Assembly: GCA_023379805.1 (NCBI GenBank)
Contig: JAMCPI010000007.1
Span: 62,001 to 126,000 of the forward strand
Length of the DNA: 64,000 nucleotides
Source of the DNA: Nitrososphaerota archaeon
GTDB lineage: Archaea; Thermoproteota; Nitrososphaeria; Nitrososphaerales; JACPRH01
Reading direction: 5' to 3'
How positions within the stretch are numbered: position 1 is the first letter of the stretch; the number at the start of each line of letters is the position of its first letter. The position numbers were made by a program, and so were the translations under genes. The notes under the pieces were generated by a model. The model ran no database searches. It was not told the origin of the DNA and saw nothing but the letters and a program-made list of their open reading frames with translations. Shown here one piece after another: positions 1 to 64,000 of this stretch.

Positions 1-31
1 TCCCCGCTCTATTTGTCTTTGAGCTGTTCGT

Positions 32-316
32 TTATTGTTTCGGGGGAGCGGTGGCAGCGGTAGTGATACGTGCTCTGCGTTCCGCCAGTAGCAGGCATAG
101 CTCGCAGCCCTTGAGGGTGGTGGAGATATTGTTGGTTAAATGTCCTATGGGACACTTTACATTAGATAGCCAAACGCATTTCTGAAGAACGCTGCTTTGG
201 TTAATCTGGTTTTCAGCCAAGAATTTGTCGAAGGCCTCTGGTTGACTTAGCCCCTGATTCATCAGGGGTTTGACCTTTTCATAGAACGAGTCGGAGACCC
301 TAACAACAGGGGTCAT
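32..316 (-). CDS. Small putative zinc-binding protein, unknown function
   Basis: A 94-residue protein that I do not recognise. Residues 1-45 look like a short helical, DNA- or protein-binding segment. The middle holds Cys47, Cys55, His59, Cys71 and Cys74 (CPIGH followed by CELC), a spacing that could bind one zinc ion. The C-terminus is a basic, Ala/Thr-rich tail. The start codon is ATG and there is no signal peptide or membrane segment. It is the last gene on the minus strand at the window edge and is separated from the next gene by about 210 nt in which I see no gene. The coding call rests on the Cys/His pattern and open frame only. Confidence 0.55.
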   Translation of the reverse strand: MTPVVRVSDSFYEKVKPLMNQGLSQPEAFDKFLAENQINQSSVLQKCVWLSNVKCPIGHLTNNISTTLKGCELCLLLAERRARITTAATAPPKQ

Positions 317-530
317 AAACTACAGGTGCTCCCTTTATAGAAGAATTTAAGCGTTTTTATATAAAATTATTGCAACGTCAAGCGTCGTAGGCTCGGCAAT
401 TCTTGAAGCATCTCTACTGATGTGACACGTTTTGTTACGTTATTTCGCACACGCTTCAACGTCCTCAAGCATTGCTTTCCTCTTAGCACTAACCTATTGA
501 GTGATGCCGTCGACTAATACTTCTATTCTT

Positions 531-1808
531 TCACGAAACGGCTCTCTGTATCTTCATCTTGACCTTGAAGGCTTCTTCGATCTCGGTCTCAATTTTGGCT
601 GCAAGATTATCCATTCTTTTACTGGTTTCGCTAATCTCATTTCGCTTCTTCTCCATGAGCATTTTCTGCTCCTCTTTTGAGTGCTGCTTCTCCTCTAGCG
701 TGCTCTGCAAATTCTCCGCTTTTCGTAACAGTGAATCCTTGAGTGACTCCCGAAGCCTAGATAACTCCTCCTTCGTCCTCACTATTTTCTCTCTACGTTT
801 CTTTAGCTCAGGCAGCAACTCATCTATTCTCTGCATAATCTTGTCGGGAGTCTTAACCGCCACCTTCCCGCTGCTGATGAGAGTCTTCATCTCAGCGAGG
901 AAACCCTCCAAAACAAGATCGCTGTCCTCAACAAGTGCAATTGAAGGCGTATCAACATAGAGCATAAGCAACCGGCTCCTACATTTGTCCAATTTAACAG
1001 AATAGCCGTACTTCTCCAGCGGCTTCCTCAGCTTAGAGAAGGCAGTATCAAAATCAGCCTCCATCTTCTTCAGATCTAGACTGAGCTGCTTCTCATCCTC
1101 AGCGGCCTGCTTCGAGGTCGCGTAGTCTTTAGACCTCACAATCTCTTCAAGACTACTCTTCACGCCTTTAGCGCTCTCCTCAGCCTTTACCTCACCTTTC
1201 TCAGCATCCTCAACTATGCTGCGGGCAGTAGATATTTCTGAACCCATCTTGGAGAGCTGAGCGGCATCATCAGCAATCTTTCTGCCCTGTGCGGCCTTCT
1301 CATTATGCTGCTCTACTAACCTTGAGAGGCTGGCTACCTCACGCTGCATCTGCTTCAACTGAGACAATAACGGACGAATTTCTTTATCTAAAGTAGCGTA
1401 AACTACTCGCCCATGAGTTCTAAGCGTCTGATCCATTTGAGCCAACGCCTGCAAGGCGTTTCGATTGGTCTCAACTAGGCTTTCAAATCCTTGCACGCGT
1501 GGAATCTCAATTTTGCCGACTGTGTTCAGCGCTTTACCTGCAATACTTTCCTTTGAGCTGCGGATCAGCGGAATTAGTGGTTGATTCAGTTCTCCGGTTC
1601 TTATCTCGGATTTCGAGAAGTCCTCCGCTGCCTCCTTTACAGCCGAGCGTGCCGCCTCTAAGTGCCGGAGGATATCTTCACCCTCTCGGCAAACCTCCTT
1701 GAACTCAGCGTCGATACGTCTCCTTAACCACTCCTCAAGATCGGAAAGATTCACCTTTTCCTCAGGTGCCCCTTTGCTCCGGCCTAGAATATCGAAGAAC
1801 CGCGGCAT
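531..1808 (-). CDS. Long coiled-coil protein, unknown function
   Basis: A 425-residue protein made almost entirely of charged heptad-like helix. There are two long coiled-coil stretches, at about residues 130-250 and 320-415, with an intervening segment around 255-315 that contains a more hydrophobic, globular-looking part (SRLLMLYVDTPSIALVEDSD). The N-terminus (MPRFFDILGRSK) is short and lacks a signal peptide or transmembrane helix, so it is probably cytosolic. It lies 27 nt downstream of ubiX on the same strand and is probably the last gene of the KaiC-flavodoxin-ubiX cluster. SMC-like or cytoskeletal roles are possible, but no Walker motif is present and no family can be named. Confidence 0.75.
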   Translation of the reverse strand: MPRFFDILGRSKGAPEEKVNLSDLEEWLRRRIDAEFKEVCREGEDILRHLEAARSAVKEAAEDFSKSEIRTGELNQPLIPLIRSSKESIAGKALNTVGKIEIPRVQGFESLVETNRNALQALAQMDQTLRTHGRVVYATLDKEIRPLLSQLKQMQREVASLSRLVEQHNEKAAQGRKIADDAAQLSKMGSEISTARSIVEDAEKGEVKAEESAKGVKSSLEEIVRSKDYATSKQAAEDEKQLSLDLKKMEADFDTAFSKLRKPLEKYGYSVKLDKCRSRLLMLYVDTPSIALVEDSDLVLEGFLAEMKTLISSGKVAVKTPDKIMQRIDELLPELKKRREKIVRTKEELSRLRESLKDSLLRKAENLQSTLEEKQHSKEEQKMLMEKKRNEISETSKRMDNLAAKIETEIEEAFKVKMKIQRAVS

Positions 1809-1835
1809 AGATATGGTAGTCTTTGGGAAACTCGC

Positions 1836-2438
1836 CTAATAATGCTTCTGATCCGCCAGATGTCTTTGGTCTCTCATGGGCTGCCAACGTCTGTAGAGAT
1901 TGTGCTCGATGTTGAACTGATCCAGAACCTTACCTACTATATGGTCGACTAGGTCCCTCATTGATTCGGGTCTGTGGTAGAAGCCTGGCATCGCCGGTAG
2001 TACCGTCACTCCCATTTGAGATAACTGGAGCATGTTCTTCAGATGTACTTGATTTAGCGGTGTTTCCCGGGGGACAACTACCAGCTTCCGCCTCTCCTTC
2101 ATTGTGACATCTGCTGCGCGTACTAGAAGGGTGGAGGCGTATCCGTTCGCGATTGCGGAGATTGTCTTCATGCTGCAGGGGATAACTACCATTCCGTCGA
2201 ACTTGAACGAGCCGCTTGAGACGCGGGCTGCCATATCTTTATCGTCATAGACCTGATTTGCGAGGTTCTTCGCATCTTCAAGTGACATGTCGGTCTCAAC
2301 TCTGATCATCTCCTCACCCCAAGGGGTGATTATGAGATGTGTCTCCACGCCCTTCCCTTTCAACACTTCAAGTAACCTTATTCCGTAAATGGCACCAGAC
2401 GCACCTGATATGCCTACGACTAATCGGGTACCGGGCAA
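1836..2438 (-). CDS. ubiX: UbiX-type flavin prenyltransferase
   Basis: UbiX joins a dimethylallyl group to reduced FMN, making prenyl-FMN, the cofactor of UbiD decarboxylases. The 200-residue length fits the family. The N-terminus has the flavin-binding Rossmann start (GISGASGAIYGIRLLEVL, residues 9-26). The family signature PRETPLNQVHLKNM lies near residues 123-136, followed by the PGFYHRPES loop. The start codon is TTG, directly after the flavodoxin stop (2-nt gap), so translation is probably coupled. No UbiD partner is in this window. A flavoprotein neighbour supports an FMN-linked job. The family call is firm; which UbiD enzyme it serves cannot be seen. Confidence 0.93.
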   Translation of the reverse strand: MPGTRLVVGISGASGAIYGIRLLEVLKGKGVETHLIITPWGEEMIRVETDMSLEDAKNLANQVYDDKDMAARVSSGSFKFDGMVVIPCSMKTISAIANGYASTLLVRAADVTMKERRKLVVVPRETPLNQVHLKNMLQLSQMGVTVLPAMPGFYHRPESMRDLVDHIVGKVLDQFNIEHNLYRRWQPMRDQRHLADQKHY

Positions 2439-2440
2439 CG

Positions 2441-2959
2441 TTACTGCACTGCCTCCTCTCCCTTCCTCACCGATGCTACAGACTTAACTTCGTCGCAGAA
2501 AGCCTTGATCTTCCCAACGTATTCGCCGCTTTTAACTAGGCTTCGCCGAGCTAGCAAGGTTGCACGCACATCCATACCTTTAATCCTCATCTTCTTAACC
2601 AACCCGTTGAGATATTTGTCTTCTCCGAAGCCGCCGTACGTGATAAAGATCGCCCCTATTTTCCCCTCACACCCGCTGACCCTGCTGAGATAGCTATTCA
2701 AAGGAGGGCAGCTAACAGTCCACTTCGGGCCGCCTAGAACAATAACGTCGTATTTTGAGAGGTCTTCAACTACGGGTTGAATCTTAACCTTCGAAGACGG
2801 GATAAACGACAATAGCAACCACCGAATGTAGCCTCTATGCTTCTGCGGCTCAATCCTGCAAACCTCAACCTCATGATGTGGTGAAAGCCGCCGAACTATT
2901 TCGTCAGCAACTGCTCGGGTGTTTCCTGTCCAGGAGAAGTAAGCTACTAGAATGCGCAT
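2441..2959 (-). CDS. Flavodoxin-family protein
   Basis: A 172-residue single-domain flavodoxin fold. The FMN phosphate loop is seen at residues 9-14 (SWTGNT) after the first beta strand (ILVAYF). The second loop, VLGGPKWTVSCPPLNSYL, corresponds to the isoalloxazine-binding region. The length and the extended middle segment (RGYIRWLLLSFIPSS) resemble the MIOX/NAD(P)H-quinone-type archaeal flavodoxins rather than short electron-carrier flavodoxins. It sits 2 nt upstream of ubiX and 47 nt downstream of a KaiC-like ATPase, all on the minus strand. It may deliver electrons or reduced FMN, but the partner is unknown. Confidence 0.85.
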   Translation of the reverse strand: MRILVAYFSWTGNTRAVADEIVRRLSPHHEVEVCRIEPQKHRGYIRWLLLSFIPSSKVKIQPVVEDLSKYDVIVLGGPKWTVSCPPLNSYLSRVSGCEGKIGAIFITYGGFGEDKYLNGLVKKMRIKGMDVRATLLARRSLVKSGEYVGKIKAFCDEVKSVASVRKGEEAVQ

Positions 2960-3006
2960 CCCGCTTCATCAAGCTTCGGGGAATGATCTTCCTTAAGAGG
3001 CTATTC

Positions 3007-3762
3007 TCATAGAGCTATCTCTGAAGGATAGACCTCTATGCCGCCGTCCCCGATTTTGTATGGGTGAGGCTGCGTATCATGGTCTACTCCACGCATCTTC
3101 TCTACAGTGAAGATCCTGAGCATTCCACCCGGTCTCAGTATCTTTCTCAGGATGAGAACGCCTTGAGCTAAGAACTCTTCAAATTGGTACTTCCGGTACA
3201 GAGAGCTTGTCGTTAACTCGGATATCAATAGGGTTGTGCAGCCTGTTGAAGCTATGGCCTGCATAAGGTCCAGAACCGCTGTTCGACGCTCCGCCGCATC
3301 AGGATATTGAAGTATAAGGGTCGCAAGCGGGTCTACAACCAGTCTCTTCGCTCCGACTCTCTCCACATTCTTCTTGATAGCGTCAATTAGAGAGATGAGC
3401 GCAAACTCCCGTTTCCCAACCGAAATGTCGCCTAGCTTAACTTCTCCGGGGAGAAACCTGATGGGTGATGCATCGATAATTGCTATCTTATCATCTTTAA
3501 TCATCTTTGAGAGATCGAGGCCAACTGCTTTGGCGTTTTTTACAAGTGAGTCAGGTTCCTCGTCAAGCGAAACGTAGACACCATTCTCACCATAATCCTT
3601 GACGCCGTTGTAGAGGAACTGTAATGCAAGCGTAGTCTTTCCGCTGCCGGGGCTCCCGATTACAAATACAACGTAGCTTCGCGGTATCCCCTTGTTCGCT
3701 AAAATCTCGTCTACACCCTTAACTCCGGTGCGTGCGAACTCTTCCCTCTCGCTCATCAGCAT
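3007..3762 (-). CDS. KaiC-like RecA-superfamily ATPase
   Basis: A 251-residue single KaiC domain. The Walker A motif is GSPGSGKTT near residues 37-45, the catalytic carboxylate region is VSLDEEPDSL near 64-73, and the Walker B strand is RLVVDPLATL near 139-148. Such single-domain archaeal KaiC proteins are soluble ATPases of signalling or regulatory type with mostly unknown targets. The Lys and Thr of the P-loop are intact, in contrast to the degenerate KaiC domain encoded at 4677-5918. The gene starts the minus-strand run KaiC-flavodoxin-UbiX-coiled coil. Start ATG at 3762; an in-frame ATG three codons on is equally possible. Confidence 0.9.
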   Translation of the reverse strand: MLMSEREEFARTGVKGVDEILANKGIPRSYVVFVIGSPGSGKTTLALQFLYNGVKDYGENGVYVSLDEEPDSLVKNAKAVGLDLSKMIKDDKIAIIDASPIRFLPGEVKLGDISVGKREFALISLIDAIKKNVERVGAKRLVVDPLATLILQYPDAAERRTAVLDLMQAIASTGCTTLLISELTTSSLYRKYQFEEFLAQGVLILRKILRPGGMLRIFTVEKMRGVDHDTQPHPYKIGDGGIEVYPSEIAL

Positions 3763-4014
3763 CTACTCTCCATACGTGCAGAGCCGGCCAAATATTAAGC
3801 ATATGGTAACTTTTGAACGATCTTTCACCTAAATCGGCTCCAGACCACAACTACATTTATTCGTCAAACGCAAGTTACACGGCATATTCTTCGCCAACCT
3901 GAACAATCGTCACTTCAATTCCAGTATTTGTACGAGGAAACTCGTCTCAGATCGCACTGGATGTCTTTCAATCTGACATATAGCTGATGAGATTCTCTGG
4001 GGATGGTTTCGCGT

Positions 4015-4560
4015 TTATTGGTCTAGGTTTGCTTCAGGCTTAGGTTTCTTCATTTCTACTTCTTCAGCTTGTCCTCTGGATGTTCCAAGCGTCTTAAGCC
4101 ACCCTGATGGGTCACGCACTTCAAAGGTTGGGCTTTCAGGGTGTCCATCCCCTTCAATCGCTACGAGAAGAACGCTGTAAACCTCTTTGCCTTCTAGGAG
4201 ACTTGGGGGTAGGTTCGCGGTGAACTGTTGCCCCATTATTTCGCGGTAGACTCTGAAGTCATCCCAACGCGGCTTTGAGGAGCTTCTCCGTAATCTCTTC
4301 TCAGACTTTATGGCTATCATCTTCTCAAGCGGTATTTCAAAGGCCAAACCGATAATTTCAAGAGTCTTCGAGCCCGTCGGCCTCTTCTCGTAGAAAATCA
4401 GCCTCTCTGTTGTCGCTAACAGCTGTCCTACCATCATTCGAGTGAAGGCGCTGTGACCACCGAGATACCAAACCCCATCCTCCTCCTTTGAGATCTGCTC
4501 CCCGGGGATGAAGGTGTAACTCATCGCTTGACGCATTAAATGTGCACAGGATTTAAACAA
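4015..4560 (-). CDS. Stand-alone PH/GRAM-like domain protein
   Basis: A 181-residue protein whose residues about 14-155 match the first 160 residues of the next protein (4677-5918): both have ExxxWYxGGxxxFxR, TxRLxFxEKxPxG, AFxxPLxxM, RxxWxDxxxYRxIMGQ, and an EVxxPxxWxxxL ending. The pattern of short beta strands with a closing helix suggests a PH- or GRAM-like membrane/lipid- or protein-binding module, but this is inference. The C-terminus is a charged tail rich in Lys, Glu and Pro. An internal start at MSYTFIPGEQ (residue 13) fits the homology better than the annotated first ATG. Function unknown; its pairing with the KaiC fusion suggests a shared signalling role. Confidence 0.75.
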   Translation of the reverse strand: MFKSCAHLMRQAMSYTFIPGEQISKEEDGVWYLGGHSAFTRMMVGQLLATTERLIFYEKRPTGSKTLEIIGLAFEIPLEKMIAIKSEKRLRRSSSKPRWDDFRVYREIMGQQFTANLPPSLLEGKEVYSVLLVAIEGDGHPESPTFEVRDPSGWLKTLGTSRGQAEEVEMKKPKPEANLDQ

Positions 4561-4676
4561 TATGCACTACTTCAGGCAACTAACTAACGGACTAACTAAC
4601 TGTGACGTGCTAGCCGTACTAGCTGCACTGAATACGACGGCGGGGTTGGTTAAAAGAAAATGTGATATGTGTTTAC

Positions 4677-5918
4677 TTATCTGTCGAATGGTATTGCTCT
4701 TCTTGAATGTCCGGTGTTAAACATCTTCTTAACTTGTATCCATTTCGCATCTGAGCCTTCCTTATCGTAAAGGCTGATCTCTCCGTCGAAAACGTCAACC
4801 ATTGCCTGTGTCTCCTCTGGGCTGTGCATATACAGGTTGAAGGTGGCTAGGACAGTGTATCCTTTGTATCGAAGCCTCGGTAGAATATCCGTGAGCCACC
4901 GCCTTGTATCTCGTATCTTGTGCTGCAGCAGGATCTCGGAGAGAACATCTATACAGATTACACCGCTCTTTCCATTGTCTCCACCACCCACTCTATCTAT
5001 AATCTCCATTAGTCCAATATTGAGATCGCTGAGGTTATCCAACCCCTTTATGCTTCTCACATTAAGCGCGCCCTGCGGTGGCACCTCTGCCCGTGAGCTG
5101 CAGGCCAAAACATAGAGATTCTTAGGTTGAGTCCCACTGGTAGACTGCACTTTCAACGAGTCTGCGCAGACATAGATAGCGGTCTTCCCGTCATCAATCG
5201 CCTTACCAAGGAACTGTTGAAGCAAATCATCTTTCTCATCACAAGAAGGTGAGGTGAGCAACACACTATACCCCTCTGGTATACCTCCGTTCAGCAACTC
5301 GTCGAGCCTAGCGACGCCGATCCTAACCCTGTTCTCAGTGGTCTCTACCGTGACGCGTTCATCCTTAGGCACCTCCTCATGAGCAGCAAGCCGTTTCTCC
5401 TCCCTCTTCAGCACACGCATCCATTCAACCGGATTCTCTACTTCAAAGACTAGGCTATCTACTCTACCCTCCCCGTTGTTAACTGATATTATGAGTACTT
5501 GATACTCATTTTTCCGCCCCAAGAATCCAACTGGCTGGTTGATCTGCCGCTGTCCAAGCATAATCTTCCGGTACATCTCAGTGTCACGCCAATCGGGTCG
5601 ACCACCCCTGCCTCTGATACGCATTTCAACCTGAGCACTCCGCATAGCATCCAAAGGCAGCGTGAACGCTAAACTGAAGGTCTCAATCGATGTGTCCGAG
5701 AAAAACTGGCTAAGCCCCACAGGCTTCTGCTCAAAAAAGAGTAGTCTTCTCTCAGTCACAATCAAGTGGCCCAGTGCAACCCGGTTAAACGATGTGTATC
5801 CTCCATAATACCACGCGGCCTCCTGCTGCATCAGTATTCGATCATTCGGGACGACGGCCAGGCTTCCCGGCTCCTTATCAGGCACCGTCATCAACCTGCT
5901 TACTCCAGACTTGCGCAT
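4677..5918 (-). CDS. PH-like domain fused to a degenerate KaiC-like domain
   Basis: A 413-residue two-domain protein. Residues about 20-170 repeat the domain of the 4015-4560 protein. After a linker near 175-195, residues about 200-405 have KaiC architecture: RIGVARLDELLNGGIPEGYSVLL, then a position where Walker A should be but which reads SPSCDEKDDLLQQF, with no GK[ST]. A Walker-B-like strand (GVICIDVLSEIL) remains. The ATPase is therefore probably inactive and may act as a sensor or scaffold for the intact KaiC protein nearby. No signal peptide or membrane helix is seen. The promoter probably lies in the gap to 5980, which it shares with the divergent small membrane gene. Confidence 0.82.
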   Translation of the reverse strand: MRKSGVSRLMTVPDKEPGSLAVVPNDRILMQQEAAWYYGGYTSFNRVALGHLIVTERRLLFFEQKPVGLSQFFSDTSIETFSLAFTLPLDAMRSAQVEMRIRGRGGRPDWRDTEMYRKIMLGQRQINQPVGFLGRKNEYQVLIISVNNGEGRVDSLVFEVENPVEWMRVLKREEKRLAAHEEVPKDERVTVETTENRVRIGVARLDELLNGGIPEGYSVLLTSPSCDEKDDLLQQFLGKAIDDGKTAIYVCADSLKVQSTSGTQPKNLYVLACSSRAEVPPQGALNVRSIKGLDNLSDLNIGLMEIIDRVGGGDNGKSGVICIDVLSEILLQHKIRDTRRWLTDILPRLRYKGYTVLATFNLYMHSPEETQAMVDVFDGEISLYDKEGSDAKWIQVKKMFNTGHSRRAIPFDR

Positions 5919-5986
5919 TTAACCTTTCAATAACTTATTCCTTGCTGCGGTGCTGTTCAGCCTGCACGAGAGGCGTTTCAATTTAA

Positions 5987-5994
5987 TTTATATC
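5987..5994 (+). promoter_or_regulatory. TATA-like box for the tiny membrane gene
   Basis: The sequence TTTATATC sits in an A/T-rich stretch about 46 nt before the TTG start at 6033. An archaeal start site 25-26 nt downstream would give a short leader containing GGTGAT (6019-6024), a good ribosome-binding site. Confidence 0.45.
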
Positions 5995-6032
5995 TCAGCC
6001 CCTCATCCTGAGCAGATGGTGATGAGTAATTA

Positions 6033-6182
6033 TTGACGCTAGTAGAGTCGGCGCTTGCCTTTGTCTTCATCTCCTTCAAGGAAGCCATCATCCTGTTTCT
6101 GCTCATTACAGCAATATTCTTCATAGCCGTCTGGGGAATTGGGCAGAGAGCTAAAGCCGTTAAGCAAAGCAAGAAATCTTGA
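6033..6182 (+). CDS. 49-residue single-span membrane protein
   Basis: A short open frame that starts with TTG at 6033 and ends TGA at 6180-6182. It encodes a hydrophobic helix (AIILFLLITAIFFIAVWGIG, about residues 18-37) followed by a basic tail (QRAKAVKQSKKS), so it should insert with the tail in the cytosol. GGTGAT lies 8 nt before the TTG, and a TATA-like box stands upstream. The gene is immediately upstream of the thermosome gene on the same strand. It superficially resembles a TatA N-terminus, but lacks the FG hinge and the amphipathic helix, so I do not call it TatA. Supported by translation signals and composition only. Confidence 0.5.
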   Translation: MTLVESALAFVFISFKEAIILFLLITAIFFIAVWGIGQRAKAVKQSKKS

Positions 6183-6187
6183 AAAAT

Positions 6188-6195
6188 GTTTATTA
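6188..6195 (+). promoter_or_regulatory. TATA-like box of the thermosome gene
   Basis: GTTTATTA lies 40-47 nt before the chosen TTG start at 6235. Transcription would begin near 6217, giving a short leader with GGTGA at 6220-6224. Confidence 0.4.
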
Positions 6196-6234
6196 GTACA
6201 CCATCTGGCGGTAGCTAATGGTGAATCAATAAGG

Positions 6235-7893
6235 TTGGCAACAGCTATACCTGCAGTTACGTCATCCGGTCAACCGGTTCTAATACTCAAAGAAGGATCC
6301 TCGCAAACAAGAGGGCGAGATGCTCAGAAAAATAATATCATGGCGGCGAAGCTAATCGCTGAAATTGTTCGTTCATCTCTTGGTCCACGTGGAATGGATA
6401 AGATGCTCGTCGACAGCCTCGGCGATGTCACCATCACCAACGATGGAGCAACTATTCTGAAAGAGATTGACGTTCAGCATCCAGCAGCTAAAATGATGGT
6501 TGAGATTTCAAAAGCTACAGATCAGGAGGTCGGCGACGGAACCACTTCTGCAGTGATCTTCGCAGGAGCGCTTTTAGAAAAAGCTGAGGAGCTCATCTCA
6601 AAAGATGTGCACCCAACAATCATTGTCGACGGATACAGGAAGGCCTCTGCAAAGGCACTGGACATCCTGAAAACCTCTGCAATCAAGATTTCCCCTGACG
6701 ACCGTGAATGGCTGATCAAAATCGCGAAGACAAGCGTAGCAACTAAACTGGTCAGCAAAGAATCTGACTTGCTCTCAGCAATAGTTGTAGACGCGCTTCT
6801 ACAGGTAGCGGAGAAAACAGACGGCGGAGTTAAGGTCGACATCGATGATGTGAAGGTTGAGAAGAAGCCGGGCGGATCCGTCAGAGACACATCGCTAGTA
6901 AAAGGTATCATCCTCGACAAAGAGGTTGTTCACAGCGGAATGCCAAAGAGTGTTAAGAACGCCAAGATCGCGCTAATCAACTCAGCCCTTGAAATCGAGA
7001 AAACAGAGTTCGACGCAAAGATCAATATCAGCAACCCTGAGCAGATGAAGCTCTTCCTTGACGAAGAGAACCGTATGCTCAAAGGCATGGTAGACAAAAT
7101 TGTAGAGTCTGGCGCAAACGTCATCATCTGCCAGAAAGGCATCGACGATATTGCTCAGCACTACCTAGCAAAGCAAGGCATCATAGCGGTCAGACGCGTC
7201 AAGCAAAGCGATATTGAGAAGCTCGCCAAGGCTACAGGAGGCCGCGTCGTCACCAACCTCGAAGAGCTCTCTAAGAGCGATCTCGGCAAGGCCGGACTCG
7301 TTGAAGAAAGGAATGTCGAGGAGGACAAATGGGTCTTCGTTGAAGGTGCAGCAAACCCGAAGGCAGTCAGCCTCTTGATACGAGGAGGAACTCAACGCAT
7401 CGTAGACGAAGCTGAGAGATCGATGCATGATGCCCTCTGCGTAGTACGAGACGTAATACAGAAACCAGCGGTGGTCGCCGGCGGAGGAGCACCTGAAGCT
7501 CACATCGCCAGTAAGCTAAGAGCATGGTCAAACACCCTAGGCGGAAGAGAGCAGCTTGCAGTCCAACTATTCAGCGACGCCCTCGAGTCAATACCGCTGA
7601 CCTTGGCGGAGAACGCGGGGTTAGACCCAATCGATACTCAGGTTGAGCTCAGAGCAGCGCAGAGTCAAGGAAAGACCTGGTACGGTGTCAGCGCCCTAGA
7701 CGGAGGCGTCAAGGACATGGAGAATCTAAACGTCTTCGAGCCTGTAGCTGTTAAGGAGCAGATAATCAAGTCAGCTACTGAAGCAGCCTGCATGATAATC
7801 AGGATCGACGATGTCATCGCATCATCCAAGATGAAGGCACCCGCAGGACCACCCGGTGGCCCAGGCGGAATGGGCGGCATGGGTGAAGACTAG
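6235..7893 (+). CDS. ths: Thermosome subunit (group II chaperonin)
   Basis: The thermosome is the archaeal ATP-dependent protein-folding chamber, built of two stacked rings. This 552-residue subunit carries the ATP-binding stretches [11 protein letters not shown] and [19 protein letters not shown] near the N-terminus, GDGTTS near residues 100-105, and the C-terminal equatorial signature VVAGGGAPE. The tail is Gly/Met-rich (GGMGGMGED), as in other chaperonins. I chose TTG at 6235 because the protein then begins [20 protein letters not shown], as thermosomes do, and because GGTGA lies 10 nt upstream. The frame stays open upstream to 6139, but that extension overlaps the small membrane gene and has no homology. 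Only one subunit gene is in the window. Confidence 0.97.
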
Positions 7894-7924
7894 ACGCAAA
7901 TCTTCCTCACACCACCCGCTTCAC

Positions 7925-7965
7925 CCTTTTTTCCTTCCGAAGTTTCTTTTTCTTTTTCCTCTTTT
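7925..7965 (+). terminator. Pyrimidine-rich termination tract after thermosome
   Basis: A run of T-rich blocks (CCCTTTTTTCC, TTTCTTTTTCTTTTTCC, CTTTTATC) follows the thermosome stop by about 30 nt. Archaeal RNA polymerase terminates at such T tracts. The end of this tract also supplies the TATA-like CTTTATATTT that sits some 30 nt before the next gene (start 8001), which would therefore be nearly leaderless. Confidence 0.5.
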
Positions 7966-8000
7966 ATCTTTATATTTCGTAACATTGCTTATGATTAGGT

Positions 8001-8507
8001 ATGTGGCGGCAGATTCAGACTCGGTTCACGCGGCAGAAGGCACGGCTTAGTGTCGTGCGTAAAATGATTGAACTCGGAATCGGCTTGGCGCCGCCTTTTC
8101 AGCTGTGTGTAGGTGACGTGAATGTAAGCGACTCTGCTTTGGCTGAAGCCGTCGGGGTGGATAGACGAGTTGTTCGAAGCACAGTGAAGCAGATTATGCA
8201 GGATCCGGATCTTCGAGACATCTTTACGCAGGTGAAGCCGATTGGGGTGAGTTTGGTGGATATCGCAAAAAAGCTGGGTTACAGTGTGCTGGTTGTCTAC
8301 GCCGATCCGCATAAGCCCGGTGTGATATCCGGTATCTCCACAATACTCTCTGATTACAATGTAGTTATTCGACAGGCGCTTGCAGATGACCCCGATTTTA
8401 TACCTGATCCTAAGTTGACACTTGTTCTTGACGGGCGTGTCCCGCCCGATGCTATCGGGAAGATACAGTCACTCGCACAGGTGGATAGCTTGACCTTGAA
8501 GCGTTAG
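8001..8507 (+). CDS. HTH plus ACT-domain regulator of amino acid metabolism (COG2150-like)
   Basis: A 168-residue protein. Residues 1-75 form a helix-turn-helix-like region (VSDSALAEAVGVDRRVVRSTVKQI). Residues about 90-165 are an ACT domain, with the typical start VLVVYADPHKPGVISGISTIL. ACT domains bind amino acids or similar small ligands, so this is probably a ligand-responsive DNA-binding regulator. The start ATG at 8001 has a TATA-like box about 30 nt upstream, indicating a leaderless mRNA. It is followed closely by a PfkB kinase on the same strand. The target genes cannot be seen. Confidence 0.88.
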   Translation: MWRQIQTRFTRQKARLSVVRKMIELGIGLAPPFQLCVGDVNVSDSALAEAVGVDRRVVRSTVKQIMQDPDLRDIFTQVKPIGVSLVDIAKKLGYSVLVVYADPHKPGVISGISTILSDYNVVIRQALADDPDFIPDPKLTLVLDGRVPPDAIGKIQSLAQVDSLTLKR

Positions 8508-8525
8508 CTAGGTGTGTGTTGTCCA

Positions 8526-9578
8526 ATGATATCCGGTTTGAATCTCACAACCGATGAGCGGTTGATTGAGAAGTTGTCACAGTTTAGAACTGTGATTATG
8601 CCTGATTTTTTCATCGACAGAATCGTGAAGCTGCCTTCTCTCAGCGATTTTCTGAAGAACATAGAGATTAAGCGGGACGCTGGAGGCGGAAGCATACACT
8701 CTATCGAGCAGGTGGAGATGAGAGGTGGTAACGCCGCTAACGTCGCTTACGGCTTAGGTCGGCTCGGCGTCAGAGTCAATCTTATAGCGGTGGCAAACAA
8801 ATCATCTGAAGCTCTTCTCAGACATGTTTTTTCAACTCTCCCGAATGTGTCAATCAACACTGTAGACGGTAGGCCCGGCTACACTGTTGCGCTTGAGTTT
8901 CCCCACCAGGATCGGCTTGTCAACGTGATGCTGAGCGATGTAGGCGAGGTCGGAGACTTCACCTCAGATAAGATGCCTATGGACTGCTGGGAGAAAATAC
9001 GAAAAGCGAATCTCGTCGGTGTCTTCAACTGGGCTGCTAACAAGAAGGGTTCTGAGCTGGCTGAGCGCGTCTTCCAAGAGGCGTCTGAGAACGATGTAAT
9101 GACCTACTTTGCACCTGCGGATGTTTCAGGGCGGCGCAGCGAGATCCCTAAGATGCTCTCCGCTTTACAAGGCAGGCTAGATGTCTTGAGCATTAATGAG
9201 AATGAGGCTAGAATTATCTCCGAGATGCTTTCGATTGACCGTCTACCCATAGATTACCGGTCTAACCATATTGCGAGGTGTGTTGAACTGATCTCGGACG
9301 CTATAGGCACTAGAGTTGACATGCATACTCCGTTCGGCTCAGCCTCCTCATACGAAGGAGTAACGTACTACTCCCCATCCTTCGAGGCTGAACGGCGAAT
9401 ATCAACAGGTGCAGGCGATGTCTGGGACTCTGCGAACATAACCGGTCACCTGCTTCAACTCGACCCTCCCGAGCGGCTCAGATTGGCCAACGCGGCTGCA
9501 GCGCTGTATATCTCAAGCTTGGACGCAGAGTCACCATCACCAACCAGTATTTTATCTCTGCTTGAAAAAAGCGTTTAG
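8526..9578 (+). CDS. PfkB/ribokinase-family carbohydrate kinase
   Basis: A 350-residue sugar or nucleoside kinase of the PfkB fold. Recognisable are the N-terminal substrate motif GGNAANVAYGLGRLG (about residues 66-80), the NENEA segment near 222-226, and the C-terminal anion hole/catalytic motif STGAGDVWDSANITGHL, whose GAGD contains the catalytic Asp. The Asp is present, so the enzyme should be active; the substrate is unknown. ATG at 8526 is chosen; a GTG at 8514 in the same frame is also possible. The gene follows the ACT regulator by about 6-18 nt and is probably co-transcribed with it. Confidence 0.88.
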   Translation: MISGLNLTTDERLIEKLSQFRTVIMPDFFIDRIVKLPSLSDFLKNIEIKRDAGGGSIHSIEQVEMRGGNAANVAYGLGRLGVRVNLIAVANKSSEALLRHVFSTLPNVSINTVDGRPGYTVALEFPHQDRLVNVMLSDVGEVGDFTSDKMPMDCWEKIRKANLVGVFNWAANKKGSELAERVFQEASENDVMTYFAPADVSGRRSEIPKMLSALQGRLDVLSINENEARIISEMLSIDRLPIDYRSNHIARCVELISDAIGTRVDMHTPFGSASSYEGVTYYSPSFEAERRISTGAGDVWDSANITGHLLQLDPPERLRLANAAAALYISSLDAESPSPTSILSLLEKSV

Positions 9579-9623
9579 AGAACACTGGCCGGTTTTTCTT
9601 TCTTTGGCTGATTCCTCTTTTCT

Positions 9624-11195
9624 TTACTGCGGTTCTATTGTAGCGGGCGGTTTGCTTGACACCGCGTAGGTGACCCAAGTTACGCCGGGTACTTCGTTAG
9701 TGATACGGTTGCTGATTTCTTCGATTACTGGGTAGGGTAGTTTTGTCCAGTCGGCGGTCATCGCGTCTACAGATTCGACTACTCGTACAGTTACCACGTG
9801 ACCGTAGTTCCTCTCATCCCCTAGTACTCCTGTAGCGTGATCGTCGCCGGTGACTGCGAAGGCCTGCCAAACCTTATCGTAGAGGCCTCTCTTCCTCAGC
9901 TCCTCCTCTACTATCCAGCTTGCGTCTCTACAGAGTCTGAGCTTCTCAGGGGTCACTGCGCCGATGATGCGTACCGCTAAGCCGGGGCCGGGGAAGGGGT
10001 GACGGGTCACGATTTCGTCAGGTAGGCCAAGCAGTTTAGCTACGCGTCTAACCTCATCCTTGTAGAGGTCTCGCAGAGGTTCAATGAGCTTGAAGTTCAT
10101 CTTCTCAGGAAGTCCGCCGACGTTGTGATGCGTCTTGATTCTGGCTGCTGGGCTTCCAGCCTTTGAGCTCTCTATGACGTCGGGGTAGAGTGTTCCTTGA
10201 GCCAACCACTGGAAGTTACCCAGCTTCAATCCTTCTTCTGTGAATACGTTGATGAACTCCTCACCGATGATTTTACGCTTCTTCTCAGGATCTTCGACAC
10301 CGTTAAGCCGCTTCAAAAATCTCTCTGAAGCATCTACGTTAACTAGGTGTATCTTGAAATGTTCTCGGAAGGTCTTGACAATCTGCTCCCCTTCACCCTT
10401 CCTCATCAGTCCGTGATCAATGAAGACACAGGTCAACTTGTCCCCGATAGCTCGATGCAGCAAAAGAGCCACTGTGGAGGAGTCTACTCCACCGCTTAAA
10501 CCACAAAGTACACGTTCATTACCAACCTTCTTTCGGATTTCGTTAACCGAGGTTTCGATGAAGGTCTTCATACTCCAGCCGCCGCGGCAGCCACAGACTT
10601 GGAAAAGAAAGTTCTCAATAATCTCGGAACCATGCTCGGTGTGAGCAACCTCTGGGTGGAACTGTACACCGTAGATGCTGCGCGTCTTGCTCCCTATGGC
10701 TGCTGCGGGCGAGTTTTCGGTATGCGCAATAGGCTTGAAGCCTTCTGGTAGACTCTCAGCCTTATCAGCGTGGCTCATCCAGCATACGATATGATCTGGA
10801 AGGCTCTTGAAGAGCCCAGATTTATCATCTATTCTAAGTGGCGCCCTGCCGTACTCATGCTTGGCTCCTCTAGCCACTTTTCCTCCGAGCTGATGAGTAA
10901 TGAGCTGAAGCCCGTAACATATCCCAAGGATCGGGATGCCGAGGTTGTAGATGGCTGAGTCTGGGAGGAAAGCGTCTTTATCGTAGACGCTTCGAGGTCC
11001 GCCTGAAAGTATGAGTCCCGCTGGTCTTCGCTTCTTAATCTCTGCCGCTGAGATGTTGTACGGGACGAGCTCGGCGTAGACTCCTGCCTCTCTTACCCGT
11101 CGACTGATCAGGTGAGCGTACTGTGCTCCAAAGTCAAGAATTAGTATCTCTTCCCCATGCTGTATAGGTGGCAATCTTCTACTCTCCTCGCTCAC
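9624..11195 (-). CDS. guaA: GMP synthase (glutamine-hydrolysing)
   Basis: GMP synthase converts XMP to GMP using ATP and the ammonia released from glutamine. This 523-residue protein has both parts in one chain. The class I glutamine amidotransferase (residues about 17-210) has the nucleophile in GICYG and the His/Glu pair in FHPEVAHTE. The ATP pyrophosphatase (about 215-400) has the P-loop SGGVDSS. The C-terminal XMP-binding/dimer domain ends KPPATIEPQ, in place of the more usual KPPATIEWE. Many archaea split these two activities into separate genes, so the fused form is worth noting. It converges on the pfkB gene with a gap of about 45 nt. Confidence 0.97.
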   Translation of the reverse strand: MSEESRRLPPIQHGEEILILDFGAQYAHLISRRVREAGVYAELVPYNISAAEIKKRRPAGLILSGGPRSVYDKDAFLPDSAIYNLGIPILGICYGLQLITHQLGGKVARGAKHEYGRAPLRIDDKSGLFKSLPDHIVCWMSHADKAESLPEGFKPIAHTENSPAAAIGSKTRSIYGVQFHPEVAHTEHGSEIIENFLFQVCGCRGGWSMKTFIETSVNEIRKKVGNERVLCGLSGGVDSSTVALLLHRAIGDKLTCVFIDHGLMRKGEGEQIVKTFREHFKIHLVNVDASERFLKRLNGVEDPEKKRKIIGEEFINVFTEEGLKLGNFQWLAQGTLYPDVIESSKAGSPAARIKTHHNVGGLPEKMNFKLIEPLRDLYKDEVRRVAKLLGLPDEIVTRHPFPGPGLAVRIIGAVTPEKLRLCRDASWIVEEELRKRGLYDKVWQAFAVTGDDHATGVLGDERNYGHVVTVRVVESVDAMTADWTKLPYPVIEEISNRITNEVPGVTWVTYAVSSKPPATIEPQ

Positions 11196-11264
11196 TCGCT
11201 TACTATTTGTTGCTTACTTGACGTGGTTGATGGTTCAGTTATTTATCTTGCTATTTTTACTTCT

Positions 11265-11864
11265 TTACTTCTTTTCCAGCATGCGTGCGAATGTCCATGC
11301 TGATGTGTTGAATATCTCATTTAACCGGCTCTTATCCCGATAGTTGTTGATGACAATCTTTTTGATTACTCCGCCCTGCTCCTCTACGTTATAGTTCAGA
11401 GCTTCATCTTCACTAAGTCTGCCAGATGAAACATTCTCCATATCTTTGCTCCGCATCCCGTCTAGAATACGGTTCAGAAAGAATGATTTGAACGGAGGCT
11501 TTGAGCTGTTCAAAACAACATCGCTGGTCGGAACGATAGCCACAGAATTATCTGATACGTACGCGTTCGCTAACAGATTCCCATCCTTAGCCCTCGTCAA
11601 AGGCTTAACCTCCTTGTACTCAACCGTAGCCGAAACCTGAGTCGGCTTCTCTGAAGATGTAGCCTTCTTGCCTCTAGGAGCTGTAGTCGGGGTTTCCTTT
11701 GGGATGGTGGCTGCTGACTGGAAGCTGGTTTTGCGGAGGAAAACATCCAGCACTGATAATATTTCTCTTAGACGCGTTGTCTCCTCTTCTAACTCTGCGA
11801 TTCTTGATTCTGCCCACTGCTTTATTTCTGCAGCTCGCTTGATCTCCTGTTCAGAAAGCTCCAT
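11265..11864 (-). CDS. Conserved-looking hypothetical protein with N-terminal coiled coil
   Basis: A 199-residue protein. Residues 1-45 form a charged coiled coil (QEIKRAAEIKQWAESRIAEL). Residues 50-80 are a Ser/Thr/Pro/Lys-rich linker. The C-terminal half (about 80-199) is a compact alpha/beta domain containing SDNSVAIVP, FKSFFLNRILDGM and a final helix (FNTSAWTFARMLEKK). It lacks a signal peptide. I do not recognise a named family; the layout resembles proteins often seen in Nitrososphaeria genomes, but that is an impression. It lies between guaA and a glycosidase-like gene on the same strand, with short gaps. Confidence 0.72.
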   Translation of the reverse strand: MELSEQEIKRAAEIKQWAESRIAELEEETTRLREILSVLDVFLRKTSFQSAATIPKETPTTAPRGKKATSSEKPTQVSATVEYKEVKPLTRAKDGNLLANAYVSDNSVAIVPTSDVVLNSSKPPFKSFFLNRILDGMRSKDMENVSSGRLSEDEALNYNVEEQGGVIKKIVINNYRDKSRLNEIFNTSAWTFARMLEKK

Positions 11865-11891
11865 ATCATGAAGAGAGAATGTTAAGGTTGT

Positions 11892-12953
11892 TTAAAACTT
11901 TCTCTGCACACTTCTATAGGCTCGGATATAGCCTACTGCACTCCAGAGCTGATCTTTGCTGCCTCCGGCGCGCCCAGTAGACGGATTATACCACTCGTTA
12001 AACCCGGGTAGATCGCTGAGCTTCCGAAACTCCTCCTCGGCCAGATCCTGCCGCCCAACCTTAGCCAGCGCAGCTACGGCATAGCCTTGAATATATGGCC
12101 AAACTGTGGAGTTCTGGTAATACTCCGGGGACTGACCGCACTCACGCTCCGGATAGCTCGGCCAAATATTTCTGATGCCCAACTGGGTTGAAGCATTCTG
12201 CAACGCCTCCACTATACGATCTACTCGACTTTCAGGCACAACATCTTCCAGCAGAGCGAGCGAATGCCCCAGTGCATCGAACCGTGAAGAGCCCGGATAA
12301 TCTCGGTAGTACCCCAGTTCCTCATCCCAGAACATCTCTTCAAGATGATGTTTGACTCTCTCAGCCTGCTCGTTTCGGCCAGTTAAGCTGTAGGCGATTA
12401 CAAGAAGTGCTTGGTTGCAGAAACTTGTCTTGCCAACATAGTTGAACATCGCGTCACGCCAGTCAGCATCAGGCATTAACCCGTCAGAGGTTACACGGTT
12501 CTCCATGTGCTGCCATATTCGCTTTATCTGCGCAGCATGCAACTCCTTGAATCCTTCATCGGGTCGAACTGCACTGTAACGTTCAATGCTGATCAAAGCC
12601 AGCGCATCGCTGTCACTAGTAGGGATCTCCCGGAACAGAAGAGTCGGGTTCCGCTCCAGAAGAGTCCTAGCCAGCCTGATTTGACTGACAACCGACGGTA
12701 TCCGCTCAAGAATCATCTCGGGCGCCTCACCGGATCGCTTCTGCCGCTCAAGCGTAAGTTCGAGCTGACGCTTCACGGTGTCCGCGAAGTCTACGCCTAG
12801 GTCAAGCAGCGGCTCAATACTATACGTTAAGTCACGGATCCAGTATTGCTTCCTGTAGAGTTGAGCGCTCGCGTAGAAACCGTTTCGACCGACGCACTTC
12901 CTTATTGTCTGCTCGGCAAGTTTAAGATTCTCTACGCTCGCTTCGTCCAGCAT
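11892..12953 (-). CDS. Six-hairpin (alpha/alpha) glycosidase-like protein
   Basis: A 353-residue, mainly helical protein with the pattern of (alpha/alpha)6-barrel glycosidases (trehalase, amylo-alpha-1,6-glucosidase and neutral-invertase-type families). Indicative stretches are QYWIRDLTYSIEPLLD (residues about 34-49), MPDADWRDAMFNYVGKTSFCNQALLVIAY (about 158-186), NIWPSYPE and NSTVWPYIQGYAVAALAK (about 285-302). The RD and DWRD acidic residues are candidate catalytic ones. No signal peptide, so it should act in the cytosol, perhaps on stored or imported oligosaccharide. The substrate cannot be inferred. Confidence 0.78.
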   Translation of the reverse strand: MLDEASVENLKLAEQTIRKCVGRNGFYASAQLYRKQYWIRDLTYSIEPLLDLGVDFADTVKRQLELTLERQKRSGEAPEMILERIPSVVSQIRLARTLLERNPTLLFREIPTSDSDALALISIERYSAVRPDEGFKELHAAQIKRIWQHMENRVTSDGLMPDADWRDAMFNYVGKTSFCNQALLVIAYSLTGRNEQAERVKHHLEEMFWDEELGYYRDYPGSSRFDALGHSLALLEDVVPESRVDRIVEALQNASTQLGIRNIWPSYPERECGQSPEYYQNSTVWPYIQGYAVAALAKVGRQDLAEEEFRKLSDLPGFNEWYNPSTGRAGGSKDQLWSAVGYIRAYRSVQRKF

Positions 12954-13033
12954 CTCTCAGCCATCTACTATAATCTATGGTAAAGGCTGGGCGCTGAATA
13001 TCTCTGCCGGTGTCGATCCAGTTATACTGTGTA

Positions 13034-14083
13034 CTATAGGATTGCAGTTGCCTTCTTGGCGATGACCTTGGCCATACCTGAGGTGGTTTCGCTGCCGCCT
13101 AGATCGTATGTGACATGCTTGCCTTCCTTGATCACTTCAATGGTAGCTTTGAAGATGGCGTCTGATAGCTTCTTTTCGCCTATGTACTCAAGCATCCAGG
13201 CACCTGAGAGGATTGTGGCTACTGGGTTCACCTTGTTCATTCCCTTGTATTTGGGTGCGCTTCCGTGAGCAGGCTCAAACATTGCGTATTTGTCACCGAT
13301 GTTGGCTGAGTAGATGCAGCCGATGCTTCCTACTAGGCCTGAAGCCTCTTCAGAGAGTATGTCCATGAAGAGGTTGGTGCTCATCACGATATTCTGGTTG
13401 AAGCGCTGTGGGTTCTTGATTAGCTGCTGGCTGAAGTTGTCGACAAAGTAAGGCTCCCACTCAATATCTGAATAGCCCTTCGCCACCTCCTCGACAATCT
13501 TCAGGAACATTCCGTCAGTCTCCTTCAGAATGTTTCCCTTGTTAATTACAACAACCTTCTTCCACTTCTTCTCGCGCGCCATGTCAAAGGCGTACTTCGC
13601 AATCCGGGTGCAGCTCTTCCGCGTAATCTTTCTGATGCTAATTGCGCAGTCGTCGCTCAGCCGGTGTTCTAGGCCCGAGTATAAACCCTCAGTACCTTCG
13701 CGGACACAAACAAAGTCAACTTCACCCAGCGGACCAACTTGGCCTGGGAATGTCTTTATTGGCCGAATGTTCGCGTATAGATCGAAGTATTGGCGAATAC
13801 CAACTGCGACGCTTTTGGGTGTGTTCGGGGTGGGAAGCGTTGTGGTTGGTCCCTTGTAGCATGCGTCTGAAGACTTCAAAACATCCCATGTCTCTGGTGG
13901 GATGAAGGATGGTCCTCCGTGCTCTTGCCACCACTCAAGTCCTGCATCGCAGGTGATGATTTTTGCCTTTGTTCCAACTGCGTTCAGGACTGTAAGCATC
14001 GCGTCGACCAACTCTGGTCCGGCGCCGTCTCCGCGAATTAATGCGATCTTCTTAGCCAATTGTGCTTCGGAAAAACGGGACAA
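13034..14083 (-). CDS. Isocitrate/isopropylmalate dehydrogenase family, isocitrate type
   Basis: A 349-residue beta-decarboxylating dehydrogenase. The N-terminus IALIRGDGAGPELVDA, the substrate loop with YANIRPIKTFPG, and the GTEGLYSGLEH motif resemble NAD-dependent isocitrate (or homoisocitrate) dehydrogenases more than LeuB. The active-site Lys lies in VVVINKGNILKETDG, and the cofactor-binding end is [19 protein letters not shown]. The annotated start is TTG at 14083; a second TTG eight codons on would give MAKKIALIRG, which is closer to family N-termini. It is one of two related genes here (see 15413-16543). It is probably the TCA-cycle isocitrate dehydrogenase, but homoisocitrate cannot be excluded. 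Confidence 0.87.
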   Translation of the reverse strand: MSRFSEAQLAKKIALIRGDGAGPELVDAMLTVLNAVGTKAKIITCDAGLEWWQEHGGPSFIPPETWDVLKSSDACYKGPTTTLPTPNTPKSVAVGIRQYFDLYANIRPIKTFPGQVGPLGEVDFVCVREGTEGLYSGLEHRLSDDCAISIRKITRKSCTRIAKYAFDMAREKKWKKVVVINKGNILKETDGMFLKIVEEVAKGYSDIEWEPYFVDNFSQQLIKNPQRFNQNIVMSTNLFMDILSEEASGLVGSIGCIYSANIGDKYAMFEPAHGSAPKYKGMNKVNPVATILSGAWMLEYIGEKKLSDAIFKATIEVIKEGKHVTYDLGGSETTSGMAKVIAKKATAIL

Positions 14084-14135
14084 AACTAGGGGTAGTTAAG
14101 CATTTAGAAGATCAGATCAGAGCTGCTGCATGAGA

Positions 14136-15272
14136 CTAGGGGGTATTTTTTCTCCTAAGAATAAGGAGTCCTAGCAACACAGCCACAGTACTAACACCTG
14201 CTACTGCCAATACTACCTGAGGATCCCAACCGGTTTCTGAGGCTCTTGCCTCTGCAGATGGAGCGGATAAAGTTCTCAGAAGCCAGACGTCGCCTCCCCA
14301 AATATCTCGCAAAACTAGAGAATCGTAGACCGCTTTGTTTTCGTCATAGATTCGGAAGTGGCCTTCAAGCGGCATCGGGAGGCTTGAAACCTCCATGACT
14401 GCTTCGGTGCCGTTTCTCGAAGCTACTCCTTTCGCGAGAGTCTTGTTCCCATACATAAGCTCGGCTGTCCAGCCTTGCTGCAATCCTTGTATGGTGATGG
14501 TGTTTCCATAGATCCGGAAGTCATCAATAATATGCTTGTGATTCAGGCCCCAAATACCTGAACCGAAGCCTACACCGCCGAAGGAGCGGTTAACCGGGCC
14601 TGACCAACGCAAGGTTTCGTCTTCATCGACGTAGGCTACAATCTCATTCTCCTGAACCATTAATTTAACCTGATGCCACTTATCATCCTCTGTTCTGCTG
14701 TCATTCACATAGACAAGGTGGTTGTTGATGTCATCCTTGAGGAACGCGATATGGTTAGGTGATGGATCGCCCATGCCGTATGCCTCTTTGCTGTTAAGAT
14801 AGTTGTCAAACTCTAACCCGTAGCCCGGTGCCACATTCCTAGGACAAGGTTTCTCAACAGGTCTACACAGGAAGCCTAGGTAACCGCCGATACCGGGCTC
14901 ATAATTCGAATCCTTATAGAACATAAAGACGAAGCCATCAGCTCCCGTTCCTCCACCGACGCGGTAACGAAACTCAGCGATAAACGGCGAAGTAACATTC
15001 CTTTTCAGCCAGATAACCCCGACACGCTCTGAACCCGGCTCCGTGAGAACTATCTGCTGGGCACCAGCATCCCACCGAGCAGCATTAAGAAACGTCCAGT
15101 TAATGATGGGATCCCTCGAAAAATCATCGCGCATCAGAACCGAGTTGCCTTCTTTGACAATGTCAAACCGCTCCTCCTTCCCCTGTACTGCGTTAGACGT
15201 GAGTAGCATTGGTAGTAGGAACGCAGCGGCCAGCATGAACGCAGCTATTTTTCTTATGCCCAATTTCGGCAT
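14136..15272 (-). CDS. Membrane-anchored surface protein with L-type-lectin-like domain
   Basis: A 378-residue exported protein. Residues about 7-32 are a signal peptide (IAAFMLAAAFLLPMLLTSNA). Residues about 45-250 look like a concanavalin/L-type lectin or LamG beta-sandwich: DDFSRDPIINWTF, FVFMFYKDSNYEPGIGGYLGF, GYGLEFDNYLN, WHQVKLMVQENEIVAYVDED and HIIDDFRIYG. A smaller beta domain (about 255-340) follows. The C-terminus has one transmembrane helix (VVLAVAGVSTVAVLLGLLIL) and a basic RRKN stop, so the lectin domain faces outside. Two cysteines in FLCRPVEKPCPRN may form a disulfide. It probably binds glycans or acts in surface attachment. Confidence 0.82.
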   Translation of the reverse strand: MPKLGIRKIAAFMLAAAFLLPMLLTSNAVQGKEERFDIVKEGNSVLMRDDFSRDPIINWTFLNAARWDAGAQQIVLTEPGSERVGVIWLKRNVTSPFIAEFRYRVGGGTGADGFVFMFYKDSNYEPGIGGYLGFLCRPVEKPCPRNVAPGYGLEFDNYLNSKEAYGMGDPSPNHIAFLKDDINNHLVYVNDSRTEDDKWHQVKLMVQENEIVAYVDEDETLRWSGPVNRSFGGVGFGSGIWGLNHKHIIDDFRIYGNTITIQGLQQGWTAELMYGNKTLAKGVASRNGTEAVMEVSSLPMPLEGHFRIYDENKAVYDSLVLRDIWGGDVWLLRTLSAPSAEARASETGWDPQVVLAVAGVSTVAVLLGLLILRRKNTP

Positions 15273-15412
15273 TGCGGGAAAACCCTCATGCGGGGTGATC
15301 CCTAAAAACTGTTTCGCCGATATTTCGGAAGAAGTAAGATGGAAGGATACAAGAGAAAGCCGCAGATCAAGCTAAAGTTGCAGATCTGCTAAGCTGCTCT
15401 AATCTAATGGAG

Positions 15413-16543
15413 TTACAGTGTTTTGACTTTGGCTGCGACGGCGTCTCCCATGTCCCTTGTGGTTGATTTTCCGCCCATGTCGTAGGTTTTGACCTTGCCG
15501 TCCTTTATGACTTCAGCTACTGCTTTCTCTATTTTGTCGGCTGATTTGCGTAGTCCGAGATTTTCTAGGAGGAGGCCGCCTGCGAGGATTGTTGCGATTG
15601 GGTTTACCTTGTTCATTCCCTTGTACTTGGGGGCTGAGCCGTGGATAGGTTCGAACATTGATGTGCCTTCTGGGTTGATGTTGCCGCCTGCTGCGAAGCC
15701 GAGGCCGCCTTGGATCATTGCGCCTAGGTCAGTTATGATGTCTCCGAAAAGGTTGGGTGTTACAAGCACTTGGAACCACTCAGGGTTCTTTACAAACCAC
15801 ATGGTTGTAGCGTCAACGAAGGCGAAGTCGGTCTCGATGCCCGGGTATCCTTTGGCGACGTCTCGGTAAATCTCACGCCACATCCCGTACAAGTTTGTGA
15901 TAACGTTGGCCTTGTCAACGGCCGTAACCTTAGTTCGGTTATGATCTTTAGCGTAATCAAACGCGTATTTTATCACGCGTCTGGCGCCGTGGCGGCTCAT
16001 GACTCCGAGTTGAAACGCAACTTCCTCAGCATCCGTGTCTACATCGATCCCGAACTTTACTTTGTACGTGTCCCGGATTAGGTCTAGGGTTGTGTGGCTT
16101 TTCCCTTTCTTTACTCGTGCTCCAAGGCCCACGTAAAAGTCCTCGGTGTTCTCACGAACCACTGTGAAGTTGATGTCCTTCGAAGTCTTGTACTTTATCG
16201 GAGTGTCGATGCCGTCAAAGAGCTTGATTGGCCTTAGATTCACATACTCATCCATGTAGAAGCGGAGGCGTAGAAGGATTCCTAGCTCCAGAACACCAGG
16301 TTCAACCCGTGGATCTCCGAGGGCTCCCAGATAGATGGACTTGTACTTTCTGAGTTCCTTCAAAGTGTCTTCGCTGATTAACTCACCTGTAGCAAGGTAA
16401 TGATCTGCTCCGTGAGGGTAATCAATCCAGTCAATCTCGAATGAATCGACTTCGCTCACCGCGTCAATGACTTTTCTGCCTTCAGCTATGATTTCGGGCC
16501 CGATTCCGTCACCGGGCATAACTGGAACTCTGTATTTAGCCAA
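15413..16543 (-). CDS. leuB: 3-isopropylmalate dehydrogenase-type beta-decarboxylating dehydrogenase
   Basis: A 376-residue NAD-dependent dehydrogenase of the IPMDH/ICDH/tartrate family. Key parts are [13 protein letters not shown] (N-terminus), the substrate-binding [24 protein letters not shown], the catalytic-Lys region [29 protein letters not shown], and the adenosine-binding [20 protein letters not shown]. LeuB oxidises and decarboxylates 3-isopropylmalate in leucine synthesis; tartrate/D-malate dehydrogenases share the YVNLRP motif, so the substrate call is moderate. Start is TTG at 16543. No leuA or leuCD genes are in the window. Confidence 0.82.
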
Positions 16544-16637
16544 CCAGTCTCACACCGCACCGAAAATTGCTTCGTATCTATAAGCTTTCGGCGCATCAGC
16601 CTGCTGGGACTTGCTTGTTTGCCTGCTGCTTGTTTGA

Positions 16638-17753
16638 TTAAATTTTTCGCGGCTTCGCAAGCAGGGTCGGAAGGCTTGGGTCTACGCGGTTTAGATCGAC
16701 CTGCATCTCCTCAGATATGACGTCGCTGTATATTGTGAGCGCCTCGATCTCCTCTTTTGCTCCGACTACCACTGCGACTCCGCTTGACAGGATGCTGACG
16801 GTGACCTCGGGGCTGTATCGGAAGGTTACGCCCATCTTGGCCGCAACTTCGATCTTGAAGCCTCTGGTTTTGAGTCGCTGAGTTAGGTCCTCTATGTCAA
16901 GATTCAGGTTCTCCCTAGGCGTAATTGCGAGTGCTCGTTTTCCCTGCTCTCGCCCGCAGAGTTCCCGTACCAGTCTTCTGTGAATCGGCTTCGGGGCCTG
17001 ATGCGGCTGGTCGCCACAGCTTGGGCAGGTGGTTTGCCTCTCGATATCGATCTGGTCGAAGGTGAGATCCTTTACGTCGAAATAGGCTAGTCGACCCGCT
17101 AGATTCGGTTTCTTCCCCATGAGTATGCGAACAGCTTCAGACGCCTCTATGCTGCCGATGATGCTGAGGATTGACGGGTGAACTCCTTCGGTTCCGCATT
17201 TGGGGAGCTGATCATCCTCAAGATTAGGTGCGAAGCACTCGATGCACGCCGTCTCCCGGGGGATTACGGTTGTGGCTGAGCCTATTGTTTCGATGGCCGC
17301 TCCGTAAACGAAGGGGATGCCGGCTTCGATGCAGGCTCGATTAACTACGTAGCGGGTCTCGATTGAGTCGAGGCCGTCAACAACCACATCTACGCCCTTT
17401 ATGAGATCCTTTATGCTATCTTGGTTAACTGAAACTGTGAGCGCCTCGATCTTTACACCCGGGTTCTTGGCCTTTAGCTTCGCTGCAGCCACCTCAACCT
17501 TCGGGTACCCAATATCGTCGGTACTGTACAGCGGTTGCCGGTGAAGGTTGGAGAGTTCCACTACATCGCGGTCAACGATGCGCAGGTTACCTACGCCCAT
17601 CGATGTGAGTTGAAGAGCTATTGGCGAGCCTAGCCCGCCGACTCCGATAAGCAGAACCTTGCCCTTTTTCAGCCGCAGCTGACCCTCGTACCCAATTTCG
17701 TCTAGGACAATCTGTCGTGAGTACCGCTCAACTTCTTCACGTGAAAACGCCAT
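16638..17753 (-). CDS. ThiF/MoeB/HesA-type E1-like activating enzyme with novel C-terminal domain
   Basis: A 371-residue adenylyltransferase that would adenylate the C-terminal glycine of a ubiquitin-like sulfur carrier. The E1 core (residues about 1-245) starts RYSRQIVLDEIGYEGQLRL, has the nucleotide loop IGVGGLGSPIA and the DRDVVELSNLHRQ stretch, and two zinc pairs (CIECF and CPSCGD). A Cys sits at the usual catalytic-loop position (KCGTEGVHPS). The C-terminal 120 residues are not the rhodanese domain found in MoeZ/Uba4 (no CRxGxR motif) but an alpha/beta domain, possibly ubiquitin-fold-like. The gene follows the MoaD-like gene by 10 nt and lies in an operon with it and with the ThrC-like gene. 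Confidence 0.92.
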   Translation of the reverse strand: MAFSREEVERYSRQIVLDEIGYEGQLRLKKGKVLLIGVGGLGSPIALQLTSMGVGNLRIVDRDVVELSNLHRQPLYSTDDIGYPKVEVAAAKLKAKNPGVKIEALTVSVNQDSIKDLIKGVDVVVDGLDSIETRYVVNRACIEAGIPFVYGAAIETIGSATTVIPRETACIECFAPNLEDDQLPKCGTEGVHPSILSIIGSIEASEAVRILMGKKPNLAGRLAYFDVKDLTFDQIDIERQTTCPSCGDQPHQAPKPIHRRLVRELCGREQGKRALAITPRENLNLDIEDLTQRLKTRGFKIEVAAKMGVTFRYSPEVTVSILSSGVAVVVGAKEEIEALTIYSDVISEEMQVDLNRVDPSLPTLLAKPRKI

Positions 17754-17763
17754 CTGTGTTGGC

Positions 17764-18057
17764 TCAACCTCCGCCCACCGCTGGTAGAAGCATCACTTCA
17801 TCTCCATCCTTCAGCTGAGTATCGAGGTTGGATAGGAAGCGAACATTCTTCCCGTTAACGTAGAAGTTCAGTAACCGTTTCGGTTGACCGGTAACGTCGA
17901 AGACTCTTCGCTCAAACTCATCTCCATATTTCGATACGAGGATGGAGAGCGCTTCCTTCACTGTGGATGCCTCGATGTCGATCTGCCTGTTACCGCCTGT
18001 GACGCTTGCGAGTACACCGGGTACTGTGAAACGTATCTTCGCCATCTTCATGATCAC
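17764..18057 (-). CDS. MoaD/ThiS/CysO-like ubiquitin-fold sulfur carrier
   Basis: A 97-residue beta-grasp protein ending LLPAVGGG. A free C-terminal Gly-Gly is what E1-like enzymes adenylate and convert to a thiocarboxylate. Family hallmarks are FYVNGKNVRFL (about residues 69-79) and the LKDGDEVMLLPAV stretch. The ending resembles mycobacterial CysO (sulfur carrier for cysteine synthesis) as well as MoaD. The start overlaps the stop of the ThrC-like gene by 4 nt (GTG at 18057, with internal ATG codons at residues 3 and 5), so translation is coupled. The roles as molybdopterin-synthase small subunit, SAMP tag and amino-acid sulfur donor are all open. Confidence 0.92.
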   Translation of the reverse strand: MIMKMAKIRFTVPGVLASVTGGNRQIDIEASTVKEALSILVSKYGDEFERRVFDVTGQPKRLLNFYVNGKNVRFLSNLDTQLKDGDEVMLLPAVGGG

Positions 18058-19277
18058 CTTGAAAGTATAGGTGCTAGGGCCTGTATCTCAGGATCCACAA
18101 CTAACGGCTTCGGTAGCTGGCTAGCCACTACCTCAGGGGTCTTTAACCCGTTGCCGGTGATGTAACATACGACTGTTTCGTCCCTGTCGATTCTGCCGTC
18201 GTCGACCATTCTCCTCAAAGTCGCAATAGAGACTCCTCCAGCCGGCTCGGTGAAGATTCCCTCTGTCTTGGCGAGCAACCTTATCCCATCAACAATCTCT
18301 TGATCAGTCGGGTCTTCAGCGTAACCTCCCGTCTTCCTGATTTTTCTTAAAGCGTAGATGCCGTCTCCAGGATCGCCTATTGCGAGGCTCTTCGCAATAG
18401 TCTTAGGTTTCTCCACAGGTGTAACCATCTCATCACCTTTCTTGAAGGCGTCAGCTATAGGTGCGCACCCGTATCCCTGCGCAGCTGTTATCTTGGTGCC
18501 ACACTCTTTCACCAGGTTGACTTGGACAAGTTCATCAAAGCCTTTGCTTATCGCGCAGAGAAGAGCTCCACTGGCTGTTGGAACAATCGCGTGGTCAGGT
18601 GCTCTCCACCCTAGCTGCTCAGCAACCTCAAAGGCCAAGGTCTTCGACCCCTCGACATAGTACGATCTGATATTCACGTTCACCACTCCGATTCGGTAAA
18701 TATCGGCTGCTTGAGTCAAAATTCTGTTCGCATCATCATATGTTCCTTTAACCGCTACGACCTGTGCACCGTAAGCTGATGCTTGAACGATTTTGGTCGG
18801 TTCAATATCTGCTGGAACAAAGATGTAACATGGAATTTGTGCTCTAGCAGCATGAGCTGCTGTAGCAGCTGCAAGGTTGCCTGTTGAGGGGCACCCTACA
18901 GCTTGAAGCCCAAACTCGATTGATTTTGAGACAGCGACTGTTGCAGGTCGATCCTTGAAAGAGTAGCTCGGGTTAACACTATCATTCTTGATGTACAGGT
19001 TCTTTAGACCCAGCCTCTCCGCCAACCCTATGCTTCGATGCAAAGGTGTAAAGCCTGCTCCAAGATCCACTGCTTTCGCTGGATCTCTCAGGGGTAGCAG
19101 TTCGTGGTAACGCCAGAGACTCTTGACACGTCCGTGAAACATGCTGGGAGTCAGCTTAATTTTATCGTAATCGTACGCCACCTCGACCGGTCCGAAACAT
19201 TCGTCGCAGAGATGCCGCATGGTAGGTGTATACTCTTTTCCGCATTCTCTGCATATCAGCTTTGCTACTTCGCCGAT
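18054..19277 (-). CDS. thrC: Threonine-synthase-like PLP enzyme with zinc ribbon
   Basis: A fold-type II PLP enzyme. Threonine synthase turns O-phosphohomoserine into threonine. The PLP Lys is in NPSYSFKDRP (near residue 86 counting from the ATG at 19220), the phosphate-binding glycine loop is CPSTGNLAAA, and a TASGALL stretch follows. The ATG at 19220 gives 388 residues but cuts a zinc ribbon in half. The open frame upstream adds LICRECGKEY, which with CDEC completes a four-Cys ribbon typical of archaeal ThrC. No ATG, GTG or TTG exists in frame before the TAG upstream. A good AGGTGA site (19285-19290) is 7 nt before an ATC codon at 19277, so I extend the coding region there. The MoaD-like and E1-like genes overlap or follow it, so the true product may be another amino acid. 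Confidence 0.88.
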   Translation of the reverse strand: MGEVAKLICRECGKEYTPTMRHLCDECFGPVEVAYDYDKIKLTPSMFHGRVKSLWRYHELLPLRDPAKAVDLGAGFTPLHRSIGLAERLGLKNLYIKNDSVNPSYSFKDRPATVAVSKSIEFGLQAVGCPSTGNLAAATAAHAARAQIPCYIFVPADIEPTKIVQASAYGAQVVAVKGTYDDANRILTQAADIYRIGVVNVNIRSYYVEGSKTLAFEVAEQLGWRAPDHAIVPTASGALLCAISKGFDELVQVNLVKECGTKITAAQGYGCAPIADAFKKGDEMVTPVEKPKTIAKSLAIGDPGDGIYALRKIRKTGGYAEDPTDQEIVDGIRLLAKTEGIFTEPAGGVSIATLRRMVDDGRIDRDETVVCYITGNGLKTPEVVASQLPKPLVVDPEIQALAPILSR

Positions 19278-19321
19278 TTCTCTCTCACCTATCTGTCTGT
19301 ACGGAAAGGCGGGACTCTTAG

Positions 19322-19332
19322 CCTATAAATAG
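19322..19332 (-). promoter_or_regulatory. TATA-like box of the ThrC-like/MoaD/E1 operon
   Basis: On the minus strand the sequence CTATTTATAGG lies about 45-55 nt before the proposed ATC start. A start site near 19301 would leave a leader of about 24 nt carrying AGGTGA. Confidence 0.5.
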
Positions 19333-19421
19333 TTTGATGATAAAATTATTCTTATTGGAATATTGCACGCCTGACACCTGAATCAGTTTTGCTTGGTCAC
19401 TATGCTTAGCTTAGGTTGACG

Positions 19422-19973
19422 CTAGAGTTGATGGATTATTTTGAGAATCTTCATGTCGTGTATCCGCTGAATTGCCGAGGATTTGAATTCGCTCAGTCTC
19501 TCCTTCGGGTACCCTTCCTTCTCGTACTCTGACGCTTGAAGAGCCATCTCCAGTTTATCTGCGTCTGATACTAGTCGTGCCTCTTCTGAGGAGCCGTTGC
19601 GGAGCTCCTGCCATATCTGCAGGTACTTCTCTCTTAACTGTTCAGGTAAGTTTGAGAATATTTCTTTGATGGCTTCGGTTTCATCCTGCTTCTTTGTTTC
19701 TAGCTTCGCGGCGTCCAGCGGCGTCAAATCCCCAATTAATGCTTCTCCGAGATCGTGAATTAGGGCCATTCTCATCATCTTCCCAGTATCCAGCCCTCTA
19801 GAGTCACCTAGGAGCATCGCGATTAACGCGGTGCGAAAAGTGTGGTCTGCAACAGACTCCGGATCAGGTATTCCGACCTTGACAACCCATCCCCGCCTAT
19901 GCTCCTTCTTTAGGCGACCTGAGATCTTTAACGTGCTAACTAACCCTTCCTCTCTTCCTTCTTCTTCGCTCAT
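19422..19973 (-). CDS. HD-domain phosphohydrolase (HDDC2/YfbR-like)
   Basis: A 183-residue metal-dependent phosphohydrolase of the HD superfamily. The metal ligands are visible: the first His in SVADHTFR (near residue 43), the HD pair in ALIHDLGEALIGDLTP (near 72-87), and the distal Asp in LVSDADKLEM (near 135-144). The layout matches HDDC2/YfbR enzymes, which remove phosphate from deoxynucleoside 5'-monophosphates. Length is normal for the family. The start ATG is at 19973, and the gene diverges from the thioredoxin gene on the other strand. Nucleotide substrate is family-based inference. Confidence 0.88.
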   Translation of the reverse strand: MSEEEGREEGLVSTLKISGRLKKEHRRGWVVKVGIPDPESVADHTFRTALIAMLLGDSRGLDTGKMMRMALIHDLGEALIGDLTPLDAAKLETKKQDETEAIKEIFSNLPEQLREKYLQIWQELRNGSSEEARLVSDADKLEMALQASEYEKEGYPKERLSEFKSSAIQRIHDMKILKIIHQL

Positions 19974-20076
19974 TCAAATCTGGACGGTAAGGTGCGCTCA
20001 CTTAAACCTTCAACTACAAATGTTAGCCGCCGAGACTAGATGATAGTTAAATACAATGTGAAACGACATATTAACA

Positions 20077-20397
20077 ATGATCGAGGACACTTCAAATTCT
20101 CTAATAACGAAGACCCTTAAAGACGAACGCCCGGTCGTGATAATGTTCTATGCCACCTACTGTCCATTCAGTAGAAGATTCGCCCCAATCTTTGAGCAGT
20201 ACAGCCGAAACCCAAAATATAGGTTCGCGAAGGCTGACATTACTGACGACAACAACCCGCTCTGGGATAAGTACAATATTCCGGTGGTTCCTACGGTAAT
20301 CGCCTTCAAGAATGGGGTAGAAGCCGGTCGAAGAAATGCCGTCCCAGGTTTAGGGTTAAAGGAGACAGACCTCATCTCTCTCCTCAAACAGATCTAA
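20077..20397 (+). CDS. Thioredoxin-like protein with CPFS active site
   Basis: A 106-residue thioredoxin fold. The active-site position reads YCPFSR instead of WCGPCK, so only the first (nucleophilic) Cys remains. The cis-proline loop (VVPTVIAFKNG) is intact, and the C-terminal segment ends LKQI. Monothiol thioredoxins usually form mixed disulfides or act as binding or reductase-coupled proteins rather than general dithiol reductants. No signal peptide. A TATA-like element stands in the short gap from the divergent HD gene. Its stop overlaps the 3' end of the convergent pcm gene by 4 nt. Confidence 0.85.
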   Translation: MIEDTSNSLITKTLKDERPVVIMFYATYCPFSRRFAPIFEQYSRNPKYRFAKADITDDNNPLWDKYNIPVVPTVIAFKNGVEAGRRNAVPGLGLKETDLISLLKQI

Positions 20398-21089
20398 TGG
20401 AAGCCGTCTTCACCGATTAATGGGACGAACATGCATTCAGTCACGCTTCTACTTGTGATCTCACCTGCCTCGCTCTTTGACACACGGAGCAGAACCTGCT
20501 CCAATGGATTTCCAACAGGTATCAGGAGCACTCCACCCTTCTTCAGCTGCATCTGCAGATAAACCGGTATATGCGGCGCCGCAGCCGTCACAATAATTCG
20601 ATCGTATATCTCCTCTCTGCTCTTCTCAGGATAGCCCAGCGTACCATCCCCCGAGACCACTGTGACTGCACTGGAGTAACCTGTCCGCTCAAGATTCTCG
20701 GATGCAAACTGAACAAGCTCACCGAGCGATTCGACACTCGTCACATGTCCATTCCTCTCGAGCTCTTTCTTCGCAGATGCAATTATTTCGCTGATGAGAG
20801 CAGATGTGTAGCCGCTTCCTGCGCCAACTTCGAGAACATTCATTCCGGGTTTCAAATCCAATTCTTCAAGCATAATCGCGATCATGTGCGGTGCGGAGAT
20901 GGTTTGGTCGGTTACACCTAGAGGCTGCGGGCTATCTGCGTAAGCAGAGGTCTCACTGCCTTTCCAGACGAACAGCTCGCGTGGCACAATCAGGAAGGCG
21001 CGTTTAACTGCTTCAGATTTTATCACGCCTTCGCGCACAAACCTGTTCACCATTGCACGTCGTTTCTTAGCGTAATCTGCTTCGCTCAA
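20394..21089 (-). CDS. pcm: Protein-L-isoaspartate O-methyltransferase
   Basis: Pcm methylates abnormal L-isoaspartyl residues with S-adenosylmethionine so that damaged proteins can be repaired. This 231-residue protein has the family's RAFLIVPRELFV start, the substrate motif PQPLGVTDQTISAPHMIAIM, the SAM loop VLEVGAGSGYTSAL (about residues 85-98) and RIIVTAAAPHIP further on. Length is normal. It converges on the thioredoxin gene. SAM would come from the archaeal MAT encoded at 54305-55519. Confidence 0.95.
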   Translation of the reverse strand: MSEADYAKKRRAMVNRFVREGVIKSEAVKRAFLIVPRELFVWKGSETSAYADSPQPLGVTDQTISAPHMIAIMLEELDLKPGMNVLEVGAGSGYTSALISEIIASAKKELERNGHVTSVESLGELVQFASENLERTGYSSAVTVVSGDGTLGYPEKSREEIYDRIIVTAAAPHIPVYLQMQLKKGGVLLIPVGNPLEQVLLRVSKSEAGEITSRSVTECMFVPLIGEDGFH

Positions 21090-21269
21090 GGCTTCTCTCT
21101 TCCCATCTCCTCTCTTCTCCGCTCAATCTTGTTGATGATTTGTGGTTTTACTTTTGTGGATTTGACTCGAAAATCTTTCCGGAACGTGCGTCCAACTCCG
21201 ACGTATTAACCGGCACATAGTAAGTTAAATTAATGGGTTGGAGAACAGTCGGATAAGGCCATAGTTACG

Positions 21270-22793
21270 TTGAAGGGTTTGCAGATACGTCGGGGCTTAG
21301 AGTATAAGTGGATGGCTCTTATCGTAATCAATCTAGCGGCCTTTCTCGTATCCTTCGACACTGGGCTTGTGACACTTATACTTCCTAACATAGCTCGTGA
21401 TTTTCGATCCGATGTTAACGTCACTATATGGGTTCCACTGGCCAAAGTCATTATGATGACAGCCTTTATGCCTCTCTTCGGGCTCCTCTCTGACATTAAA
21501 GGCAGGAAACGCTACTTTAACATCGGGATAATCTCCTTCATCGCCGGTTCTCTTCTAACCGCAGTCGCCTCATCGATATATGAGATGCCTTTCTACCGCT
21601 CCTTAACCGGCATAGGTTCTGCTATTCTCATCGTGAATACACGCTCCGTTATTGTCGATATTTTCCCCTCTAACGAGCGCGGTAAGGCTCTTGGCTGGCA
21701 TCTGCTCGTTGTCTATCTTGGCCACACTCTTGGCCCTGCTCTAGGAGGAATAATCACCAGTTATCTTGGCTGGCGCTTTCTCTTCATGATGCTTATACCG
21801 ATCGCGATAGCTACACTGATTGTCTCACACTTTGTAATTCGTGAAACTACTGTAGCTCAAGGGCAGAAGATGGATTGGATGGGCTCTATACTGCTGGCAG
21901 TATCACTTATCCTGATCTCCATCGCGATTACTTTTGGTCCGCAGCAAGCTTGGACTAAACTCGACATCATAATCACAAACTTCTGGCTACCGATCGTCAA
22001 CATCTTCGTTGAGACATTCATCGCCTTCTCGATACCTCTGGTTGAAACGCTAGTGGCCGGATTGATATTCCTAGCTCTCTTCCTAGTGTCTCAGCTGAAG
22101 GTCAAGTCTCCTGTTCTGGATCTTCGTCTCTTCGTTAAGAATCGGGAGTTCGCCTCAACAAATCTGGAGGCTCTCTTCATCTACATAGCTCACTACAGCA
22201 TCTACGTCGTAGTCGCCTTCTACTTGGGGCTGGTCAAACTGATGGATCCGTTCCAGACAGGACTCATACTCGCTGTCTTCCCACTGGTCGCCGCAGTCGT
22301 TTCACCTGTAAGCGGCTGGTTCTCAGACCGATACGATCGAAGAGAAGTTAGAATACTTGCGGCAGGTGTAACCGCGCTCTCTCTCCTCTTGATGAGCCGC
22401 ATAACCGCCGAGTCTTCAATCGAGTTCCTTATCGCTTCGCTGGTAATACTGGGTGTAGGCGTAGGTCTCTTCTCGCCTGTTAACACGTCAGAATGCCTGC
22501 TCTCAGTACCGCCCAGCCAGAGAAGTCTTGCGAACGGTGTGCTAGGCATGATGCGATACATAGGCCAAACGTTGAGCTACGCAATCTGTGCATCCATAAT
22601 AGGTCTCTACCTACCTACAAACCTCTTCCAAGCCGGCGGTAGAATCCTCGTAGAACAATACATATCAGGTATCAGAGAGTCTCTAGTAGTCTCAGCTGCA
22701 ATCGCCGGCTTAGCGTTCCTAATCGCATTAACGGTTAAACCAACGAAACCTCTCGGCGGTGTATCTGAAGAGGCTGAAAGCGAACCAGCTTAA
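21270..22793 (+). CDS. MFS multidrug-type exporter (DHA2/EmrB-like, 14 spans)
   Basis: A 507-residue integral membrane protein of the major facilitator superfamily. The first helix begins MALIVINLAAFLVSFDTGLVTLILPNIA, and the MFS loop motif GLLSDIKGRKRYFNIG sits between helices 2 and 3. Antiporter motif C is visible in LLVVYLGHTLGPALGGIITSYLGWR. The length and about 14 hydrophobic segments fit the EmrB/DHA2 group, which exports drugs or other amphipathic compounds in exchange for protons. Start is TTG; the initial basic residues RRGLEYKW precede helix 1. The gene is alone on this strand and ends at a double hairpin shared with the convergent PQQ-type gene. Confidence 0.9.
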   Translation: MKGLQIRRGLEYKWMALIVINLAAFLVSFDTGLVTLILPNIARDFRSDVNVTIWVPLAKVIMMTAFMPLFGLLSDIKGRKRYFNIGIISFIAGSLLTAVASSIYEMPFYRSLTGIGSAILIVNTRSVIVDIFPSNERGKALGWHLLVVYLGHTLGPALGGIITSYLGWRFLFMMLIPIAIATLIVSHFVIRETTVAQGQKMDWMGSILLAVSLILISIAITFGPQQAWTKLDIIITNFWLPIVNIFVETFIAFSIPLVETLVAGLIFLALFLVSQLKVKSPVLDLRLFVKNREFASTNLEALFIYIAHYSIYVVVAFYLGLVKLMDPFQTGLILAVFPLVAAVVSPVSGWFSDRYDRREVRILAAGVTALSLLLMSRITAESSIEFLIASLVILGVGVGLFSPVNTSECLLSVPPSQRSLANGVLGMMRYIGQTLSYAICASIIGLYLPTNLFQAGGRILVEQYISGIRESLVVSAAIAGLAFLIALTVKPTKPLGGVSEEAESEPA

Positions 22794-22823
22794 ATAAAAA
22801 GGAAGGATGAAAGGAAAGTTCGC

Positions 22824-22872
22824 AGGCGACTGATGCAATCAGTCGCCTGTTCTTAGCCGCTTTTCAGCGGCT
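22824..22872. terminator. Two tandem hairpins between convergent genes
   Basis: Two perfect hairpins fill the gap between the MFS and PQQ-type genes. The first is AGGCGACTGA-TGCAA-TCAGTCGCCT (22824-22848), a 10-bp stem with a 5-nt loop. The second is AGCCGCT-TTTC-AGCGGCT (22855-22872), a 7-bp stem. Both are symmetric, so they can serve either strand as a bidirectional termination or 3'-end protecting element. Confidence 0.7.
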
Positions 22873-22877
22873 TCTCT

Positions 22878-24737
22878 CTACTTCACTGATTTTCTTCGTA
22901 GGCTTACCAAGGCGATTCCTCCCATCACGATTGCAACAGCGATTGCGATGTAGACTACCTCATCTGTGAATGTTCCTCCGCCGTCGGAAGATCCATCTTC
23001 ACGTAAAGCGAAGGCCGTTAATGTACCGGGTGTGGGTACAATGATGTCTCCTCCGCCAGAAGGTACGAAAAGCATTGTTACACCTCTTGGGTTCTGGCCG
23101 ATTGCTACTCCGGCTGCGCCTAGTCCACCGAAGGAGATTGTTCTGAGAAGCTGCCCATTCTGTTCATCTAGCATGTAGAGCGTTCCAATTCTGTCCTGCG
23201 CGTAGACAACTCCTCCACTGACGATAATACCTGCTCCTTGGTATGGGTTAGGCATGTTGTATTGCCACTTGATGCTGCCTGAGGTGGCGTCGATGGCGTA
23301 GAGCGTCGAGTTTTGGGGTCTGTCCATCACTGGGCCAGCTACCCATACTGTGCTTCCTTTGTACGCGTTCGGAACTGGTCGCCAATCAAAGCATCGGTTC
23401 TGAGCCGCAGCAAAAATGGTGTTGTGTGCGACAGCTACTGGCGACTCGATTCCACCGTTTCCTCCGGGACAAGAAACTCCTTGCTGCTGGTTCATCGTCA
23501 TGTCTGCATCGTTACCTTTGTTCGTGTTGTAGTCGTTGAGATGCGTACCTACCTTTACAGGCTGTATGAGCGGCTGCCCTGTCTCAGCGTCGAGCTCATA
23601 GACGTATCCGTTCTTGCTGCCGGTGACTATGACCTTCTTTTCCTTCCCGTCAACCGTAACTTTGGCGAGTATCGTATTCCATCCGAAGCCGTGCTGAGTT
23701 ACATCGTGAGGTGTTACTTGGTAATACCACTTCATCTTGCCTGACAGCACGTCGAGCGCCACTATTGAGTTGGTGTACAGGTTTGGCCCAGGTCTTCTTG
23801 ACGCATCTCCATTGCCTGCGAGAGTCAGGCCGATGCCGGGGTAACCAGTCGAGGTATAAACCGTATTCGTGTCTTCATCTATGGAGCTTGAGACCCAAGC
23901 TGAGCCTCCCCAGATCTCGCTGCTGTTTCCCCAGTCTCCAGGGTAGAGCTTGATGTTGCCTTTGCTTACGTCTTTGTATCCTTCCCAGCTATCCTTAGAT
24001 CCCTCAACATCAGGTGGGATAACGAACCAACGCCACAGCAATTCTTTAGTTTGAAGATCGTAAGCTGCGACGAAGCCTCGCGCATAGAAGAGTCCAGCTG
24101 CGACAGGTACTATAGCTATCTTCCGCCCGTCCTTCTCATAAATTGTAGGCGCCTCTTCTCCGAAGTATAATCCTCTGTTCCCCGGTACGTCTTTGCAGAT
24201 ATCATCGATCTGCAGCTTCACTTTACCATTGCTCGCATCGAGACCGTAAAGGGTGCAGTCTATTGCTAGCTGATAAATGAGGCCGTCTTTGTATACAATC
24301 GCGTGTTGTACTCCAAAGTTACCAATATAGGGCTTCTGAAGCGCCTTAGTTACATTCACCTCGTGGCTCCACAACAGAATTCCGGTGGCGGCATTTACTG
24401 CGAACACCTTGCTGTAGGACGCGGCGAAGTAAACTACTCCGTTCACGACCAACGGATTTGTCTCAAGACCCAGTGATGGTTGCAGAATATTGCGATACGG
24501 GTTCGAAGGAAGCTGGTAAACCCATTTGAATTCAAGATTCTTCACATTGTCCTTGTTAATCACTGTCTGTGGATTGAATCCAGTGTGTTTGTAATCGTAG
24601 CCCGTGGCAACCGAGTCACCTGTGGGCTGCGGCTGCTGCGGTTGTTGCTGGCCCACTGCTGCCTGAGGTACTACGAGTATCATCATGCTGGAGGATAGGA
24701 TTAGGAGAATTATCGAAGTCGCGAGAAGTCGGGTCAT
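22878..24737 (-). CDS. Membrane-anchored PQQ-type beta-propeller protein lacking the catalytic residues
   Basis: A 619-residue exported protein. It has a signal peptide (residues about 4-29), an eight-bladed quinoprotein-type propeller (about 45-580) with repeated LYALDATSGxxxW-type strands, and a C-terminal helix (VVYIAIAVAIVMGGIAL) followed by RRKS, leaving the propeller outside. It resembles type I PQQ alcohol dehydrogenases but differs at the active site: the metal Asn is Tyr299 (TGYPG), the catalytic Asp is Gln348 (TPHDVTQHG), the lanthanide Asp is Gly350, and the metal Glu is Leu216. The Arg in FYARGF is kept. It may therefore bind no metal or act non-catalytically. A TATA-like element (24761-24770) lies about 29 nt before the ATG. 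Confidence 0.88.
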   Translation of the reverse strand: MTRLLATSIILLILSSSMMILVVPQAAVGQQQPQQPQPTGDSVATGYDYKHTGFNPQTVINKDNVKNLEFKWVYQLPSNPYRNILQPSLGLETNPLVVNGVVYFAASYSKVFAVNAATGILLWSHEVNVTKALQKPYIGNFGVQHAIVYKDGLIYQLAIDCTLYGLDASNGKVKLQIDDICKDVPGNRGLYFGEEAPTIYEKDGRKIAIVPVAAGLFYARGFVAAYDLQTKELLWRWFVIPPDVEGSKDSWEGYKDVSKGNIKLYPGDWGNSSEIWGGSAWVSSSIDEDTNTVYTSTGYPGIGLTLAGNGDASRRPGPNLYTNSIVALDVLSGKMKWYYQVTPHDVTQHGFGWNTILAKVTVDGKEKKVIVTGSKNGYVYELDAETGQPLIQPVKVGTHLNDYNTNKGNDADMTMNQQQGVSCPGGNGGIESPVAVAHNTIFAAAQNRCFDWRPVPNAYKGSTVWVAGPVMDRPQNSTLYAIDATSGSIKWQYNMPNPYQGAGIIVSGGVVYAQDRIGTLYMLDEQNGQLLRTISFGGLGAAGVAIGQNPRGVTMLFVPSGGGDIIVPTPGTLTAFALREDGSSDGGGTFTDEVVYIAIAVAIVMGGIALVSLRRKSVK

Positions 24738-24803
24738 ACTTTACAGATGCGGGTCTTGCCATTAATATATTGTTTCCTTTTGTCGAGTGTAAAATGTTCC
24801 GGT

Positions 24804-25913
24804 TTAACCGTATTTTTTCCCGGCGTCTATGAGCATCTTAACATTCTCAAACCTAGCATTGTACGGAACAATATCGTCGTTCGCTAGAATGAATCCGTCA
24901 CGTCCAACGCTGTCAATCAGCTTCTTGCAGTATGTCTCTACGCTGGCTGGGGAACCTGCTGAGAGAAGGCTTCTCGAGACGTTGCCGTACAGACACATAT
25001 GACCTCCAAGCAGTTCTCTAGCCCGCTTGATGTTGGTGGCTGGGCTGAGCTCGAGAATGCAGCTCCTTTTCGGCAGATCACGGAAATATTCTAGGAATGG
25101 CTCCCAGTCTGTGTCGCAGTGTAGACGAGGCGTAAACCCGTCACGGACAAGTTTCTCAGTGATCTTCTTGAGATGTGGGAAAACGTATTCTAGGAAAAGC
25201 CTCTCCGAGAGAAAGGTCGCAGAGGCTCGGCCACAAGGCATGAAAATGTAGTTGCAGCCAACTATACGACTGTGCTTCTCGCCGATCGTGATTGTCTCAT
25301 CCAAAACCGCGTCGAAAGTCTCTTTCACCTTGTCACCCTGCTTCAGGAGGTCATGCGCCATTCCCCGCCATGTGCGCCACATTGAGAACTGTACGAATGG
25401 GGGCCTCACCATGCCTCCACGGTAAACTGGGACACCCTTCTCCTCATCCCAGCGTCTGTAAATGGGTGTAAACGAGGTGAATACCTCATTACTTGTGTTT
25501 CTATCTATCTTCTTTCCGAGTCTGTCAAGCAGAACAGTTGCTAAGCTGTACAGTCCGTCTTTAGCGGCTAGATCATAATCCTCAGGTGTCATCACTGGAT
25601 AGTCAACAACTCTGTGCGGAAGCTGCTCGGGGAAATCTACCCCCGGGAACTGAACTTTAGCCGCCTCAAGCCTGCTCCACCGGGTGCCCATCGTCCAGGA
25701 TGCGTCCACAGCGTCCCACCCACCCATCTTATCGAACACCTGCTCAATCGCGTTGGATGCCTTTAGAGGATCGAAAGCAAAATCCTTGAAGCTTAGCTCA
25801 GTCCAGCGTGCGGCGGCATACTCAAGCCTAATGGTGATTGGAACACGGTCAGGTGTCTTGCACTCAACAGCTCTTCTAAGCCTCTCTCTCGACTGGTTCA
25901 CTTCTTTAGGCAT
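24804..25913 (-). CDS. Uroporphyrinogen-decarboxylase-family methyltransferase-like protein
   Basis: A 369-residue TIM-barrel protein of the URO-D superfamily. In archaea such proteins are mostly corrinoid-dependent methyltransferases (MtaA/CmuA-like) rather than heme enzymes. Recognisable are RAVECKTPDRVPI near residues 14-26, LHCDTDWEPFLEYF (possible zinc ligands His and Cys) and CLYGNVSRSLLSAGSP near the C-terminus. No heme genes are nearby. The next gene upstream on the same strand encodes a corrinoid-protein cap domain, which strengthens the methyltransferase idea. The methyl donor is unknown. Confidence 0.85.
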   Translation of the reverse strand: MPKEVNQSRERLRRAVECKTPDRVPITIRLEYAAARWTELSFKDFAFDPLKASNAIEQVFDKMGGWDAVDASWTMGTRWSRLEAAKVQFPGVDFPEQLPHRVVDYPVMTPEDYDLAAKDGLYSLATVLLDRLGKKIDRNTSNEVFTSFTPIYRRWDEEKGVPVYRGGMVRPPFVQFSMWRTWRGMAHDLLKQGDKVKETFDAVLDETITIGEKHSRIVGCNYIFMPCGRASATFLSERLFLEYVFPHLKKITEKLVRDGFTPRLHCDTDWEPFLEYFRDLPKRSCILELSPATNIKRARELLGGHMCLYGNVSRSLLSAGSPASVETYCKKLIDSVGRDGFILANDDIVPYNARFENVKMLIDAGKKYG

Positions 25914-25987
25914 CCTTAGTTCTTCACATCTCTTCTAAGATATTTGTAGTTGACCCTCTTCCTTTTCTCTAGGTAAGCGATACAAAT

Positions 25988-26236
25988 TCAGTCCACCATT
26001 CCCTGATCCGTCTTCTCCTCCACCGCTTTGACGCATTCTCGGAAAAGCTCATCAGCCATTTCAAGCTCAATAAGCGCGTACTGCCTAGCTTCAAACCGTT
26101 CCCCGACGATATGCAATCCTCGGCGTGCCTCCGCCAGTATCTCCTTGGGATCTTCTCCATGATCAATCATTTGTTGGATTGCTAGAAGCGTCTGCTTCTC
26201 GTCAAGTTCAGCGAAAGCATCTCGTAAGGCAACCAT
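25988..26236 (-). CDS. Orphan corrinoid-protein cap domain (B12-binding-2-like)
   Basis: An 82-residue helical protein with the pattern of the N-terminal cap (helical bundle) domain of corrinoid proteins and methionine synthase: AIQQMIDHGEDPKEILAEARRGL, then VGERFEARQYALIELEMADELFRECVKAV. In family members this cap sits over the cobalamin-binding domain, which should follow with a DxHxxG motif. Here the frame ends with a stop after 82 residues, and I see no B12 domain in the 75 nt before the URO-D gene. It could be a truncated gene or a stand-alone accessory subunit. The ATG at 26236 is used; the divergent radical SAM gene begins 82 nt away. Confidence 0.72.
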   Translation of the reverse strand: MVALRDAFAELDEKQTLLAIQQMIDHGEDPKEILAEARRGLHIVGERFEARQYALIELEMADELFRECVKAVEEKTDQGMVD

Positions 26237-26317
26237 CTATCCGGTACCGTAAACTCGTCAGAGCCAACATAATTATTAAAGGGTTTTGCGGCGGCGGAGT
26301 GCTAAAATAGCCGAAGA

Positions 26318-27778
26318 ATGTCTTTTGTGGTGAGATACCGGATGCCGGATGTGGATGTTCTCTTCTTCCAGCCTGCTGTGGGCAAGCAGTACGGAATAAT
26401 TTCACTTGGCATCCTGAGTCTATCGGCCTATCTGCGGAAACACGGCTATGACTCCCGGATTGTCGTTCTGGTGGATCGGGACACCGAGGAGACTGTGCGG
26501 AGGAAGATGCGTCAATTTCACCCAAAGGTTGTTTGCATCAGTCTCCACTGGTACATCCACAGCTACGAAGCGCTGAAGGTCGCGGAGGCAGTTAAAGCCG
26601 AGTCTCCTGAGACCAAGGTGGTAGTCGGCGGTCACACATCCACTTACTTCAATAAGCAGATCTTGGATTTCACCTCTGCAATAGATCTTATCGTTAAGGG
26701 TGACGGTGAGAAGCCGCTTCTCGATTATGTCTCCACCCTTGATCCGGAGCGGACTGAGAACGCCTCTTTCATGAAGGATGGGGAGTTCGTATCTAAACCG
26801 ATTACCTACCACCAGACATCTCTTGAAGACCTGAGTGCCGCCAACAAAGACATGAATGAGATGGTTGATGAGTGGGATCACTACCTAAAAACGACTCGTG
26901 TCCGCACCTCCGCCCCGATACCGTCCGGCAAAATAGTTGAGAAGGTTTCTACGAAGTCAAGCGAGTTCTACCTATATGTTGGGAAGGGCTGCAGCTACAA
27001 CTGCTGCTTCTGCGGAACCTCAAAAACCGGCTCCACCAGGATATTCAGCCGCGGAGTCTCGATATTTCGCCCCGTTGAGGATGTTGTCCGAGACGCAAAC
27101 CTTCTCAAAGATAATGGGGTTGAAAGTCTCTTCCTCGACTTCGGGCCATTCAAAGATGAGATCTATTTCCAGAAACTCTTCGCTGAGCTGAAACCGCTTG
27201 ATGTTGATCTCACCTTCCTCCCATGGAATCTGCCATCGAACGAGCTGCTATCACAAGTAGGGGAAAGCTTCCGGAATTTCGAGATTCAGATATCCCCTGA
27301 CAGCGGCTCCGAGCGGCTTAGGGATCAACTTTGCCGCCAAGGCTTCCATAAACAGTTCTATACCAACAACCAGTTGTCGAAAGCGGTCGAGAAGATCGCG
27401 GAAATAGGCTCTCCACGTGGAGCACAGCTCTTCCTCTGGTTCATCTGTGGACTCCCCTTCGAAACAGAAGAGGACTTCCAAGAAACCGTCAAACTATCAC
27501 TTGAGATGAAAAAGCAGTACCCTCAGATATTCCAGAACCCTCAGGATCAGCTCGAATGCGTTCCACTCCGTCTAACACCCGGTTCACCCATCGATCTGTT
27601 CCCGAAACGGTTCAATATGCGGCGGCTGAGAAGCAGCTTCAAAGACTACTACGAATACTGCCGCGATCTAGGAGAAGGAAAGATTGAGCATCCGCTGGGG
27701 CTGGAGCGTGAAGACCTAACCGAAGCCGGCATCATTAAACGAGCCGTCGAATACAAAGACGCGGTAACCACCGTCTAA
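26318..27778 (+). CDS. Cobalamin-binding-domain radical SAM protein
   Basis: A 486-residue class B-like radical SAM enzyme. Residues about 8-140 form a Rossmann B12-binding domain (VDVLFFQPAVGKQYGIISLGILSLSAYLR, KVVVGGHTS, IVKGDGEKPLLDYV). The radical SAM domain follows with the CxxxCxxC iron-sulfur motif CSYNCCFC near residues 226-233, and GLPFETEEDFQET further on. Class B enzymes methylate unactivated carbon or phosphorus, or rearrange rings. No usual corrinoid His motif is required in this class. The substrate is unknown. Start ATG has a TATA-like AATTATTAAAGG about 50 nt upstream. Confidence 0.9.
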   Translation: MSFVVRYRMPDVDVLFFQPAVGKQYGIISLGILSLSAYLRKHGYDSRIVVLVDRDTEETVRRKMRQFHPKVVCISLHWYIHSYEALKVAEAVKAESPETKVVVGGHTSTYFNKQILDFTSAIDLIVKGDGEKPLLDYVSTLDPERTENASFMKDGEFVSKPITYHQTSLEDLSAANKDMNEMVDEWDHYLKTTRVRTSAPIPSGKIVEKVSTKSSEFYLYVGKGCSYNCCFCGTSKTGSTRIFSRGVSIFRPVEDVVRDANLLKDNGVESLFLDFGPFKDEIYFQKLFAELKPLDVDLTFLPWNLPSNELLSQVGESFRNFEIQISPDSGSERLRDQLCRQGFHKQFYTNNQLSKAVEKIAEIGSPRGAQLFLWFICGLPFETEEDFQETVKLSLEMKKQYPQIFQNPQDQLECVPLRLTPGSPIDLFPKRFNMRRLRSSFKDYYEYCRDLGEGKIEHPLGLEREDLTEAGIIKRAVEYKDAVTTV

Positions 27779-27897
27779 AGCATACTCACCGTCACAACTC
27801 ATCTGCGAAGAGGTACACAATAACAATAACCTAAGAAGCAGCCTGCCGGCTAGGCTTGCATAGTCTGGAACAATGCGCGTCGGGAACGGAACGCTGC

Positions 27898-28833
27898 TTA
27901 AGCCATTTTTCTTCTCAGGATGTCAAGGTACTTCGGTATGTTTCTTGCATCTTCGAGAGTTGGGAAGTACTGCGCATCTTTGGGAACAGGGTTTAAAGTA
28001 GCCAATCCTGGTCTAGTAGGGATCTTTCCACCCAAGCCCTCGACCCGGGATTGCCACTCCTCTGAGAGCGCGAAGTTGAATGCTCGTTCAGCCCAATCCT
28101 CGTTCTCGCCGCCCTTTACGATTGCAATGGTGGGTGCGAAGGTCGCCATATACGGGACGTCCGCGGGCATTCTGTGAGCTACCGGGCGGCCTTGGATATC
28201 TAGGTAGTATGAGATGCAGGCGAGTGTCGCTGGGAGGCCTAGGTAGCTGTTACCCAGCCCGATGTTCAGCGCCATCTCAGGCATGCACATGTAAGTCTTC
28301 GGCTTTAGATCCGCAAGCCTTCCGACTACTTCGTTCCACTTCTTTTCGCCGATGATGCGGTTTAGTGCGGTCAAGTATGTGAGTCCCATCTGTCCCTCTA
28401 CGTTGTTGGTGATTTCGTGGGCTGCTAGTTTTCCTCGCCACTTCTCGTCAAGCGCTTCATCCAATGTGGTGGGCGCCTCCTCTTCCTTGACCAAGTCGGT
28501 GTTGTAGGCTAGGCCTACGGGTGATAACGCCATGGCGCACCAAGCTCCCTTAGGGTTATGGAACTCCTTCGGGTATGCGACGAATTCCGGTGAGTCATAG
28601 GGTCGTAGGAGGCCGTTGAGCTGGAGGTTCAGGATCATCCAGTGTGGGCCTATCACCAGGTCTGCGGTGCGTTCTCCAGCCTCTGTTTCCTTCTTGATTC
28701 GTTCATAAACCATCTTAGGGTGGTCGCGGAAGGTGATCAGGTGAAAATGTTCATCTGCGTATTTCGCCCTCAATGATATGTCGAAGGTGTCGAGAATAAA
28801 CGAGAATGAAGTGTATACAACGAGTTTGGTCAT
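27898..28833 (-). CDS. Cytosolic solute-binding-fold protein (family 1 ABC type)
   Basis: A 311-residue protein with the fold of iron/spermidine/thiamine ABC binding proteins: LVVYTSFSFILDTF at the N-terminus, ADLVIGPHWMIL, WCAMALSPVGLAYNTDLV, and LDEKWRGKLAAHEI. These match the sibling at 30736-31839. Unlike a true transport binding protein, it begins directly with the first beta strand (MTKLVVYTSF) and has no signal peptide, lipobox or tether. It should therefore stay in the cytosol and could be a small-molecule sensor, a carrier or an enzyme derived from a binding protein. It lies 3' of the SCP2 and U32 genes on the same strand. Confidence 0.8.
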   Translation of the reverse strand: MTKLVVYTSFSFILDTFDISLRAKYADEHFHLITFRDHPKMVYERIKKETEAGERTADLVIGPHWMILNLQLNGLLRPYDSPEFVAYPKEFHNPKGAWCAMALSPVGLAYNTDLVKEEEAPTTLDEALDEKWRGKLAAHEITNNVEGQMGLTYLTALNRIIGEKKWNEVVGRLADLKPKTYMCMPEMALNIGLGNSYLGLPATLACISYYLDIQGRPVAHRMPADVPYMATFAPTIAIVKGGENEDWAERAFNFALSEEWQSRVEGLGGKIPTRPGLATLNPVPKDAQYFPTLEDARNIPKYLDILRRKMA

Positions 28834-28972
28834 GTGGTGAGCTTCACTTTTCTGATCCTTTTAAGACTTTATTCTGGTTATGATGCTCTGTTAATGTAGC
28901 GGGGTTAAGTGGAGGAGATATTCAGGTTGCAGTGTATCTGATATTATTGGCTGCGGCAGTGTATAGAGTAGG

Positions 28973-29395
28973 TCAATATTCTAGGTTCATTGCTCTAATG
29001 ATGTTGAGGATTTTCTTCTCCATCCGGACTACCTTGCCGAGGTAGAGGAGCATCTTAGGCATCGAGCCTGTGAACCTGATTCCGCCTTTAACTACTTCAC
29101 TTTGCACCCTAAGTTCACCCTTAGCTATCTTCTCCCATTTCTCATAGAGTGCTGTGAACTTGAACTCCGCCTTGTCTTCCGGCCGCGCCTCTCTTGAACT
29201 GATTTTTCCGTTTTCCACCTGGATCAGGAACGCCTCGTCTTTATCGCTACTCACTGCGAGTATAGTTGTGTTCATGCCGACGAAAACCTTGGCGAGTTCA
29301 TCGTCACGGTTAAGCCGTTCGCCTGCTTCCTCAAAGAATTCTTTAGACCAAAACTGAGTCAATTTCTGTTTCGCCGAGCCTGCGTTAATGACCAT
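28973..29395 (-). CDS. SCP2 sterol/lipid-carrier-domain protein
   Basis: A 140-residue protein with the SCP2 layout: an N-terminal helix pair, then the strands FLIQVENGKISSREARPEDKAEFKFTALYEKWEKIAKGE, and the family's G...F.G.....L hallmark (GGIRFTGSMPKMLLYLGKV) followed by a hydrophobic C-terminal helix. SCP2 domains bind lipids, isoprenoids or acyl-CoA. UbiT, an SCP2 protein, partners U32-family UbiU/UbiV in oxygen-independent quinone synthesis; this gene is 52 nt downstream of a U32 gene. That link is inference. Confidence 0.82.
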   Translation of the reverse strand: MVINAGSAKQKLTQFWSKEFFEEAGERLNRDDELAKVFVGMNTTILAVSSDKDEAFLIQVENGKISSREARPEDKAEFKFTALYEKWEKIAKGELRVQSEVVKGGIRFTGSMPKMLLYLGKVVRMEKKILNIIRAMNLEY

Positions 29396-29447
29396 TAAAG
29401 CATTACTTTGCTCGATTCACTTGGACAGATCGACTTGCCTGTCTTGA

Positions 29448-30602
29448 CTAAGTTTTTGGTGTGACTATTGCGTGTTCGAAAAGCGCTTTTGTCGCCGCTG
29501 AGTAGGTTTCGAACTGCTCTTGGTTTCTTATTTGTACCAGGCTCTTCGCGGCTTGGTTGCAATATCCGCATACATCGCAGGGTTTTGTCGGGGTGCATCC
29601 TCCTTTCTTAACTAAGGCTTTAAAGAATCGGTCAAGCTGATTGTTGTCAATATATACGTCCGGTTTCTTGAGGTCATGAGGTTGGAATCCTGGCATGCTC
29701 TGCTGGTTGGCGGCGGAGCGGCCTGACCAGTCGGGGTAGGTTGGGCTGATTAGGTCGAGCAGGTTTCCAGTGTATTTTCTAGTTGAGTAAGCTTCTACTG
29801 TCCTTTCGATCCATTCGACGGGCATCTGTCTTCCCTGAATCTTGTACCGGTCGATATCGTAGGTTTTCTCGTAGTACGCCACGTCTTCCGGTCGGATCCA
29901 TGCTGATTTGAGCAGCTCGGAGGGATCTTCTAGTCGATCCTGCACGCATTCCAGCATGCAGTAATCTACGCCGTCGTCGGCTATGCGAGATCGGTGTGAG
30001 CTCACAGTGTGGTGGTAGAGCGAGTATGGGCAGTGGAAGAGGCAGGATTCGTTGACGAGGAGTTCCACCTCGGTTTTACGGGATTTAGAGATGCTTTCGA
30101 GGAGTTCAAAGTCACGGTTGGCTCGCGAAGGCAGGTTGATGATGTCGGCGCCGAGTTCCTCCCATCTCTTGAACTTCTGGGCCGTGTCTATTTCTGCGTA
30201 AACCGAGATTTCGGTCTTCAAGCTAGGATATTCGCTTTTGACGAGGCGGTGAATATAGGGTGAGGCGACGGTAATGATGTCTGCGCCTGTCTCGTATACT
30301 TCTCCGAGGTAGCTGAGGATCTTCTCTCGACCTTCGTTCGTGTAACCTATTTCCCCTAGGCAGAGAGTGTTTGCGAGATAATTCACTTTAATCCCGATTC
30401 TATGCGCTTCTTCAGTGAACTCTCTAACATAATCCATGTCGAAGTCTCCGAACTTCTTCACTAACCCCGCGATTCTGCCGTGCCCAATAATCGAGCTTGG
30501 CAGCGAACCGTATATCTTGTCGATGCTGCGGTACTTTTTGTTGAATCGCCCGAACTTTTCCAGCAGCTCCATTTCGAAACGACTAGGTACGGATAGCCTC
30601 AA
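29448..30602 (-). CDS. U32-family (collagenase-like/UbiU-V-like) protein with Cys clusters
   Basis: A 384-residue TIM-barrel protein of the U32 peptidase family. Typical features are VKVNYLANTL and ISVYAEIDTAQ, the NESCLFHC segment followed by YCMLECVQDR (four cysteines in the middle of the protein, about residues 185-235), then SAWIRPEDVAYYEK. A further C-terminal cluster, CTPTKPCDVCGYC (near 345-357), adds four Cys. In U32 proteins such as UbiU/V, RlhA and TrhP the cysteines bind an Fe-S cluster, and activity is in hydroxylation rather than proteolysis. Start TTG at 30602, with a TATA-like element 25-30 nt upstream, so the mRNA is probably leaderless. It is co-directional with SCP2. Confidence 0.83.
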   Translation of the reverse strand: MRLSVPSRFEMELLEKFGRFNKKYRSIDKIYGSLPSSIIGHGRIAGLVKKFGDFDMDYVREFTEEAHRIGIKVNYLANTLCLGEIGYTNEGREKILSYLGEVYETGADIITVASPYIHRLVKSEYPSLKTEISVYAEIDTAQKFKRWEELGADIINLPSRANRDFELLESISKSRKTEVELLVNESCLFHCPYSLYHHTVSSHRSRIADDGVDYCMLECVQDRLEDPSELLKSAWIRPEDVAYYEKTYDIDRYKIQGRQMPVEWIERTVEAYSTRKYTGNLLDLISPTYPDWSGRSAANQQSMPGFQPHDLKKPDVYIDNNQLDRFFKALVKKGGCTPTKPCDVCGYCNQAAKSLVQIRNQEQFETYSAATKALFEHAIVTPKT

Positions 30603-30626
30603 GTCGGATAAAATGAAACCCGCCTC

Positions 30627-30636
30627 TATATATATA
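30627..30636 (-). promoter_or_regulatory. TATA-like box of the U32 gene
   Basis: TATATATATA on the minus strand lies 25-34 nt before the TTG start at 30602. This is the distance expected for a leaderless archaeal transcript. Confidence 0.5.
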
Positions 30637-30735
30637 GTTAAGTGGCGGTGGCGGCAACATCATATCAACTCTTCATCTGAATGAAAAATCTTTATTAGTT
30701 ATCTTCATAGTCTCTCGCACAGCAGTGAAAATATA

Positions 30736-31839
30736 TTGGTTAACCGCAATGTATACATTGGAATAGCTATTGTAGTGATCATCGCCGTTGCCGCCGCAGC
30801 CTACATATCACTACCCCCACCGACCACTACGCCCTCATCCAGCACCACAAGCACCTCAACAACGACAACATCTGGTCCACCACCAGAAGACACACTTATA
30901 GTCTACACGACTGTCGATCAACAGACCTTCACCCCCTGGCAAAAAGCCTTTGAAGCCAAATACCCGGGTACTAAAATAACATTCTATACAGATACGCCTG
31001 GCAACATCTTCACGAAGATAGTGACAGAGAGAGCGGCTCACAAACAGACCGCCGACGTTGTGATGATCAGCCTCTCGCTACAGCTTAGTCTGCAGAACAA
31101 GAGCCTGCTGGAACAGTATAATTCGCCGGAGGCAGCAGCCTACCCCGCGCATTTCAAGGACTCGTCAGGCCACTGGGTCGCTGCAATGCTTCTCCCAATG
31201 CTTCAGGTCCGTAACACCAACCTTGTGCCGGACTCAGAGGTTCCCCGTACCATGGATCAGCTTGTTGATCCCAAGTGGAAGGGCAAGGACACAATCCACG
31301 ATCTTACGCTAGGAACCGTTGGAACCCAATACTTCGCCACCTTAAAGCAGTACATGGGTGAAAAAGAATGGACATCATTCATGGAACGACTGGCCACGAA
31401 CGTCCAGCCTACACGTAAAGCAGCCTTCGAAGACGTGATTAATCCTGTTGCAAGCGGCGAAAAAAGTATTGCCCTATCAGTCTACATGCACGACTATCTC
31501 GGAACCAAAAACAAGGGTGCTCCTGTAGCATCCTTCACAATCGATGGACTACCTGTGCTGACAAGTCTACTCCCAGTGGGCGTAGTAAGTAACGCCACGC
31601 ACCCAGTCGCCGCGAAACTCTTCATGGACTGGATACTTTCCAAAGACGGCCAGACAATGGTGGGTAACAGCGAGGTAAGGATCCCAGCGCGTCAAGACAT
31701 CAATGCGAAATATATGCTCAAAACTCTCCTGCCTGACAAGACCCCCGACGACCTGAAAATCTTCCCTAACGACGACGCAGTCAAAAACAACGCTCAATAC
31801 AAGAGCTACTTCGCCAAGACCTTCACCAGCCAGCCCTAA
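30736..31839 (+). CDS. ABC transporter substrate-binding protein (family 1, iron-type fold)
   Basis: A 367-residue surface-tethered protein. The N-terminus is one hydrophobic helix (IGIAIVVIIAVAAAAYISL), followed by a Thr/Ser/Pro-rich stalk and then a solute-binding fold: LIVYTTVDQQTFTPWQKAFEAKYPG, WVAAMLLPMLQVRNTNLVP and LVDPKWKGK. This is the FbpA/AfuA type that serves iron, spermidine or thiamine import. The paired YY iron ligands of ferric-binding proteins are not seen at the expected place (VYMHDYLGTKN), so iron is uncertain. It works with the permease downstream and the ATPase at 34732-35838. A TATA-like element is 40-50 nt before the TTG start. Confidence 0.9.
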   Translation: MVNRNVYIGIAIVVIIAVAAAAYISLPPPTTTPSSSTTSTSTTTTSGPPPEDTLIVYTTVDQQTFTPWQKAFEAKYPGTKITFYTDTPGNIFTKIVTERAAHKQTADVVMISLSLQLSLQNKSLLEQYNSPEAAAYPAHFKDSSGHWVAAMLLPMLQVRNTNLVPDSEVPRTMDQLVDPKWKGKDTIHDLTLGTVGTQYFATLKQYMGEKEWTSFMERLATNVQPTRKAAFEDVINPVASGEKSIALSVYMHDYLGTKNKGAPVASFTIDGLPVLTSLLPVGVVSNATHPVAAKLFMDWILSKDGQTMVGNSEVRIPARQDINAKYMLKTLLPDKTPDDLKIFPNDDAVKNNAQYKSYFAKTFTSQP

Positions 31840-31862
31840 AAATAACCCCCTTCCCGGCAGAT

Positions 31863-31878
31863 TATTCGCCGGCGAATA
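31863..31878. terminator. 16-bp perfect palindrome plus T-run
   Basis: TATTCGCC-GGCGAATA is a perfect palindrome 24 nt after the binding-protein stop, and ATTTTTTATTATT follows directly. As an RNA it would form a hairpin with a U tract, typical of termination or 3'-end processing that separates the binding-protein mRNA from the permease mRNA. As DNA, the exact palindrome could also be a dimer operator. Confidence 0.55.
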
Positions 31879-32045
31879 TTTTTTATTATTCAGTCAAGAC
31901 CTAGTGTTAACTCTCATTTTTCACGGTCTTTCAGCATCTGTTTCTCTTTCTATACTAGTAGTTAATATGTGAAGCAGAACACTCTCTTTTCCTCTTTCAC
32001 TTAATCAGAATTGTGCGAAAAACTGCTTTTATGCTACGTAATTAG

Positions 32046-33755
32046 ATGGTTAAGCCGCTCTTGGTTTCGAAAGGCCTTTCGCGGCTGCTGATTCCGGCGG
32101 TTATTGTCAGCATGTGCGTGCTGATAACAATGCCTACTGTAGCGCTCTTCTTCGGAAGCCTTTGGAGTGCAAATCCAGGCGAGCCGGGTCACCTGACGCT
32201 TGACAACTATGTTGCCACCTTCAGTGAGGCTAGGAGTCTCGGTCTTCTCCTGAACAGCATGGTCTTTGCTCTGGGCTCAGCCTTTCTTGCAACCGCTATC
32301 GCCACGATTATCGCTTTCATAACTTCACGCACCGATACGCCTTTAGCGCGAGTATTCACCTACGTTCCTTTCTTTACACTGGTTATTCCTACGCTCGTCG
32401 ACGCGCTTGCTTGGGTCTATCTGTTGACCCCAAGAACCGGCTTGATTAATCTCTTCTTCACGCAGTACCTCGGTTTTCACGATCCTCCGTTCAACATTTA
32501 CTCCCTAGGGGGAATGATTTGGGTGATGGGTCTCTCGTTGGTGCCTCTGGCATTCGTCGGGGTAAGATCCGCGATGGTTTCTCTTGACCCCTCACTGGAA
32601 GAGGCTGCGCGAGTCTCAGGTAGAGGAATCCGTACAGTGATATTCAGTGTCACTCTGCCTCTTGTGGGACCCGCGATGCTCTCTCTCTTCCTGTTATCGT
32701 TCATAGTCGCCTTCGGATCCTTCGAAATCCCTGCTGTAGTCGGAATCCCCGCGAATATTGACGTCTACATGTCGGTAATCACCATCTCAGCCCTCTATGA
32801 CAATCCCCCGAACTACGGATTAGCTACTGCGCAATCAGTCATCATGTTTGTCATCACAATCCTGTTCGTCTACCTTTACCGTAGGGCGACACGCCGCGCA
32901 GAGAGATTCGCTGTAATCACTGGACGCGGATACTCTCCAAGAATTATGAAGCTTGGGAAGTGGCGGTACCTCGGGCTAGCTATCCTGTTTCTATACCTCT
33001 TCGTGGGGCTGATTCTCCCCTACTTCACCCTCTTCATGGCCTCCCTCCAAACCTACTGGCATCCATTGACTCTCTTCGACAGCCTAAGCCTCACCAACTA
33101 CCTTGAACTCACCTCCTACTCCCAGCTGCCGAGCAGTACAGTAAACGGCATTATAGTATCAAGTCTCTCAGCCTTCATCGCCGTATTAGCTGCCGTCTTC
33201 ATCGTCTACTATTCCCAGAAGAGCCACGTCAAAGGCCGCGGGATCATAGAGGGCTTCGCCATGCTGCCCATCGCCTTCCCCGGACTCGTGCTCGGTGTCG
33301 GACTGCTTTGGGCCTTCATCAGTCTCCCACTAGGGATATACGGAACAATCTGGGCGTTCGTACTCGCATACGTGATCAAATATGTGGCTCACGGCGTGCG
33401 CTTCACCTCTGAACCGCTCCTCCAGATCCACCACGATCTTGAAGACGCCTCGAGAGTATCCGGCGCCTCAACACTCTACACGATAAGACGGATCACTTTG
33501 GTGCTGCTGAGGCCTGCTTTACTGGGCGGCTGGGTCTACATAGCGATGATCACGTTCAGGGAAATCGGTGCGGCGATTCTGCTGCTTACCCCGGGTAATG
33601 AAGTGATTTCCGCCACTCTCTTCCGGGTGTGGTCCAGCGGACATGTTGAACAGGCGATCGCCGCGATCGTACTGCTCACCTTTGCTCTTTGGGGTGTCAT
33701 AATTATAGTCAGCCTTGTCTCACGTAGAAGATTCATGTTTAAGGCGACACCCTAA
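32046..33755 (+). CDS. ABC transporter permease, fused double domain (FbpB/ThiP-like)
   Basis: A 569-residue permease with two homologous halves (about 1-285 and 300-569), so one polypeptide makes the entire membrane channel. Each half has about six helices and one ATPase-contact EAA loop: EEAARVSGRGIRTVIFSVTLPL (near 182-203) and LEDASRVSGASTLYTIRRITLVLLRPA (near 470-496). The fusion is known in iron and thiamine uptake systems. Start ATG; it is 200 nt downstream of the binding protein and separated from it by the palindrome. The ATPase is on the opposite strand 1 kb away. Substrate is uncertain. Confidence 0.92.
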   Translation: MVKPLLVSKGLSRLLIPAVIVSMCVLITMPTVALFFGSLWSANPGEPGHLTLDNYVATFSEARSLGLLLNSMVFALGSAFLATAIATIIAFITSRTDTPLARVFTYVPFFTLVIPTLVDALAWVYLLTPRTGLINLFFTQYLGFHDPPFNIYSLGGMIWVMGLSLVPLAFVGVRSAMVSLDPSLEEAARVSGRGIRTVIFSVTLPLVGPAMLSLFLLSFIVAFGSFEIPAVVGIPANIDVYMSVITISALYDNPPNYGLATAQSVIMFVITILFVYLYRRATRRAERFAVITGRGYSPRIMKLGKWRYLGLAILFLYLFVGLILPYFTLFMASLQTYWHPLTLFDSLSLTNYLELTSYSQLPSSTVNGIIVSSLSAFIAVLAAVFIVYYSQKSHVKGRGIIEGFAMLPIAFPGLVLGVGLLWAFISLPLGIYGTIWAFVLAYVIKYVAHGVRFTSEPLLQIHHDLEDASRVSGASTLYTIRRITLVLLRPALLGGWVYIAMITFREIGAAILLLTPGNEVISATLFRVWSSGHVEQAIAAIVLLTFALWGVIIIVSLVSRRRFMFKATP

Positions 33756-33827
33756 ATTGACTCGCTGCTTGCAGGGACTTTCGGGAATTAAAGTAAAGTA
33801 TAACTCTGCGGGGGTTTTCTGACTGTC

Positions 33828-34712
33828 ATGATGGACGGCCCGTCTCTCGCAGGCTTTCTCGATGAGGTGAAGATACGGAAGACTCATCCGGCTAGGCTGA
33901 GTCTCAGGAGCGATCTCGGCGATCTCGACGAGCTGATGGCGTCAATCTCGAAGGTGGGGCTTCTCCAACCTATTGTGGTTCGTCCTGTTGAGGAGGGTTA
34001 TGAGGTTGTCGCGGGTAACAGGCGTTTCGAGGCGTGTCGCCGGCTAGGCTGGATCAAGATACCTTGTCATATTGTGGAGCTCGATGACAAGGAGGCGTTC
34101 GAGGTGTCGCTGGTCGAGAATGTTCAGCGGAACATGCTGAACCCTGTTGAGGAGGCTGAGGCCTTTAGACGTTATGTGGAGGATTACGGTTGGGGTGGGG
34201 TGAGCGAGCTAGCTAGGCAGATAGGTAAGAGCCAGGTGTATGTGAGCAAGCGTTTAAGGCTTCTTTCGCTGCCGAAGGAGATCAAGGCTGAGATTGCTAG
34301 GCGAAACATCAGTCCAAGTGTAGGTGAGGAGCTTCTTTCACTTGACGATGAGAGTCAGCAGATAGAGCTCGGGATGCGTGCTGTGGGTGAGAACCTTTCG
34401 AGAAGCGATGTCCGCGACATAGTTAAGATGATTCATCACGGAAACCTACCTGAGTTCGACGCCTTCACAGATAGTATCCCGTACTCCTACTCGGATCTGG
34501 AGAAGCAGCAGCGGATTACTGATCGAGCCTTGGCTAAGAGCATAGTCGCGTTAAAGGTTGCACTTCACCGGATTGATGATTCTCTTGATCTACTTGAGGA
34601 AGGCTGGGTTATACGTGAGCTTCTCTTCGAGCACAGGAAGGCAATTCACGCTAATATCGACGCATTGATGAATTTGCGTAAACGGCTCTCCCGTCGCCCA
34701 ATGCCGAAGTAA
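33828..34712 (+). CDS. ParB/Spo0J-like protein
   Basis: A 294-residue protein with a ParB N-terminal (CTPase/nuclease-like) domain: DELMASISKVGLLQPIVVRP, VVAGNRRFEACRRLGW and FEVSLVENVQRNMLNPVEEAEAFRRY. The GNRR, EN and NP motifs are all present. The middle has a helix-turn-helix (LARQIGKSQVYVSKRLRLL), and the rest is helical. ParB proteins bind centromere-like sites or act as transcriptional regulators. No parA gene is present in the window. It lies between the two transporter halves and starts leaderless (TATA-like AAAGTATAAC about 29 nt upstream). Confidence 0.9.
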   Translation: MMDGPSLAGFLDEVKIRKTHPARLSLRSDLGDLDELMASISKVGLLQPIVVRPVEEGYEVVAGNRRFEACRRLGWIKIPCHIVELDDKEAFEVSLVENVQRNMLNPVEEAEAFRRYVEDYGWGGVSELARQIGKSQVYVSKRLRLLSLPKEIKAEIARRNISPSVGEELLSLDDESQQIELGMRAVGENLSRSDVRDIVKMIHHGNLPEFDAFTDSIPYSYSDLEKQQRITDRALAKSIVALKVALHRIDDSLDLLEEGWVIRELLFEHRKAIHANIDALMNLRKRLSRRPMPK

Positions 34713-34731
34713 ATAGGTGGCTTAGCGGGTT

Positions 34732-35838
34732 TTACTCAACCGCCATTGCTTCTGCCTTCTCGATTACGTAGCAGTTCTCAGGTGGAATGCCCAGGTAGAC
34801 CTTCTCGTTCTTCTCCAGAGTAGTTTGTGATCCGCCGTTTCTGACTTTGACAATATCCTTTCCAACCTCCACGTGGTATTCAACATAGTCGCCTTCGAAC
34901 AGTCTGTTCTTCACGACTCCGCTCAGCACGTTTTCTCCTGCTGGTTTTTCTCTGGTGATGCTGATTTCGTTCCGCCGCATGCTTACCATGACTTCGCTCT
35001 CGCCTTTCAGTGCTTCGGGTACTTTGCAGTAAAGCGATCCTATTGTCGTGTCTATCTGTGTCAGGCCCTTCTTTGTTGTGATGTCTGTCTGTTTTCCTAG
35101 GAAGATGTTCATTCGGCAGAGGAAGCCGGCGACGAACCTGTTAGGCGGGTTGTTGTAGAGGTCAACCGGTTTGCCTGTGGCGGCGATCTGTCCTCTTCTC
35201 ATCAAGGCGACCTCGTCGCTTAGGGCCATTGCTTCAAGCCTGTCGTGGGTTACATAGATGGTGGTGACTTTGATTGTGCGTTGTAGCTCCTTCAACTCAG
35301 TCCTCATCCGCTCCCTCAATCTGTTGTCGAGGTTGCTCAGTGGCTCGTCGAGGAGCAGAACTTTAGGTTCATAGACGAGTGCGCGAGCCAGCGCGACTCG
35401 CTGCTGCTGTCCTCCGCTGAGGTTGGGTGCTGGTCTCTTCTCTAGTCCTTGGAGGCCGACGAGTTCAAGGCTGGCCTTCACCCGCTTCTCAATCTCGTTC
35501 TTCGGCGTGTTTCTTACTTGAAGCGGGTAGGCTACGTTATCGAAGACCGTCATGTGTGGCCAGATGGCGTATGACTGGAACACCATGCCGATGCCTCTGT
35601 TCTCAGGCGGTACTGATTTTTTCTCGGTAGAGGAGAACACTTGGTTTTCTCCGATCCAGATTTCTCCTTCGTCAGGCTCCTCGAGTCCCGCGATGCATCT
35701 CAGGATGGTGGTTTTACCTGAGCCGCTTGGCCCAAGGATTGTGGTGAACATTCCGTCATGTGCAGTGAACGTGACGTTGTCGATTACTTGCTCACTGTCG
35801 AAGCGCTTTTTGAGGGACTCAATCCGAACTTCAGGCAT
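34732..35838 (-). CDS. ABC transporter ATP-binding protein (FbpC/PotA-like)
   Basis: A 368-residue ATPase. Walker A is GPSGSGKTT (about residues 36-44), the signature is LSGGQQQRVALARAL, and Walker B with catalytic Glu is VLLLDEPLSNLD. The H-loop His is in TIYVTHDRLEAMAL. The C-terminal third is a TOBE-type regulatory/substrate-sensing domain. It would power the permease at 32046-33755 together with the binding protein at 30736-31839. It is encoded on the opposite strand, so it needs its own promoter, presumably in the A/T-rich gap upstream (35839-36145). Confidence 0.93.
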   Translation of the reverse strand: MPEVRIESLKKRFDSEQVIDNVTFTAHDGMFTTILGPSGSGKTTILRCIAGLEEPDEGEIWIGENQVFSSTEKKSVPPENRGIGMVFQSYAIWPHMTVFDNVAYPLQVRNTPKNEIEKRVKASLELVGLQGLEKRPAPNLSGGQQQRVALARALVYEPKVLLLDEPLSNLDNRLRERMRTELKELQRTIKVTTIYVTHDRLEAMALSDEVALMRRGQIAATGKPVDLYNNPPNRFVAGFLCRMNIFLGKQTDITTKKGLTQIDTTIGSLYCKVPEALKGESEVMVSMRRNEISITREKPAGENVLSGVVKNRLFEGDYVEYHVEVGKDIVKVRNGGSQTTLEKNEKVYLGIPPENCYVIEKAEAMAVE

Positions 35839-36145
35839 AATGTTTCTTTCTAAGTTGCGTTTTAGCTTGGCTTTTAACTTTAACTCTTTCTGGGTTCTAA
35901 AGATTATAGATCGTGGCGCTTCTCATCATATAGTGAGATTTTTTGTAATGTCTCTCTTCTTCTGGTCTTGATAAATATGGGTGTTATAGAGATTGCGGTT
36001 ATGATCGCATGCTTCTCATAATCATTTTATGTTTATCGGTGAATATTTTCTATTCATGCTTCCACCGTTGATCTTTGATCGCAACCGGTCGTACACGTGG
36101 AACAATAATAATTGTTCAGCAATCCTTTACTCGAGACAAAAATAA
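35839..36145. other. A/T-rich divergent promoter region, no gene seen
   Basis: A gap of 307 nt between the ABC ATPase (minus) and the secreted propeller gene (plus). It is clearly A/T-rich, with several T-tracts and TATA-like stretches on both strands. A 7-bp hairpin, GAACAAT-AATA-ATTGTTC, lies at 36100-36117, about 29 nt before the ATG of the propeller gene, and could be an operator or an mRNA leader element. I see no open frame or RNA gene. Confidence 0.5.
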
Positions 36146-37438
36146 ATGATATCCAAAAGAATTATAGGTGATAATAAAAAAAACCATAGTGTCTTCGTAA
36201 AAAGGATTCTTTCAGTCCCACCCATACTTGCCCTTACGTTCCTGCTCGTCACGCAAGCTTTCGGATACACCTCTATCAACGTCACACCCATAACTATGGG
36301 GTACCACTCAGTACCTGAGTCATCAGGCACCGTATCTTCTAGAGCCTACTCCGGCGTCTACTGGATGGTATCTGATTACACAGGCCGACCCGAGCAAACT
36401 TCTGTATACGCTGTGAACAGTAAAGGCAACACATTAGGTCGGTTCCCAGTGCAGGGTGCGTCAAACTGGAACTGGGAGGACATCGCTATCGATGCAAACA
36501 ACAACTTATGGGTTTGCGATATCGGCGATAATAACGCTGTGCGGAGTAGCTACAAACTCTACAAGGTTCCAGAGCCGAATCCTTACGGCGGTTCACGCAC
36601 AGTTTACCCGTCTGCCACCTACTGGTTCAGATTACCTGATGGATCAGCGGATATGGACAGTTGCTTCATCTGGCAAGGCACCCCCTACCTAATCACCAAC
36701 AGCCCGTCACCAAGACTGTACAAACTTCCTTACCTAGATTCGTCTAAAACAGTTACTGCGCAGCTACTCGCCACCTGGCATAAAGACGGCTACATCGGAG
36801 GTGCGGACATTTCCGCGGATGGAAAAAGATTAGCGCTTGCCGCAATCTACAGCGACAACCAGTGGATAATAGAGAGATCATCCTCCTCCGGTAGCGTAGC
36901 TGACTTCTTCACCTCCCCATCCCGTGAATGGAAGATCCACTTCCATAACGGTCAAGGCGAAGGCATCACATTCGTCAACGGCAAATACGACTTTGTCACA
37001 GTCAGCGAGAGCGGAGGTATGTGGCTAGTAACACAATCTATGTACGGCAGCTCTGGACCCACCTCCACAACTACTACTACCACCACAACAACCGCGTCAA
37101 CGTCAAACAAGGCGTACAAATTGTACTTTGAAGGATACGACTACGATAACGCTAAAGAGGTGACAATCACCCTTAACGGGAAGGTTGTTGCCAGCTTACC
37201 TTCAACTTACATGTCCGGAAACAACAACGCATGGATCAGCTACTCAATGTACATAACAGGCAGCGTAATATCGGGGACAAACACGTTAATCTTTAAGCAG
37301 AGCATCTACTCCTCCTGCGTCAGAAACCTCCGTATAGTCGAAACATCAAGCGGACAAACCATATACAGCTACTCATCGCAAAGATGCATCACCGCAGGCA
37401 GTACCCCCTCGGTAAGCTACACGTTCAACGCATCTTAG
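36146..37438 (+). CDS. Secreted beta-propeller-like protein with Thr-rich linker
   Basis: A 430-residue exported protein. Residues about 18-40 are a signal peptide (ILSVPPILALTFLLVTQAFG). Residues about 45-295 have YWF/W-rich strands and short repeats (WEDIAIDANNNLWVCDIGDNN, IGGADISADGKRLALA, EGITFVNGKYDFVTVSE), suggesting a propeller. A poly-Thr linker (about 306-316) leads to a C-terminal beta-sandwich (about 320-430) with four Cys-linked strands, perhaps a carbohydrate-binding module. There is no C-terminal membrane helix, in contrast to the other surface proteins here, so it is released or bound by the lectin-like part. Function unknown. Confidence 0.78.
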   Translation: MISKRIIGDNKKNHSVFVKRILSVPPILALTFLLVTQAFGYTSINVTPITMGYHSVPESSGTVSSRAYSGVYWMVSDYTGRPEQTSVYAVNSKGNTLGRFPVQGASNWNWEDIAIDANNNLWVCDIGDNNAVRSSYKLYKVPEPNPYGGSRTVYPSATYWFRLPDGSADMDSCFIWQGTPYLITNSPSPRLYKLPYLDSSKTVTAQLLATWHKDGYIGGADISADGKRLALAAIYSDNQWIIERSSSSGSVADFFTSPSREWKIHFHNGQGEGITFVNGKYDFVTVSESGGMWLVTQSMYGSSGPTSTTTTTTTTTASTSNKAYKLYFEGYDYDNAKEVTITLNGKVVASLPSTYMSGNNNAWISYSMYITGSVISGTNTLIFKQSIYSSCVRNLRIVETSSGQTIYSYSSQRCITAGSTPSVSYTFNAS

Positions 37439-37655
37439 CGCAACAAGATAGTTACACTGTGGACCCTAGTCTGCCAGATGAGCATGAAGTCAAGGCGGGC
37501 TAGGTGACATTTTTTGGCAGTTTTAATTCGTCGAATAAGTGGTGTGCGCATTGTAGGTTAACTGGGTATGCAGATGCGCTGCTTCTGTCTTGCTGGTGGA
37601 TTGTTTTCTGCTTCAGTAAAGTAAAGATTAAAAGCCCTTCGGCTGTCCTTTGTGA

Positions 37656-38846
37656 GTGATCAGTTTGTTCTTCATTGGTGAAGCACTCGTAGGCGAGGGT
37701 AATGAGGTTGCGCACATCGATCTCATGATCGGTGATAAGGAGGGGCCTGTTGGCCAGGCGTTTGCGAACGGTTTTACGCAGCTCTCCGCCGGACATACTC
37801 CTCTCCTAGCTGTTATTCGGCCTAACCTGCCGCCTAAACCCTTTACTCTGATTACTCCCAAGGTTACTGTCAAAGATATGGAGCAGGCCTCCAAGATATT
37901 CGGTCCGGCTCAAGCGGCTGTCGCCAAGGCGGTTGCTGACGCTGTTGAAGAGGGAGTTGTGCCGCAGGATCAGATTGAGAATCTTGTCATCGTCATAAGC
38001 GTCTTCATTCACCCTGAGGCTGCTGACTACCGGAAAATCTATCACTACAATTACGGAGCTACGAAGCTCGCGTTGAAACGGGCGCTCCAGAACTATCCGT
38101 CGCTAGAAAAGATAATCTATGATAAGGACAGGGCGAAACACCCGATAATGGGCTTCAGAGTTCCACGCCTATGGATGCGGCCTTACCTGCAGATTGCGCT
38201 GGATAACCCCGACATCGAATCAGCCAAGAAGGTGATATCCCAGCTTCCGAAGAGCGACCGTATACTGCTCGAAGCCGGTACACCGCTCATAAAGAAGTAT
38301 GGGCTCAAAGTCATCCGAGATATCCGTGAGGCAAACCAAGATGTCTTCATTATAGCTGATTTGAAGACGCTTGACGTCGGTCAGGTCGAAGCTGACATCG
38401 CCTTCAACGAAACTGCTGATGCAGTAGTCGCATCAGGCTTGGCGTCCAAAGCAACTCTCGAGAAGTTCGTCTACGAGGCGAGACGACTCGGCATCTACTC
38501 AGCTATAGATATGATGGACGTCGAGGATCCGCTGGCAGTCCTGAAGGGCTTGAAGGAGACCCCAGATATCGTAATCCTCCATCGAGGCATCGATGAAGAG
38601 GCGGGGGGAAAGGCAAAGTGGCAGATCATCCAGAAGGTCAAGACCGAACTCGCTGACAAGAAGCTCTACGTCGCAGTCGCCGGAGGCATTAACGCCGAGA
38701 CCGCTAAGGAAGCTATCGACAAAGGCGCTGATATACTGATAGTCGGCCGCTACATCACTCAGTCAAAGGATGTGGAGCGCGCAGCCCGTGAACTCCTCAC
38801 CATCGTCGGCGAAGACATCGACCAATTCAGAGTCCACGTAGAGTAA
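37656..38846 (+). CDS. fae-hps: Bifunctional formaldehyde-activating enzyme / 3-hexulose-6-phosphate synthase
   Basis: A 396-residue fusion of two one-carbon enzymes. Fae (residues about 1-165) joins formaldehyde to tetrahydromethanopterin; its active-site region [21 protein letters not shown]-type N-terminus is clear. Hps (about 170-396) joins formaldehyde with ribulose 5-phosphate or, in archaea, runs backwards to supply ribulose 5-phosphate. Hps marks are [25 protein letters not shown], and [21 protein letters not shown]. Start is GTG at 37656; a TTG three codons on is possible. The same fusion occurs in methanogens and other archaea. A hairpin follows the stop. Confidence 0.96.
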
Positions 38847-38874
38847 GCAAGCAGCGGCAACAGCAACGCAAAAA

Positions 38875-38905
38875 GAGTAACGGATGGACTCAGCATCTGT
38901 TACTC
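38875..38905 (+). terminator. 12-bp hairpin after fae-hps
   Basis: GAGTAACGGATG-GACTCAG-CATCTGTTACTC forms a 12-bp stem (one G-U pair) with a 7-nt loop, 29 nt past the stop. It probably ends or protects the fae-hps mRNA. Confidence 0.55.
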
Positions 38906-39065
38906 AGCCAACGTTCGCGCCGCAAGCCTAATTCAGCCAAACGAGAAGAGTAATAGAGTGGCTAATAATATCTGGTTGGCTTAGCGTGGCTAGTTTTCCG
39001 GTTAGCTGGTTTGATCTTAAATATTGTTTGACCGTATTTCTGCATGCTGATAGGGTCGATACGGT

Positions 39066-39512
39066 TTGGGGGATGAGTTTCGCGTGGATCTCGGGGCTGT
39101 TCTGGGTGAGTTTAGACTCTTGGTGGCTGTCTCAGGAATTCTCTTCGGTTTCCTCCTTAATGTTTCATCGACCCGGTTGATAGAGCGGGCTGAGGAGCAG
39201 GTTGTTCTGGTGCTGGCCCTGTCGTTCGCGGCGGTGTCTGTTGTGATCTTTCTTCTTCCAGTGATGTATCATCATCTGCATAGCTTCCCGTTAACTGAGG
39301 CGGAGGCGACAAAGATCTACTACAGAAGTCACCGTTTTGCTCTCTGGGGTTTGACCGCCTTAATCATAGCAATCTACTTCTCACTAATACTATCATTCTA
39401 CCCTCTGATGGGGTACGGATCGTACATGGTTGCAACGCTTATCATGATAGTGCCTGCAATTCTCTTCATATTGCGGAAGGTGCAGATGCCCACGTCTCGA
39501 CTTAAGCGATGA
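39066..39512 (+). CDS. DUF6328-like four-helix membrane protein
   Basis: A 148-residue membrane protein. After an acidic N-terminus come a helix ending LLVAVSGILFGFLLNV, a second (EEQVVLVLALSFAAVSVVIFLLPVMYHHLH), and two more after a charged loop (SHRFALWGLTALIIAIYFSLIL, YGSYMVATLIMIVPAILFIL). The pattern EFRLLVAVSGILFGFLL plus VMYHHL matches the DUF6328 family (function unknown). The TTG at 39066 and a downstream GTG are both possible starts. It is followed by the dodecin gene 96 nt further on. Confidence 0.75.
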   Translation: MGDEFRVDLGAVLGEFRLLVAVSGILFGFLLNVSSTRLIERAEEQVVLVLALSFAAVSVVIFLLPVMYHHLHSFPLTEAEATKIYYRSHRFALWGLTALIIAIYFSLILSFYPLMGYGSYMVATLIMIVPAILFILRKVQMPTSRLKR

Positions 39513-39608
39513 TGGGCCTGTTGAGGTTACGTTGAGGTGGCCGATATTTTTCTGGAAGGGGTAACCCTTTTTACTTTAGAACGCCTTCTACTCTTGGTGT
39601 CCGATTAA

Positions 39609-39839
39609 TTGGTTTACAAATTAATCGAGGTCGTAGGAATATCAGAGAAGGGCTTTGATGAAGCGGCGAAGGACGCTGTTGAGGTTGCGAGCAAAACTGT
39701 GCATGGCATAATCTGGGCTGAGGTCAATAGTCTCCACATGAAGGTTCACGAAGACAATTCTGTGGAGTATCAGGCCCGGATGAAGATAGGTTTCGAAGTG
39801 AAACCGGAGTATAAGGAACCGGGGCATCTGCACCATTAG
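39609..39839 (+). CDS. Dodecin-family flavin-binding protein
   Basis: A 76-residue protein with a dodecin layout: VYKLIEVVGISEKGFDEAAKDAVEVASKTVHGIIWAEVNSL, then a strand pair ending RMKIGFEVK. Dodecins assemble as hollow 12-mers that store or buffer flavins or CoA. The binding Trp is in IIWAEV. The C-terminus ends HLHH. Start is TTG; the adjacent A/T stretch may hold a TATA-like box. The next gene starts 11 nt after the stop. Confidence 0.88.
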   Translation: MVYKLIEVVGISEKGFDEAAKDAVEVASKTVHGIIWAEVNSLHMKVHEDNSVEYQARMKIGFEVKPEYKEPGHLHH

Positions 39840-39850
39840 GAGATGCGCAA

Positions 39851-40030
39851 ATGGTCTCTCAGAGAACAATCGGGGATCACATAGTCTATCTGTGTGATGA
39901 ATGCGGCTTCGGCTACTCTAATCTGGAGACCGCGCAGGAGTGTCAGGATTACTGCTCAACACATAACGCCTGCTCCTTCGAGATTACGCAGAACGCGATT
40001 TACCGTCCCCAAAACAGTCGAGCGGTTTAA
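39851..40030 (+). CDS. 59-residue zinc-binding microprotein
   Basis: A short ATG-initiated frame ending TAA at 40028-40030. It reads YLCDECGFGYSNLETAQECQDYC, then STHNACSFEIT. The Cys pairs CxxC and CxxxC, with a later His and Cys, indicate one or two zinc sites. Comparable small zinc-ribbon proteins with a CDECGFGYxxxETAxECxxYC pattern recur in archaeal genomes. It is coupled to dodecin (11-nt gap), so both are probably expressed together. Function unknown. Confidence 0.75.
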   Translation: MVSQRTIGDHIVYLCDECGFGYSNLETAQECQDYCSTHNACSFEITQNAIYRPQNSRAV

Positions 40031-40097
40031 ACAAACACGGAAGGAAGAAAGAAAGACGGATAAACAGATATAGTGAAATTGCTTCACACGGGATAAA

Positions 40098-41021
40098 ATG
40101 ATGCGTGCAGCTCACACGGCGGAGCATCTCTTCGCCGGTAGCCTTCGAATTCTTCAGCCCAGCATCAAGGTTGTAAAGGTGGATCAGTCAGAGGGTAGGA
40201 ACAGCCTCTTCATCGAGGCTGAACGCCTAGATTGGGATACTGTATTAGGTGCTGAGAAGCGGGCGAATCAAGCTATTTCAGAGAACCGTGTTGTTCGGGA
40301 GCACTTCTTTCCTTCACTTGAAGATGCTAAGCAGCGTTTTCCTGGGCTCCGCGCAATGGAGGAGCGTATCAGCGGTGAGGTGCGTGTCGTTGAAATTGAA
40401 GGTTATGATTACGCCGCTTGCAGCCAGGAGCATGCGCCTAGCTCGGGTGAGTGCGGTTTCTTTCTGGTTACTCGCGTTGTGAAGGCGGGTCAGAAGGGCT
40501 TCCAGATCGATTTCGCGGTGGGTGACGAGGCTAAGGTGAAGGCTCTTGAGTTGTCAAAAATCACCCTCAGCGTCGCCGATATTCTGGGTGCACCGCTTGG
40601 TTCTGTGGAGAAGACCGCTGAGAACATGTTGAGTGAGCTAAGCGGTTTGAGGCGAAGGTTTGCGTCTATGTCTGAGCAGGCGGCTGAGGAGATACCGGTC
40701 ACTGAGCGCAGCGGCATCAAAATCTACTCGAAGATCTTTGAGGGGCTTGACATTAAACGGTTGATGAAGAAGGTTGGGGAGATCACTGAGCAGCAGGCTA
40801 AGGCTGTGGTGCTTGTCGCGAACGTGGCTGAGGCGGATGTGACCGTGGTTTTAGCGAGGAGCAAGGATATTGGTTTCGACGCCGGATCTCTTCTCCGCTC
40901 TGTTCTAGGCAGGTACGGTGGTCGAGGTGGAGGTAGGCCTGAGTTTGCTTCTGGTCGCGTTGAGCGGTCAAATGTTGAGGCGGTCTTCCGAGATCTTCTG
41001 AAAGAGGTCTCCTCTAGCTGA
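40098..41021 (+). CDS. AlaX-type alanyl-tRNA editing protein with DHHA1 domain
   Basis: A 307-residue trans-editing protein that removes wrongly attached amino acids (Ser/Gly) from tRNA-Ala. Zinc ligands are His6, His10 (HTAEH) and Cys108, His112 (CSQEH). The editing domain covers about residues 1-165. A coiled-coil linker (about 170-200) leads to a DHHA1 domain with VVLVANVAEADVTVVLARS and GGRGGGRPEFASG, as in the C-terminus of alanyl-tRNA synthetase. The classic synthetase core is absent. It is co-directional with the zinc microprotein and converges on a YkgJ-type gene. Confidence 0.88.
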   Translation: MMRAAHTAEHLFAGSLRILQPSIKVVKVDQSEGRNSLFIEAERLDWDTVLGAEKRANQAISENRVVREHFFPSLEDAKQRFPGLRAMEERISGEVRVVEIEGYDYAACSQEHAPSSGECGFFLVTRVVKAGQKGFQIDFAVGDEAKVKALELSKITLSVADILGAPLGSVEKTAENMLSELSGLRRRFASMSEQAAEEIPVTERSGIKIYSKIFEGLDIKRLMKKVGEITEQQAKAVVLVANVAEADVTVVLARSKDIGFDAGSLLRSVLGRYGGRGGGRPEFASGRVERSNVEAVFRDLLKEVSSS

Positions 41022-41028
41022 ACTGACA

Positions 41029-41409
41029 CTATTGATGCTTTAGCAGAGCCTGTCTCGTTTTTCGACACACTTTTTCTGAGGCATCCATCTTATTTTTCGA
41101 ACTCTCTTTTCTCTGCTTGTAACTTTCTATCTTTTTTATCATTCCTTGGAACCTTCTTTCTTTAGTGTCGCAGAAGAAGGCTCTGCATGATGCGGGTCTG
41201 TTCTTGTGCACCCCGCATTTCTTGTCTTTGAGATAGATGCACTCCTCATCTTTGTTGTGGGCTAAAATGTTCGCTCCGACCGTTTCAGCCTCTTCAAAAT
41301 CATCTATGTACTCGTCAAACACTGTTTTGTATCTTCCTGACTTGTATTCGTCCTCGGTCAGGTTAACGAAGAATATTCTGCAGCAGACTCCGCACTGGGC
41401 GCAGTTCAT
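41029..41409 (-). CDS. YkgJ-family cysteine-cluster protein
   Basis: A 126-residue protein beginning CAQCGVCCRIFFVNLTEDE, with later CIYLKDKKCGVHKNRPASCRAFFC. These eight cysteines are the YkgJ/zinc-iron-chelating (CxxCxxCC ... CxxH...PxxCR) signature, thought to bind Zn or an Fe-S cluster. The C-terminal 35 residues are basic and helical. Such proteins occur beside many unrelated genes and have no firm role. It converges on the AlaX gene with a gap of 7 nt. Confidence 0.9.
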   Translation of the reverse strand: MNCAQCGVCCRIFFVNLTEDEYKSGRYKTVFDEYIDDFEEAETVGANILAHNKDEECIYLKDKKCGVHKNRPASCRAFFCDTKERRFQGMIKKIESYKQRKESSKNKMDASEKVCRKTRQALLKHQ

Positions 41410-41666
41410 TATTATGTTGATACCATTGTTATTATTCGCGAATCTCCCGAATATGCCTATTTGTAGTGAAGCATCTTAACAGGCTAAGACTGTTTAACCG
41501 GGCCTACCTACCTATTTTTCATTGAACTTGACTAACCGTTTAAGGAAGTAGCCGGTTAGGGTGCGTTGAGAAAACTATAACTCGCCTATTTCCAAGCTGG
41601 TAACGATATATAATGCGTCTGAATGAGGTTGAGACGTAAGGAAGAAGAGGAAGCGGATCCTGCTGC

Positions 41667-42989
41667 ATGGTCAAGATAGATGAGTTAGGTGATTGGCGGC
41701 GTACCCATAGATCAGTAGACCTTAGCCCTAAGCTTGAGGGTGAAAAGGTTACCGTGATGGGCTGGGTCTCAAGTATCAGGCGGCAGGGCGGCATCATCTT
41801 TCTTATCCTGCAGGATAGTGCGGGCGTAGTCCAAGTTACTGTTAAAAGTGGAAAGACACCCGAGCCGGTTCTTAAACGGGTTGAAACGCTCACGCCGCAC
41901 TCCGTGGTTGCGGTTAAAGGCACGGTTAAGGCAATAGACAAGGCGCCTAACGGTGCTGAAGTAATCCCTGAAGAGATGCATGTGCTGAACATCGCCACTA
42001 AAAATCCGCCGTTCAGCCTCTTCGGAGGAGAGCTTCCTAATATCGATAAGAGACTTGATATCCGCTCACTTGAGCTTCGCAGACCTAAGGCTCAAGCCAT
42101 CTTCAAAATTAGGCACGCCGCGCTCGCGGCGATACGGGAGTTTTTGAGCAGCACAGGTCACCTTGAGGTTCAAACCTCGAAGATTATTGCGTCAGCCACC
42201 GAAGGAGGCGCATCGCTCTTCCCTGTCCTCTACTATGACAAAGAGGCGTTCCTAGTTCAGAGCCCGCAGCTGTACAAGGAGCAGCTCACAATGAGCTTTG
42301 AGAAGGTCTTCGAGATTGGCCCTGTCTTCAGAGCCGAGCCTTCACGAACCCTTAGACATTTAGCGGAGATAATCTCCATAGATGTTGAGGAAGCCTATGT
42401 TTCCTACACCGATGTGATGGAGACTCTTGAGGAGCTTGTCCACCACACCATGAAGACTGTTGCTGAGAAATGCCGGAGTGATCTGAAGGAGCTAGGGGTC
42501 GAGGTTGAAATCCCGCGGCTGCCGTTCAAACGGTTAACCTACTCCGAGGCTATCGATATACTGTACGATGCGGGTGATCGAACCGCTTGGGGTGAGGATA
42601 TTTCGACCGCGGCGACCAAGAAGATCAGCGAAATCTTCCCCGGCTTCTACTTTATAACCGACTGGCCTACAGACGCTAAACCCTTCTACATCAAGCCGAG
42701 AACAGATAAGCCGGAGATAAGCGAATCATTCGATCTGATGAAGGGATCTCTTGAGATTTCGTCAGGCGGAACTAGGCTAAGCTCCAAGAAGCTTCTGACC
42801 AAGCGTCTTAAGGAGCAGGGGTTGAAGCCTAGGACATTCGAGTATCACCTGAAGCTGTTCGACTACGGTATGCCGCCTCACGCCGGCTTCGGAATGGGGC
42901 TTGACAGACTCATGATGGTAATCACCAAAGAAGAGAACATTAGAGAAGTCACCCTCTTCCCACGCGACCGGCTACGCCTGTCACCGTGA
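41667..42989 (+). CDS. aspS: Aspartyl-tRNA synthetase, probably non-discriminating
   Basis: A 440-residue class II synthetase. The anticodon domain (about 1-110), motif 2 (FRAEPSRTLRHLAE) and motif 3 (GFGMGLDRLMMV) are intact. At the two positions that distinguish Asp-only enzymes (Trp and Lys in the Thermococcus enzyme) this protein has Ser35 (GWVSSIRR) and Pro94 (DKAPNGAEV); the Lys-to-Pro change matches the published non-discriminating pattern. It would charge both tRNA-Asp and tRNA-Asn with Asp, the latter being amidated by GatCAB encoded directly downstream. The start is ATG at 41667. Confidence 0.95.
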   Translation: MVKIDELGDWRRTHRSVDLSPKLEGEKVTVMGWVSSIRRQGGIIFLILQDSAGVVQVTVKSGKTPEPVLKRVETLTPHSVVAVKGTVKAIDKAPNGAEVIPEEMHVLNIATKNPPFSLFGGELPNIDKRLDIRSLELRRPKAQAIFKIRHAALAAIREFLSSTGHLEVQTSKIIASATEGGASLFPVLYYDKEAFLVQSPQLYKEQLTMSFEKVFEIGPVFRAEPSRTLRHLAEIISIDVEEAYVSYTDVMETLEELVHHTMKTVAEKCRSDLKELGVEVEIPRLPFKRLTYSEAIDILYDAGDRTAWGEDISTAATKKISEIFPGFYFITDWPTDAKPFYIKPRTDKPEISESFDLMKGSLEISSGGTRLSSKKLLTKRLKEQGLKPRTFEYHLKLFDYGMPPHAGFGMGLDRLMMVITKEENIREVTLFPRDRLRLSP

Positions 42990-43049
42990 CAACAGTAGCG
43001 ATAATGATGATGGTGACAATTATTATTATGGGGTGCTTGGAGGATCAAG

Positions 43050-43370
43050 TTGACTAAGAAGAAGACTCCGCAGCGGCAGCGGCAGGAACAGTTCATCTCG
43101 GAGAAGGAGGTTGAGCACCTCGCCGAGCTAGCTAAGCTTGAGCTCTCCAAAAAAGAGTTTACGAAGCTCCGCGGAGAACTGAACGAGATCCTCGGTTACT
43201 TCAGGTTGATTGATGAGGTTGACACAGAAAACGTTCCACCCACGTATCATGTGCAGGATCTTGTTAACGTTCTAAGAGATGACGTGCCTGCGCCTCAGCA
43301 GCCTGACGTGCTTCTGGAGGATGCTCCGCAGAAGAAGGATCGCTTCATCAAGGCCCCGAAGATGATTTAG
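43050..43370 (+). CDS. gatC: Asp/Glu-tRNA amidotransferase subunit C
   Basis: A 106-residue GatC. Core family features are VEHLAELAKLELSKKEFTKLRGELNEILGYFRLIDEVDTENVPPTYHV, here divided at about residues 22-69, and the C-terminal PQKKDRFIKAPKMI. GatC holds GatA and GatB together and stabilises GatA. Start is TTG at 43050, with GGAGG seven nt upstream. It ends 2 nt before gatA. Confidence 0.93.
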   Translation: MTKKKTPQRQRQEQFISEKEVEHLAELAKLELSKKEFTKLRGELNEILGYFRLIDEVDTENVPPTYHVQDLVNVLRDDVPAPQQPDVLLEDAPQKKDRFIKAPKMI

Positions 43371-43372
43371 CG

Positions 43373-44863
43373 ATGACCAAACAACAACTACGAATCCTTG
43401 AATTACCAGTTTGGGAAGCGGCGGACAAAATCCGAAACCAAGAGATTACGTCCGAAGAGTACGTGGCTGCGACGCTTGCAAGGATTCGTAAAGTTGAACC
43501 CGATGTTCACGCCTACATCACGTTGATAGAGGAACTTGCGCTAACTCAGGCTCAGGAGATTGACAAGAAGATCAGGCGCGGCGGAGACTTGGGGCGGCTG
43601 GCGGGGCTTCCTGTGGCGATTAAAGACAACATCTGTGTCAGAAGCTTCACAACCACCTGCGCCTCAAAGATGCTGGAGAACTTCGTCACTCCTTATGACG
43701 CTACCGTGGTTGAACGCATCCTTGGAGAGGACGGAGTGATTGTTGGAAAAACGAATTTGGACGAGTTCGCTATGGGGACATCAACTGAGTACAGCTACTT
43801 CGGCGCCACCAAGAACCCCTGGGACACCTCTAAGGTTCCAGGAGGCTCCTCAGGAGGCAGCGCAGCAGCCGTCTCAGCCTTAGAAGCGGCCTTCGCACTC
43901 GGCTCCGATACAGGCGGTTCTGTCCGTTCCCCAGCCAGCTTCTGCTGCATAGTGGGGTTGAAGCCGACATATGGTGCGGTAAGCCGTTACGGGCTTGTCT
44001 CATACGCTAATAGTTTGGAGCAAATCGGGCCCTTCGCCCGAGATGTGCGGAGCTGCGCGCTGCTTACGAGCGTAATCGCGGGTTATGATGCGCGAGACTC
44101 AACGTCAAGCGACAAGTTTCCGGCTGATTTAGGTGGCGCCTCGAAGCGGTCTCCGTCGAAACTCACGATAGGGGTTCCACGAGAGTTCTTCGAGGAGGGT
44201 GTTCAAGAGGGTGTTTCGAAAACTGTTCGAGACGCGGTCAGCAGGCTGGAGAAAGCCGGGGTGAAACTGAGTTTTGAAGATATTTCTCTGCCGATGCTGA
44301 AGTACGCGCTTCCTGCTTACTATATTATCGCGATGTCAGAGGCTTCCTCCAACCTCGCCCGCTACGACGGGATCAGGTACGGTTACAGGGCGCAGGACAG
44401 GACGCTTGACTGGGGAACCATCTTCTCGAAGGATCGGGGAGAAGGCTTCGGAGCTGAGGTGAGGCGGCGCATCATGCTCGGCACCTACGCGTTGTCCGCC
44501 GGCTACTTTGACCAGTATTACCTGAAGGCTCAGAAGATCAGGACTCTGCTCAGAAGAGAGTTTGACGGTGCCTTCAAACGATTCGATCTTCTACTGGCTC
44601 CTTCGATGCCTATTCTTCCCTTCAGGCTCGGTGAGAAGATGGAGGATCCGCTGCAGCTCTACATGTGTGATATCGAGACTGTTCCAGCGAATCTCACGGG
44701 GATTCCGTCGCTGTCAGTCCCCTGCGGTGTAAGCGAGGGGCTGCCTGTCGGGATGCAGCTTATGGCTCCACCGTTCCGTGAAGACCTGCTTTTCCAGGCT
44801 GGCCGATTAGTTGAGGATATTCTTCCTGTAGATAGGAGTGCCGGTGAGTTCACACATGCCTGA
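43373..44863 (+). CDS. gatA: Asp/Glu-tRNA amidotransferase subunit A
   Basis: A 496-residue amidase-signature glutaminase that frees ammonia from glutamine for GatB. The Ser-cisSer-Lys triad is visible: Lys in PVAIKDNICV, the serines in PGGSSGGSAAAVSA and SDTGGSVRSPASFC. The VGLKPTYGAVSRYGLVSYANSLEQIGP stretch is diagnostic for GatA, and the C-terminus has TGIPSLSVPCG. It starts 2 nt after gatC and overlaps the start of gatB. Confidence 0.97.
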   Translation: MTKQQLRILELPVWEAADKIRNQEITSEEYVAATLARIRKVEPDVHAYITLIEELALTQAQEIDKKIRRGGDLGRLAGLPVAIKDNICVRSFTTTCASKMLENFVTPYDATVVERILGEDGVIVGKTNLDEFAMGTSTEYSYFGATKNPWDTSKVPGGSSGGSAAAVSALEAAFALGSDTGGSVRSPASFCCIVGLKPTYGAVSRYGLVSYANSLEQIGPFARDVRSCALLTSVIAGYDARDSTSSDKFPADLGGASKRSPSKLTIGVPREFFEEGVQEGVSKTVRDAVSRLEKAGVKLSFEDISLPMLKYALPAYYIIAMSEASSNLARYDGIRYGYRAQDRTLDWGTIFSKDRGEGFGAEVRRRIMLGTYALSAGYFDQYYLKAQKIRTLLRREFDGAFKRFDLLLAPSMPILPFRLGEKMEDPLQLYMCDIETVPANLTGIPSLSVPCGVSEGLPVGMQLMAPPFREDLLFQAGRLVEDILPVDRSAGEFTHA

Positions 44864-46310
44864 GCAGGACACCGAGGGTGTTAAGATTGGGTTGGAGGTG
44901 CACTGTCAGCTCACCAGCCTCGCTACGAAGCTGTTCTGCAGCAGCCCATCCGATTACCGCGGCAAGCCTCCGAACACCAACATCTGCCCGGTCTGCATCG
45001 GCACCCCAGGGTCGCTGCCGGTTCTGAACCGGAAGGCCGTTACTCACGCTGCGATGATTGCGCTTGCCCTTAACTTCAAGATACCGGAGCGGATGCTCTT
45101 CTTCCGGAAGAACTACTTCTACCCAGACATGGCGAAGAACTTCCAGATAACGCAGTACGATCGGGCTGGCGGCGTCCCCTTTGCGACGGACGGTCACATC
45201 ACTCTTGACAGCGGGAAGAAGATTAGGATCGGCAGAATGCAGCTTGAGGAGGATCCGGCGAAGCTCAGCTATGATGGAACCATCGAATCGTCAACCCAGA
45301 CCTTCGTTGACTATAACAGGGCCGGTATAACTCTAGTTGAGATTGTTACTGACCCGGATTTTGAGAGTCCTCGTGAAGCCCGGGAGTTCCTGAACAAGCT
45401 CTCCTCAATACTTGAGCATCTAGGTGTCTCAGATCTCAGTCTAGAGGGCTCGGTTCGCTGTGACGCTAACATCTCGATGGCCGGTGGACGGCGGGTTGAG
45501 GTGAAGAACATCTCCTCCTTCAAGGAGGTTGAGCGGGCGTTAAACTTCGAGATTACTCGGCAGCGAAGCCTAACCTCTAAGGGGATCAAGGTGATGCAGG
45601 AGACCCGGCACTGGGATGAGATTCGGAGAATCACTATTTCGCTGAGGCTGAAAGAGGAGGAGCAGGATTACAGGTACTTCCCTGAGGCTGATCTGGTGCC
45701 TGTCACCCTTACAAAGCAGTTCATCCAAGATGTGAAGAAGGGGATGCCTGAGATGCCTGAGGAGCGGGCGAAACGCTTCCAGAAGGAGTATCATCTCTCA
45801 GGCGAGACTGCGCAGATACTGGTTCGAGAGAAGGCTCTGGCCGACTTTTTCGAGTCGGCCTCTGAACTCAGCAAGGACGCCAGAGAGCTGGGAAGCTGGT
45901 TGGCAGTGGATCTCCAAGCCTATCTAAACGAGGCCGGGAAAAGCTTAGAGGAGCTTAAGCTGACTCCGAAGCACTTCGCTGAGCTGGCGAACATGGTGTC
46001 CAGCGGCGAAGTAAGCCGAGGCGCAGCTAAAACCGCTTTCCTCGAGATGCTTAAGACCGGTAAAATGCCTCGCTCCATATCTGAGGAGAAGGGGCTGAAG
46101 GTAATAGCTGACACCGGTTTCGTAGAGGATCTCATCACTAGGATATTTAGTGAAAATCCTCAGGCGGTTCAAGACGCATTGAAGAATCCTCAGGCGGTTA
46201 ACTTCCTCCTAGGCCAGATTATGCGGGCTACTAAGGGGCGTGTTGATCCAGCTGTGGCCAACAAGCTGGTTCGAGAGCGGTTGGCAGCTGAGAAGAAAGG
46301 CTCAAAGTAG
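44856..46310 (+). CDS. gatB: Asp/Glu-tRNA amidotransferase subunit B
   Basis: A 484-residue GatB, which phosphorylates the mischarged Asp on tRNA-Asn (or Glu on tRNA-Gln) and amidates it. The N-terminal IGLEVHCQL and the zinc-site cluster FCSSPSDY...CPVCIGTPGSLP, the YPDMAKNFQITQYD motif and the EDPAKLSYDG stretch are all present, and the C-terminal YqeY-like tail is complete. I chose ATG at 44856, which overlaps gatA by 8 nt; an in-frame GTG at 44838 is less likely. GatDE, the archaeal Gln-specific pair, is not in the window. Confidence 0.97.
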   Translation: MPEQDTEGVKIGLEVHCQLTSLATKLFCSSPSDYRGKPPNTNICPVCIGTPGSLPVLNRKAVTHAAMIALALNFKIPERMLFFRKNYFYPDMAKNFQITQYDRAGGVPFATDGHITLDSGKKIRIGRMQLEEDPAKLSYDGTIESSTQTFVDYNRAGITLVEIVTDPDFESPREAREFLNKLSSILEHLGVSDLSLEGSVRCDANISMAGGRRVEVKNISSFKEVERALNFEITRQRSLTSKGIKVMQETRHWDEIRRITISLRLKEEEQDYRYFPEADLVPVTLTKQFIQDVKKGMPEMPEERAKRFQKEYHLSGETAQILVREKALADFFESASELSKDARELGSWLAVDLQAYLNEAGKSLEELKLTPKHFAELANMVSSGEVSRGAAKTAFLEMLKTGKMPRSISEEKGLKVIADTGFVEDLITRIFSENPQAVQDALKNPQAVNFLLGQIMRATKGRVDPAVANKLVRERLAAEKKGSK

Positions 46311-47507
46311 CGAGTTCACAATCTCGACGGCGTTTTTGATTCCATCCATTTTGCGTGCAACCGCGCCTACCTTCTCCACTCTTTCCTTAAAGGCCGGGTT
46401 GCTACCCACCTCTTCAACTGCTTCAGCGAGCCTCTCAGCGGATAGATCAGGTGTAGGAATCATTCGACCTAAGCCAAGCTTGTCCACTTTAGAGGCGTTA
46501 ACATACTGTTCGCTGTGGTTATTGATTGGCACCGAGACCATTGGCTTGCTCGATATGATGGCTTGACCGATGGTTGAGTGGCCTCCGCGGACAATCAAAA
46601 GATCCGCAAGCCAAAAGAGTTCGTCTTTGACGGGGCACCATTCGTAGAGCCATCCACCGCTTATTCTCCGTGGCTCCTCTGCTCCACCTACATCGCCGCG
46701 TGAGACGATGACTGTGAAGTGATTCTTCAGCAGGTTAGCTGCTTTGATAGATGCGTCTATGGCGCCTCTTTTTGTCTCAGGAGGTCCGCTGATGTTTGCG
46801 AACACAATCGGTTTACCGCTATCATGTAGGTTGAGCATGTCTATGACTTTGTGGAGCTTGTCTGGAGCGAGTTTGGCGGTTGGTGTCATAAAGCCGACGT
46901 ATCTTAGCTGTTTTTTCAGTATGCGAATAGGGCTGGTGTTCTCTTCGCAGATTGTGTACGGTGGCGGGATATCAGGGATAAGGATTAGGCGGCTTCTTGA
47001 CCAGAAGAGGCCCAGCATCTCGGCGCTAAGTCCCTCTATTGGTCTTAGCCGTGCTGTGTGGTAGCGTGGCGGTAGATGTATGCGGAGCTGGTTAGCCACG
47101 GTGATCGAAGGGACTCCTTCAAGTGCTGCGGCGATGACTGCTGAGAGCCGTGTGTCTGAGAGAACTAAGTTGGGTTGGAACCGCCGAAGGATTTGTCTCT
47201 CCTTCGCGATCTGTCGAAACAGGTTTGTGATCAGCGCAGGGGAGTTGTTGAAGGTGTCTCGAACCGATACTCCTTCGTTTCTCCACTCAATATCAACAGG
47301 TGCTACTTCATCGCAGTCGAAGCCCTGCTTCCTCAGGTAGTCTACGGCGTGGGAGAAGGATGAGAATCTGACGTTCACCCCTTCCTGCTTCAGGATGCGT
47401 GCGACGGGGCTCATTCTCGCGGCGTGGCCTAGTCCTGAGCCGAATGCTGCGATGTGTACCCGCCGGGACAAGATCTTCGGGACCCTACTCGAGTGTTCGC
47501 CGCACAA
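46302..47507 (-). CDS. MurG/UGT-type glycosyltransferase
   Basis: A 401-residue GT-B glycosyltransferase. The N-terminal domain starts VHIAAFGSGLGHAARMSPVARIL, the acceptor half holds NLVLSDTRLSAVIAAALEGVP, and the C-terminal donor-binding half has PIVFANISGPPETKRG and VRGGHSTIGQAIISSKPMVSVP, the typical UDP-sugar site. Archaeal members glycosylate lipids or surface polymers; the substrate is unknown. The start (ATG) overlaps the AMMECR1 gene by 23 nt, so the two are translationally linked. The 3' end overlaps the convergent gatB by 9 nt. Confidence 0.88.
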   Translation of the reverse strand: MCGEHSSRVPKILSRRVHIAAFGSGLGHAARMSPVARILKQEGVNVRFSSFSHAVDYLRKQGFDCDEVAPVDIEWRNEGVSVRDTFNNSPALITNLFRQIAKERQILRRFQPNLVLSDTRLSAVIAAALEGVPSITVANQLRIHLPPRYHTARLRPIEGLSAEMLGLFWSRSRLILIPDIPPPYTICEENTSPIRILKKQLRYVGFMTPTAKLAPDKLHKVIDMLNLHDSGKPIVFANISGPPETKRGAIDASIKAANLLKNHFTVIVSRGDVGGAEEPRRISGGWLYEWCPVKDELFWLADLLIVRGGHSTIGQAIISSKPMVSVPINNHSEQYVNASKVDKLGLGRMIPTPDLSAERLAEAVEEVGSNPAFKERVEKVGAVARKMDGIKNAVEIVNSLL

Positions 47508-48132
47508 CTTGACCGTGCGGCTCAGTCTCGTCGAAGACGATAGCTTGGAACTTGTATATCTGAGCGTCTTGGGTGAGCCAGTGATCAGGTGTGGCGCCTG
47601 CCTTCATGCAGCAGTGGCAGAGAAAGTCCTCTGTGCTCCAGTCATATTCAACTGCAACCTGAGGTAGAAGCAGCCCAGCTCCGAAGCTCCATCGAACAAT
47701 CAGTCCATCTTCACCTATGTGGATGTGGTTGCAGTACTCGTTCGGGTTTTTCACGGTGATCAGCTGAGGTGGTGTGAGGACACTTATCTCTACGACGAGG
47801 CTGTCAAGCTCCTCAGGCTTCACTTTCTCAAATCTAGGGTCGTGTACAGCTGCGCTGATCGCGGAGTCTATGAGCGCCTCTAACAGGGGTCTCTCAGGGA
47901 GCGGCTGACCTATGCATCCTCGCAGCTCGCCTCCTCCAGCTCCCAGATGGCTATGGATGTTCAGGGTGACAAAGACACCCATTTTCCTGTAGAACTTCTC
48001 ATCCAGTCCCGCTGGAGTTTTGACGGTTCGCTTCTCGGTGAGATGCTTCTCAATAGCTTCTCGTGCGAGGCGTACAAGCATAGATCCCTCTTCATCCGTG
48101 ATTTCTACGGCGGACGCCTCGTCTTTGTTCAT
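47485..48132 (-). CDS. AMMECR1-domain protein
   Basis: A 215-residue AMMECR1 domain. The hallmark LRGCIGQ is near residues 73-79, preceded by GVFVTLN and followed by AAVHDPRF and EISVLTPPQ. The C-terminal VEYDWSTEDFLCHCCMKAG is also family-like. AMMECR1 is widely conserved and has no firmly proven activity; it has often been linked to radical SAM or dioxygenase-type partners. Here the partner in the operon is a glycosyltransferase. Start is ATG at 48132. Confidence 0.93.
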   Translation of the reverse strand: MNKDEASAVEITDEEGSMLVRLAREAIEKHLTEKRTVKTPAGLDEKFYRKMGVFVTLNIHSHLGAGGGELRGCIGQPLPERPLLEALIDSAISAAVHDPRFEKVKPEELDSLVVEISVLTPPQLITVKNPNEYCNHIHIGEDGLIVRWSFGAGLLLPQVAVEYDWSTEDFLCHCCMKAGATPDHWLTQDAQIYKFQAIVFDETEPHGQVVRRTLE

Positions 48133-48189
48133 CCCGTGTTCTGACTTTTTGGTTTAACTTAAATTTGTTGAAACCCAGTAAGCCGGTTA

Positions 48190-48726
48190 TCAGATGGCCG
48201 TTGTCGGCTGGTTATGCTGGGATGTAGGCTTCTTGCTGTTGTTGTTTTGGTGGTTGCTCTTCAGGTTTGCAGATAATTCGTTGAGCCGTTTCCAGTGCCC
48301 TCCGATCCAGTAGATTTTTCCGCAGGATTTGCATCTGTAGAACTTTTCCTGCTTAGCTAAAACGCCTTCGGGAACAGCGCCCGCAACCTCGTCTCGGCCC
48401 ACCGGCTCAACCTCTCCGTTGCAGACGGAGCATCGTGTCTCCTCCGGGTTAAGATGAGCCGCTTCTTCACCTGTTTCACGTAGAACCGTGGCGAGTCTTG
48501 CCTCATCATTGCTCTCATCATTTAGCAGAATGCAGTTTATTCTCCTCTTAGAGGCTCTGTCTGCGAGCTTCTGATCTGATGTCAGGATTGTTCTTCCCTC
48601 TCCGCTCGCGGCCTCGAGGATCTCGTTGTCGCTCAGATCAGCTTTGTAAAGCGTGTCATAACCGAATATCCTGAGCTTCCTAGCTAAGCTTCCAAGCATT
48701 CCGTCAACGATGAACCGGCTCTTCAT
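48190..48726 (-). CDS. Mut7-C RNase-domain protein with zinc ribbon
   Basis: A 178-residue protein of the Mut7-C (COG1656) type. The nuclease-like PIN-fold half has RFIVDGMLGSLARKLRIFGYDTLY and EGRTILTSDQKLADRA with acidic catalytic-type residues. A zinc ribbon follows, CSVCNGEVEPV then CKSCGKIYWIGGHWKRL. The C-terminal 25 residues are Asn/Gln/Ser-rich and disordered. It would act on RNA. It lies 57 nt upstream of AMMECR1 on the same strand. Confidence 0.9.
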   Translation of the reverse strand: MKSRFIVDGMLGSLARKLRIFGYDTLYKADLSDNEILEAASGEGRTILTSDQKLADRASKRRINCILLNDESNDEARLATVLRETGEEAAHLNPEETRCSVCNGEVEPVGRDEVAGAVPEGVLAKQEKFYRCKSCGKIYWIGGHWKRLNELSANLKSNHQNNNSKKPTSQHNQPTTAI

Positions 48727-48827
48727 AGGTTAATGATCAACCGACAGTAGATTCGCGTAATATGGTGATAGATAAGAATGGAGGTACGTCAGGCTTTCCT
48801 TAGCGCCTCGACGGCGAGTTAGGTCGG

Positions 48828-49421
48828 CTAGACTTCTCTCTCAGGGGTTTCTGCGGCGACCTCTGTGCGGCAGTCGTAGCATAGGTATCGTCCGTCTGCT
48901 CGGGCTAGGTCTTCCGACCATTGGCCGCAGCTGTCGCAGAAGCCGGCTAGGTTTGTTGTTCGTCCACTGGTGGCTTGGTTTGCCATCATACGAGCCTTTT
49001 CAGCAGCGATGGCGTAGAGTTCAGGCATCACTGAGATGATGTCCGAGATGGATATTATTCCCATGAGTCTTCCGTCATCCATTACGCCGAGTCTCTTGAC
49101 TCCCTTTCTCCTCATCAAGTTAGCTGCCTCAGATACGTCCTTGTCGTCTCTGATTGTTAGAAGTGGCGCGGACATGATATCCTTCGCCATGACCTCGCTT
49201 GGCTTCAGGTCCTTCGCGACGACCTGCTCGATGATGTTTCCATCTGTTACAATGCCTACTGGCTCCGGCCCCTTCATGATTATGATGCTGCCGATCTGGT
49301 AGTCAATCATTCTGGTTGAGATGGCCTGTACGGTTTCGTCTTCAGTTCCGGTGATGACTGGGCTGTTCATGACCTCTCTCACCGTGACGCGCTCACGTGC
49401 AGCTGGATTGATCTCGGCCAT
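48828..49421 (-). CDS. CBS-domain pair with C-terminal zinc ribbon
   Basis: A 197-residue protein. Two CBS motifs (about residues 13-72 and 78-135) bind an adenosyl ligand such as AMP or SAM: VREVMNSPVITGTEDETV, PVGIVTDGNII, AKDIMSAPLLTIRDDKDV and LMGIISISDII. A zinc ribbon (CDSC...CYDC) ends the protein. Such proteins usually sense energy charge and regulate a partner. The partner is unknown. It lies 26 nt after the NFACT gene on the same strand and could be co-transcribed. Confidence 0.92.
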   Translation of the reverse strand: MAEINPAARERVTVREVMNSPVITGTEDETVQAISTRMIDYQIGSIIIMKGPEPVGIVTDGNIIEQVVAKDLKPSEVMAKDIMSAPLLTIRDDKDVSEAANLMRRKGVKRLGVMDDGRLMGIISISDIISVMPELYAIAAEKARMMANQATSGRTTNLAGFCDSCGQWSEDLARADGRYLCYDCRTEVAAETPEREV

Positions 49422-49446
49422 TTCCTTACTCCTCCCCCAATGGAAG

Positions 49447-51414
49447 TTAAGAAGTCGCAGACTTATATCTTTGCTCGCCGCGTCCCTTTAACACGATTTG
49501 GCCTCCGCCTGCCGGAAGACTCCGCACAAAATCGTCCAATGGTATCTGCTTCACGTAGGTTGCTGATGAGACATCTTCACCTAGGAGCCTGATGAGTTCA
49601 GACTTGATCTTCTTCGCGGTGTCGCTGGCCTTGACTTTGTCAGGAACGAGGGTTACGTAGACGAGTGAGTTGCGCTGCAGTGAAATAGGTGGCCCAGCCA
49701 TGACTGTCAGGTTTCCATCTACCTCTGCGATACCTACTGCGCACTCGGTCTTTATGTCTCGAAGATAGTTCTTCGTGCCCTCTATTAGGAAGCTTCCTTT
49801 CGCTAGGAACATTCCTGAGGGTGCCTGCCTCTTAACCTGCTGTGGATGAATCCAGTACGCATCGGCTACTGCCAATCCCTCACCCCAGGCTCGGCTGAAC
49901 GCTACGACGGCCTGCGCTGTTTCCGTGATGCTCTTCTCAGTCTTCGGTTCGCCTTTCAGGACAAAGAAGGGTGAGCCATGTATATCTGCGTGAAACACTA
50001 TGTCGTTCTCCTCCATGTATCGGCGGATAATGATGCTGTTGGATGAAGCGTCTCTTCCACCGATAGCTAAAAGCCCATCTGATGTTTTGAACCATCGGTA
50101 ACGCTCATACCACGCCTTCTCTCTGCGGATCTCGGGTTTCTCAGCCTCAGCCTCGGTCGTCTGCTCCTCAAGACTCGCTTCAAGCTCCTTAAGCCCAGTC
50201 TCCAGCTTCAGCCGAGCGGCTCGAATAGCGGTTATTTTCTCTTCAAGTCGCTTGGCTTCTCCGAAGATATGTGAAGCTATCTTCATCGTGGAGCCGCCGG
50301 CCTCGGTTTCAATCATCGTTCCCGCAATCTTCATCGTTAGTCTACCCTTCATTGACGCAACCTCTGATGCTCCGAGTTCATGGAGAAGAGCAATCTGTTC
50401 CTCTTTCTGCTGACCCTGCGGCTGGTAAATGTGCTGCTGGATCTGTTTAGCGAAGGTTCTCAACGCTTCTGCAGCCTCTAAGCTGGTATTCTCAGCCTGT
50501 TTCTGCTGCTCAATGGATTTTTGGAGCTCCTCAATTCTGCCTCGAAGCCCCTCTGAGCCTGTGCCTTGCGCTTCGGAGCGGAGATCATTGGTTAAAACTT
50601 CATCCAGAGCCTCCATGAATGTTCCGAACCTTTTGGTTTCAAGCCCTTTGTAGGCTCGAAGCATGAATGGTGCTGCGTCTGCAGGTACGCCCTCACGGTA
50701 GACCACGGTTGGCTCGCTGTCTCCAGCTATGACTAGCTGTACGACCTCTTTCAAGATGTCAAATAGTTTCTGGACGTCGTCACCGGATAGGCTGAGTCCC
50801 TGTGCTTCAGGGTTGATTTCTGCTCGTGCCAGTATCTCTTCAACGTACTTCTTTGACAGCGCGAGGTTTCGTCCCAGCCATCTTGAGACGGGAAGATCTG
50901 TTTCCAGAATCGGTTTGAGATCTTCCTTTGTGAGGGTGGTGACGTCTGTTCCGCGGGCGGGGGGAAGCAGATATTTTTCGCCTGTCTTCACCGTCCTATG
51001 TCTGACCCGCAGGGGTCTTAGAACCGCCTGGATCACCTGGTTTTCATCAGTTACTATGATGTTTCCTCCGCCGAAGAACTCTAGGATCACGTTTCGAGTG
51101 CTGGGTTCTTCTTTGAACTCGATTACCGCTATTCTTTCGCCTTTAGGCTGAGTTACCTTCTGGAATTTCGATCTCGGGATTTCTTTGCGGATTTTCGAGG
51201 CGATGCCGCCGCTTGTCCTCGGCAGCTCGTAACGGGTGAGCCAGATGCCTTTGCTGGTCGACAATACAATTTGAGCATCAGGTTTTTCGCTGTGGTGGAG
51301 CCGGATTAGGGCTGCATTGGGGTTTAGGAGATAAACATTATTAACGTAATATCCGGCAAGGTTGTTGTTCAGTTTGGCGGTTATATGCTCCAGCTCTATG
51401 CCTGATATTTCCAA
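49447..51414 (-). CDS. NFACT/Rqc2-family protein (ribosome quality control)
   Basis: A 655-residue NEMF/RqcH homologue. NFACT-N is residues about 1-190 (GIELEHITAKLNNNLAGYYVNNVYLL at the start), an HhH region follows near 190-230, then two coiled-coil stretches (about 290-350 and 390-430). The NFACT-R domain near 435-560 has KAWYERYRWFKTSDGLLAIGG, with DASSNSIIIRRYM and DIVFHADIHGSPFFVL. Rqc2 proteins bind stalled 50S-peptidyl-tRNA complexes and add C-terminal tails. Start is ATG at 51414. An EMC6-like membrane gene lies divergently just beyond. Confidence 0.93.
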   Translation of the reverse strand: MEISGIELEHITAKLNNNLAGYYVNNVYLLNPNAALIRLHHSEKPDAQIVLSTSKGIWLTRYELPRTSGGIASKIRKEIPRSKFQKVTQPKGERIAVIEFKEEPSTRNVILEFFGGGNIIVTDENQVIQAVLRPLRVRHRTVKTGEKYLLPPARGTDVTTLTKEDLKPILETDLPVSRWLGRNLALSKKYVEEILARAEINPEAQGLSLSGDDVQKLFDILKEVVQLVIAGDSEPTVVYREGVPADAAPFMLRAYKGLETKRFGTFMEALDEVLTNDLRSEAQGTGSEGLRGRIEELQKSIEQQKQAENTSLEAAEALRTFAKQIQQHIYQPQGQQKEEQIALLHELGASEVASMKGRLTMKIAGTMIETEAGGSTMKIASHIFGEAKRLEEKITAIRAARLKLETGLKELEASLEEQTTEAEAEKPEIRREKAWYERYRWFKTSDGLLAIGGRDASSNSIIIRRYMEENDIVFHADIHGSPFFVLKGEPKTEKSITETAQAVVAFSRAWGEGLAVADAYWIHPQQVKRQAPSGMFLAKGSFLIEGTKNYLRDIKTECAVGIAEVDGNLTVMAGPPISLQRNSLVYVTLVPDKVKASDTAKKIKSELIRLLGEDVSSATYVKQIPLDDFVRSLPAGGGQIVLKGRGEQRYKSATS

Positions 51415-51441
51415 CTGTTTCTTCTACCTCCCTGAGCGGCG

Positions 51442-51738
51442 GTGCTTTCAGTGAAGCCTCTCGATAAAGTCTTTTGGATGCGAGCTGCTATAGGTTCCTT
51501 AACTGGTTTACTTCTAGGATTGCTGTCAGCCTTTGCGGGTCTCAGCGGATCTAACGGTATTTTCCTAGGCATGTTGATGTACATCCTTAGCTACTATTTG
51601 GCGCGCTTCACAGTTTCGGCCCAAATCCCGCCTAAGGAGGCTCGTAAACTGGTTACCACGGGGCTTGGGAGCTTCGTTATGCTAGTTCTGTTCATCTGGA
51701 TTCTGGTTAATACCCTCTTTACCACCGGCTTCAAGTAG
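51442..51738 (+). CDS. EMC6-like small membrane protein
   Basis: A 98-residue protein with three hydrophobic helices: VFWMRAAIGSLTGLLLGLLSAFAGL, NGIFLGMLMYILSYYLARF and VTTGLGSFVMLVLFIWILVNTLF. Helix spacing and the GLSGSNGIFLGM turn resemble archaeal relatives of EMC6, a subunit of the ER insertase. Cytosolic basic residues (KEARK) separate helices 2 and 3. GTG at 51442 or GTG at 51451 are both usable starts. It overlaps the 3' end of the convergent gene by 57 nt. The family match is by pattern only. Confidence 0.65.
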   Translation: MLSVKPLDKVFWMRAAIGSLTGLLLGLLSAFAGLSGSNGIFLGMLMYILSYYLARFTVSAQIPPKEARKLVTTGLGSFVMLVLFIWILVNTLFTTGFK

Positions 51739-52092
51739 CTCCGGCTCCGGGTGCTGCCCTTCTCCCTGTTCTTGTTCATGCTCTTGTCGCCGATAGTAGT
51801 TGATGAAGCTGATCCAGGTGTCAAAGTAGCCTTTATCGAATTCGTCGCACCAGATTGAGCTTATTCTTTCGGTCATCCGCTTCTTCAACCTCATCATCTT
51901 CTCCTTATCATCAAAGATGCCGTCGTCAATGTTCTTGTTGTCCAGCATGCTAATCATGCCGCGTGCAGCCATGTATCGGCCCCAACCCTTGTCGTCCTTG
52001 ATCTTGAACTCCTCTTTAAGGGCGGCCTTGGCAGCCATTACATCCTTCGCCAGTATGTACTTGAAGAAGCTCTTTTCATCAGCTGCAGGCAT
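51682..52092 (-). CDS. Conserved-looking helical protein, unknown function
   Basis: A 136-residue protein. Residues 1-105 are helical and soluble (SFFKYILAKDVMAAKAALKEEF, GRYMAARGMISMLD, MTERISSIWCDEFDKGYFDTWISFINYYRRQ). The last 30 residues are a disordered, Glu/Gln/Pro/Asn-rich tail whose coding sequence overlaps the end of the EMC6-like gene. It starts 4 nt after the RadA-like gene on the same strand (ATG at 52092), so the two are probably one transcript. Not recognised. Confidence 0.68.
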   Translation of the reverse strand: MPAADEKSFFKYILAKDVMAAKAALKEEFKIKDDKGWGRYMAARGMISMLDNKNIDDGIFDDKEKMMRLKKRMTERISSIWCDEFDKGYFDTWISFINYYRRQEHEQEQGEGQHPEPELLEAGGKEGINQNPDEQN

Positions 52093-52096
52093 CCTT

Positions 52097-53077
52097 CTAC
52101 TCTTCCTCCTCCCAGTCCATGATCCCGTTTTTCTCTATCTTAAATCGTACTCTAGGTATCGTCTTGATATCTGCATCATCTAGACGAGCTACCCATCCTT
52201 TACCTTTTCCTTTAAGCCGCTCCAGCCTTAGGCGAAGATGAACACCCTGCGCAACTGTGTTCCCCCCCGTCTCAATCACGTGGGTCTCACCTGTGTCCAA
52301 TATCCTCATTCTAACTGTATTGGTCACCACCACCGGTATATCCATGTCCAGCGCCATCTCCACCAAATCGTGTAGGTGATGCGCCAAAGATGTTTGCCGA
52401 GACGTAATGTGGCTCTCGCCTTGAAACTCGTAAACGAAGTTGTCAGTCAACGTGTCAATGACTAGCATCCGGATGTTCAGAGACGTAGACTCCTGACTGC
52501 TCTGAACAGCCCGGATCTGTTCCTCTGAGCTACGCGCATTAACAAGAAAGATGTGTTTGAACAGCCCATCATCGCTGATGCGGTCGGCAGCCATTTGAGC
52601 GAGCCGCTCAGGTCTGAAGGTCCCAGCTGTATCAATAAACACAACGTCGCTTTTACCTTCTTCTTCTTCATCTCCATCCTTTTCCTTCTTCTTCTGCTGC
52701 TGCTCTGCAGCCAGCAGGTTTACGCAGAGTTGGAAGCAGAGCTGTGTCTTACCTGCGCCGCTTTCGCCGTAAACCTCGGTTACTCTGCCGGATGAGATGC
52801 CTCCTCCGAGCAGGTTGTCCAGTGAGCTGGATCCGGTTGATATTTTTCTGCGCTGCCTTTCTTTGCCGAGTAAGCTGCTTCCCTGTTGCAGATGCTTGAT
52901 TTCGCTGACCGCTTCTGCAGTGATGTTTGCCGCGGTTTCCGGTGTGACGCCGTGCTTCAGGAGAAGATTTTTCGGCGCTAAAGCTAAATCTAGAACAGAT
53001 ATCATTCCCGCATCTTTCAACGCTTTAGCCGTCTCCTTCGATATCCAGTCTACATCTTCGATGAGCGGGCTGGCCAA
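52097..53077 (-). CDS. RadA/Rad51 paralogue with altered catalytic motif
   Basis: A 326-residue recombinase-family protein. Residues about 8-65 are the N-terminal helix-hairpin-helix domain, then the ATPase core: Walker A GESGAGKTQLCFQ, Walker B LNIRMLVIDTLTD, and the L2 region with VVVTNTVRMRIL. Two positions normally fixed in RadA are changed: the catalytic Glu of IDTEGTFRPER is Ala (IDTAGTFRPERL), and the L2 Gln (TNQV) is Thr. A Lys/Glu-rich insertion (QQQKKKEKDGDEEEEGK) sits after Walker A. It may bind ATP without efficient strand exchange, like aRadC-type paralogues. Start is TTG at 53077, divergent from nucS. Confidence 0.88.
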   Translation of the reverse strand: MASPLIEDVDWISKETAKALKDAGMISVLDLALAPKNLLLKHGVTPETAANITAEAVSEIKHLQQGSSLLGKERQRRKISTGSSSLDNLLGGGISSGRVTEVYGESGAGKTQLCFQLCVNLLAAEQQQKKKEKDGDEEEEGKSDVVFIDTAGTFRPERLAQMAADRISDDGLFKHIFLVNARSSEEQIRAVQSSQESTSLNIRMLVIDTLTDNFVYEFQGESHITSRQTSLAHHLHDLVEMALDMDIPVVVTNTVRMRILDTGETHVIETGGNTVAQGVHLRLRLERLKGKGKGWVARLDDADIKTIPRVRFKIEKNGIMDWEEEE

Positions 53078-53197
53078 TTACGCATAATCTCCGGATACTC
53101 TTTAGATAGTGGGTGCACATTTAAACAAGCCGTTCCGCTGAGTTCAGCAGGATCGTTAATACTTGTTTCAACGGTTGTCAAGGGTGAAGAAGGGTTC

Positions 53198-53974
53198 ATG
53201 AATCATCCGCAGGTCAAGGTTGACCCAACGTTTCAGGAAGTTGAGTCCACTGTTTCTGATGCCTGTTCGCGGGGTTGCTTCACAGTGCTGGTTACTGACT
53301 GCAGGGTTGATTACCACGGCCGCTCCTCCTCTAAGATGGGTTGGGGTGAACGGGTTGTTCTGTTGAAGCCTGACGGTTCGGTGCTGATTCACCGGAGAAC
53401 TGGTTTCGAAGCGGCTAACTGGCAGCCGCCGGGGTGCTCCATCACCTTTTCTCGACGAGAGGGTGAGCTGGTGATTCGGGCTGACCGGCGTAAGCCACGT
53501 GAAACCCTTGAGGTGATTTGTCGCGAAGTTGCTTTGGTCTCCTCGGTTTTGCTGAAGGATGAGGCTTCGCTTGACATGCTGATCTCTGAGCAGGATCTCT
53601 ACAGCGTGTTAAGAGCTAACCCTGATTTGATTGAGCCGGGCTTCAGGATCGGTTCGGAGCAGAAGGGGTTAGGTGGTGGAAAGGCCGATATTACTGGGTT
53701 CGACAGCTCAGGAAGATACACGGTGGTGGAGGTTAAACGAGTAGCTGCTGACACTGATGCTGTTAAGCAGCTCTACCGTTATCTTTCAAAGATGAGGGAG
53801 ACCTCTCCGGATCTGCGAGGTGTTCTTCTAGCGCCAAATATTCGACCAGCCGCGAAAAGGCTGGCCAAATCGTTGTCTGTAGATTATCGTCCTGTTGATG
53901 TGGTTCAATGCGCAGCTGTGTTCGCCAAGAATAGTAGTAACGGACTTGACCGGCTGGATAGACACTTTATTTAG
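53198..53974 (+). CDS. nucS: NucS/EndoMS mismatch-specific endonuclease
   Basis: A 258-residue endonuclease that cuts both strands at mismatches. The N-terminal DNA-binding/dimer domain is residues about 15-120 (VLVTDCRVDYHGRSSS, VVLLKPDGSVLIHRRTG, NWQPPG). The catalytic RecB-like domain has GGGKADITGFDSSGRYTVVEVKR, where the Asp and the ExK pair are metal-binding/catalytic. The C-terminus contains a RYLSKM stretch typical of NucS. Start is ATG with GGGTGA upstream. It is divergent from the RadA-like gene by 120 nt, so both DNA-repair genes may share control. Confidence 0.94.
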   Translation: MNHPQVKVDPTFQEVESTVSDACSRGCFTVLVTDCRVDYHGRSSSKMGWGERVVLLKPDGSVLIHRRTGFEAANWQPPGCSITFSRREGELVIRADRRKPRETLEVICREVALVSSVLLKDEASLDMLISEQDLYSVLRANPDLIEPGFRIGSEQKGLGGGKADITGFDSSGRYTVVEVKRVAADTDAVKQLYRYLSKMRETSPDLRGVLLAPNIRPAAKRLAKSLSVDYRPVDVVQCAAVFAKNSSNGLDRLDRHFI

Positions 53975-54047
53975 CGGCTTCGTGATTTGCGAGCAACCTT
54001 TTTATTCCACGTACAGACGATGTTGCGTAACCAAAGAGGAGCTAGTG

Positions 54048-54287
54048 TTGTCCGACTCTGTAAAGAAGCCTCTGAACATGCTGCAGAAGGCGGTGAACAA
54101 AGATGTTTCAGTTCGTCTGAAGAATGATCAGGAGTATAAGGGTAAAATGATCAACATCGACCAGTACATGAACGTGATACTAGTTGACGCGGAGGAGCAT
54201 AGCAACGGTGCTCTCTCAGCTAACTACGGAAAAATTGTTATACGGGGCAACAATGTCCTCTTTATCAAGATTGAAACAGATCTTTAG
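54048..54287 (+). CDS. LSm (Sm-like) RNA-binding protein
   Basis: A 79-residue Sm protein that forms heptameric RNA-binding rings. The Sm1 motif is VSVRLKNDQEYKGKMINIDQYMNVIL, and Sm2 is KIVIRGNNVLFI. I start at TTG 54048 because GAGGAG lies 6 nt upstream and the protein then begins SDSVKKPLNMLQKAV, as in other archaeal LSm proteins; the frame stays open further up but overlaps the nucS 3' end. It is 17 nt upstream of the SAM-synthetase gene and is probably co-transcribed. Confidence 0.93.
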   Translation: MSDSVKKPLNMLQKAVNKDVSVRLKNDQEYKGKMINIDQYMNVILVDAEEHSNGALSANYGKIVIRGNNVLFIKIETDL

Positions 54288-54304
54288 TATGTGATGTGAT
54301 GTAG

Positions 54305-55519
54305 ATGAGTACGCGAGCAATTCATGTCGAACAGTTAAGATGCGCCCCGATCTCGGATCTAGAGGTTGAGATTGTTGAGCGGAAAGGAAAAGGTCATCCT
54401 GACAGCCTAATCGACGGAGCCTCTGAAGCGGTTTCCAGAGCTCTATGCCAATACTATCTCAGCAAATTCGGCCGAGTCTTCCATCACAACGTGGATAAAG
54501 GTATCCTGGTAGGCGGCAGATCCAACCCTGTTTTCGGTGGAGGCGAAGTCATAGAGCCTATCTTCATCATGGTTGCAGGTCGCGCCATATCTCTCATAAA
54601 GGAGAAGGACGGGGTTCACGAGGTACCGGTGGGCGTGCTGGCTCAATCAGCCATCAGCGAGTTCCTAAAATCGACTCTCCGCTACCTAGACGATAAGGAT
54701 GTTCACATCGAGTATAAGGTGAAGCAGGGATCCACAGATCTCGTGGCTATTTTCGACGGTGCTTCAAAAATGCCGCTGGGCAACGACACCTCAATCGGAA
54801 TCGGTTTCGCTCCGTTGACCCCTACTGAGAACCTTGTTCTTGAGACCGAGCGGATGCTTAACTCACCGGAGCTGAAGAAGGTGTTGCCGGAGGTCGGTGA
54901 AGACGTCAAAGTGATGGGTTACCGACGTGAGAAGAAGATCAACCTCACAGTAGCAAGCGCAATGATAAGCAGGCTGATGCCTGACGCCAGCCACTACCAT
55001 AGCGTAGTCAACGATGTCCAGAACCGTGTTGAAGATCTGGCTTCAAAGATCACCAACCTAGATGTGGATGTTAAGGTGAATGCCGGTGACAGCCCTAAGC
55101 TAGGCGTCTATTATCTCACCGTCACAGGCACCTCAGCTGAGGCTGGTGACGACGGCAACACAGGAAGAGGCAACAGGCACAACGGGTTAATCACCTCGAT
55201 GCGTCAATACTCAATGGAGGCCTGCGCAGGCAAGAACCCAATTAATCACACAGGCAAAATCTACAACGTGCTGGCTCAGAGAGCCGCTGACAAGATCGTC
55301 GCAGAGGTCAAGGGCGTCAAAGAGATATATGTGAGGCTACTAAGCAGAATCGGCTCACCAATCGACCAGCCGCAGGTCTGCAGCTCCGCAGTGGTGCTGG
55401 AGCACGGTGTGTCGCTGTCCAACGTCAGCGGCGAAATATCCTCAATACTCAACGAAGAACTAGCCAACATCACCGGTTTAACTCCGCTCATCATAGACGG
55501 AAAGGTCACCCTCTTCTAA
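54305..55519 (+). CDS. mat: Archaeal S-adenosylmethionine synthetase
   Basis: A 404-residue enzyme of the archaeal-type MAT family (COG1812), which makes S-adenosylmethionine from methionine and ATP. Diagnostic stretches are VEIVERKGKGHPDSLIDGASEAVSRAL at the N-terminus, HHNVDKGILVGGRSNP, GDDGNTGRGNRHNGLITSMRQYSMEACAGKNPINHTGKIYN-type middle region, here in several short conserved blocks, and the C-terminal SSAVVLEHG. Start is ATG at 54305, downstream of the LSm gene. It supplies SAM to Pcm, radical SAM and other methyltransferases here. Confidence 0.97.
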   Translation: MSTRAIHVEQLRCAPISDLEVEIVERKGKGHPDSLIDGASEAVSRALCQYYLSKFGRVFHHNVDKGILVGGRSNPVFGGGEVIEPIFIMVAGRAISLIKEKDGVHEVPVGVLAQSAISEFLKSTLRYLDDKDVHIEYKVKQGSTDLVAIFDGASKMPLGNDTSIGIGFAPLTPTENLVLETERMLNSPELKKVLPEVGEDVKVMGYRREKKINLTVASAMISRLMPDASHYHSVVNDVQNRVEDLASKITNLDVDVKVNAGDSPKLGVYYLTVTGTSAEAGDDGNTGRGNRHNGLITSMRQYSMEACAGKNPINHTGKIYNVLAQRAADKIVAEVKGVKEIYVRLLSRIGSPIDQPQVCSSAVVLEHGVSLSNVSGEISSILNEELANITGLTPLIIDGKVTLF

Positions 55520-55562
55520 ACCTCTGCACCAACCAACAAGACCGCCGCTTTCGGAGAGCAGT

Positions 55563-55591
55563 AGCGTAGATCGTTAGTTATCTACATCGCT
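55563..55591 (+). terminator. Interrupted hairpin after the MAT gene
   Basis: AGCG-TAGAT-CGTTAGTT-ATCTA-CAT-CGCT forms a 5-bp plus 4-bp stem with a 3-nt bulge, about 45 nt past the stop. It could end the LSm-MAT transcript. Confidence 0.3.
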
Positions 55592-55692
55592 AGTGTTAGG
55601 TGTCGCTAGCATTAGCTTGCAATAGTGGGTTACTGTTTGCTGGAGATCTGTCCGCAAGAAAAGTTATTGTCTAGGTTTGCTCCTCAAATATC

Positions 55693-56103
55693 TTGATCTA
55701 CTTGGCTGCTTCAAACGTTAGATCAATGCTGTCGAACGCTCAGGAGCTTGAGGTCACTGTTAAGGGTAGAAGGAGCGGTCAGAGCCGTCGCGTTCCCGTC
55801 TGGTTTGTGTACGATGCTAGCCGAATCTATCTTCTCCCAGTCAACGGCTCGGACTCTGAGTGGTTCAAGAATGTTCTAGTCAACCCTTCGGTGCGTGTAT
55901 CGGTAGCTGGCAGATCGGTAAACTTGGTCGCGAAGCCGTTAACTGATCCGAGGGTCGTTAAGCGAGTGGTTGAGAAGTTCATCCGGAAATATGGCGAAGA
56001 GGAGATTCAGACCTGGTACCAGAAGCTCGACGCGGCCTTGGAGCTGCCTGTACCTGCTGATAGAGAATACAATGACATGCGAGACTCGGGTTTCGAGTTC
56101 TAG
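55693..56103 (+). CDS. PNPOx-like deazaflavin/FMN-binding protein (DUF385/Ddn-type)
   Basis: A 136-residue split-barrel protein: ELEVTVKGRRSGQSRRVPVWFVYDASRIYLLPVNGSDSEWFKNVLVNPSVRVSV carries the DUF385 layout of F420- or flavin-dependent nitroreductase/quinone-reductase proteins (GRRSG...RxxP...SxWxxNVxxNP). The GS-SEW-KN segment binds the cofactor phosphate. Start TTG at 55693 is weak; internal codons are possible. Its neighbours are TspO and MAT, with no obvious operon. Confidence 0.82.
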   Translation: MIYLAASNVRSMLSNAQELEVTVKGRRSGQSRRVPVWFVYDASRIYLLPVNGSDSEWFKNVLVNPSVRVSVAGRSVNLVAKPLTDPRVVKRVVEKFIRKYGEEEIQTWYQKLDAALELPVPADREYNDMRDSGFEF

Positions 56104-56239
56104 GCTTGCTTAGCTTGCCCGTTCTGGAAAAGTTCCCATACGTGCCTCTCGGCGGTCTCTGGATTAAACAGGTATTCTGACACCAAAGACTATAACTCTA
56201 CTCTGGTAGTGGTGAAGACTTTATTGTGTAGATTGAAAT

Positions 56240-56247
56240 CTTTATTC
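56240..56247 (+). promoter_or_regulatory. TATA-like box of the tspO gene
   Basis: CTTTATTC lies 27-34 nt before the ATG at 56274, implying a nearly leaderless transcript. A second TTTATT stretch 23 nt upstream could be a weaker alternative. Confidence 0.45.
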
Positions 56248-56273
56248 CACAGCTAGCCGATTAGATATCAAGG

Positions 56274-56756
56274 ATGCTCAGATATAGAGGCCTGCCGCGG
56301 TTGATATCGGCGATAGTTGTTTGCCAGTTAGCCGGTGTCATCGGCTCCATATTTACTATTAGTTCAATTCCGACGTGGTACGCTGGGCTTGAGAAGCCGT
56401 TTTTTGCGCCTCCTAATTGGCTCTTCGGGCCTGTTTGGCTATCTCTTTACACCTTGATGGGTATCTCATTGTACCTTGTGTGGAGCAGGGGTGCAGATAC
56501 TCGCAGGGGGAGTCTTGCGTTGACAGTGTTTGGTGTCCAGCTTGTCTTGAATGCGCTTTGGTCTGTCCTATTCTTTGGCTTGAGATCGCCAATCCTCGGA
56601 CTCGTGGAGATTGCGGCGCTGTGGATCATGATCGCAGCTACAATTGTGCTGTTTTACAGGGTTTCCAGAGCTGCGGCTCTGCTTCTTATTCCATACATTG
56701 CGTGGGTGACGATTGCCGCGGCTCTCAACGGCTTCATATGGAGCCTAAACCTATAA
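56274..56756 (+). CDS. tspO: TspO/MBR-family membrane protein
   Basis: A 160-residue five-helix membrane protein. Family marks are TWYAGLEKPFFAPPNWLFGPVWLSLYTLMGISLYLVW and VLNALWSVLFFGL, both with the characteristic aromatic residues and the WxxL/FxPPxWxFGPVW pattern. TspO binds tetrapyrroles, steroids or similar compounds and responds to stress. The last helix ends ALNGFIWSLNL. ATG start, leaderless-type promoter. The gene stands alone. Confidence 0.93.
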   Translation: MLRYRGLPRLISAIVVCQLAGVIGSIFTISSIPTWYAGLEKPFFAPPNWLFGPVWLSLYTLMGISLYLVWSRGADTRRGSLALTVFGVQLVLNALWSVLFFGLRSPILGLVEIAALWIMIAATIVLFYRVSRAAALLLIPYIAWVTIAAALNGFIWSLNL

Positions 56757-56932
56757 GTGTGCCTTGAGAAAAGAATCATCTGAAAAATTGAAAGAAGCAG
56801 GTGGGGCTCGGAATTGAGCCAACTGATTAAGTGGTTACTTCTTAGTTAGTCTAGATTAGCTTGTTTTATTGCTTGTTTCTGTGACTTGATCTCCGTGTAC
56901 AGCCCCTGTGTGGGTGCTTGTTTAGGTGTGCG

Positions 56933-58294
56933 TTATTGGGGTTCGGTGGTTGTAGGCATCACCTTTGTTTTGAGCAGCGTCCAGATGGATGCTGCGGCTA
57001 GGACTACTGCGAGTATGGATAGGTCCATTTCAAGGGTGTTGTAGAGCGCTGCTGCGCCGATGATTGATACGAGTTGTCGCCGCTGCTCTATGTCGCTTGT
57101 TATCCAGAGTGTTATTGAGAGTGGTCCCATGATTCCTGCTGAGAGTGTGCCGAGTTTTGCGCCGTAGTCGATGAAGTGTATGGCGAAGGCGACTCCTAGG
57201 TACCATAGGGCGACTGCGATTATCCACGGTATGTTTGATAGTCCTAGGAAGGCTGTTGTGGCGACGTAAGGTATCATTAGAACTTCGAGTGCGAACATTG
57301 CGTATAGGAGCGTTTTGTCTGGGTGAATCTGAGTCGTCTTTGTTTTGTCCTCAAGCTCACCTGCTATGGCTTCGACTGTTTCTTCAAAGTTTTTGAGCTT
57401 GATAGGGATAAGCTGTCTGATCGAGTTGTCTCTGACCGTTGCATCATGCTGCAGTGCGTCGATCAGGGGTCGGGCGATTGAGGCTTTGACGGGGGTTACG
57501 AGATCAATCCAGTGGGCGGAAAGCCTCGGTGTGCGGAACGGTGTTACAGCAACTCTGGTCTGCTTCCCTTTGATTTTTCCGTATCTCTCTATCATTTCAA
57601 AGAAGGAGAGTGTTTCAGGGCCGCCTATGTCAAAGAATTTACCCTCAGTCTCATTCAAAGATGCTGACTCGGCTAGGTAGGTTACAACGTCGTCCACCGA
57701 TATTGGTTGGGTTTTGTTCAGAACCCATTTTGGGCATAGTAACAGAGGCATCTTTTCAACGAGGTATCTCAGCATCTCGAACGAATGACCGCCTTTCCCG
57801 AGTATTGCTGAGGTTCTGAACACTGTGAGTTTGGCTGAGGATTTCGCAAGTATGTCGCCGACTCGTCTCCTGCTCCGCATATGGTGGGTGAGATCCTCGT
57901 TTCGGCCTGTGCCTAGCTCTTCGAGATAGATTATTCTGCTGACATGGCATTCTGTTGCGGCTCGAGCAAAGTTCTCCGCAAACAGTTTGTCGCGTCCTAC
58001 GAACTTCGCGAAGCCTGACGCAGATCCCTCCATAGAGTGTATAAGGTAGAAGGCTATGTCGACCCCGGATAGTGCGTCAACCAAGTTGTAGTAGTTTTCA
58101 GCGTCGCCCTGCACTATCTCGACGTCTCCGCCGAATCTTCCTTTCAAGGTGTTGACGCGTCTAGTCATGCATCTGATTTTATATTGTCCTGAGGACGACA
58201 GTTTTTCTACTAAGCGGCCTCCAATGAACCCGCTGGCACCGGTAACCAAGATTCTTGGAGCATGAGGCTTAGCCTCAATCTCCTCAGTGTCCAA
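56933..58294 (-). CDS. NAD(P)-dependent epimerase/SDR fused to a membrane domain
   Basis: A 453-residue two-part protein. Residues about 12-300 form an atypical SDR domain: ILVTGASGFIGGRLVEKL (cofactor loop), DAENYYNLVDALSGVDIAFYLIHSM, RIIYLEELGTG, and FFDIGGPETLSFFEMIERYG. After a charged linker (about 305-330) come about four to five hydrophobic helices (ALEVLMIPYVATTAFLGL, PWIIAVALWYLGVAFAIHFI, LGTLSAGIMGPLSITLWI and AVVLAAASIWTLL). Bacterial relatives of the SDR part end in a DUF2867 domain instead. The product should be membrane-bound with the SDR domain in the cytosol. Substrate unknown. Confidence 0.82.
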   Translation of the reverse strand: MDTEEIEAKPHAPRILVTGASGFIGGRLVEKLSSSGQYKIRCMTRRVNTLKGRFGGDVEIVQGDAENYYNLVDALSGVDIAFYLIHSMEGSASGFAKFVGRDKLFAENFARAATECHVSRIIYLEELGTGRNEDLTHHMRSRRRVGDILAKSSAKLTVFRTSAILGKGGHSFEMLRYLVEKMPLLLCPKWVLNKTQPISVDDVVTYLAESASLNETEGKFFDIGGPETLSFFEMIERYGKIKGKQTRVAVTPFRTPRLSAHWIDLVTPVKASIARPLIDALQHDATVRDNSIRQLIPIKLKNFEETVEAIAGELEDKTKTTQIHPDKTLLYAMFALEVLMIPYVATTAFLGLSNIPWIIAVALWYLGVAFAIHFIDYGAKLGTLSAGIMGPLSITLWITSDIEQRRQLVSIIGAAALYNTLEMDLSILAVVLAAASIWTLLKTKVMPTTTEPQ

Positions 58295-58426
58295 TTACGA
58301 GAAACACCGGTTCAGAAGCGCAGAAGAACGTATAAAGCTAGCTATACTAATTCGGTCTATTATCAATAAATCTTTGTAATCTTCATAAAATATTATAATA
58401 GTTAGTTAACTGCTTGTTTATCTACA

Positions 58427-59134
58427 CTATTTTGCTCTTTTCAACAGCAGAACTTCAGCAAGAGCCAACGTGACGACTGTGGCCCCGACCGCCCAAGCGC
58501 TAGTAAACGGTTCTGCGCCCTGTCCCAGCGGTGCTGCTGTGGCTGCGGTTGTGAAGGTGGTCAGCAGGGTAGTTGTCGAGGTACTGGTTCGAATCTCCGT
58601 TATCGTCCGAGTTAAAGTAATCTCGGAGGTTATTGTGGTGATGCTATTACTGCTGTTGCTACTGGTGACGGTGGTGGTCGTGTTCCCGTTTTGCTGTTGA
58701 GTGCAGGGTGGACCGATGTTTAGTGTAACTGCTGTGGTGTGGCTGATTTTTCTGTCAGCAGACGTGGCTTTCAATGATAGGCTTGTTACTCCTTGGGGTG
58801 TGTCCGGTGAAACCGTCACTGTAAGGGTTGATCTTACTTCACTGTATTCCCTGACGAAAACGGGGTTAGGGTTGAAGGCGACATTCACTCCACTGGGTGC
58901 AGATACCATCGTCAGGGTCACTGCTCCTAGGAAGCCTTCTTGGGAAACTAGTTGGACTGTGAATGTGGCTGGGCATCCTGCTGCTACAGGCAGCGCTTTA
59001 GGCGTCATTACCATGTAAACGTCTGGCGGGCCTGGTCCGCTTATGGATGAGACTGGCTTAGGGAGTAGCAGCGGTGTGAGTAGCAGTAGCGCAGCCAGAG
59101 TTACGGTGGCGGGAAGATTCTTCCTGAGTATCAC
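58427..59134 (-). CDS. Surface-anchored Ig-like domain protein with Thr/Ser stalk
   Basis: A 235-residue exported protein. A signal peptide (LPATVTLAALLLLTPLLLPK, residues about 6-25) is followed by one Ig/NEW3-like beta domain (about 42-145: GCPATFTVQLVSQEGFLGAVTLTMVSA, LTVTVSPDTPQGVTSLSLKATS). A Ser/Thr-rich stalk (about 150-200) follows, then a C-terminal helix (WAVGATVVTLALAEVLLL) with a KRAK stop. It should face outside. The stalk resembles that of the binding protein at 30736-31839 and the PQQ-type protein at 61225-63396. Function unknown. Confidence 0.8.
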   Translation of the reverse strand: MILRKNLPATVTLAALLLLTPLLLPKPVSSISGPGPPDVYMVMTPKALPVAAGCPATFTVQLVSQEGFLGAVTLTMVSAPSGVNVAFNPNPVFVREYSEVRSTLTVTVSPDTPQGVTSLSLKATSADRKISHTTAVTLNIGPPCTQQQNGNTTTTVTSSNSSNSITTITSEITLTRTITEIRTSTSTTTLLTTFTTAATAAPLGQGAEPFTSAWAVGATVVTLALAEVLLLKRAK

Positions 59135-59276
59135 CGAAGATCCCGAGTTTTAGATATATCTCTAGGTTAGAGATAAGTTTTGATGAAGCAGGAGGTATTC
59201 TAGCCATCTAGGGTAGCTTTGCCTACCTCTAGGTGGGTTATTGCCGCTATTCATCTTTTTAGGATGTTTAGTGTCT

Positions 59277-59564
59277 CTAGAACGCGAAGCGCCGTTGTGG
59301 ACGGGCAGATTCGTTACTAGGACGGTTTTGCGACGTAGGTCTAGCAGATTCCGTCGCTTGGGTGGGTTGTTTTTCAACTTGGGCTGGTGTTGCTATTGTT
59401 GGTGTTGGTGTCGCTGCTTTTGGGTGCTCGACTAGCTGTCCCTCCAAGTCGAGCTTTGTGGTTCTGAGTTGAAGCACCTCTTCTTCGAGTGCCTTGAACT
59501 TCTTCTCAAGCTCTGCTACTGCGAGCAGGTCTATGATTTTAGAGATCTCTTGCTCAAGATTCAA
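59277..59564 (-). CDS. Coiled-coil protein, 5' end possibly frameshifted
   Basis: A 95-residue frame that starts at TTG 59564, in mid-coiled coil (MNLEQEISKIIDLLAVAELEKKFKALEEEV). The C-terminal half is a Pro/Thr/Ala/Gln-rich disordered tail. The coiled-coil pattern continues upstream in the same frame (VAWESKIKGLEEEK), yet that frame has no start codon before a stop. An ATG at 59646 in another frame encodes MEIAQQQPQQS and would join the coiled coil if one base near 59613 were skipped. The full protein would have about 122 residues. Whether this is a sequencing error, a real mutation or a programmed shift cannot be told here. Confidence 0.5.
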   Translation of the reverse strand: MNLEQEISKIIDLLAVAELEKKFKALEEEVLQLRTTKLDLEGQLVEHPKAATPTPTIATPAQVEKQPTQATESARPTSQNRPSNESARPQRRFAF

Positions 59565-59888
59565 CTTCTCTTCTTCAAGCCCTTTAATCTTGCTTTCCCA
59601 AGCGACTTCTACTGGACTGTTGCGGCTGTTGTTGTGCGATCTCCATGGTTTATTTGTTCTTCCCGGTGGATGTGTTTAGGATTTATCGCTGTGCATGCAT
59701 CGGTGTACCTTTGTATTCTGAAGCACTACATAGGTGAGGTCGTTTTCCGGAGGATGCTCGGAGGCGTGTCTCTTGGTCGCTGATAGGTTTCTTGCTGTTG
59801 TTATTTCGATTCTCTTTATCAAAGTGTCAGTTAATTTTTGTCTTGTTTCTTAATTGGTGATGCGTTATCTGTGATGTTGATACCTGAT

Positions 59889-60257
59889 ATGCCTAAAGTT
59901 GCACGGAAAAAATCTGAGGCGAAAGTGGTTTTGGGGAATGGAAGCGGACGCCTGAAGTTTCAATGTTTCGATCTTCCAGAGTCACTTCTAGCGGGTCTAC
60001 CGGGTGCAAAGATGAATCCGCCGAGTATTCCTGAAGTTGAGATCTATGTGGACGGCGATAAATGGGATGAGGTGTCATCGTTCTTCGGGCATAAGAGCGA
60101 CAGCAGCATCTACATCGTTCGCAGAGACACCGATGGACACCTCTACGTGCAGTTCGGAGACGGATTAACTGGAAGACGGATACCGACAGGCACCAACAAC
60201 GTGGTTGCAATACAGCGATCTGGCGCAGGCGAAACAGGCAAAACAACTGCTGATTAG
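59889..60257 (+). CDS. Orphan protein with baseplate-like FGDGxxGRxxPTGxNNV motif
   Basis: A 122-residue protein. Residues about 1-55 are basic and unassigned. Residues 57-110 read VEIYVDGDKWDEVSSF and then IYIVRRDTDGHLYVQFGDGLTGRRIPTGTNNVVAI. The strand-turn motif FGDG-x2-GR-x-PTG-x-NNV is common in baseplate/spike-assembly proteins of contractile phage tails and related injection systems. No other tail gene is nearby, so this is a stand-alone domain. ATG at 59889 is used; upstream in-frame starts at 59838 and 59874 are possible. Function unknown. Confidence 0.65.
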   Translation: MPKVARKKSEAKVVLGNGSGRLKFQCFDLPESLLAGLPGAKMNPPSIPEVEIYVDGDKWDEVSSFFGHKSDSSIYIVRRDTDGHLYVQFGDGLTGRRIPTGTNNVVAIQRSGAGETGKTTAD

Positions 60258-60385
60258 GCGTAACCACCGCGCCTTTACTACTGGTAGGTGTGAGGTATCT
60301 CAAAATCGTTCGTGAGGTGGGTGGCTTTCCTCTTATTTATGGAACCTACCGCGAAGCGCATAGGAGTGCCGCATCTGCTGTATTG

Positions 60386-60805
60386 TTAATTTGAAGTTTT
60401 TAGATCAATTTCATCCTTGTTGAGGCTGCACTTTGGGTAGCTGCCTTGCAGACTCCCATTGATCTGCTCACCTGCTTTCAATGCGTATTTTTGTGTCTGT
60501 ATCTGTTCGCCTCTAACTGTTAAGGAGACATTCACCGCTGTATCTTTGTCTCCAGTGTCTGTTAGCGTGAATGTCACGGTGATCTGTGAGCCGCATACTC
60601 TTGTGGCTTTGCCGCCGTTGTAATCTTTCATTAACGTGTATTCACTCAAATCCTTCTTAACATTGGAGATCGATACTGCTAATCCTTCTCCTCCAGATGT
60701 TTCGCTGGTATCAGATAAACTACTGTTGTTGATGCTGAAGTAAAGCAACGCTAAACCCGATAGAGAAACCATAGCAACTAAGGCCGCCATCGTCTTATGC
60801 TTCAA
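60386..60805 (-). CDS. Small exported or membrane-anchored protein, unknown function
   Basis: A 139-residue protein. Residues about 6-26 are a hydrophobic helix (MAALVAMVSLSGLALLYFSI), probably an uncleaved signal anchor. The rest is a single beta-sandwich-like domain (VCGSQITVTFTLTDTGDKDTAVNVSLTVRGE, QKYALKAGEQINGSL) with two cysteines (VCG and PKC) that could form one disulfide. It resembles a small Ig-like/CARDB-type extracellular domain. ATG start. Neighbours give no hint. Confidence 0.65.
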   Translation of the reverse strand: MKHKTMAALVAMVSLSGLALLYFSINNSSLSDTSETSGGEGLAVSISNVKKDLSEYTLMKDYNGGKATRVCGSQITVTFTLTDTGDKDTAVNVSLTVRGEQIQTQKYALKAGEQINGSLQGSYPKCSLNKDEIDLKTSN

Positions 60806-61224
60806 GCAAAGCTCAACTAAACCGGTGACGTATTTACGGCTACCTACTCATAGGTTCGGTTCGATATTCCTGATTACGCACAAAGGTTCTGAAGCGGACG
60901 ATTAATGGTCAGGTTTGAATTGCTGTAAAGGCCGCTGAATAAAATGCAAGGAGTGCAAGCATGTGGCTCCTGCACCCGTGGGGACTATTTTTACCAGCCT
61001 GTCTAGAGCCGCCACAACCCCACCGTCGCAGCACCCCTGCCGCGAAGCTACGTTTCCGGCGATACTACCAATGGCAGAATCGGTTTTTGACTGTTGTCTT
61101 TCGATTTTTTCGAGGCTCACGCAGGAGGATATGTTCGAATTTTCCGAACCGCAAAAACTAAGTTGATGTGAAAAAAGAAAAAGGAGTGACGACCCTTTTT
61201 AGGATCGTCTCCTATTGCTTGTAC
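60806..61224. other. 419-nt gap, no convincing gene
   Basis: This region separates two minus-strand genes. An open minus-strand frame (60902-61120, GTG start, 72 residues, MSLEKIERQQSKTDSAIGS...) has a coiled-coil-like beginning but no ribosome-binding site. On the plus strand AGGAGG precedes an ATG at 61131 that opens only 11 codons. Neither is convincing. The stretch before 61224 carries the terminator of the PQQ-type gene. Confidence 0.35.
61183..61212 (-). terminator. Hairpin plus T-tract after the large PQQ-type gene
   Basis: On the minus strand GGAGACGA...TCGTCACTCC forms a stem (GGA-GACGA with TCGTC-A-TCC, one bulged base) around a CCTAAAAAGGG-like loop, 13 nt past the stop codon. It is followed by TTTTTCTTTTTT. 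This is a good terminator candidate. Confidence 0.65.
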
Positions 61225-63396
61225 CTATTTCTTCCGCATTACTAGTACTGCTGCTGCGATGATAGCTATTACAGCTACACCGACTGCTGCGTAAGTGACT
61301 TCAGAAGGCAGACCCGTTGTTTGAGTAACCTGTGAGGTTATTGTTGTGGTTTGTGCTGGCGCTGTTGTTGTTACTGTGGCTGTGGTGGATGAAGTTGATG
61401 TTATGGTTGTGCTCTGGGTTGTGGTTTGTGTTGTTGTGACTGTTGATGTTTGCGGTGTGGCTCCTGATTGTGATCCTAATCCGACTGCTACGAGGACTCC
61501 TGGGTTAGTTGGTGTAAGACGTCCTGCTGCGGTGACGCCGAGGACTGTGAAGATCAGCTGGTTGCCCGCTGAGTCTTGACCCGTGGTGAGACCTACTCTC
61601 ATGTCTGAGCCTAGGTTCAACTCTCGTAGTACTTTACCTGAGTCTTTGTCTAGGAATCTCATGTAGCCGTCTGTGAAGCCTGCGAAGATTAGGCTGGGTG
61701 TTACCACCATTGCTGAGCGCTGTTGACTTATTGGCCAGAACCAAGTCCACTTGACTTTGCCTGTTGCTACGTCGCGTGCAACGATCGATGTGTTTGTGAT
61801 TGGATAGCCTTGCGTGATGCTTACTGATCCTCCGATTACGGGCGGCGGAGATTTCAGTATCGTTGTCTGCAAACCTACTGCATAGTGGAACAGTGTGCCT
61901 GTCTGTGGATCGTAGCTCATGTCTGTGCCGAAGATTCCGTTGCTGAAGTTAGGGTAAACATTGCATGGTCTTCCACAGTAGGTGCTGTTGTCTGGAGAGA
62001 CCAATTCTCTCATGTCGTAGCGACTGAATGGGTCTGTGAAGTGATATCTGACACCGCCTTGGTTAGGCTCCTTAAGTGCCGCTGGTGTTATTTGTCCCCA
62101 CTCCACCTGCTCGTTGACTACATCATTAACGCGTATTGGCTTACCTGTCTTAGCGTCAAGGATGTTGAGGTGGCCTTCTTTGCATCCCTTCATGTAGACT
62201 TTGCCTAGTCCTTGCACATCCGCCAATACTCCGCTCCAGTTGCAGTCGTAGTCGTATGGATCGCGTGGGAACGGTTGGTACCACCATATGCGTTTGCCTT
62301 GGTTAAGGTCAATAGCCATTATGGTTGAGCCGTAAAGTCTTGGTCCAGGTGTCGTGCCTACGTATGTGTAGGGTCCTTGGTTGCCTGTTTGTGTGTAGGC
62401 AATTCCTGTTTCCTCATCTACGACGATTTGTCCCCAGTTAGCTGTGACTCCTCCGTAGATGTTGGGTTTTTCACCTGGTTGGGTCCAGTCCCATTCAAGG
62501 TTTCCTGGAGCCTTAGATGCTACTTCTTTGCATGGTGTGGTTAGGAAGTACCCTGTATCACACTCCTGTGTTGCCCAGTCCTTGGTGGTTACGTCTTGAG
62601 GTGGGAAGCTGTAGACCCGCCAGACCACTTTGTGTGTTGTCATGTCGATGCCCTCTGTTGTGTGGCGGAAGTCACCTGCGTAGATGTTGCTGTGCATTGC
62701 ACCGGGTAGAACTATTATGAACTGGTTACCTTTGTCGTAGGTTCCGATGTTTGCTTGGCTAACTGTGCCTTGCCTCATCTTGTATAAGTTGCCGGGGATG
62801 TCTTTGCATAGGTCTTGAATCCAGAAGGTGTTTTTGCCTGTTGTGGCGTCGATGCCGTAGAAGTCACAGGCCATGCCGCTGACTAGGATTGCGTTTTGTG
62901 CTTGCCAGTATCTGAAGCCGTGCAGATGCATGTTGAGGGATCCTAATGGTCCTGCGTGGTTAGGGAGCAAAACCGGTAGTCTTGCTTCTATGTCGGTGCC
63001 GTTGATGACGTAGTCATACCTCCAGGCCTGTTTCCCGGTCTTCGCGTCAACTGCGTATGTTCTGAGGTAGTTTGTGGTTACGTAGACTTTGCCGTTTACA
63101 ACGATGGGCGGTGTTGTAGATCCTTCGTTGCTGATGAATGCCTGTATTGCTGGGTTCGCCTGACTCCTTCCCTCTAATGGAAAGAGCCACTTTACCTCTA
63201 GGTTGTTGACATTGTTCTTGTTGATCTGTGTTTCTGGACTGTAGTTCCATGCCCAACTGTTGCCGTTCACGTACTGCCAATCCTTCTCGGAGTTGGCTAG
63301 TGGCGCCGCGAACGCCAATGCTGGCATGAATGTGCCGAATGTGAGAATTACGAGTATTCCTAATAGACTTATTCTGTATTTGCTAGGATAACTCAT
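61225..63396 (-). CDS. Membrane-anchored PQQ-dependent alcohol dehydrogenase-like protein, lanthanide-type residues
   Basis: A 723-residue exported quinoprotein. It has a signal peptide (residues about 8-31), an eight-bladed propeller (about 40-645), a Thr/Ser/Gln stalk (about 648-695) and a C-terminal helix (VTYAAVGVAVIAIIAAAVLVMRKK). Active-site residues typical of XoxF methanol dehydrogenase are present: Asn339 (TGNQGP), catalytic Asp382 and the additional lanthanide Asp384 (PYDYDCN). The spacing Asn to Asp is 43, as in XoxF. The Glu ligand is less clear; Asp242 (AGDFRHTTE) is a candidate. The usual adjacent Cys-Cys disulfide is not seen. It probably oxidises alcohols outside the cell, feeding the quinone pool. 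PQQ synthesis genes are not in the window. Confidence 0.9.
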   Translation of the reverse strand: MSYPSKYRISLLGILVILTFGTFMPALAFAAPLANSEKDWQYVNGNSWAWNYSPETQINKNNVNNLEVKWLFPLEGRSQANPAIQAFISNEGSTTPPIVVNGKVYVTTNYLRTYAVDAKTGKQAWRYDYVINGTDIEARLPVLLPNHAGPLGSLNMHLHGFRYWQAQNAILVSGMACDFYGIDATTGKNTFWIQDLCKDIPGNLYKMRQGTVSQANIGTYDKGNQFIIVLPGAMHSNIYAGDFRHTTEGIDMTTHKVVWRVYSFPPQDVTTKDWATQECDTGYFLTTPCKEVASKAPGNLEWDWTQPGEKPNIYGGVTANWGQIVVDEETGIAYTQTGNQGPYTYVGTTPGPRLYGSTIMAIDLNQGKRIWWYQPFPRDPYDYDCNWSGVLADVQGLGKVYMKGCKEGHLNILDAKTGKPIRVNDVVNEQVEWGQITPAALKEPNQGGVRYHFTDPFSRYDMRELVSPDNSTYCGRPCNVYPNFSNGIFGTDMSYDPQTGTLFHYAVGLQTTILKSPPPVIGGSVSITQGYPITNTSIVARDVATGKVKWTWFWPISQQRSAMVVTPSLIFAGFTDGYMRFLDKDSGKVLRELNLGSDMRVGLTTGQDSAGNQLIFTVLGVTAAGRLTPTNPGVLVAVGLGSQSGATPQTSTVTTTQTTTQSTTITSTSSTTATVTTTAPAQTTTITSQVTQTTGLPSEVTYAAVGVAVIAIIAAAVLVMRKK

Positions 63397-63759
63397 ACTA
63401 TTTTCGGAATACTAAATAATATATACTGATATAAACCTTACTTTAATCACAGTAATAACTTGGCTGCTCGTTTTTGAGAAATAACACTATATTCAAGCAA
63501 AATCTACAGGAAGAGCGGTATAAATCTGCAGAATAAGGAGGTAGGATTAAAGTTTACTCAGCCGCGGGCAAGTTTCAACACCACAGATATTGGGCATTAG
63601 GAAATTTCCATGCAAGCGTAGGTTCTCGAGCGGCATCAGTGGACTAGTCTTGGGGATGACTCAATTCTCTGATGCTGGCAAGTAGTGGTTGATTGATGTT
63701 TCCCGGTCGGCTGTATTTGCTGTAGCGATTGGGCCAACTGCTGTCTTCTATCGTAAGCC
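63397..63759. other. 363-nt gap with PQQ-gene promoter, no gene seen
   Basis: The left part is A/T-rich and holds the promoter of the PQQ-type gene. The right part (63560-63759) has mixed composition, no open frame of note and no clear hairpin. I could not assign an RNA gene to it. Confidence 0.4.
63428..63435 (-). promoter_or_regulatory. TATA-like box of the large PQQ-type gene
   Basis: TTTATATC on the minus strand lies 32-39 nt before the ATG at 63396. A start about 25 nt downstream would leave a leader of roughly 10 nt. A second A/T element (TATATATTA, 63416-63424) lies closer. Confidence 0.5.
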
Positions 63760-64000
63760 TCAGTAGGTGGTGTTTTCTTTTCTAGTCACCTGCTGGAACT
63801 TCCAGCCGTTCTGCTCGACTGTCTTTTTGATTGGTTCGCGCACGGTTTTTACATCGAAGCTATACTCATAGATTTTGCCGATTGCTAGGTCGTCTTTGAT
63901 ACCGTATGCTGCTCCCCACGATTTATTGTAGATGTTTCTTCCTCTGAAAGCGGTTTTCTTGTATTCTACTTGCGGGTTGAGTCTCTCGTTTACTCCTGCT
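63760..64000 (-). CDS. 3' part of an unidentified gene cut by the window edge
   Basis: An open frame runs from the window end to a TGA at 63760-63762, giving 79 visible residues of the C-terminus. It includes NERLNPQVEYKKTAF, WGAAYGIKDDLAIGKIYEYSFDVK and ends TRKENTTY. It is polar, with no membrane segment in view, and alternates strand-like and helical stretches. The start and most of the protein lie outside the window, so no family call is possible. Confidence 0.6.
   Translation of the reverse strand, partial: AGVNERLNPQVEYKKTAFRGRNIYNKSWGAAYGIKDDLAIGKIYEYSFDVKTVREPIKKTVEQNGWKFQQVTRKENTTY

Follow-up and report, generated by a model that had tools for sequence, protein, structure and literature searches.

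The window, the 64,000-nucleotide stretch of archaeal DNA analyzed here, carries on its minus strand an ATG-initiated open reading frame for a 723-aa protein (Table 1). By profile and fold this protein is a quinoprotein. It scored 128.7 bits (cut-off 26.7) against PF01011, the Pfam quinoprotein (PQQ) alcohol dehydrogenase superfamily domain, and profile-profile alignment (hhalign) matched it to bacterial PQQ dehydrogenases with a probability of 100 (E 1.5e-48). When the AlphaFold models were searched with Foldseek, PQQ dehydrogenases filled the top ranks at E-values of 7e-23 to 2e-30, the next class reached only ~1e-13, and XoxF (6dam) ranked first in the PDB for both models. The full-length AF2 model had a pLDDT of 70.6 with a poor metal loop; the trimmed-core model reached 80.4 (pTM 0.87) and was weak near Asn339 (core residues 301-310, mean 54), the metal loops in both being of moderate to low confidence. 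A sequence search found no member of the archaeal family among solved structures.

Table 1. Features of the 723-aa protein and of a remote paralogue, with their positions in the window
Feature	Position	Strand	Basis or conservation
Quinoprotein dehydrogenase-like protein, 723 aa	61225..63396	-	ORF; PF01011 E 3.9e-37; Foldseek top XoxF 6dam E 2.2e-30
N-terminal signal helix, residues 1-31	63304..63396	-	AF2 helix 6-29; hydropathy 2.23; in 42/42 relatives
H157-x-H159, at the place of the PQQ-contacting VN-Arg-G loop of bacterial enzymes	62920..62928	-	44/44 invariant
Loop LPGAMHSNIYAGDFRH, residues 230-245, at the XoxF Glu-ligand site (SGGEFGVR)	62662..62709	-	Glu lost; Asp at R-2 in 37/44
Asn339, metal-ligand Asn equivalent	62380..62382	-	44/44 invariant; N, Q, D or E in the rest of the archaeal DxD clade
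Asp382, catalytic/metal Asp equivalent	62251..62253	-	44/44 invariant
Asp384, corresponding to the extra Asp of lanthanide enzymes	62245..62247	-	Invariant in all archaeal DxD-clade homologues
Cys385, predicted disulfide partner of Cys405	62242..62244	-	Both Cys present or both absent in archaeal homologues
Cys405 in KGCKEG, followed by Lys406 (= PQQ-contacting Arg/Lys331)	62182..62184	-	
Thr/Ser-rich stalk	61321..61455	-	T+S = 67%; low-confidence/disordered in AF2 model
C-terminal membrane helix, then RKK	61243..61305	-	AF2 helix 700-722; hydropathy 2.69
Remote paralogue, 619 aa, without Asn, Asp and Asp	22878..24737	-	Same window

A reading made earlier from the sequence alone (the sequence-only reading) had noticed a C-terminal membrane helix after a Thr-rich stalk, and hydropathy, composition and the AF2 model bear this out. 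The C-terminal helix, like the N-terminal one, was present in all relatives tested (42/42), and searches of NCBIfam and Pfam did not match the anchor to a named sorting signal. The C-terminal tail GLPSEVTYAAVGVAVIAIIAAAVLVMRKK (window 61225-61320) was near-identical across paralogues of the host genome whose bodies share only 50-60%, and a tail resembling it was also found on an unrelated protein (L103:51-1679). It has no family-model match and could be either a surface-anchor module that these proteins have in common or the outcome of gene conversion.

Asn339 lies within YTQTGNQGP, and Asp382 and Asp384 lie within DPYDYDC, at spacings of 43 and 2 residues as first read. Profile-profile alignment placed the three residues on the Asn, the catalytic Asp and the extra Asp of XoxF. 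They are invariant in 44/44 aligned family members, and their occurrence is therefore not due to chance. The spacing itself, which the sequence-only reading took as a match to XoxF, did not hold up as evidence: the aligned bacterial XoxF5 rows have 42 rather than 43, and rows lacking the extra Asp (D-x-A, D-x-S) show both 42 and 43, so the spacing is not XoxF-specific.

Metal-ligand roles have been described for both Glu and Asp in MxaF and XoxF (PMC8546591). The Glu of the XoxF motif SGGEFGVR aligns to LPGAMHSNIYAGDFR in the window protein, and the Glu motif is missing in 44/44 family members; the earlier remark that this ligand was "not obvious" was correct. Asp243, two residues ahead of a conserved Arg, is kept in 37/44 members and could serve as a third carboxylate in most paralogues. 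Unless it does so, Asp382 and Asp384 would be the two sure carboxylates of the predicted site, as in Ca enzymes (Glu plus Asp), vs. three in XoxF.

In a class-wide search of 250 genomes, with four candidates scored per genome at a strict E-value, related enzymes were detected in at least 8 genomes, a lower bound, belonging to four families (f1, which is that of the window protein, f8, f5 and f15). The D-x-D motif was common to all of them, and the archaeal sequences formed a group apart from the bacterial rows in the tree (SH-aLRT 100). Thirteen of the archaeal D-x-D homologues carry an E-G motif ahead of the Arg, and in 12 of these 13 the Asn position is occupied by Gln; the remaining 11, in which the motif is missing, have Asn, Asp or Glu there and never Gln (0/11). 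This covariation suggests that both positions contact the same metal, though the rows share ancestry. Most of the sister enzymes combine the Glu motif (EGT..GGR) with Gln where the window family has Asn, and their genomes encode PqqC. The window family itself has neither the E-G-motif Glu nor PqqC, and its Asn site carries no acidic residue.

The genomes of family f8 are small, their homologues have DxD-C, HxH and KGCKNG, and, judging from genome size and PQQ-dehydrogenase content, the family is probably the heterotrophic marine thaumarchaeal (HMT) group. PQQ dehydrogenases of HMT were described in 2020 as multi-copy and membrane-associated, with DYD and without Cys-Cys (Aylward and Santoro, PMC7300363). 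They resemble the window family in being thaumarchaeal and multi-copy, in lacking Cys-Cys, in having DYD/DxD in some members and in their membrane or signal segments. The window family shows these HMT-type features: DxD-C, a second Cys before Lys, HxH, the W-G motif and no Cys-Cys. PQQ dehydrogenases were reported from soil Gagatemarchaeaceae in 2023 (PMC10640624), and their expansion in Bathyarchaeia in 2024 (PMC11697101). A search of an open-access library returned no earlier account of the Glu loss, of the H-x-H, of the covarying Cys pair or of the match between the Glu loss and missing PqqC. What the present analysis adds is the Glu loss, its co-occurrence with the lack of PqqC, and the conservation across the whole family.

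Besides the putative metal ligands, His157, His159, Trp321, Cys385, Cys405 and Lys406 are invariant across the 44 members, and HxH was found in every archaeal DxD homologue covering that region. In archaeal homologues Cys385 and Cys405 are either both present or both absent, a pattern that fits the disulfide predicted between them next to the site. In MxaF and XoxF, Glu55, Thr159, Asn394, Trp476 and an Arg loop contact PQQ. When compared with the bacterial enzymes, Glu55, Arg109, Thr159, Glu177, Asn394 and Trp476 (MxaF numbering) were not conserved, and the adjacent Cys-Cys disulfide ring was absent from the window family; the change of several contacts counts against the predicted binding of PQQ. 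The window protein shares with XoxF (6dam, 4mae, 6oc5) the fold, the Asn, the catalytic Asp, the extra Asp and the floor Trp. In contrast to XoxF, to which it is ~20% identical, it has no Glu ligand, Cys-Cys ring or PQQ Arg, it ends in a stalk and a membrane helix, and pqq genes were not found in its genome. The sequence-only reading had proposed a possible lanthanide-dependent alcohol oxidase with XoxF-type residues, tethered to the cell surface. Its description of an archaeal protein with a quinoprotein fold, XoxF-like Asn/Asp/Asp and a surface tether stands, but XoxF identity is not supported: the protein has no Glu ligand or Cys-Cys ring, lacks equivalents of Glu55, Arg109 and Trp476, and scored 160.4 bits against TIGR03075 (methanol/ethanol PQQ dehydrogenase), below the curated cut-off of 480 bits.

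The host genome is thaumarchaeal (2.34 Mb, 95% complete) and contains 26 near-full-length copies, namely the query and 25 paralogues that are 49-74% identical to it. An internal stop interrupts one of the 26, leaving about 25 intact, and truncated or broken copies occur besides. The nearest named relatives come from Thaumarchaeota/Nitrososphaerota MAGs, mostly from one groundwater MAG. Many paralogues pair one-to-one between the host genome and this MAG in the tree, indicating that the expansion is older than their split. Orthologue pairs from the two genomes gave dN/dS values of 0.07-0.16 which, together with the invariant residues, indicate that the genes are under selection rather than drifting. 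Four more remote paralogues in the genome all lack the Asn, Asp and Asp. One of them, the window gene at 22878-24737, lies in the region 22878-25913 beside a gene of the URO-D family that resembles MtaA/CmuA methyltransferases.

PQQ supply was analyzed by searching for PqqC, PqqD and PqqE. PqqC was present in 6/6 sampled f8, f5 and f15 genomes having related enzymes (two hits passed the curated cut-off, and the rest, although strong, fell short of it), and in one sister genome (G213 C22) it adjoins a quinoprotein gene (12521-14272 and 14428-15102). It was absent in 5/5 f1 genomes searched, including the host genome, which also lacks PF03070; the search detected the pqqC carried by plasmid pSymB, used as positive control. 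A search of eight archaeal genomes gave no PqqD, and in nine no hit to PqqE exceeded its cut-off; the host was among both sets. PqqE candidates in the host genome (C12:144-146 kb and C3:69.7 kb) were rejected because their best matches were heme and molybdopterin enzymes, namely the heme b synthase AhbD, AhbC and MoaA. Contig C12 of this genome contains a cluster for an alternative heme pathway (L092:8142-13934), in which radical SAM genes resembling AhbC and AhbD lie next to genes like those for Lrp, HemD, CobA and HemC. At the search sensitivity used, the host very probably does not make PQQ via the known route. The sequence-only reading had named a genome without PQQ-synthesis or uptake genes as evidence against its proposal; PqqC, PqqD and PqqE are indeed missing, but uptake is possible because the enzyme should face outward on a cell without an outer membrane. 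We know of no PQQ uptake gene in archaea.

We consider it somewhat probable that the 723-aa protein is a surface-anchored quinoprotein dehydrogenase that would work with scavenged PQQ and one metal, either Ca or a lanthanide. The enzyme, one of about 25 such paralogues, would face outward on an aerobic, probably heterotrophic thaumarchaeon. Its PQQ-dehydrogenase propeller would hold PQQ and one metal on Asn339, Asp382 and Asp384 (possibly also Asp243, in most paralogues), Asp382 would act as the base that deprotonates a hydroxyl of an alcohol or sugar, and the electrons would pass via surface or membrane carriers to a terminal oxidase. A heme-copper terminal oxidase is present in the host genome. 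Because the searches turned up no gene of PQQ synthesis, the cofactor would come from outside the cell. Maintenance of the metal site is argued for by the invariant Asn, Asp and Asp and by the restriction of the Asn-site residue to N, Q, D or E in the other archaeal DxD homologues.

It is rather unlikely, in our view, that the protein is a lanthanide-dependent, XoxF-like alcohol dehydrogenase in which Asp384 would demand Ln3+ and Asp243 or water would stand in for the Glu. The invariance of Asp384 in all archaeal DxD homologues and the lead of XoxF structures among the fold matches would fit such an enzyme, and D-x-D is taken as a lanthanide marker in the literature; the same motif, however, occurs in bacterial m-GDH, which accepts several metals (PMC11996626). 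With the Glu lost, only two carboxylates are invariant, as in the Ca enzymes, and the Asp at R-2 is present in just 37/44 members. D-x-D alone is not enough to assign lanthanide dependence here. A family without PQQ synthesis might instead have moved to another metal, such as Cu, Zn or Fe bound by H157-x-H159 and the Asp pair, or to another quinone. Consistent with this, the invariant HxH stands where the PQQ-contact Arg was, PqqC is missing only in the window family among the lineages with related enzymes, and the stem branch is long (1.19) with many altered contacts. HxH, however, is common to sister lineages that retain PqqC and so did not arise with the loss of PqqC, and the family still has Trp321, Asn, Asp and Lys406, which makes such a change improbable. 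A non-catalytic surface beta-propeller for binding or adhesion, with the folding core alone retained, would find parallels in the "empty" quinoproteins, a known class (TIGR04528), and in the four remote paralogues; it is very improbable for a protein whose active-site residues are invariant in an expanded family with a mean column identity of 55% across 44 members.

It is possible, if doubtful, that an archaeal family without PQQ synthesis expanded quinoproteins in which the Glu was dropped and the extra Asp kept, giving a site unlike those of both Ca and lanthanide enzymes that would use scavenged PQQ with new ligands, or a new cofactor. If so, D-x-D by itself would not diagnose lanthanide use; metagenomic surveys score D-x-D quinoproteins as lanthanide enzymes. 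Because D-x-D is kept without the Glu ligand or PQQ-synthesis genes, in many copies and under strong purifying selection, the family offers a direct test of this rule: lanthanide dependence would mean a rare-earth enzyme in Archaea, and otherwise archaeal lanthanide counts would need revision. The family also points to PQQ cross-feeding by other microbes.

The sorbose/type I PQQ alcohol dehydrogenases (4cvb, 7wmd, 9m2c and the Ketogulonicigenium row L111) share with the window family the absence of an adjacent Cys-Cys. Row L111 likewise has no Glu ligand, and has one Cys after the Asp motif and another before the Lys (WDQEC/PCKTG vs. YDYDC/GCKEG), but it differs in having Ala at the Asn site, D-x-E rather than D-x-D, and no C-terminal stalk. 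In two sister-lineage quinoproteins (L124, G171 C11:23533-25515, and L131, G166 C1:404011-405981) the catalytic Asp is replaced by Glu (VEGD), and the pair equivalent to Cys385 and Cys405 is lost together.
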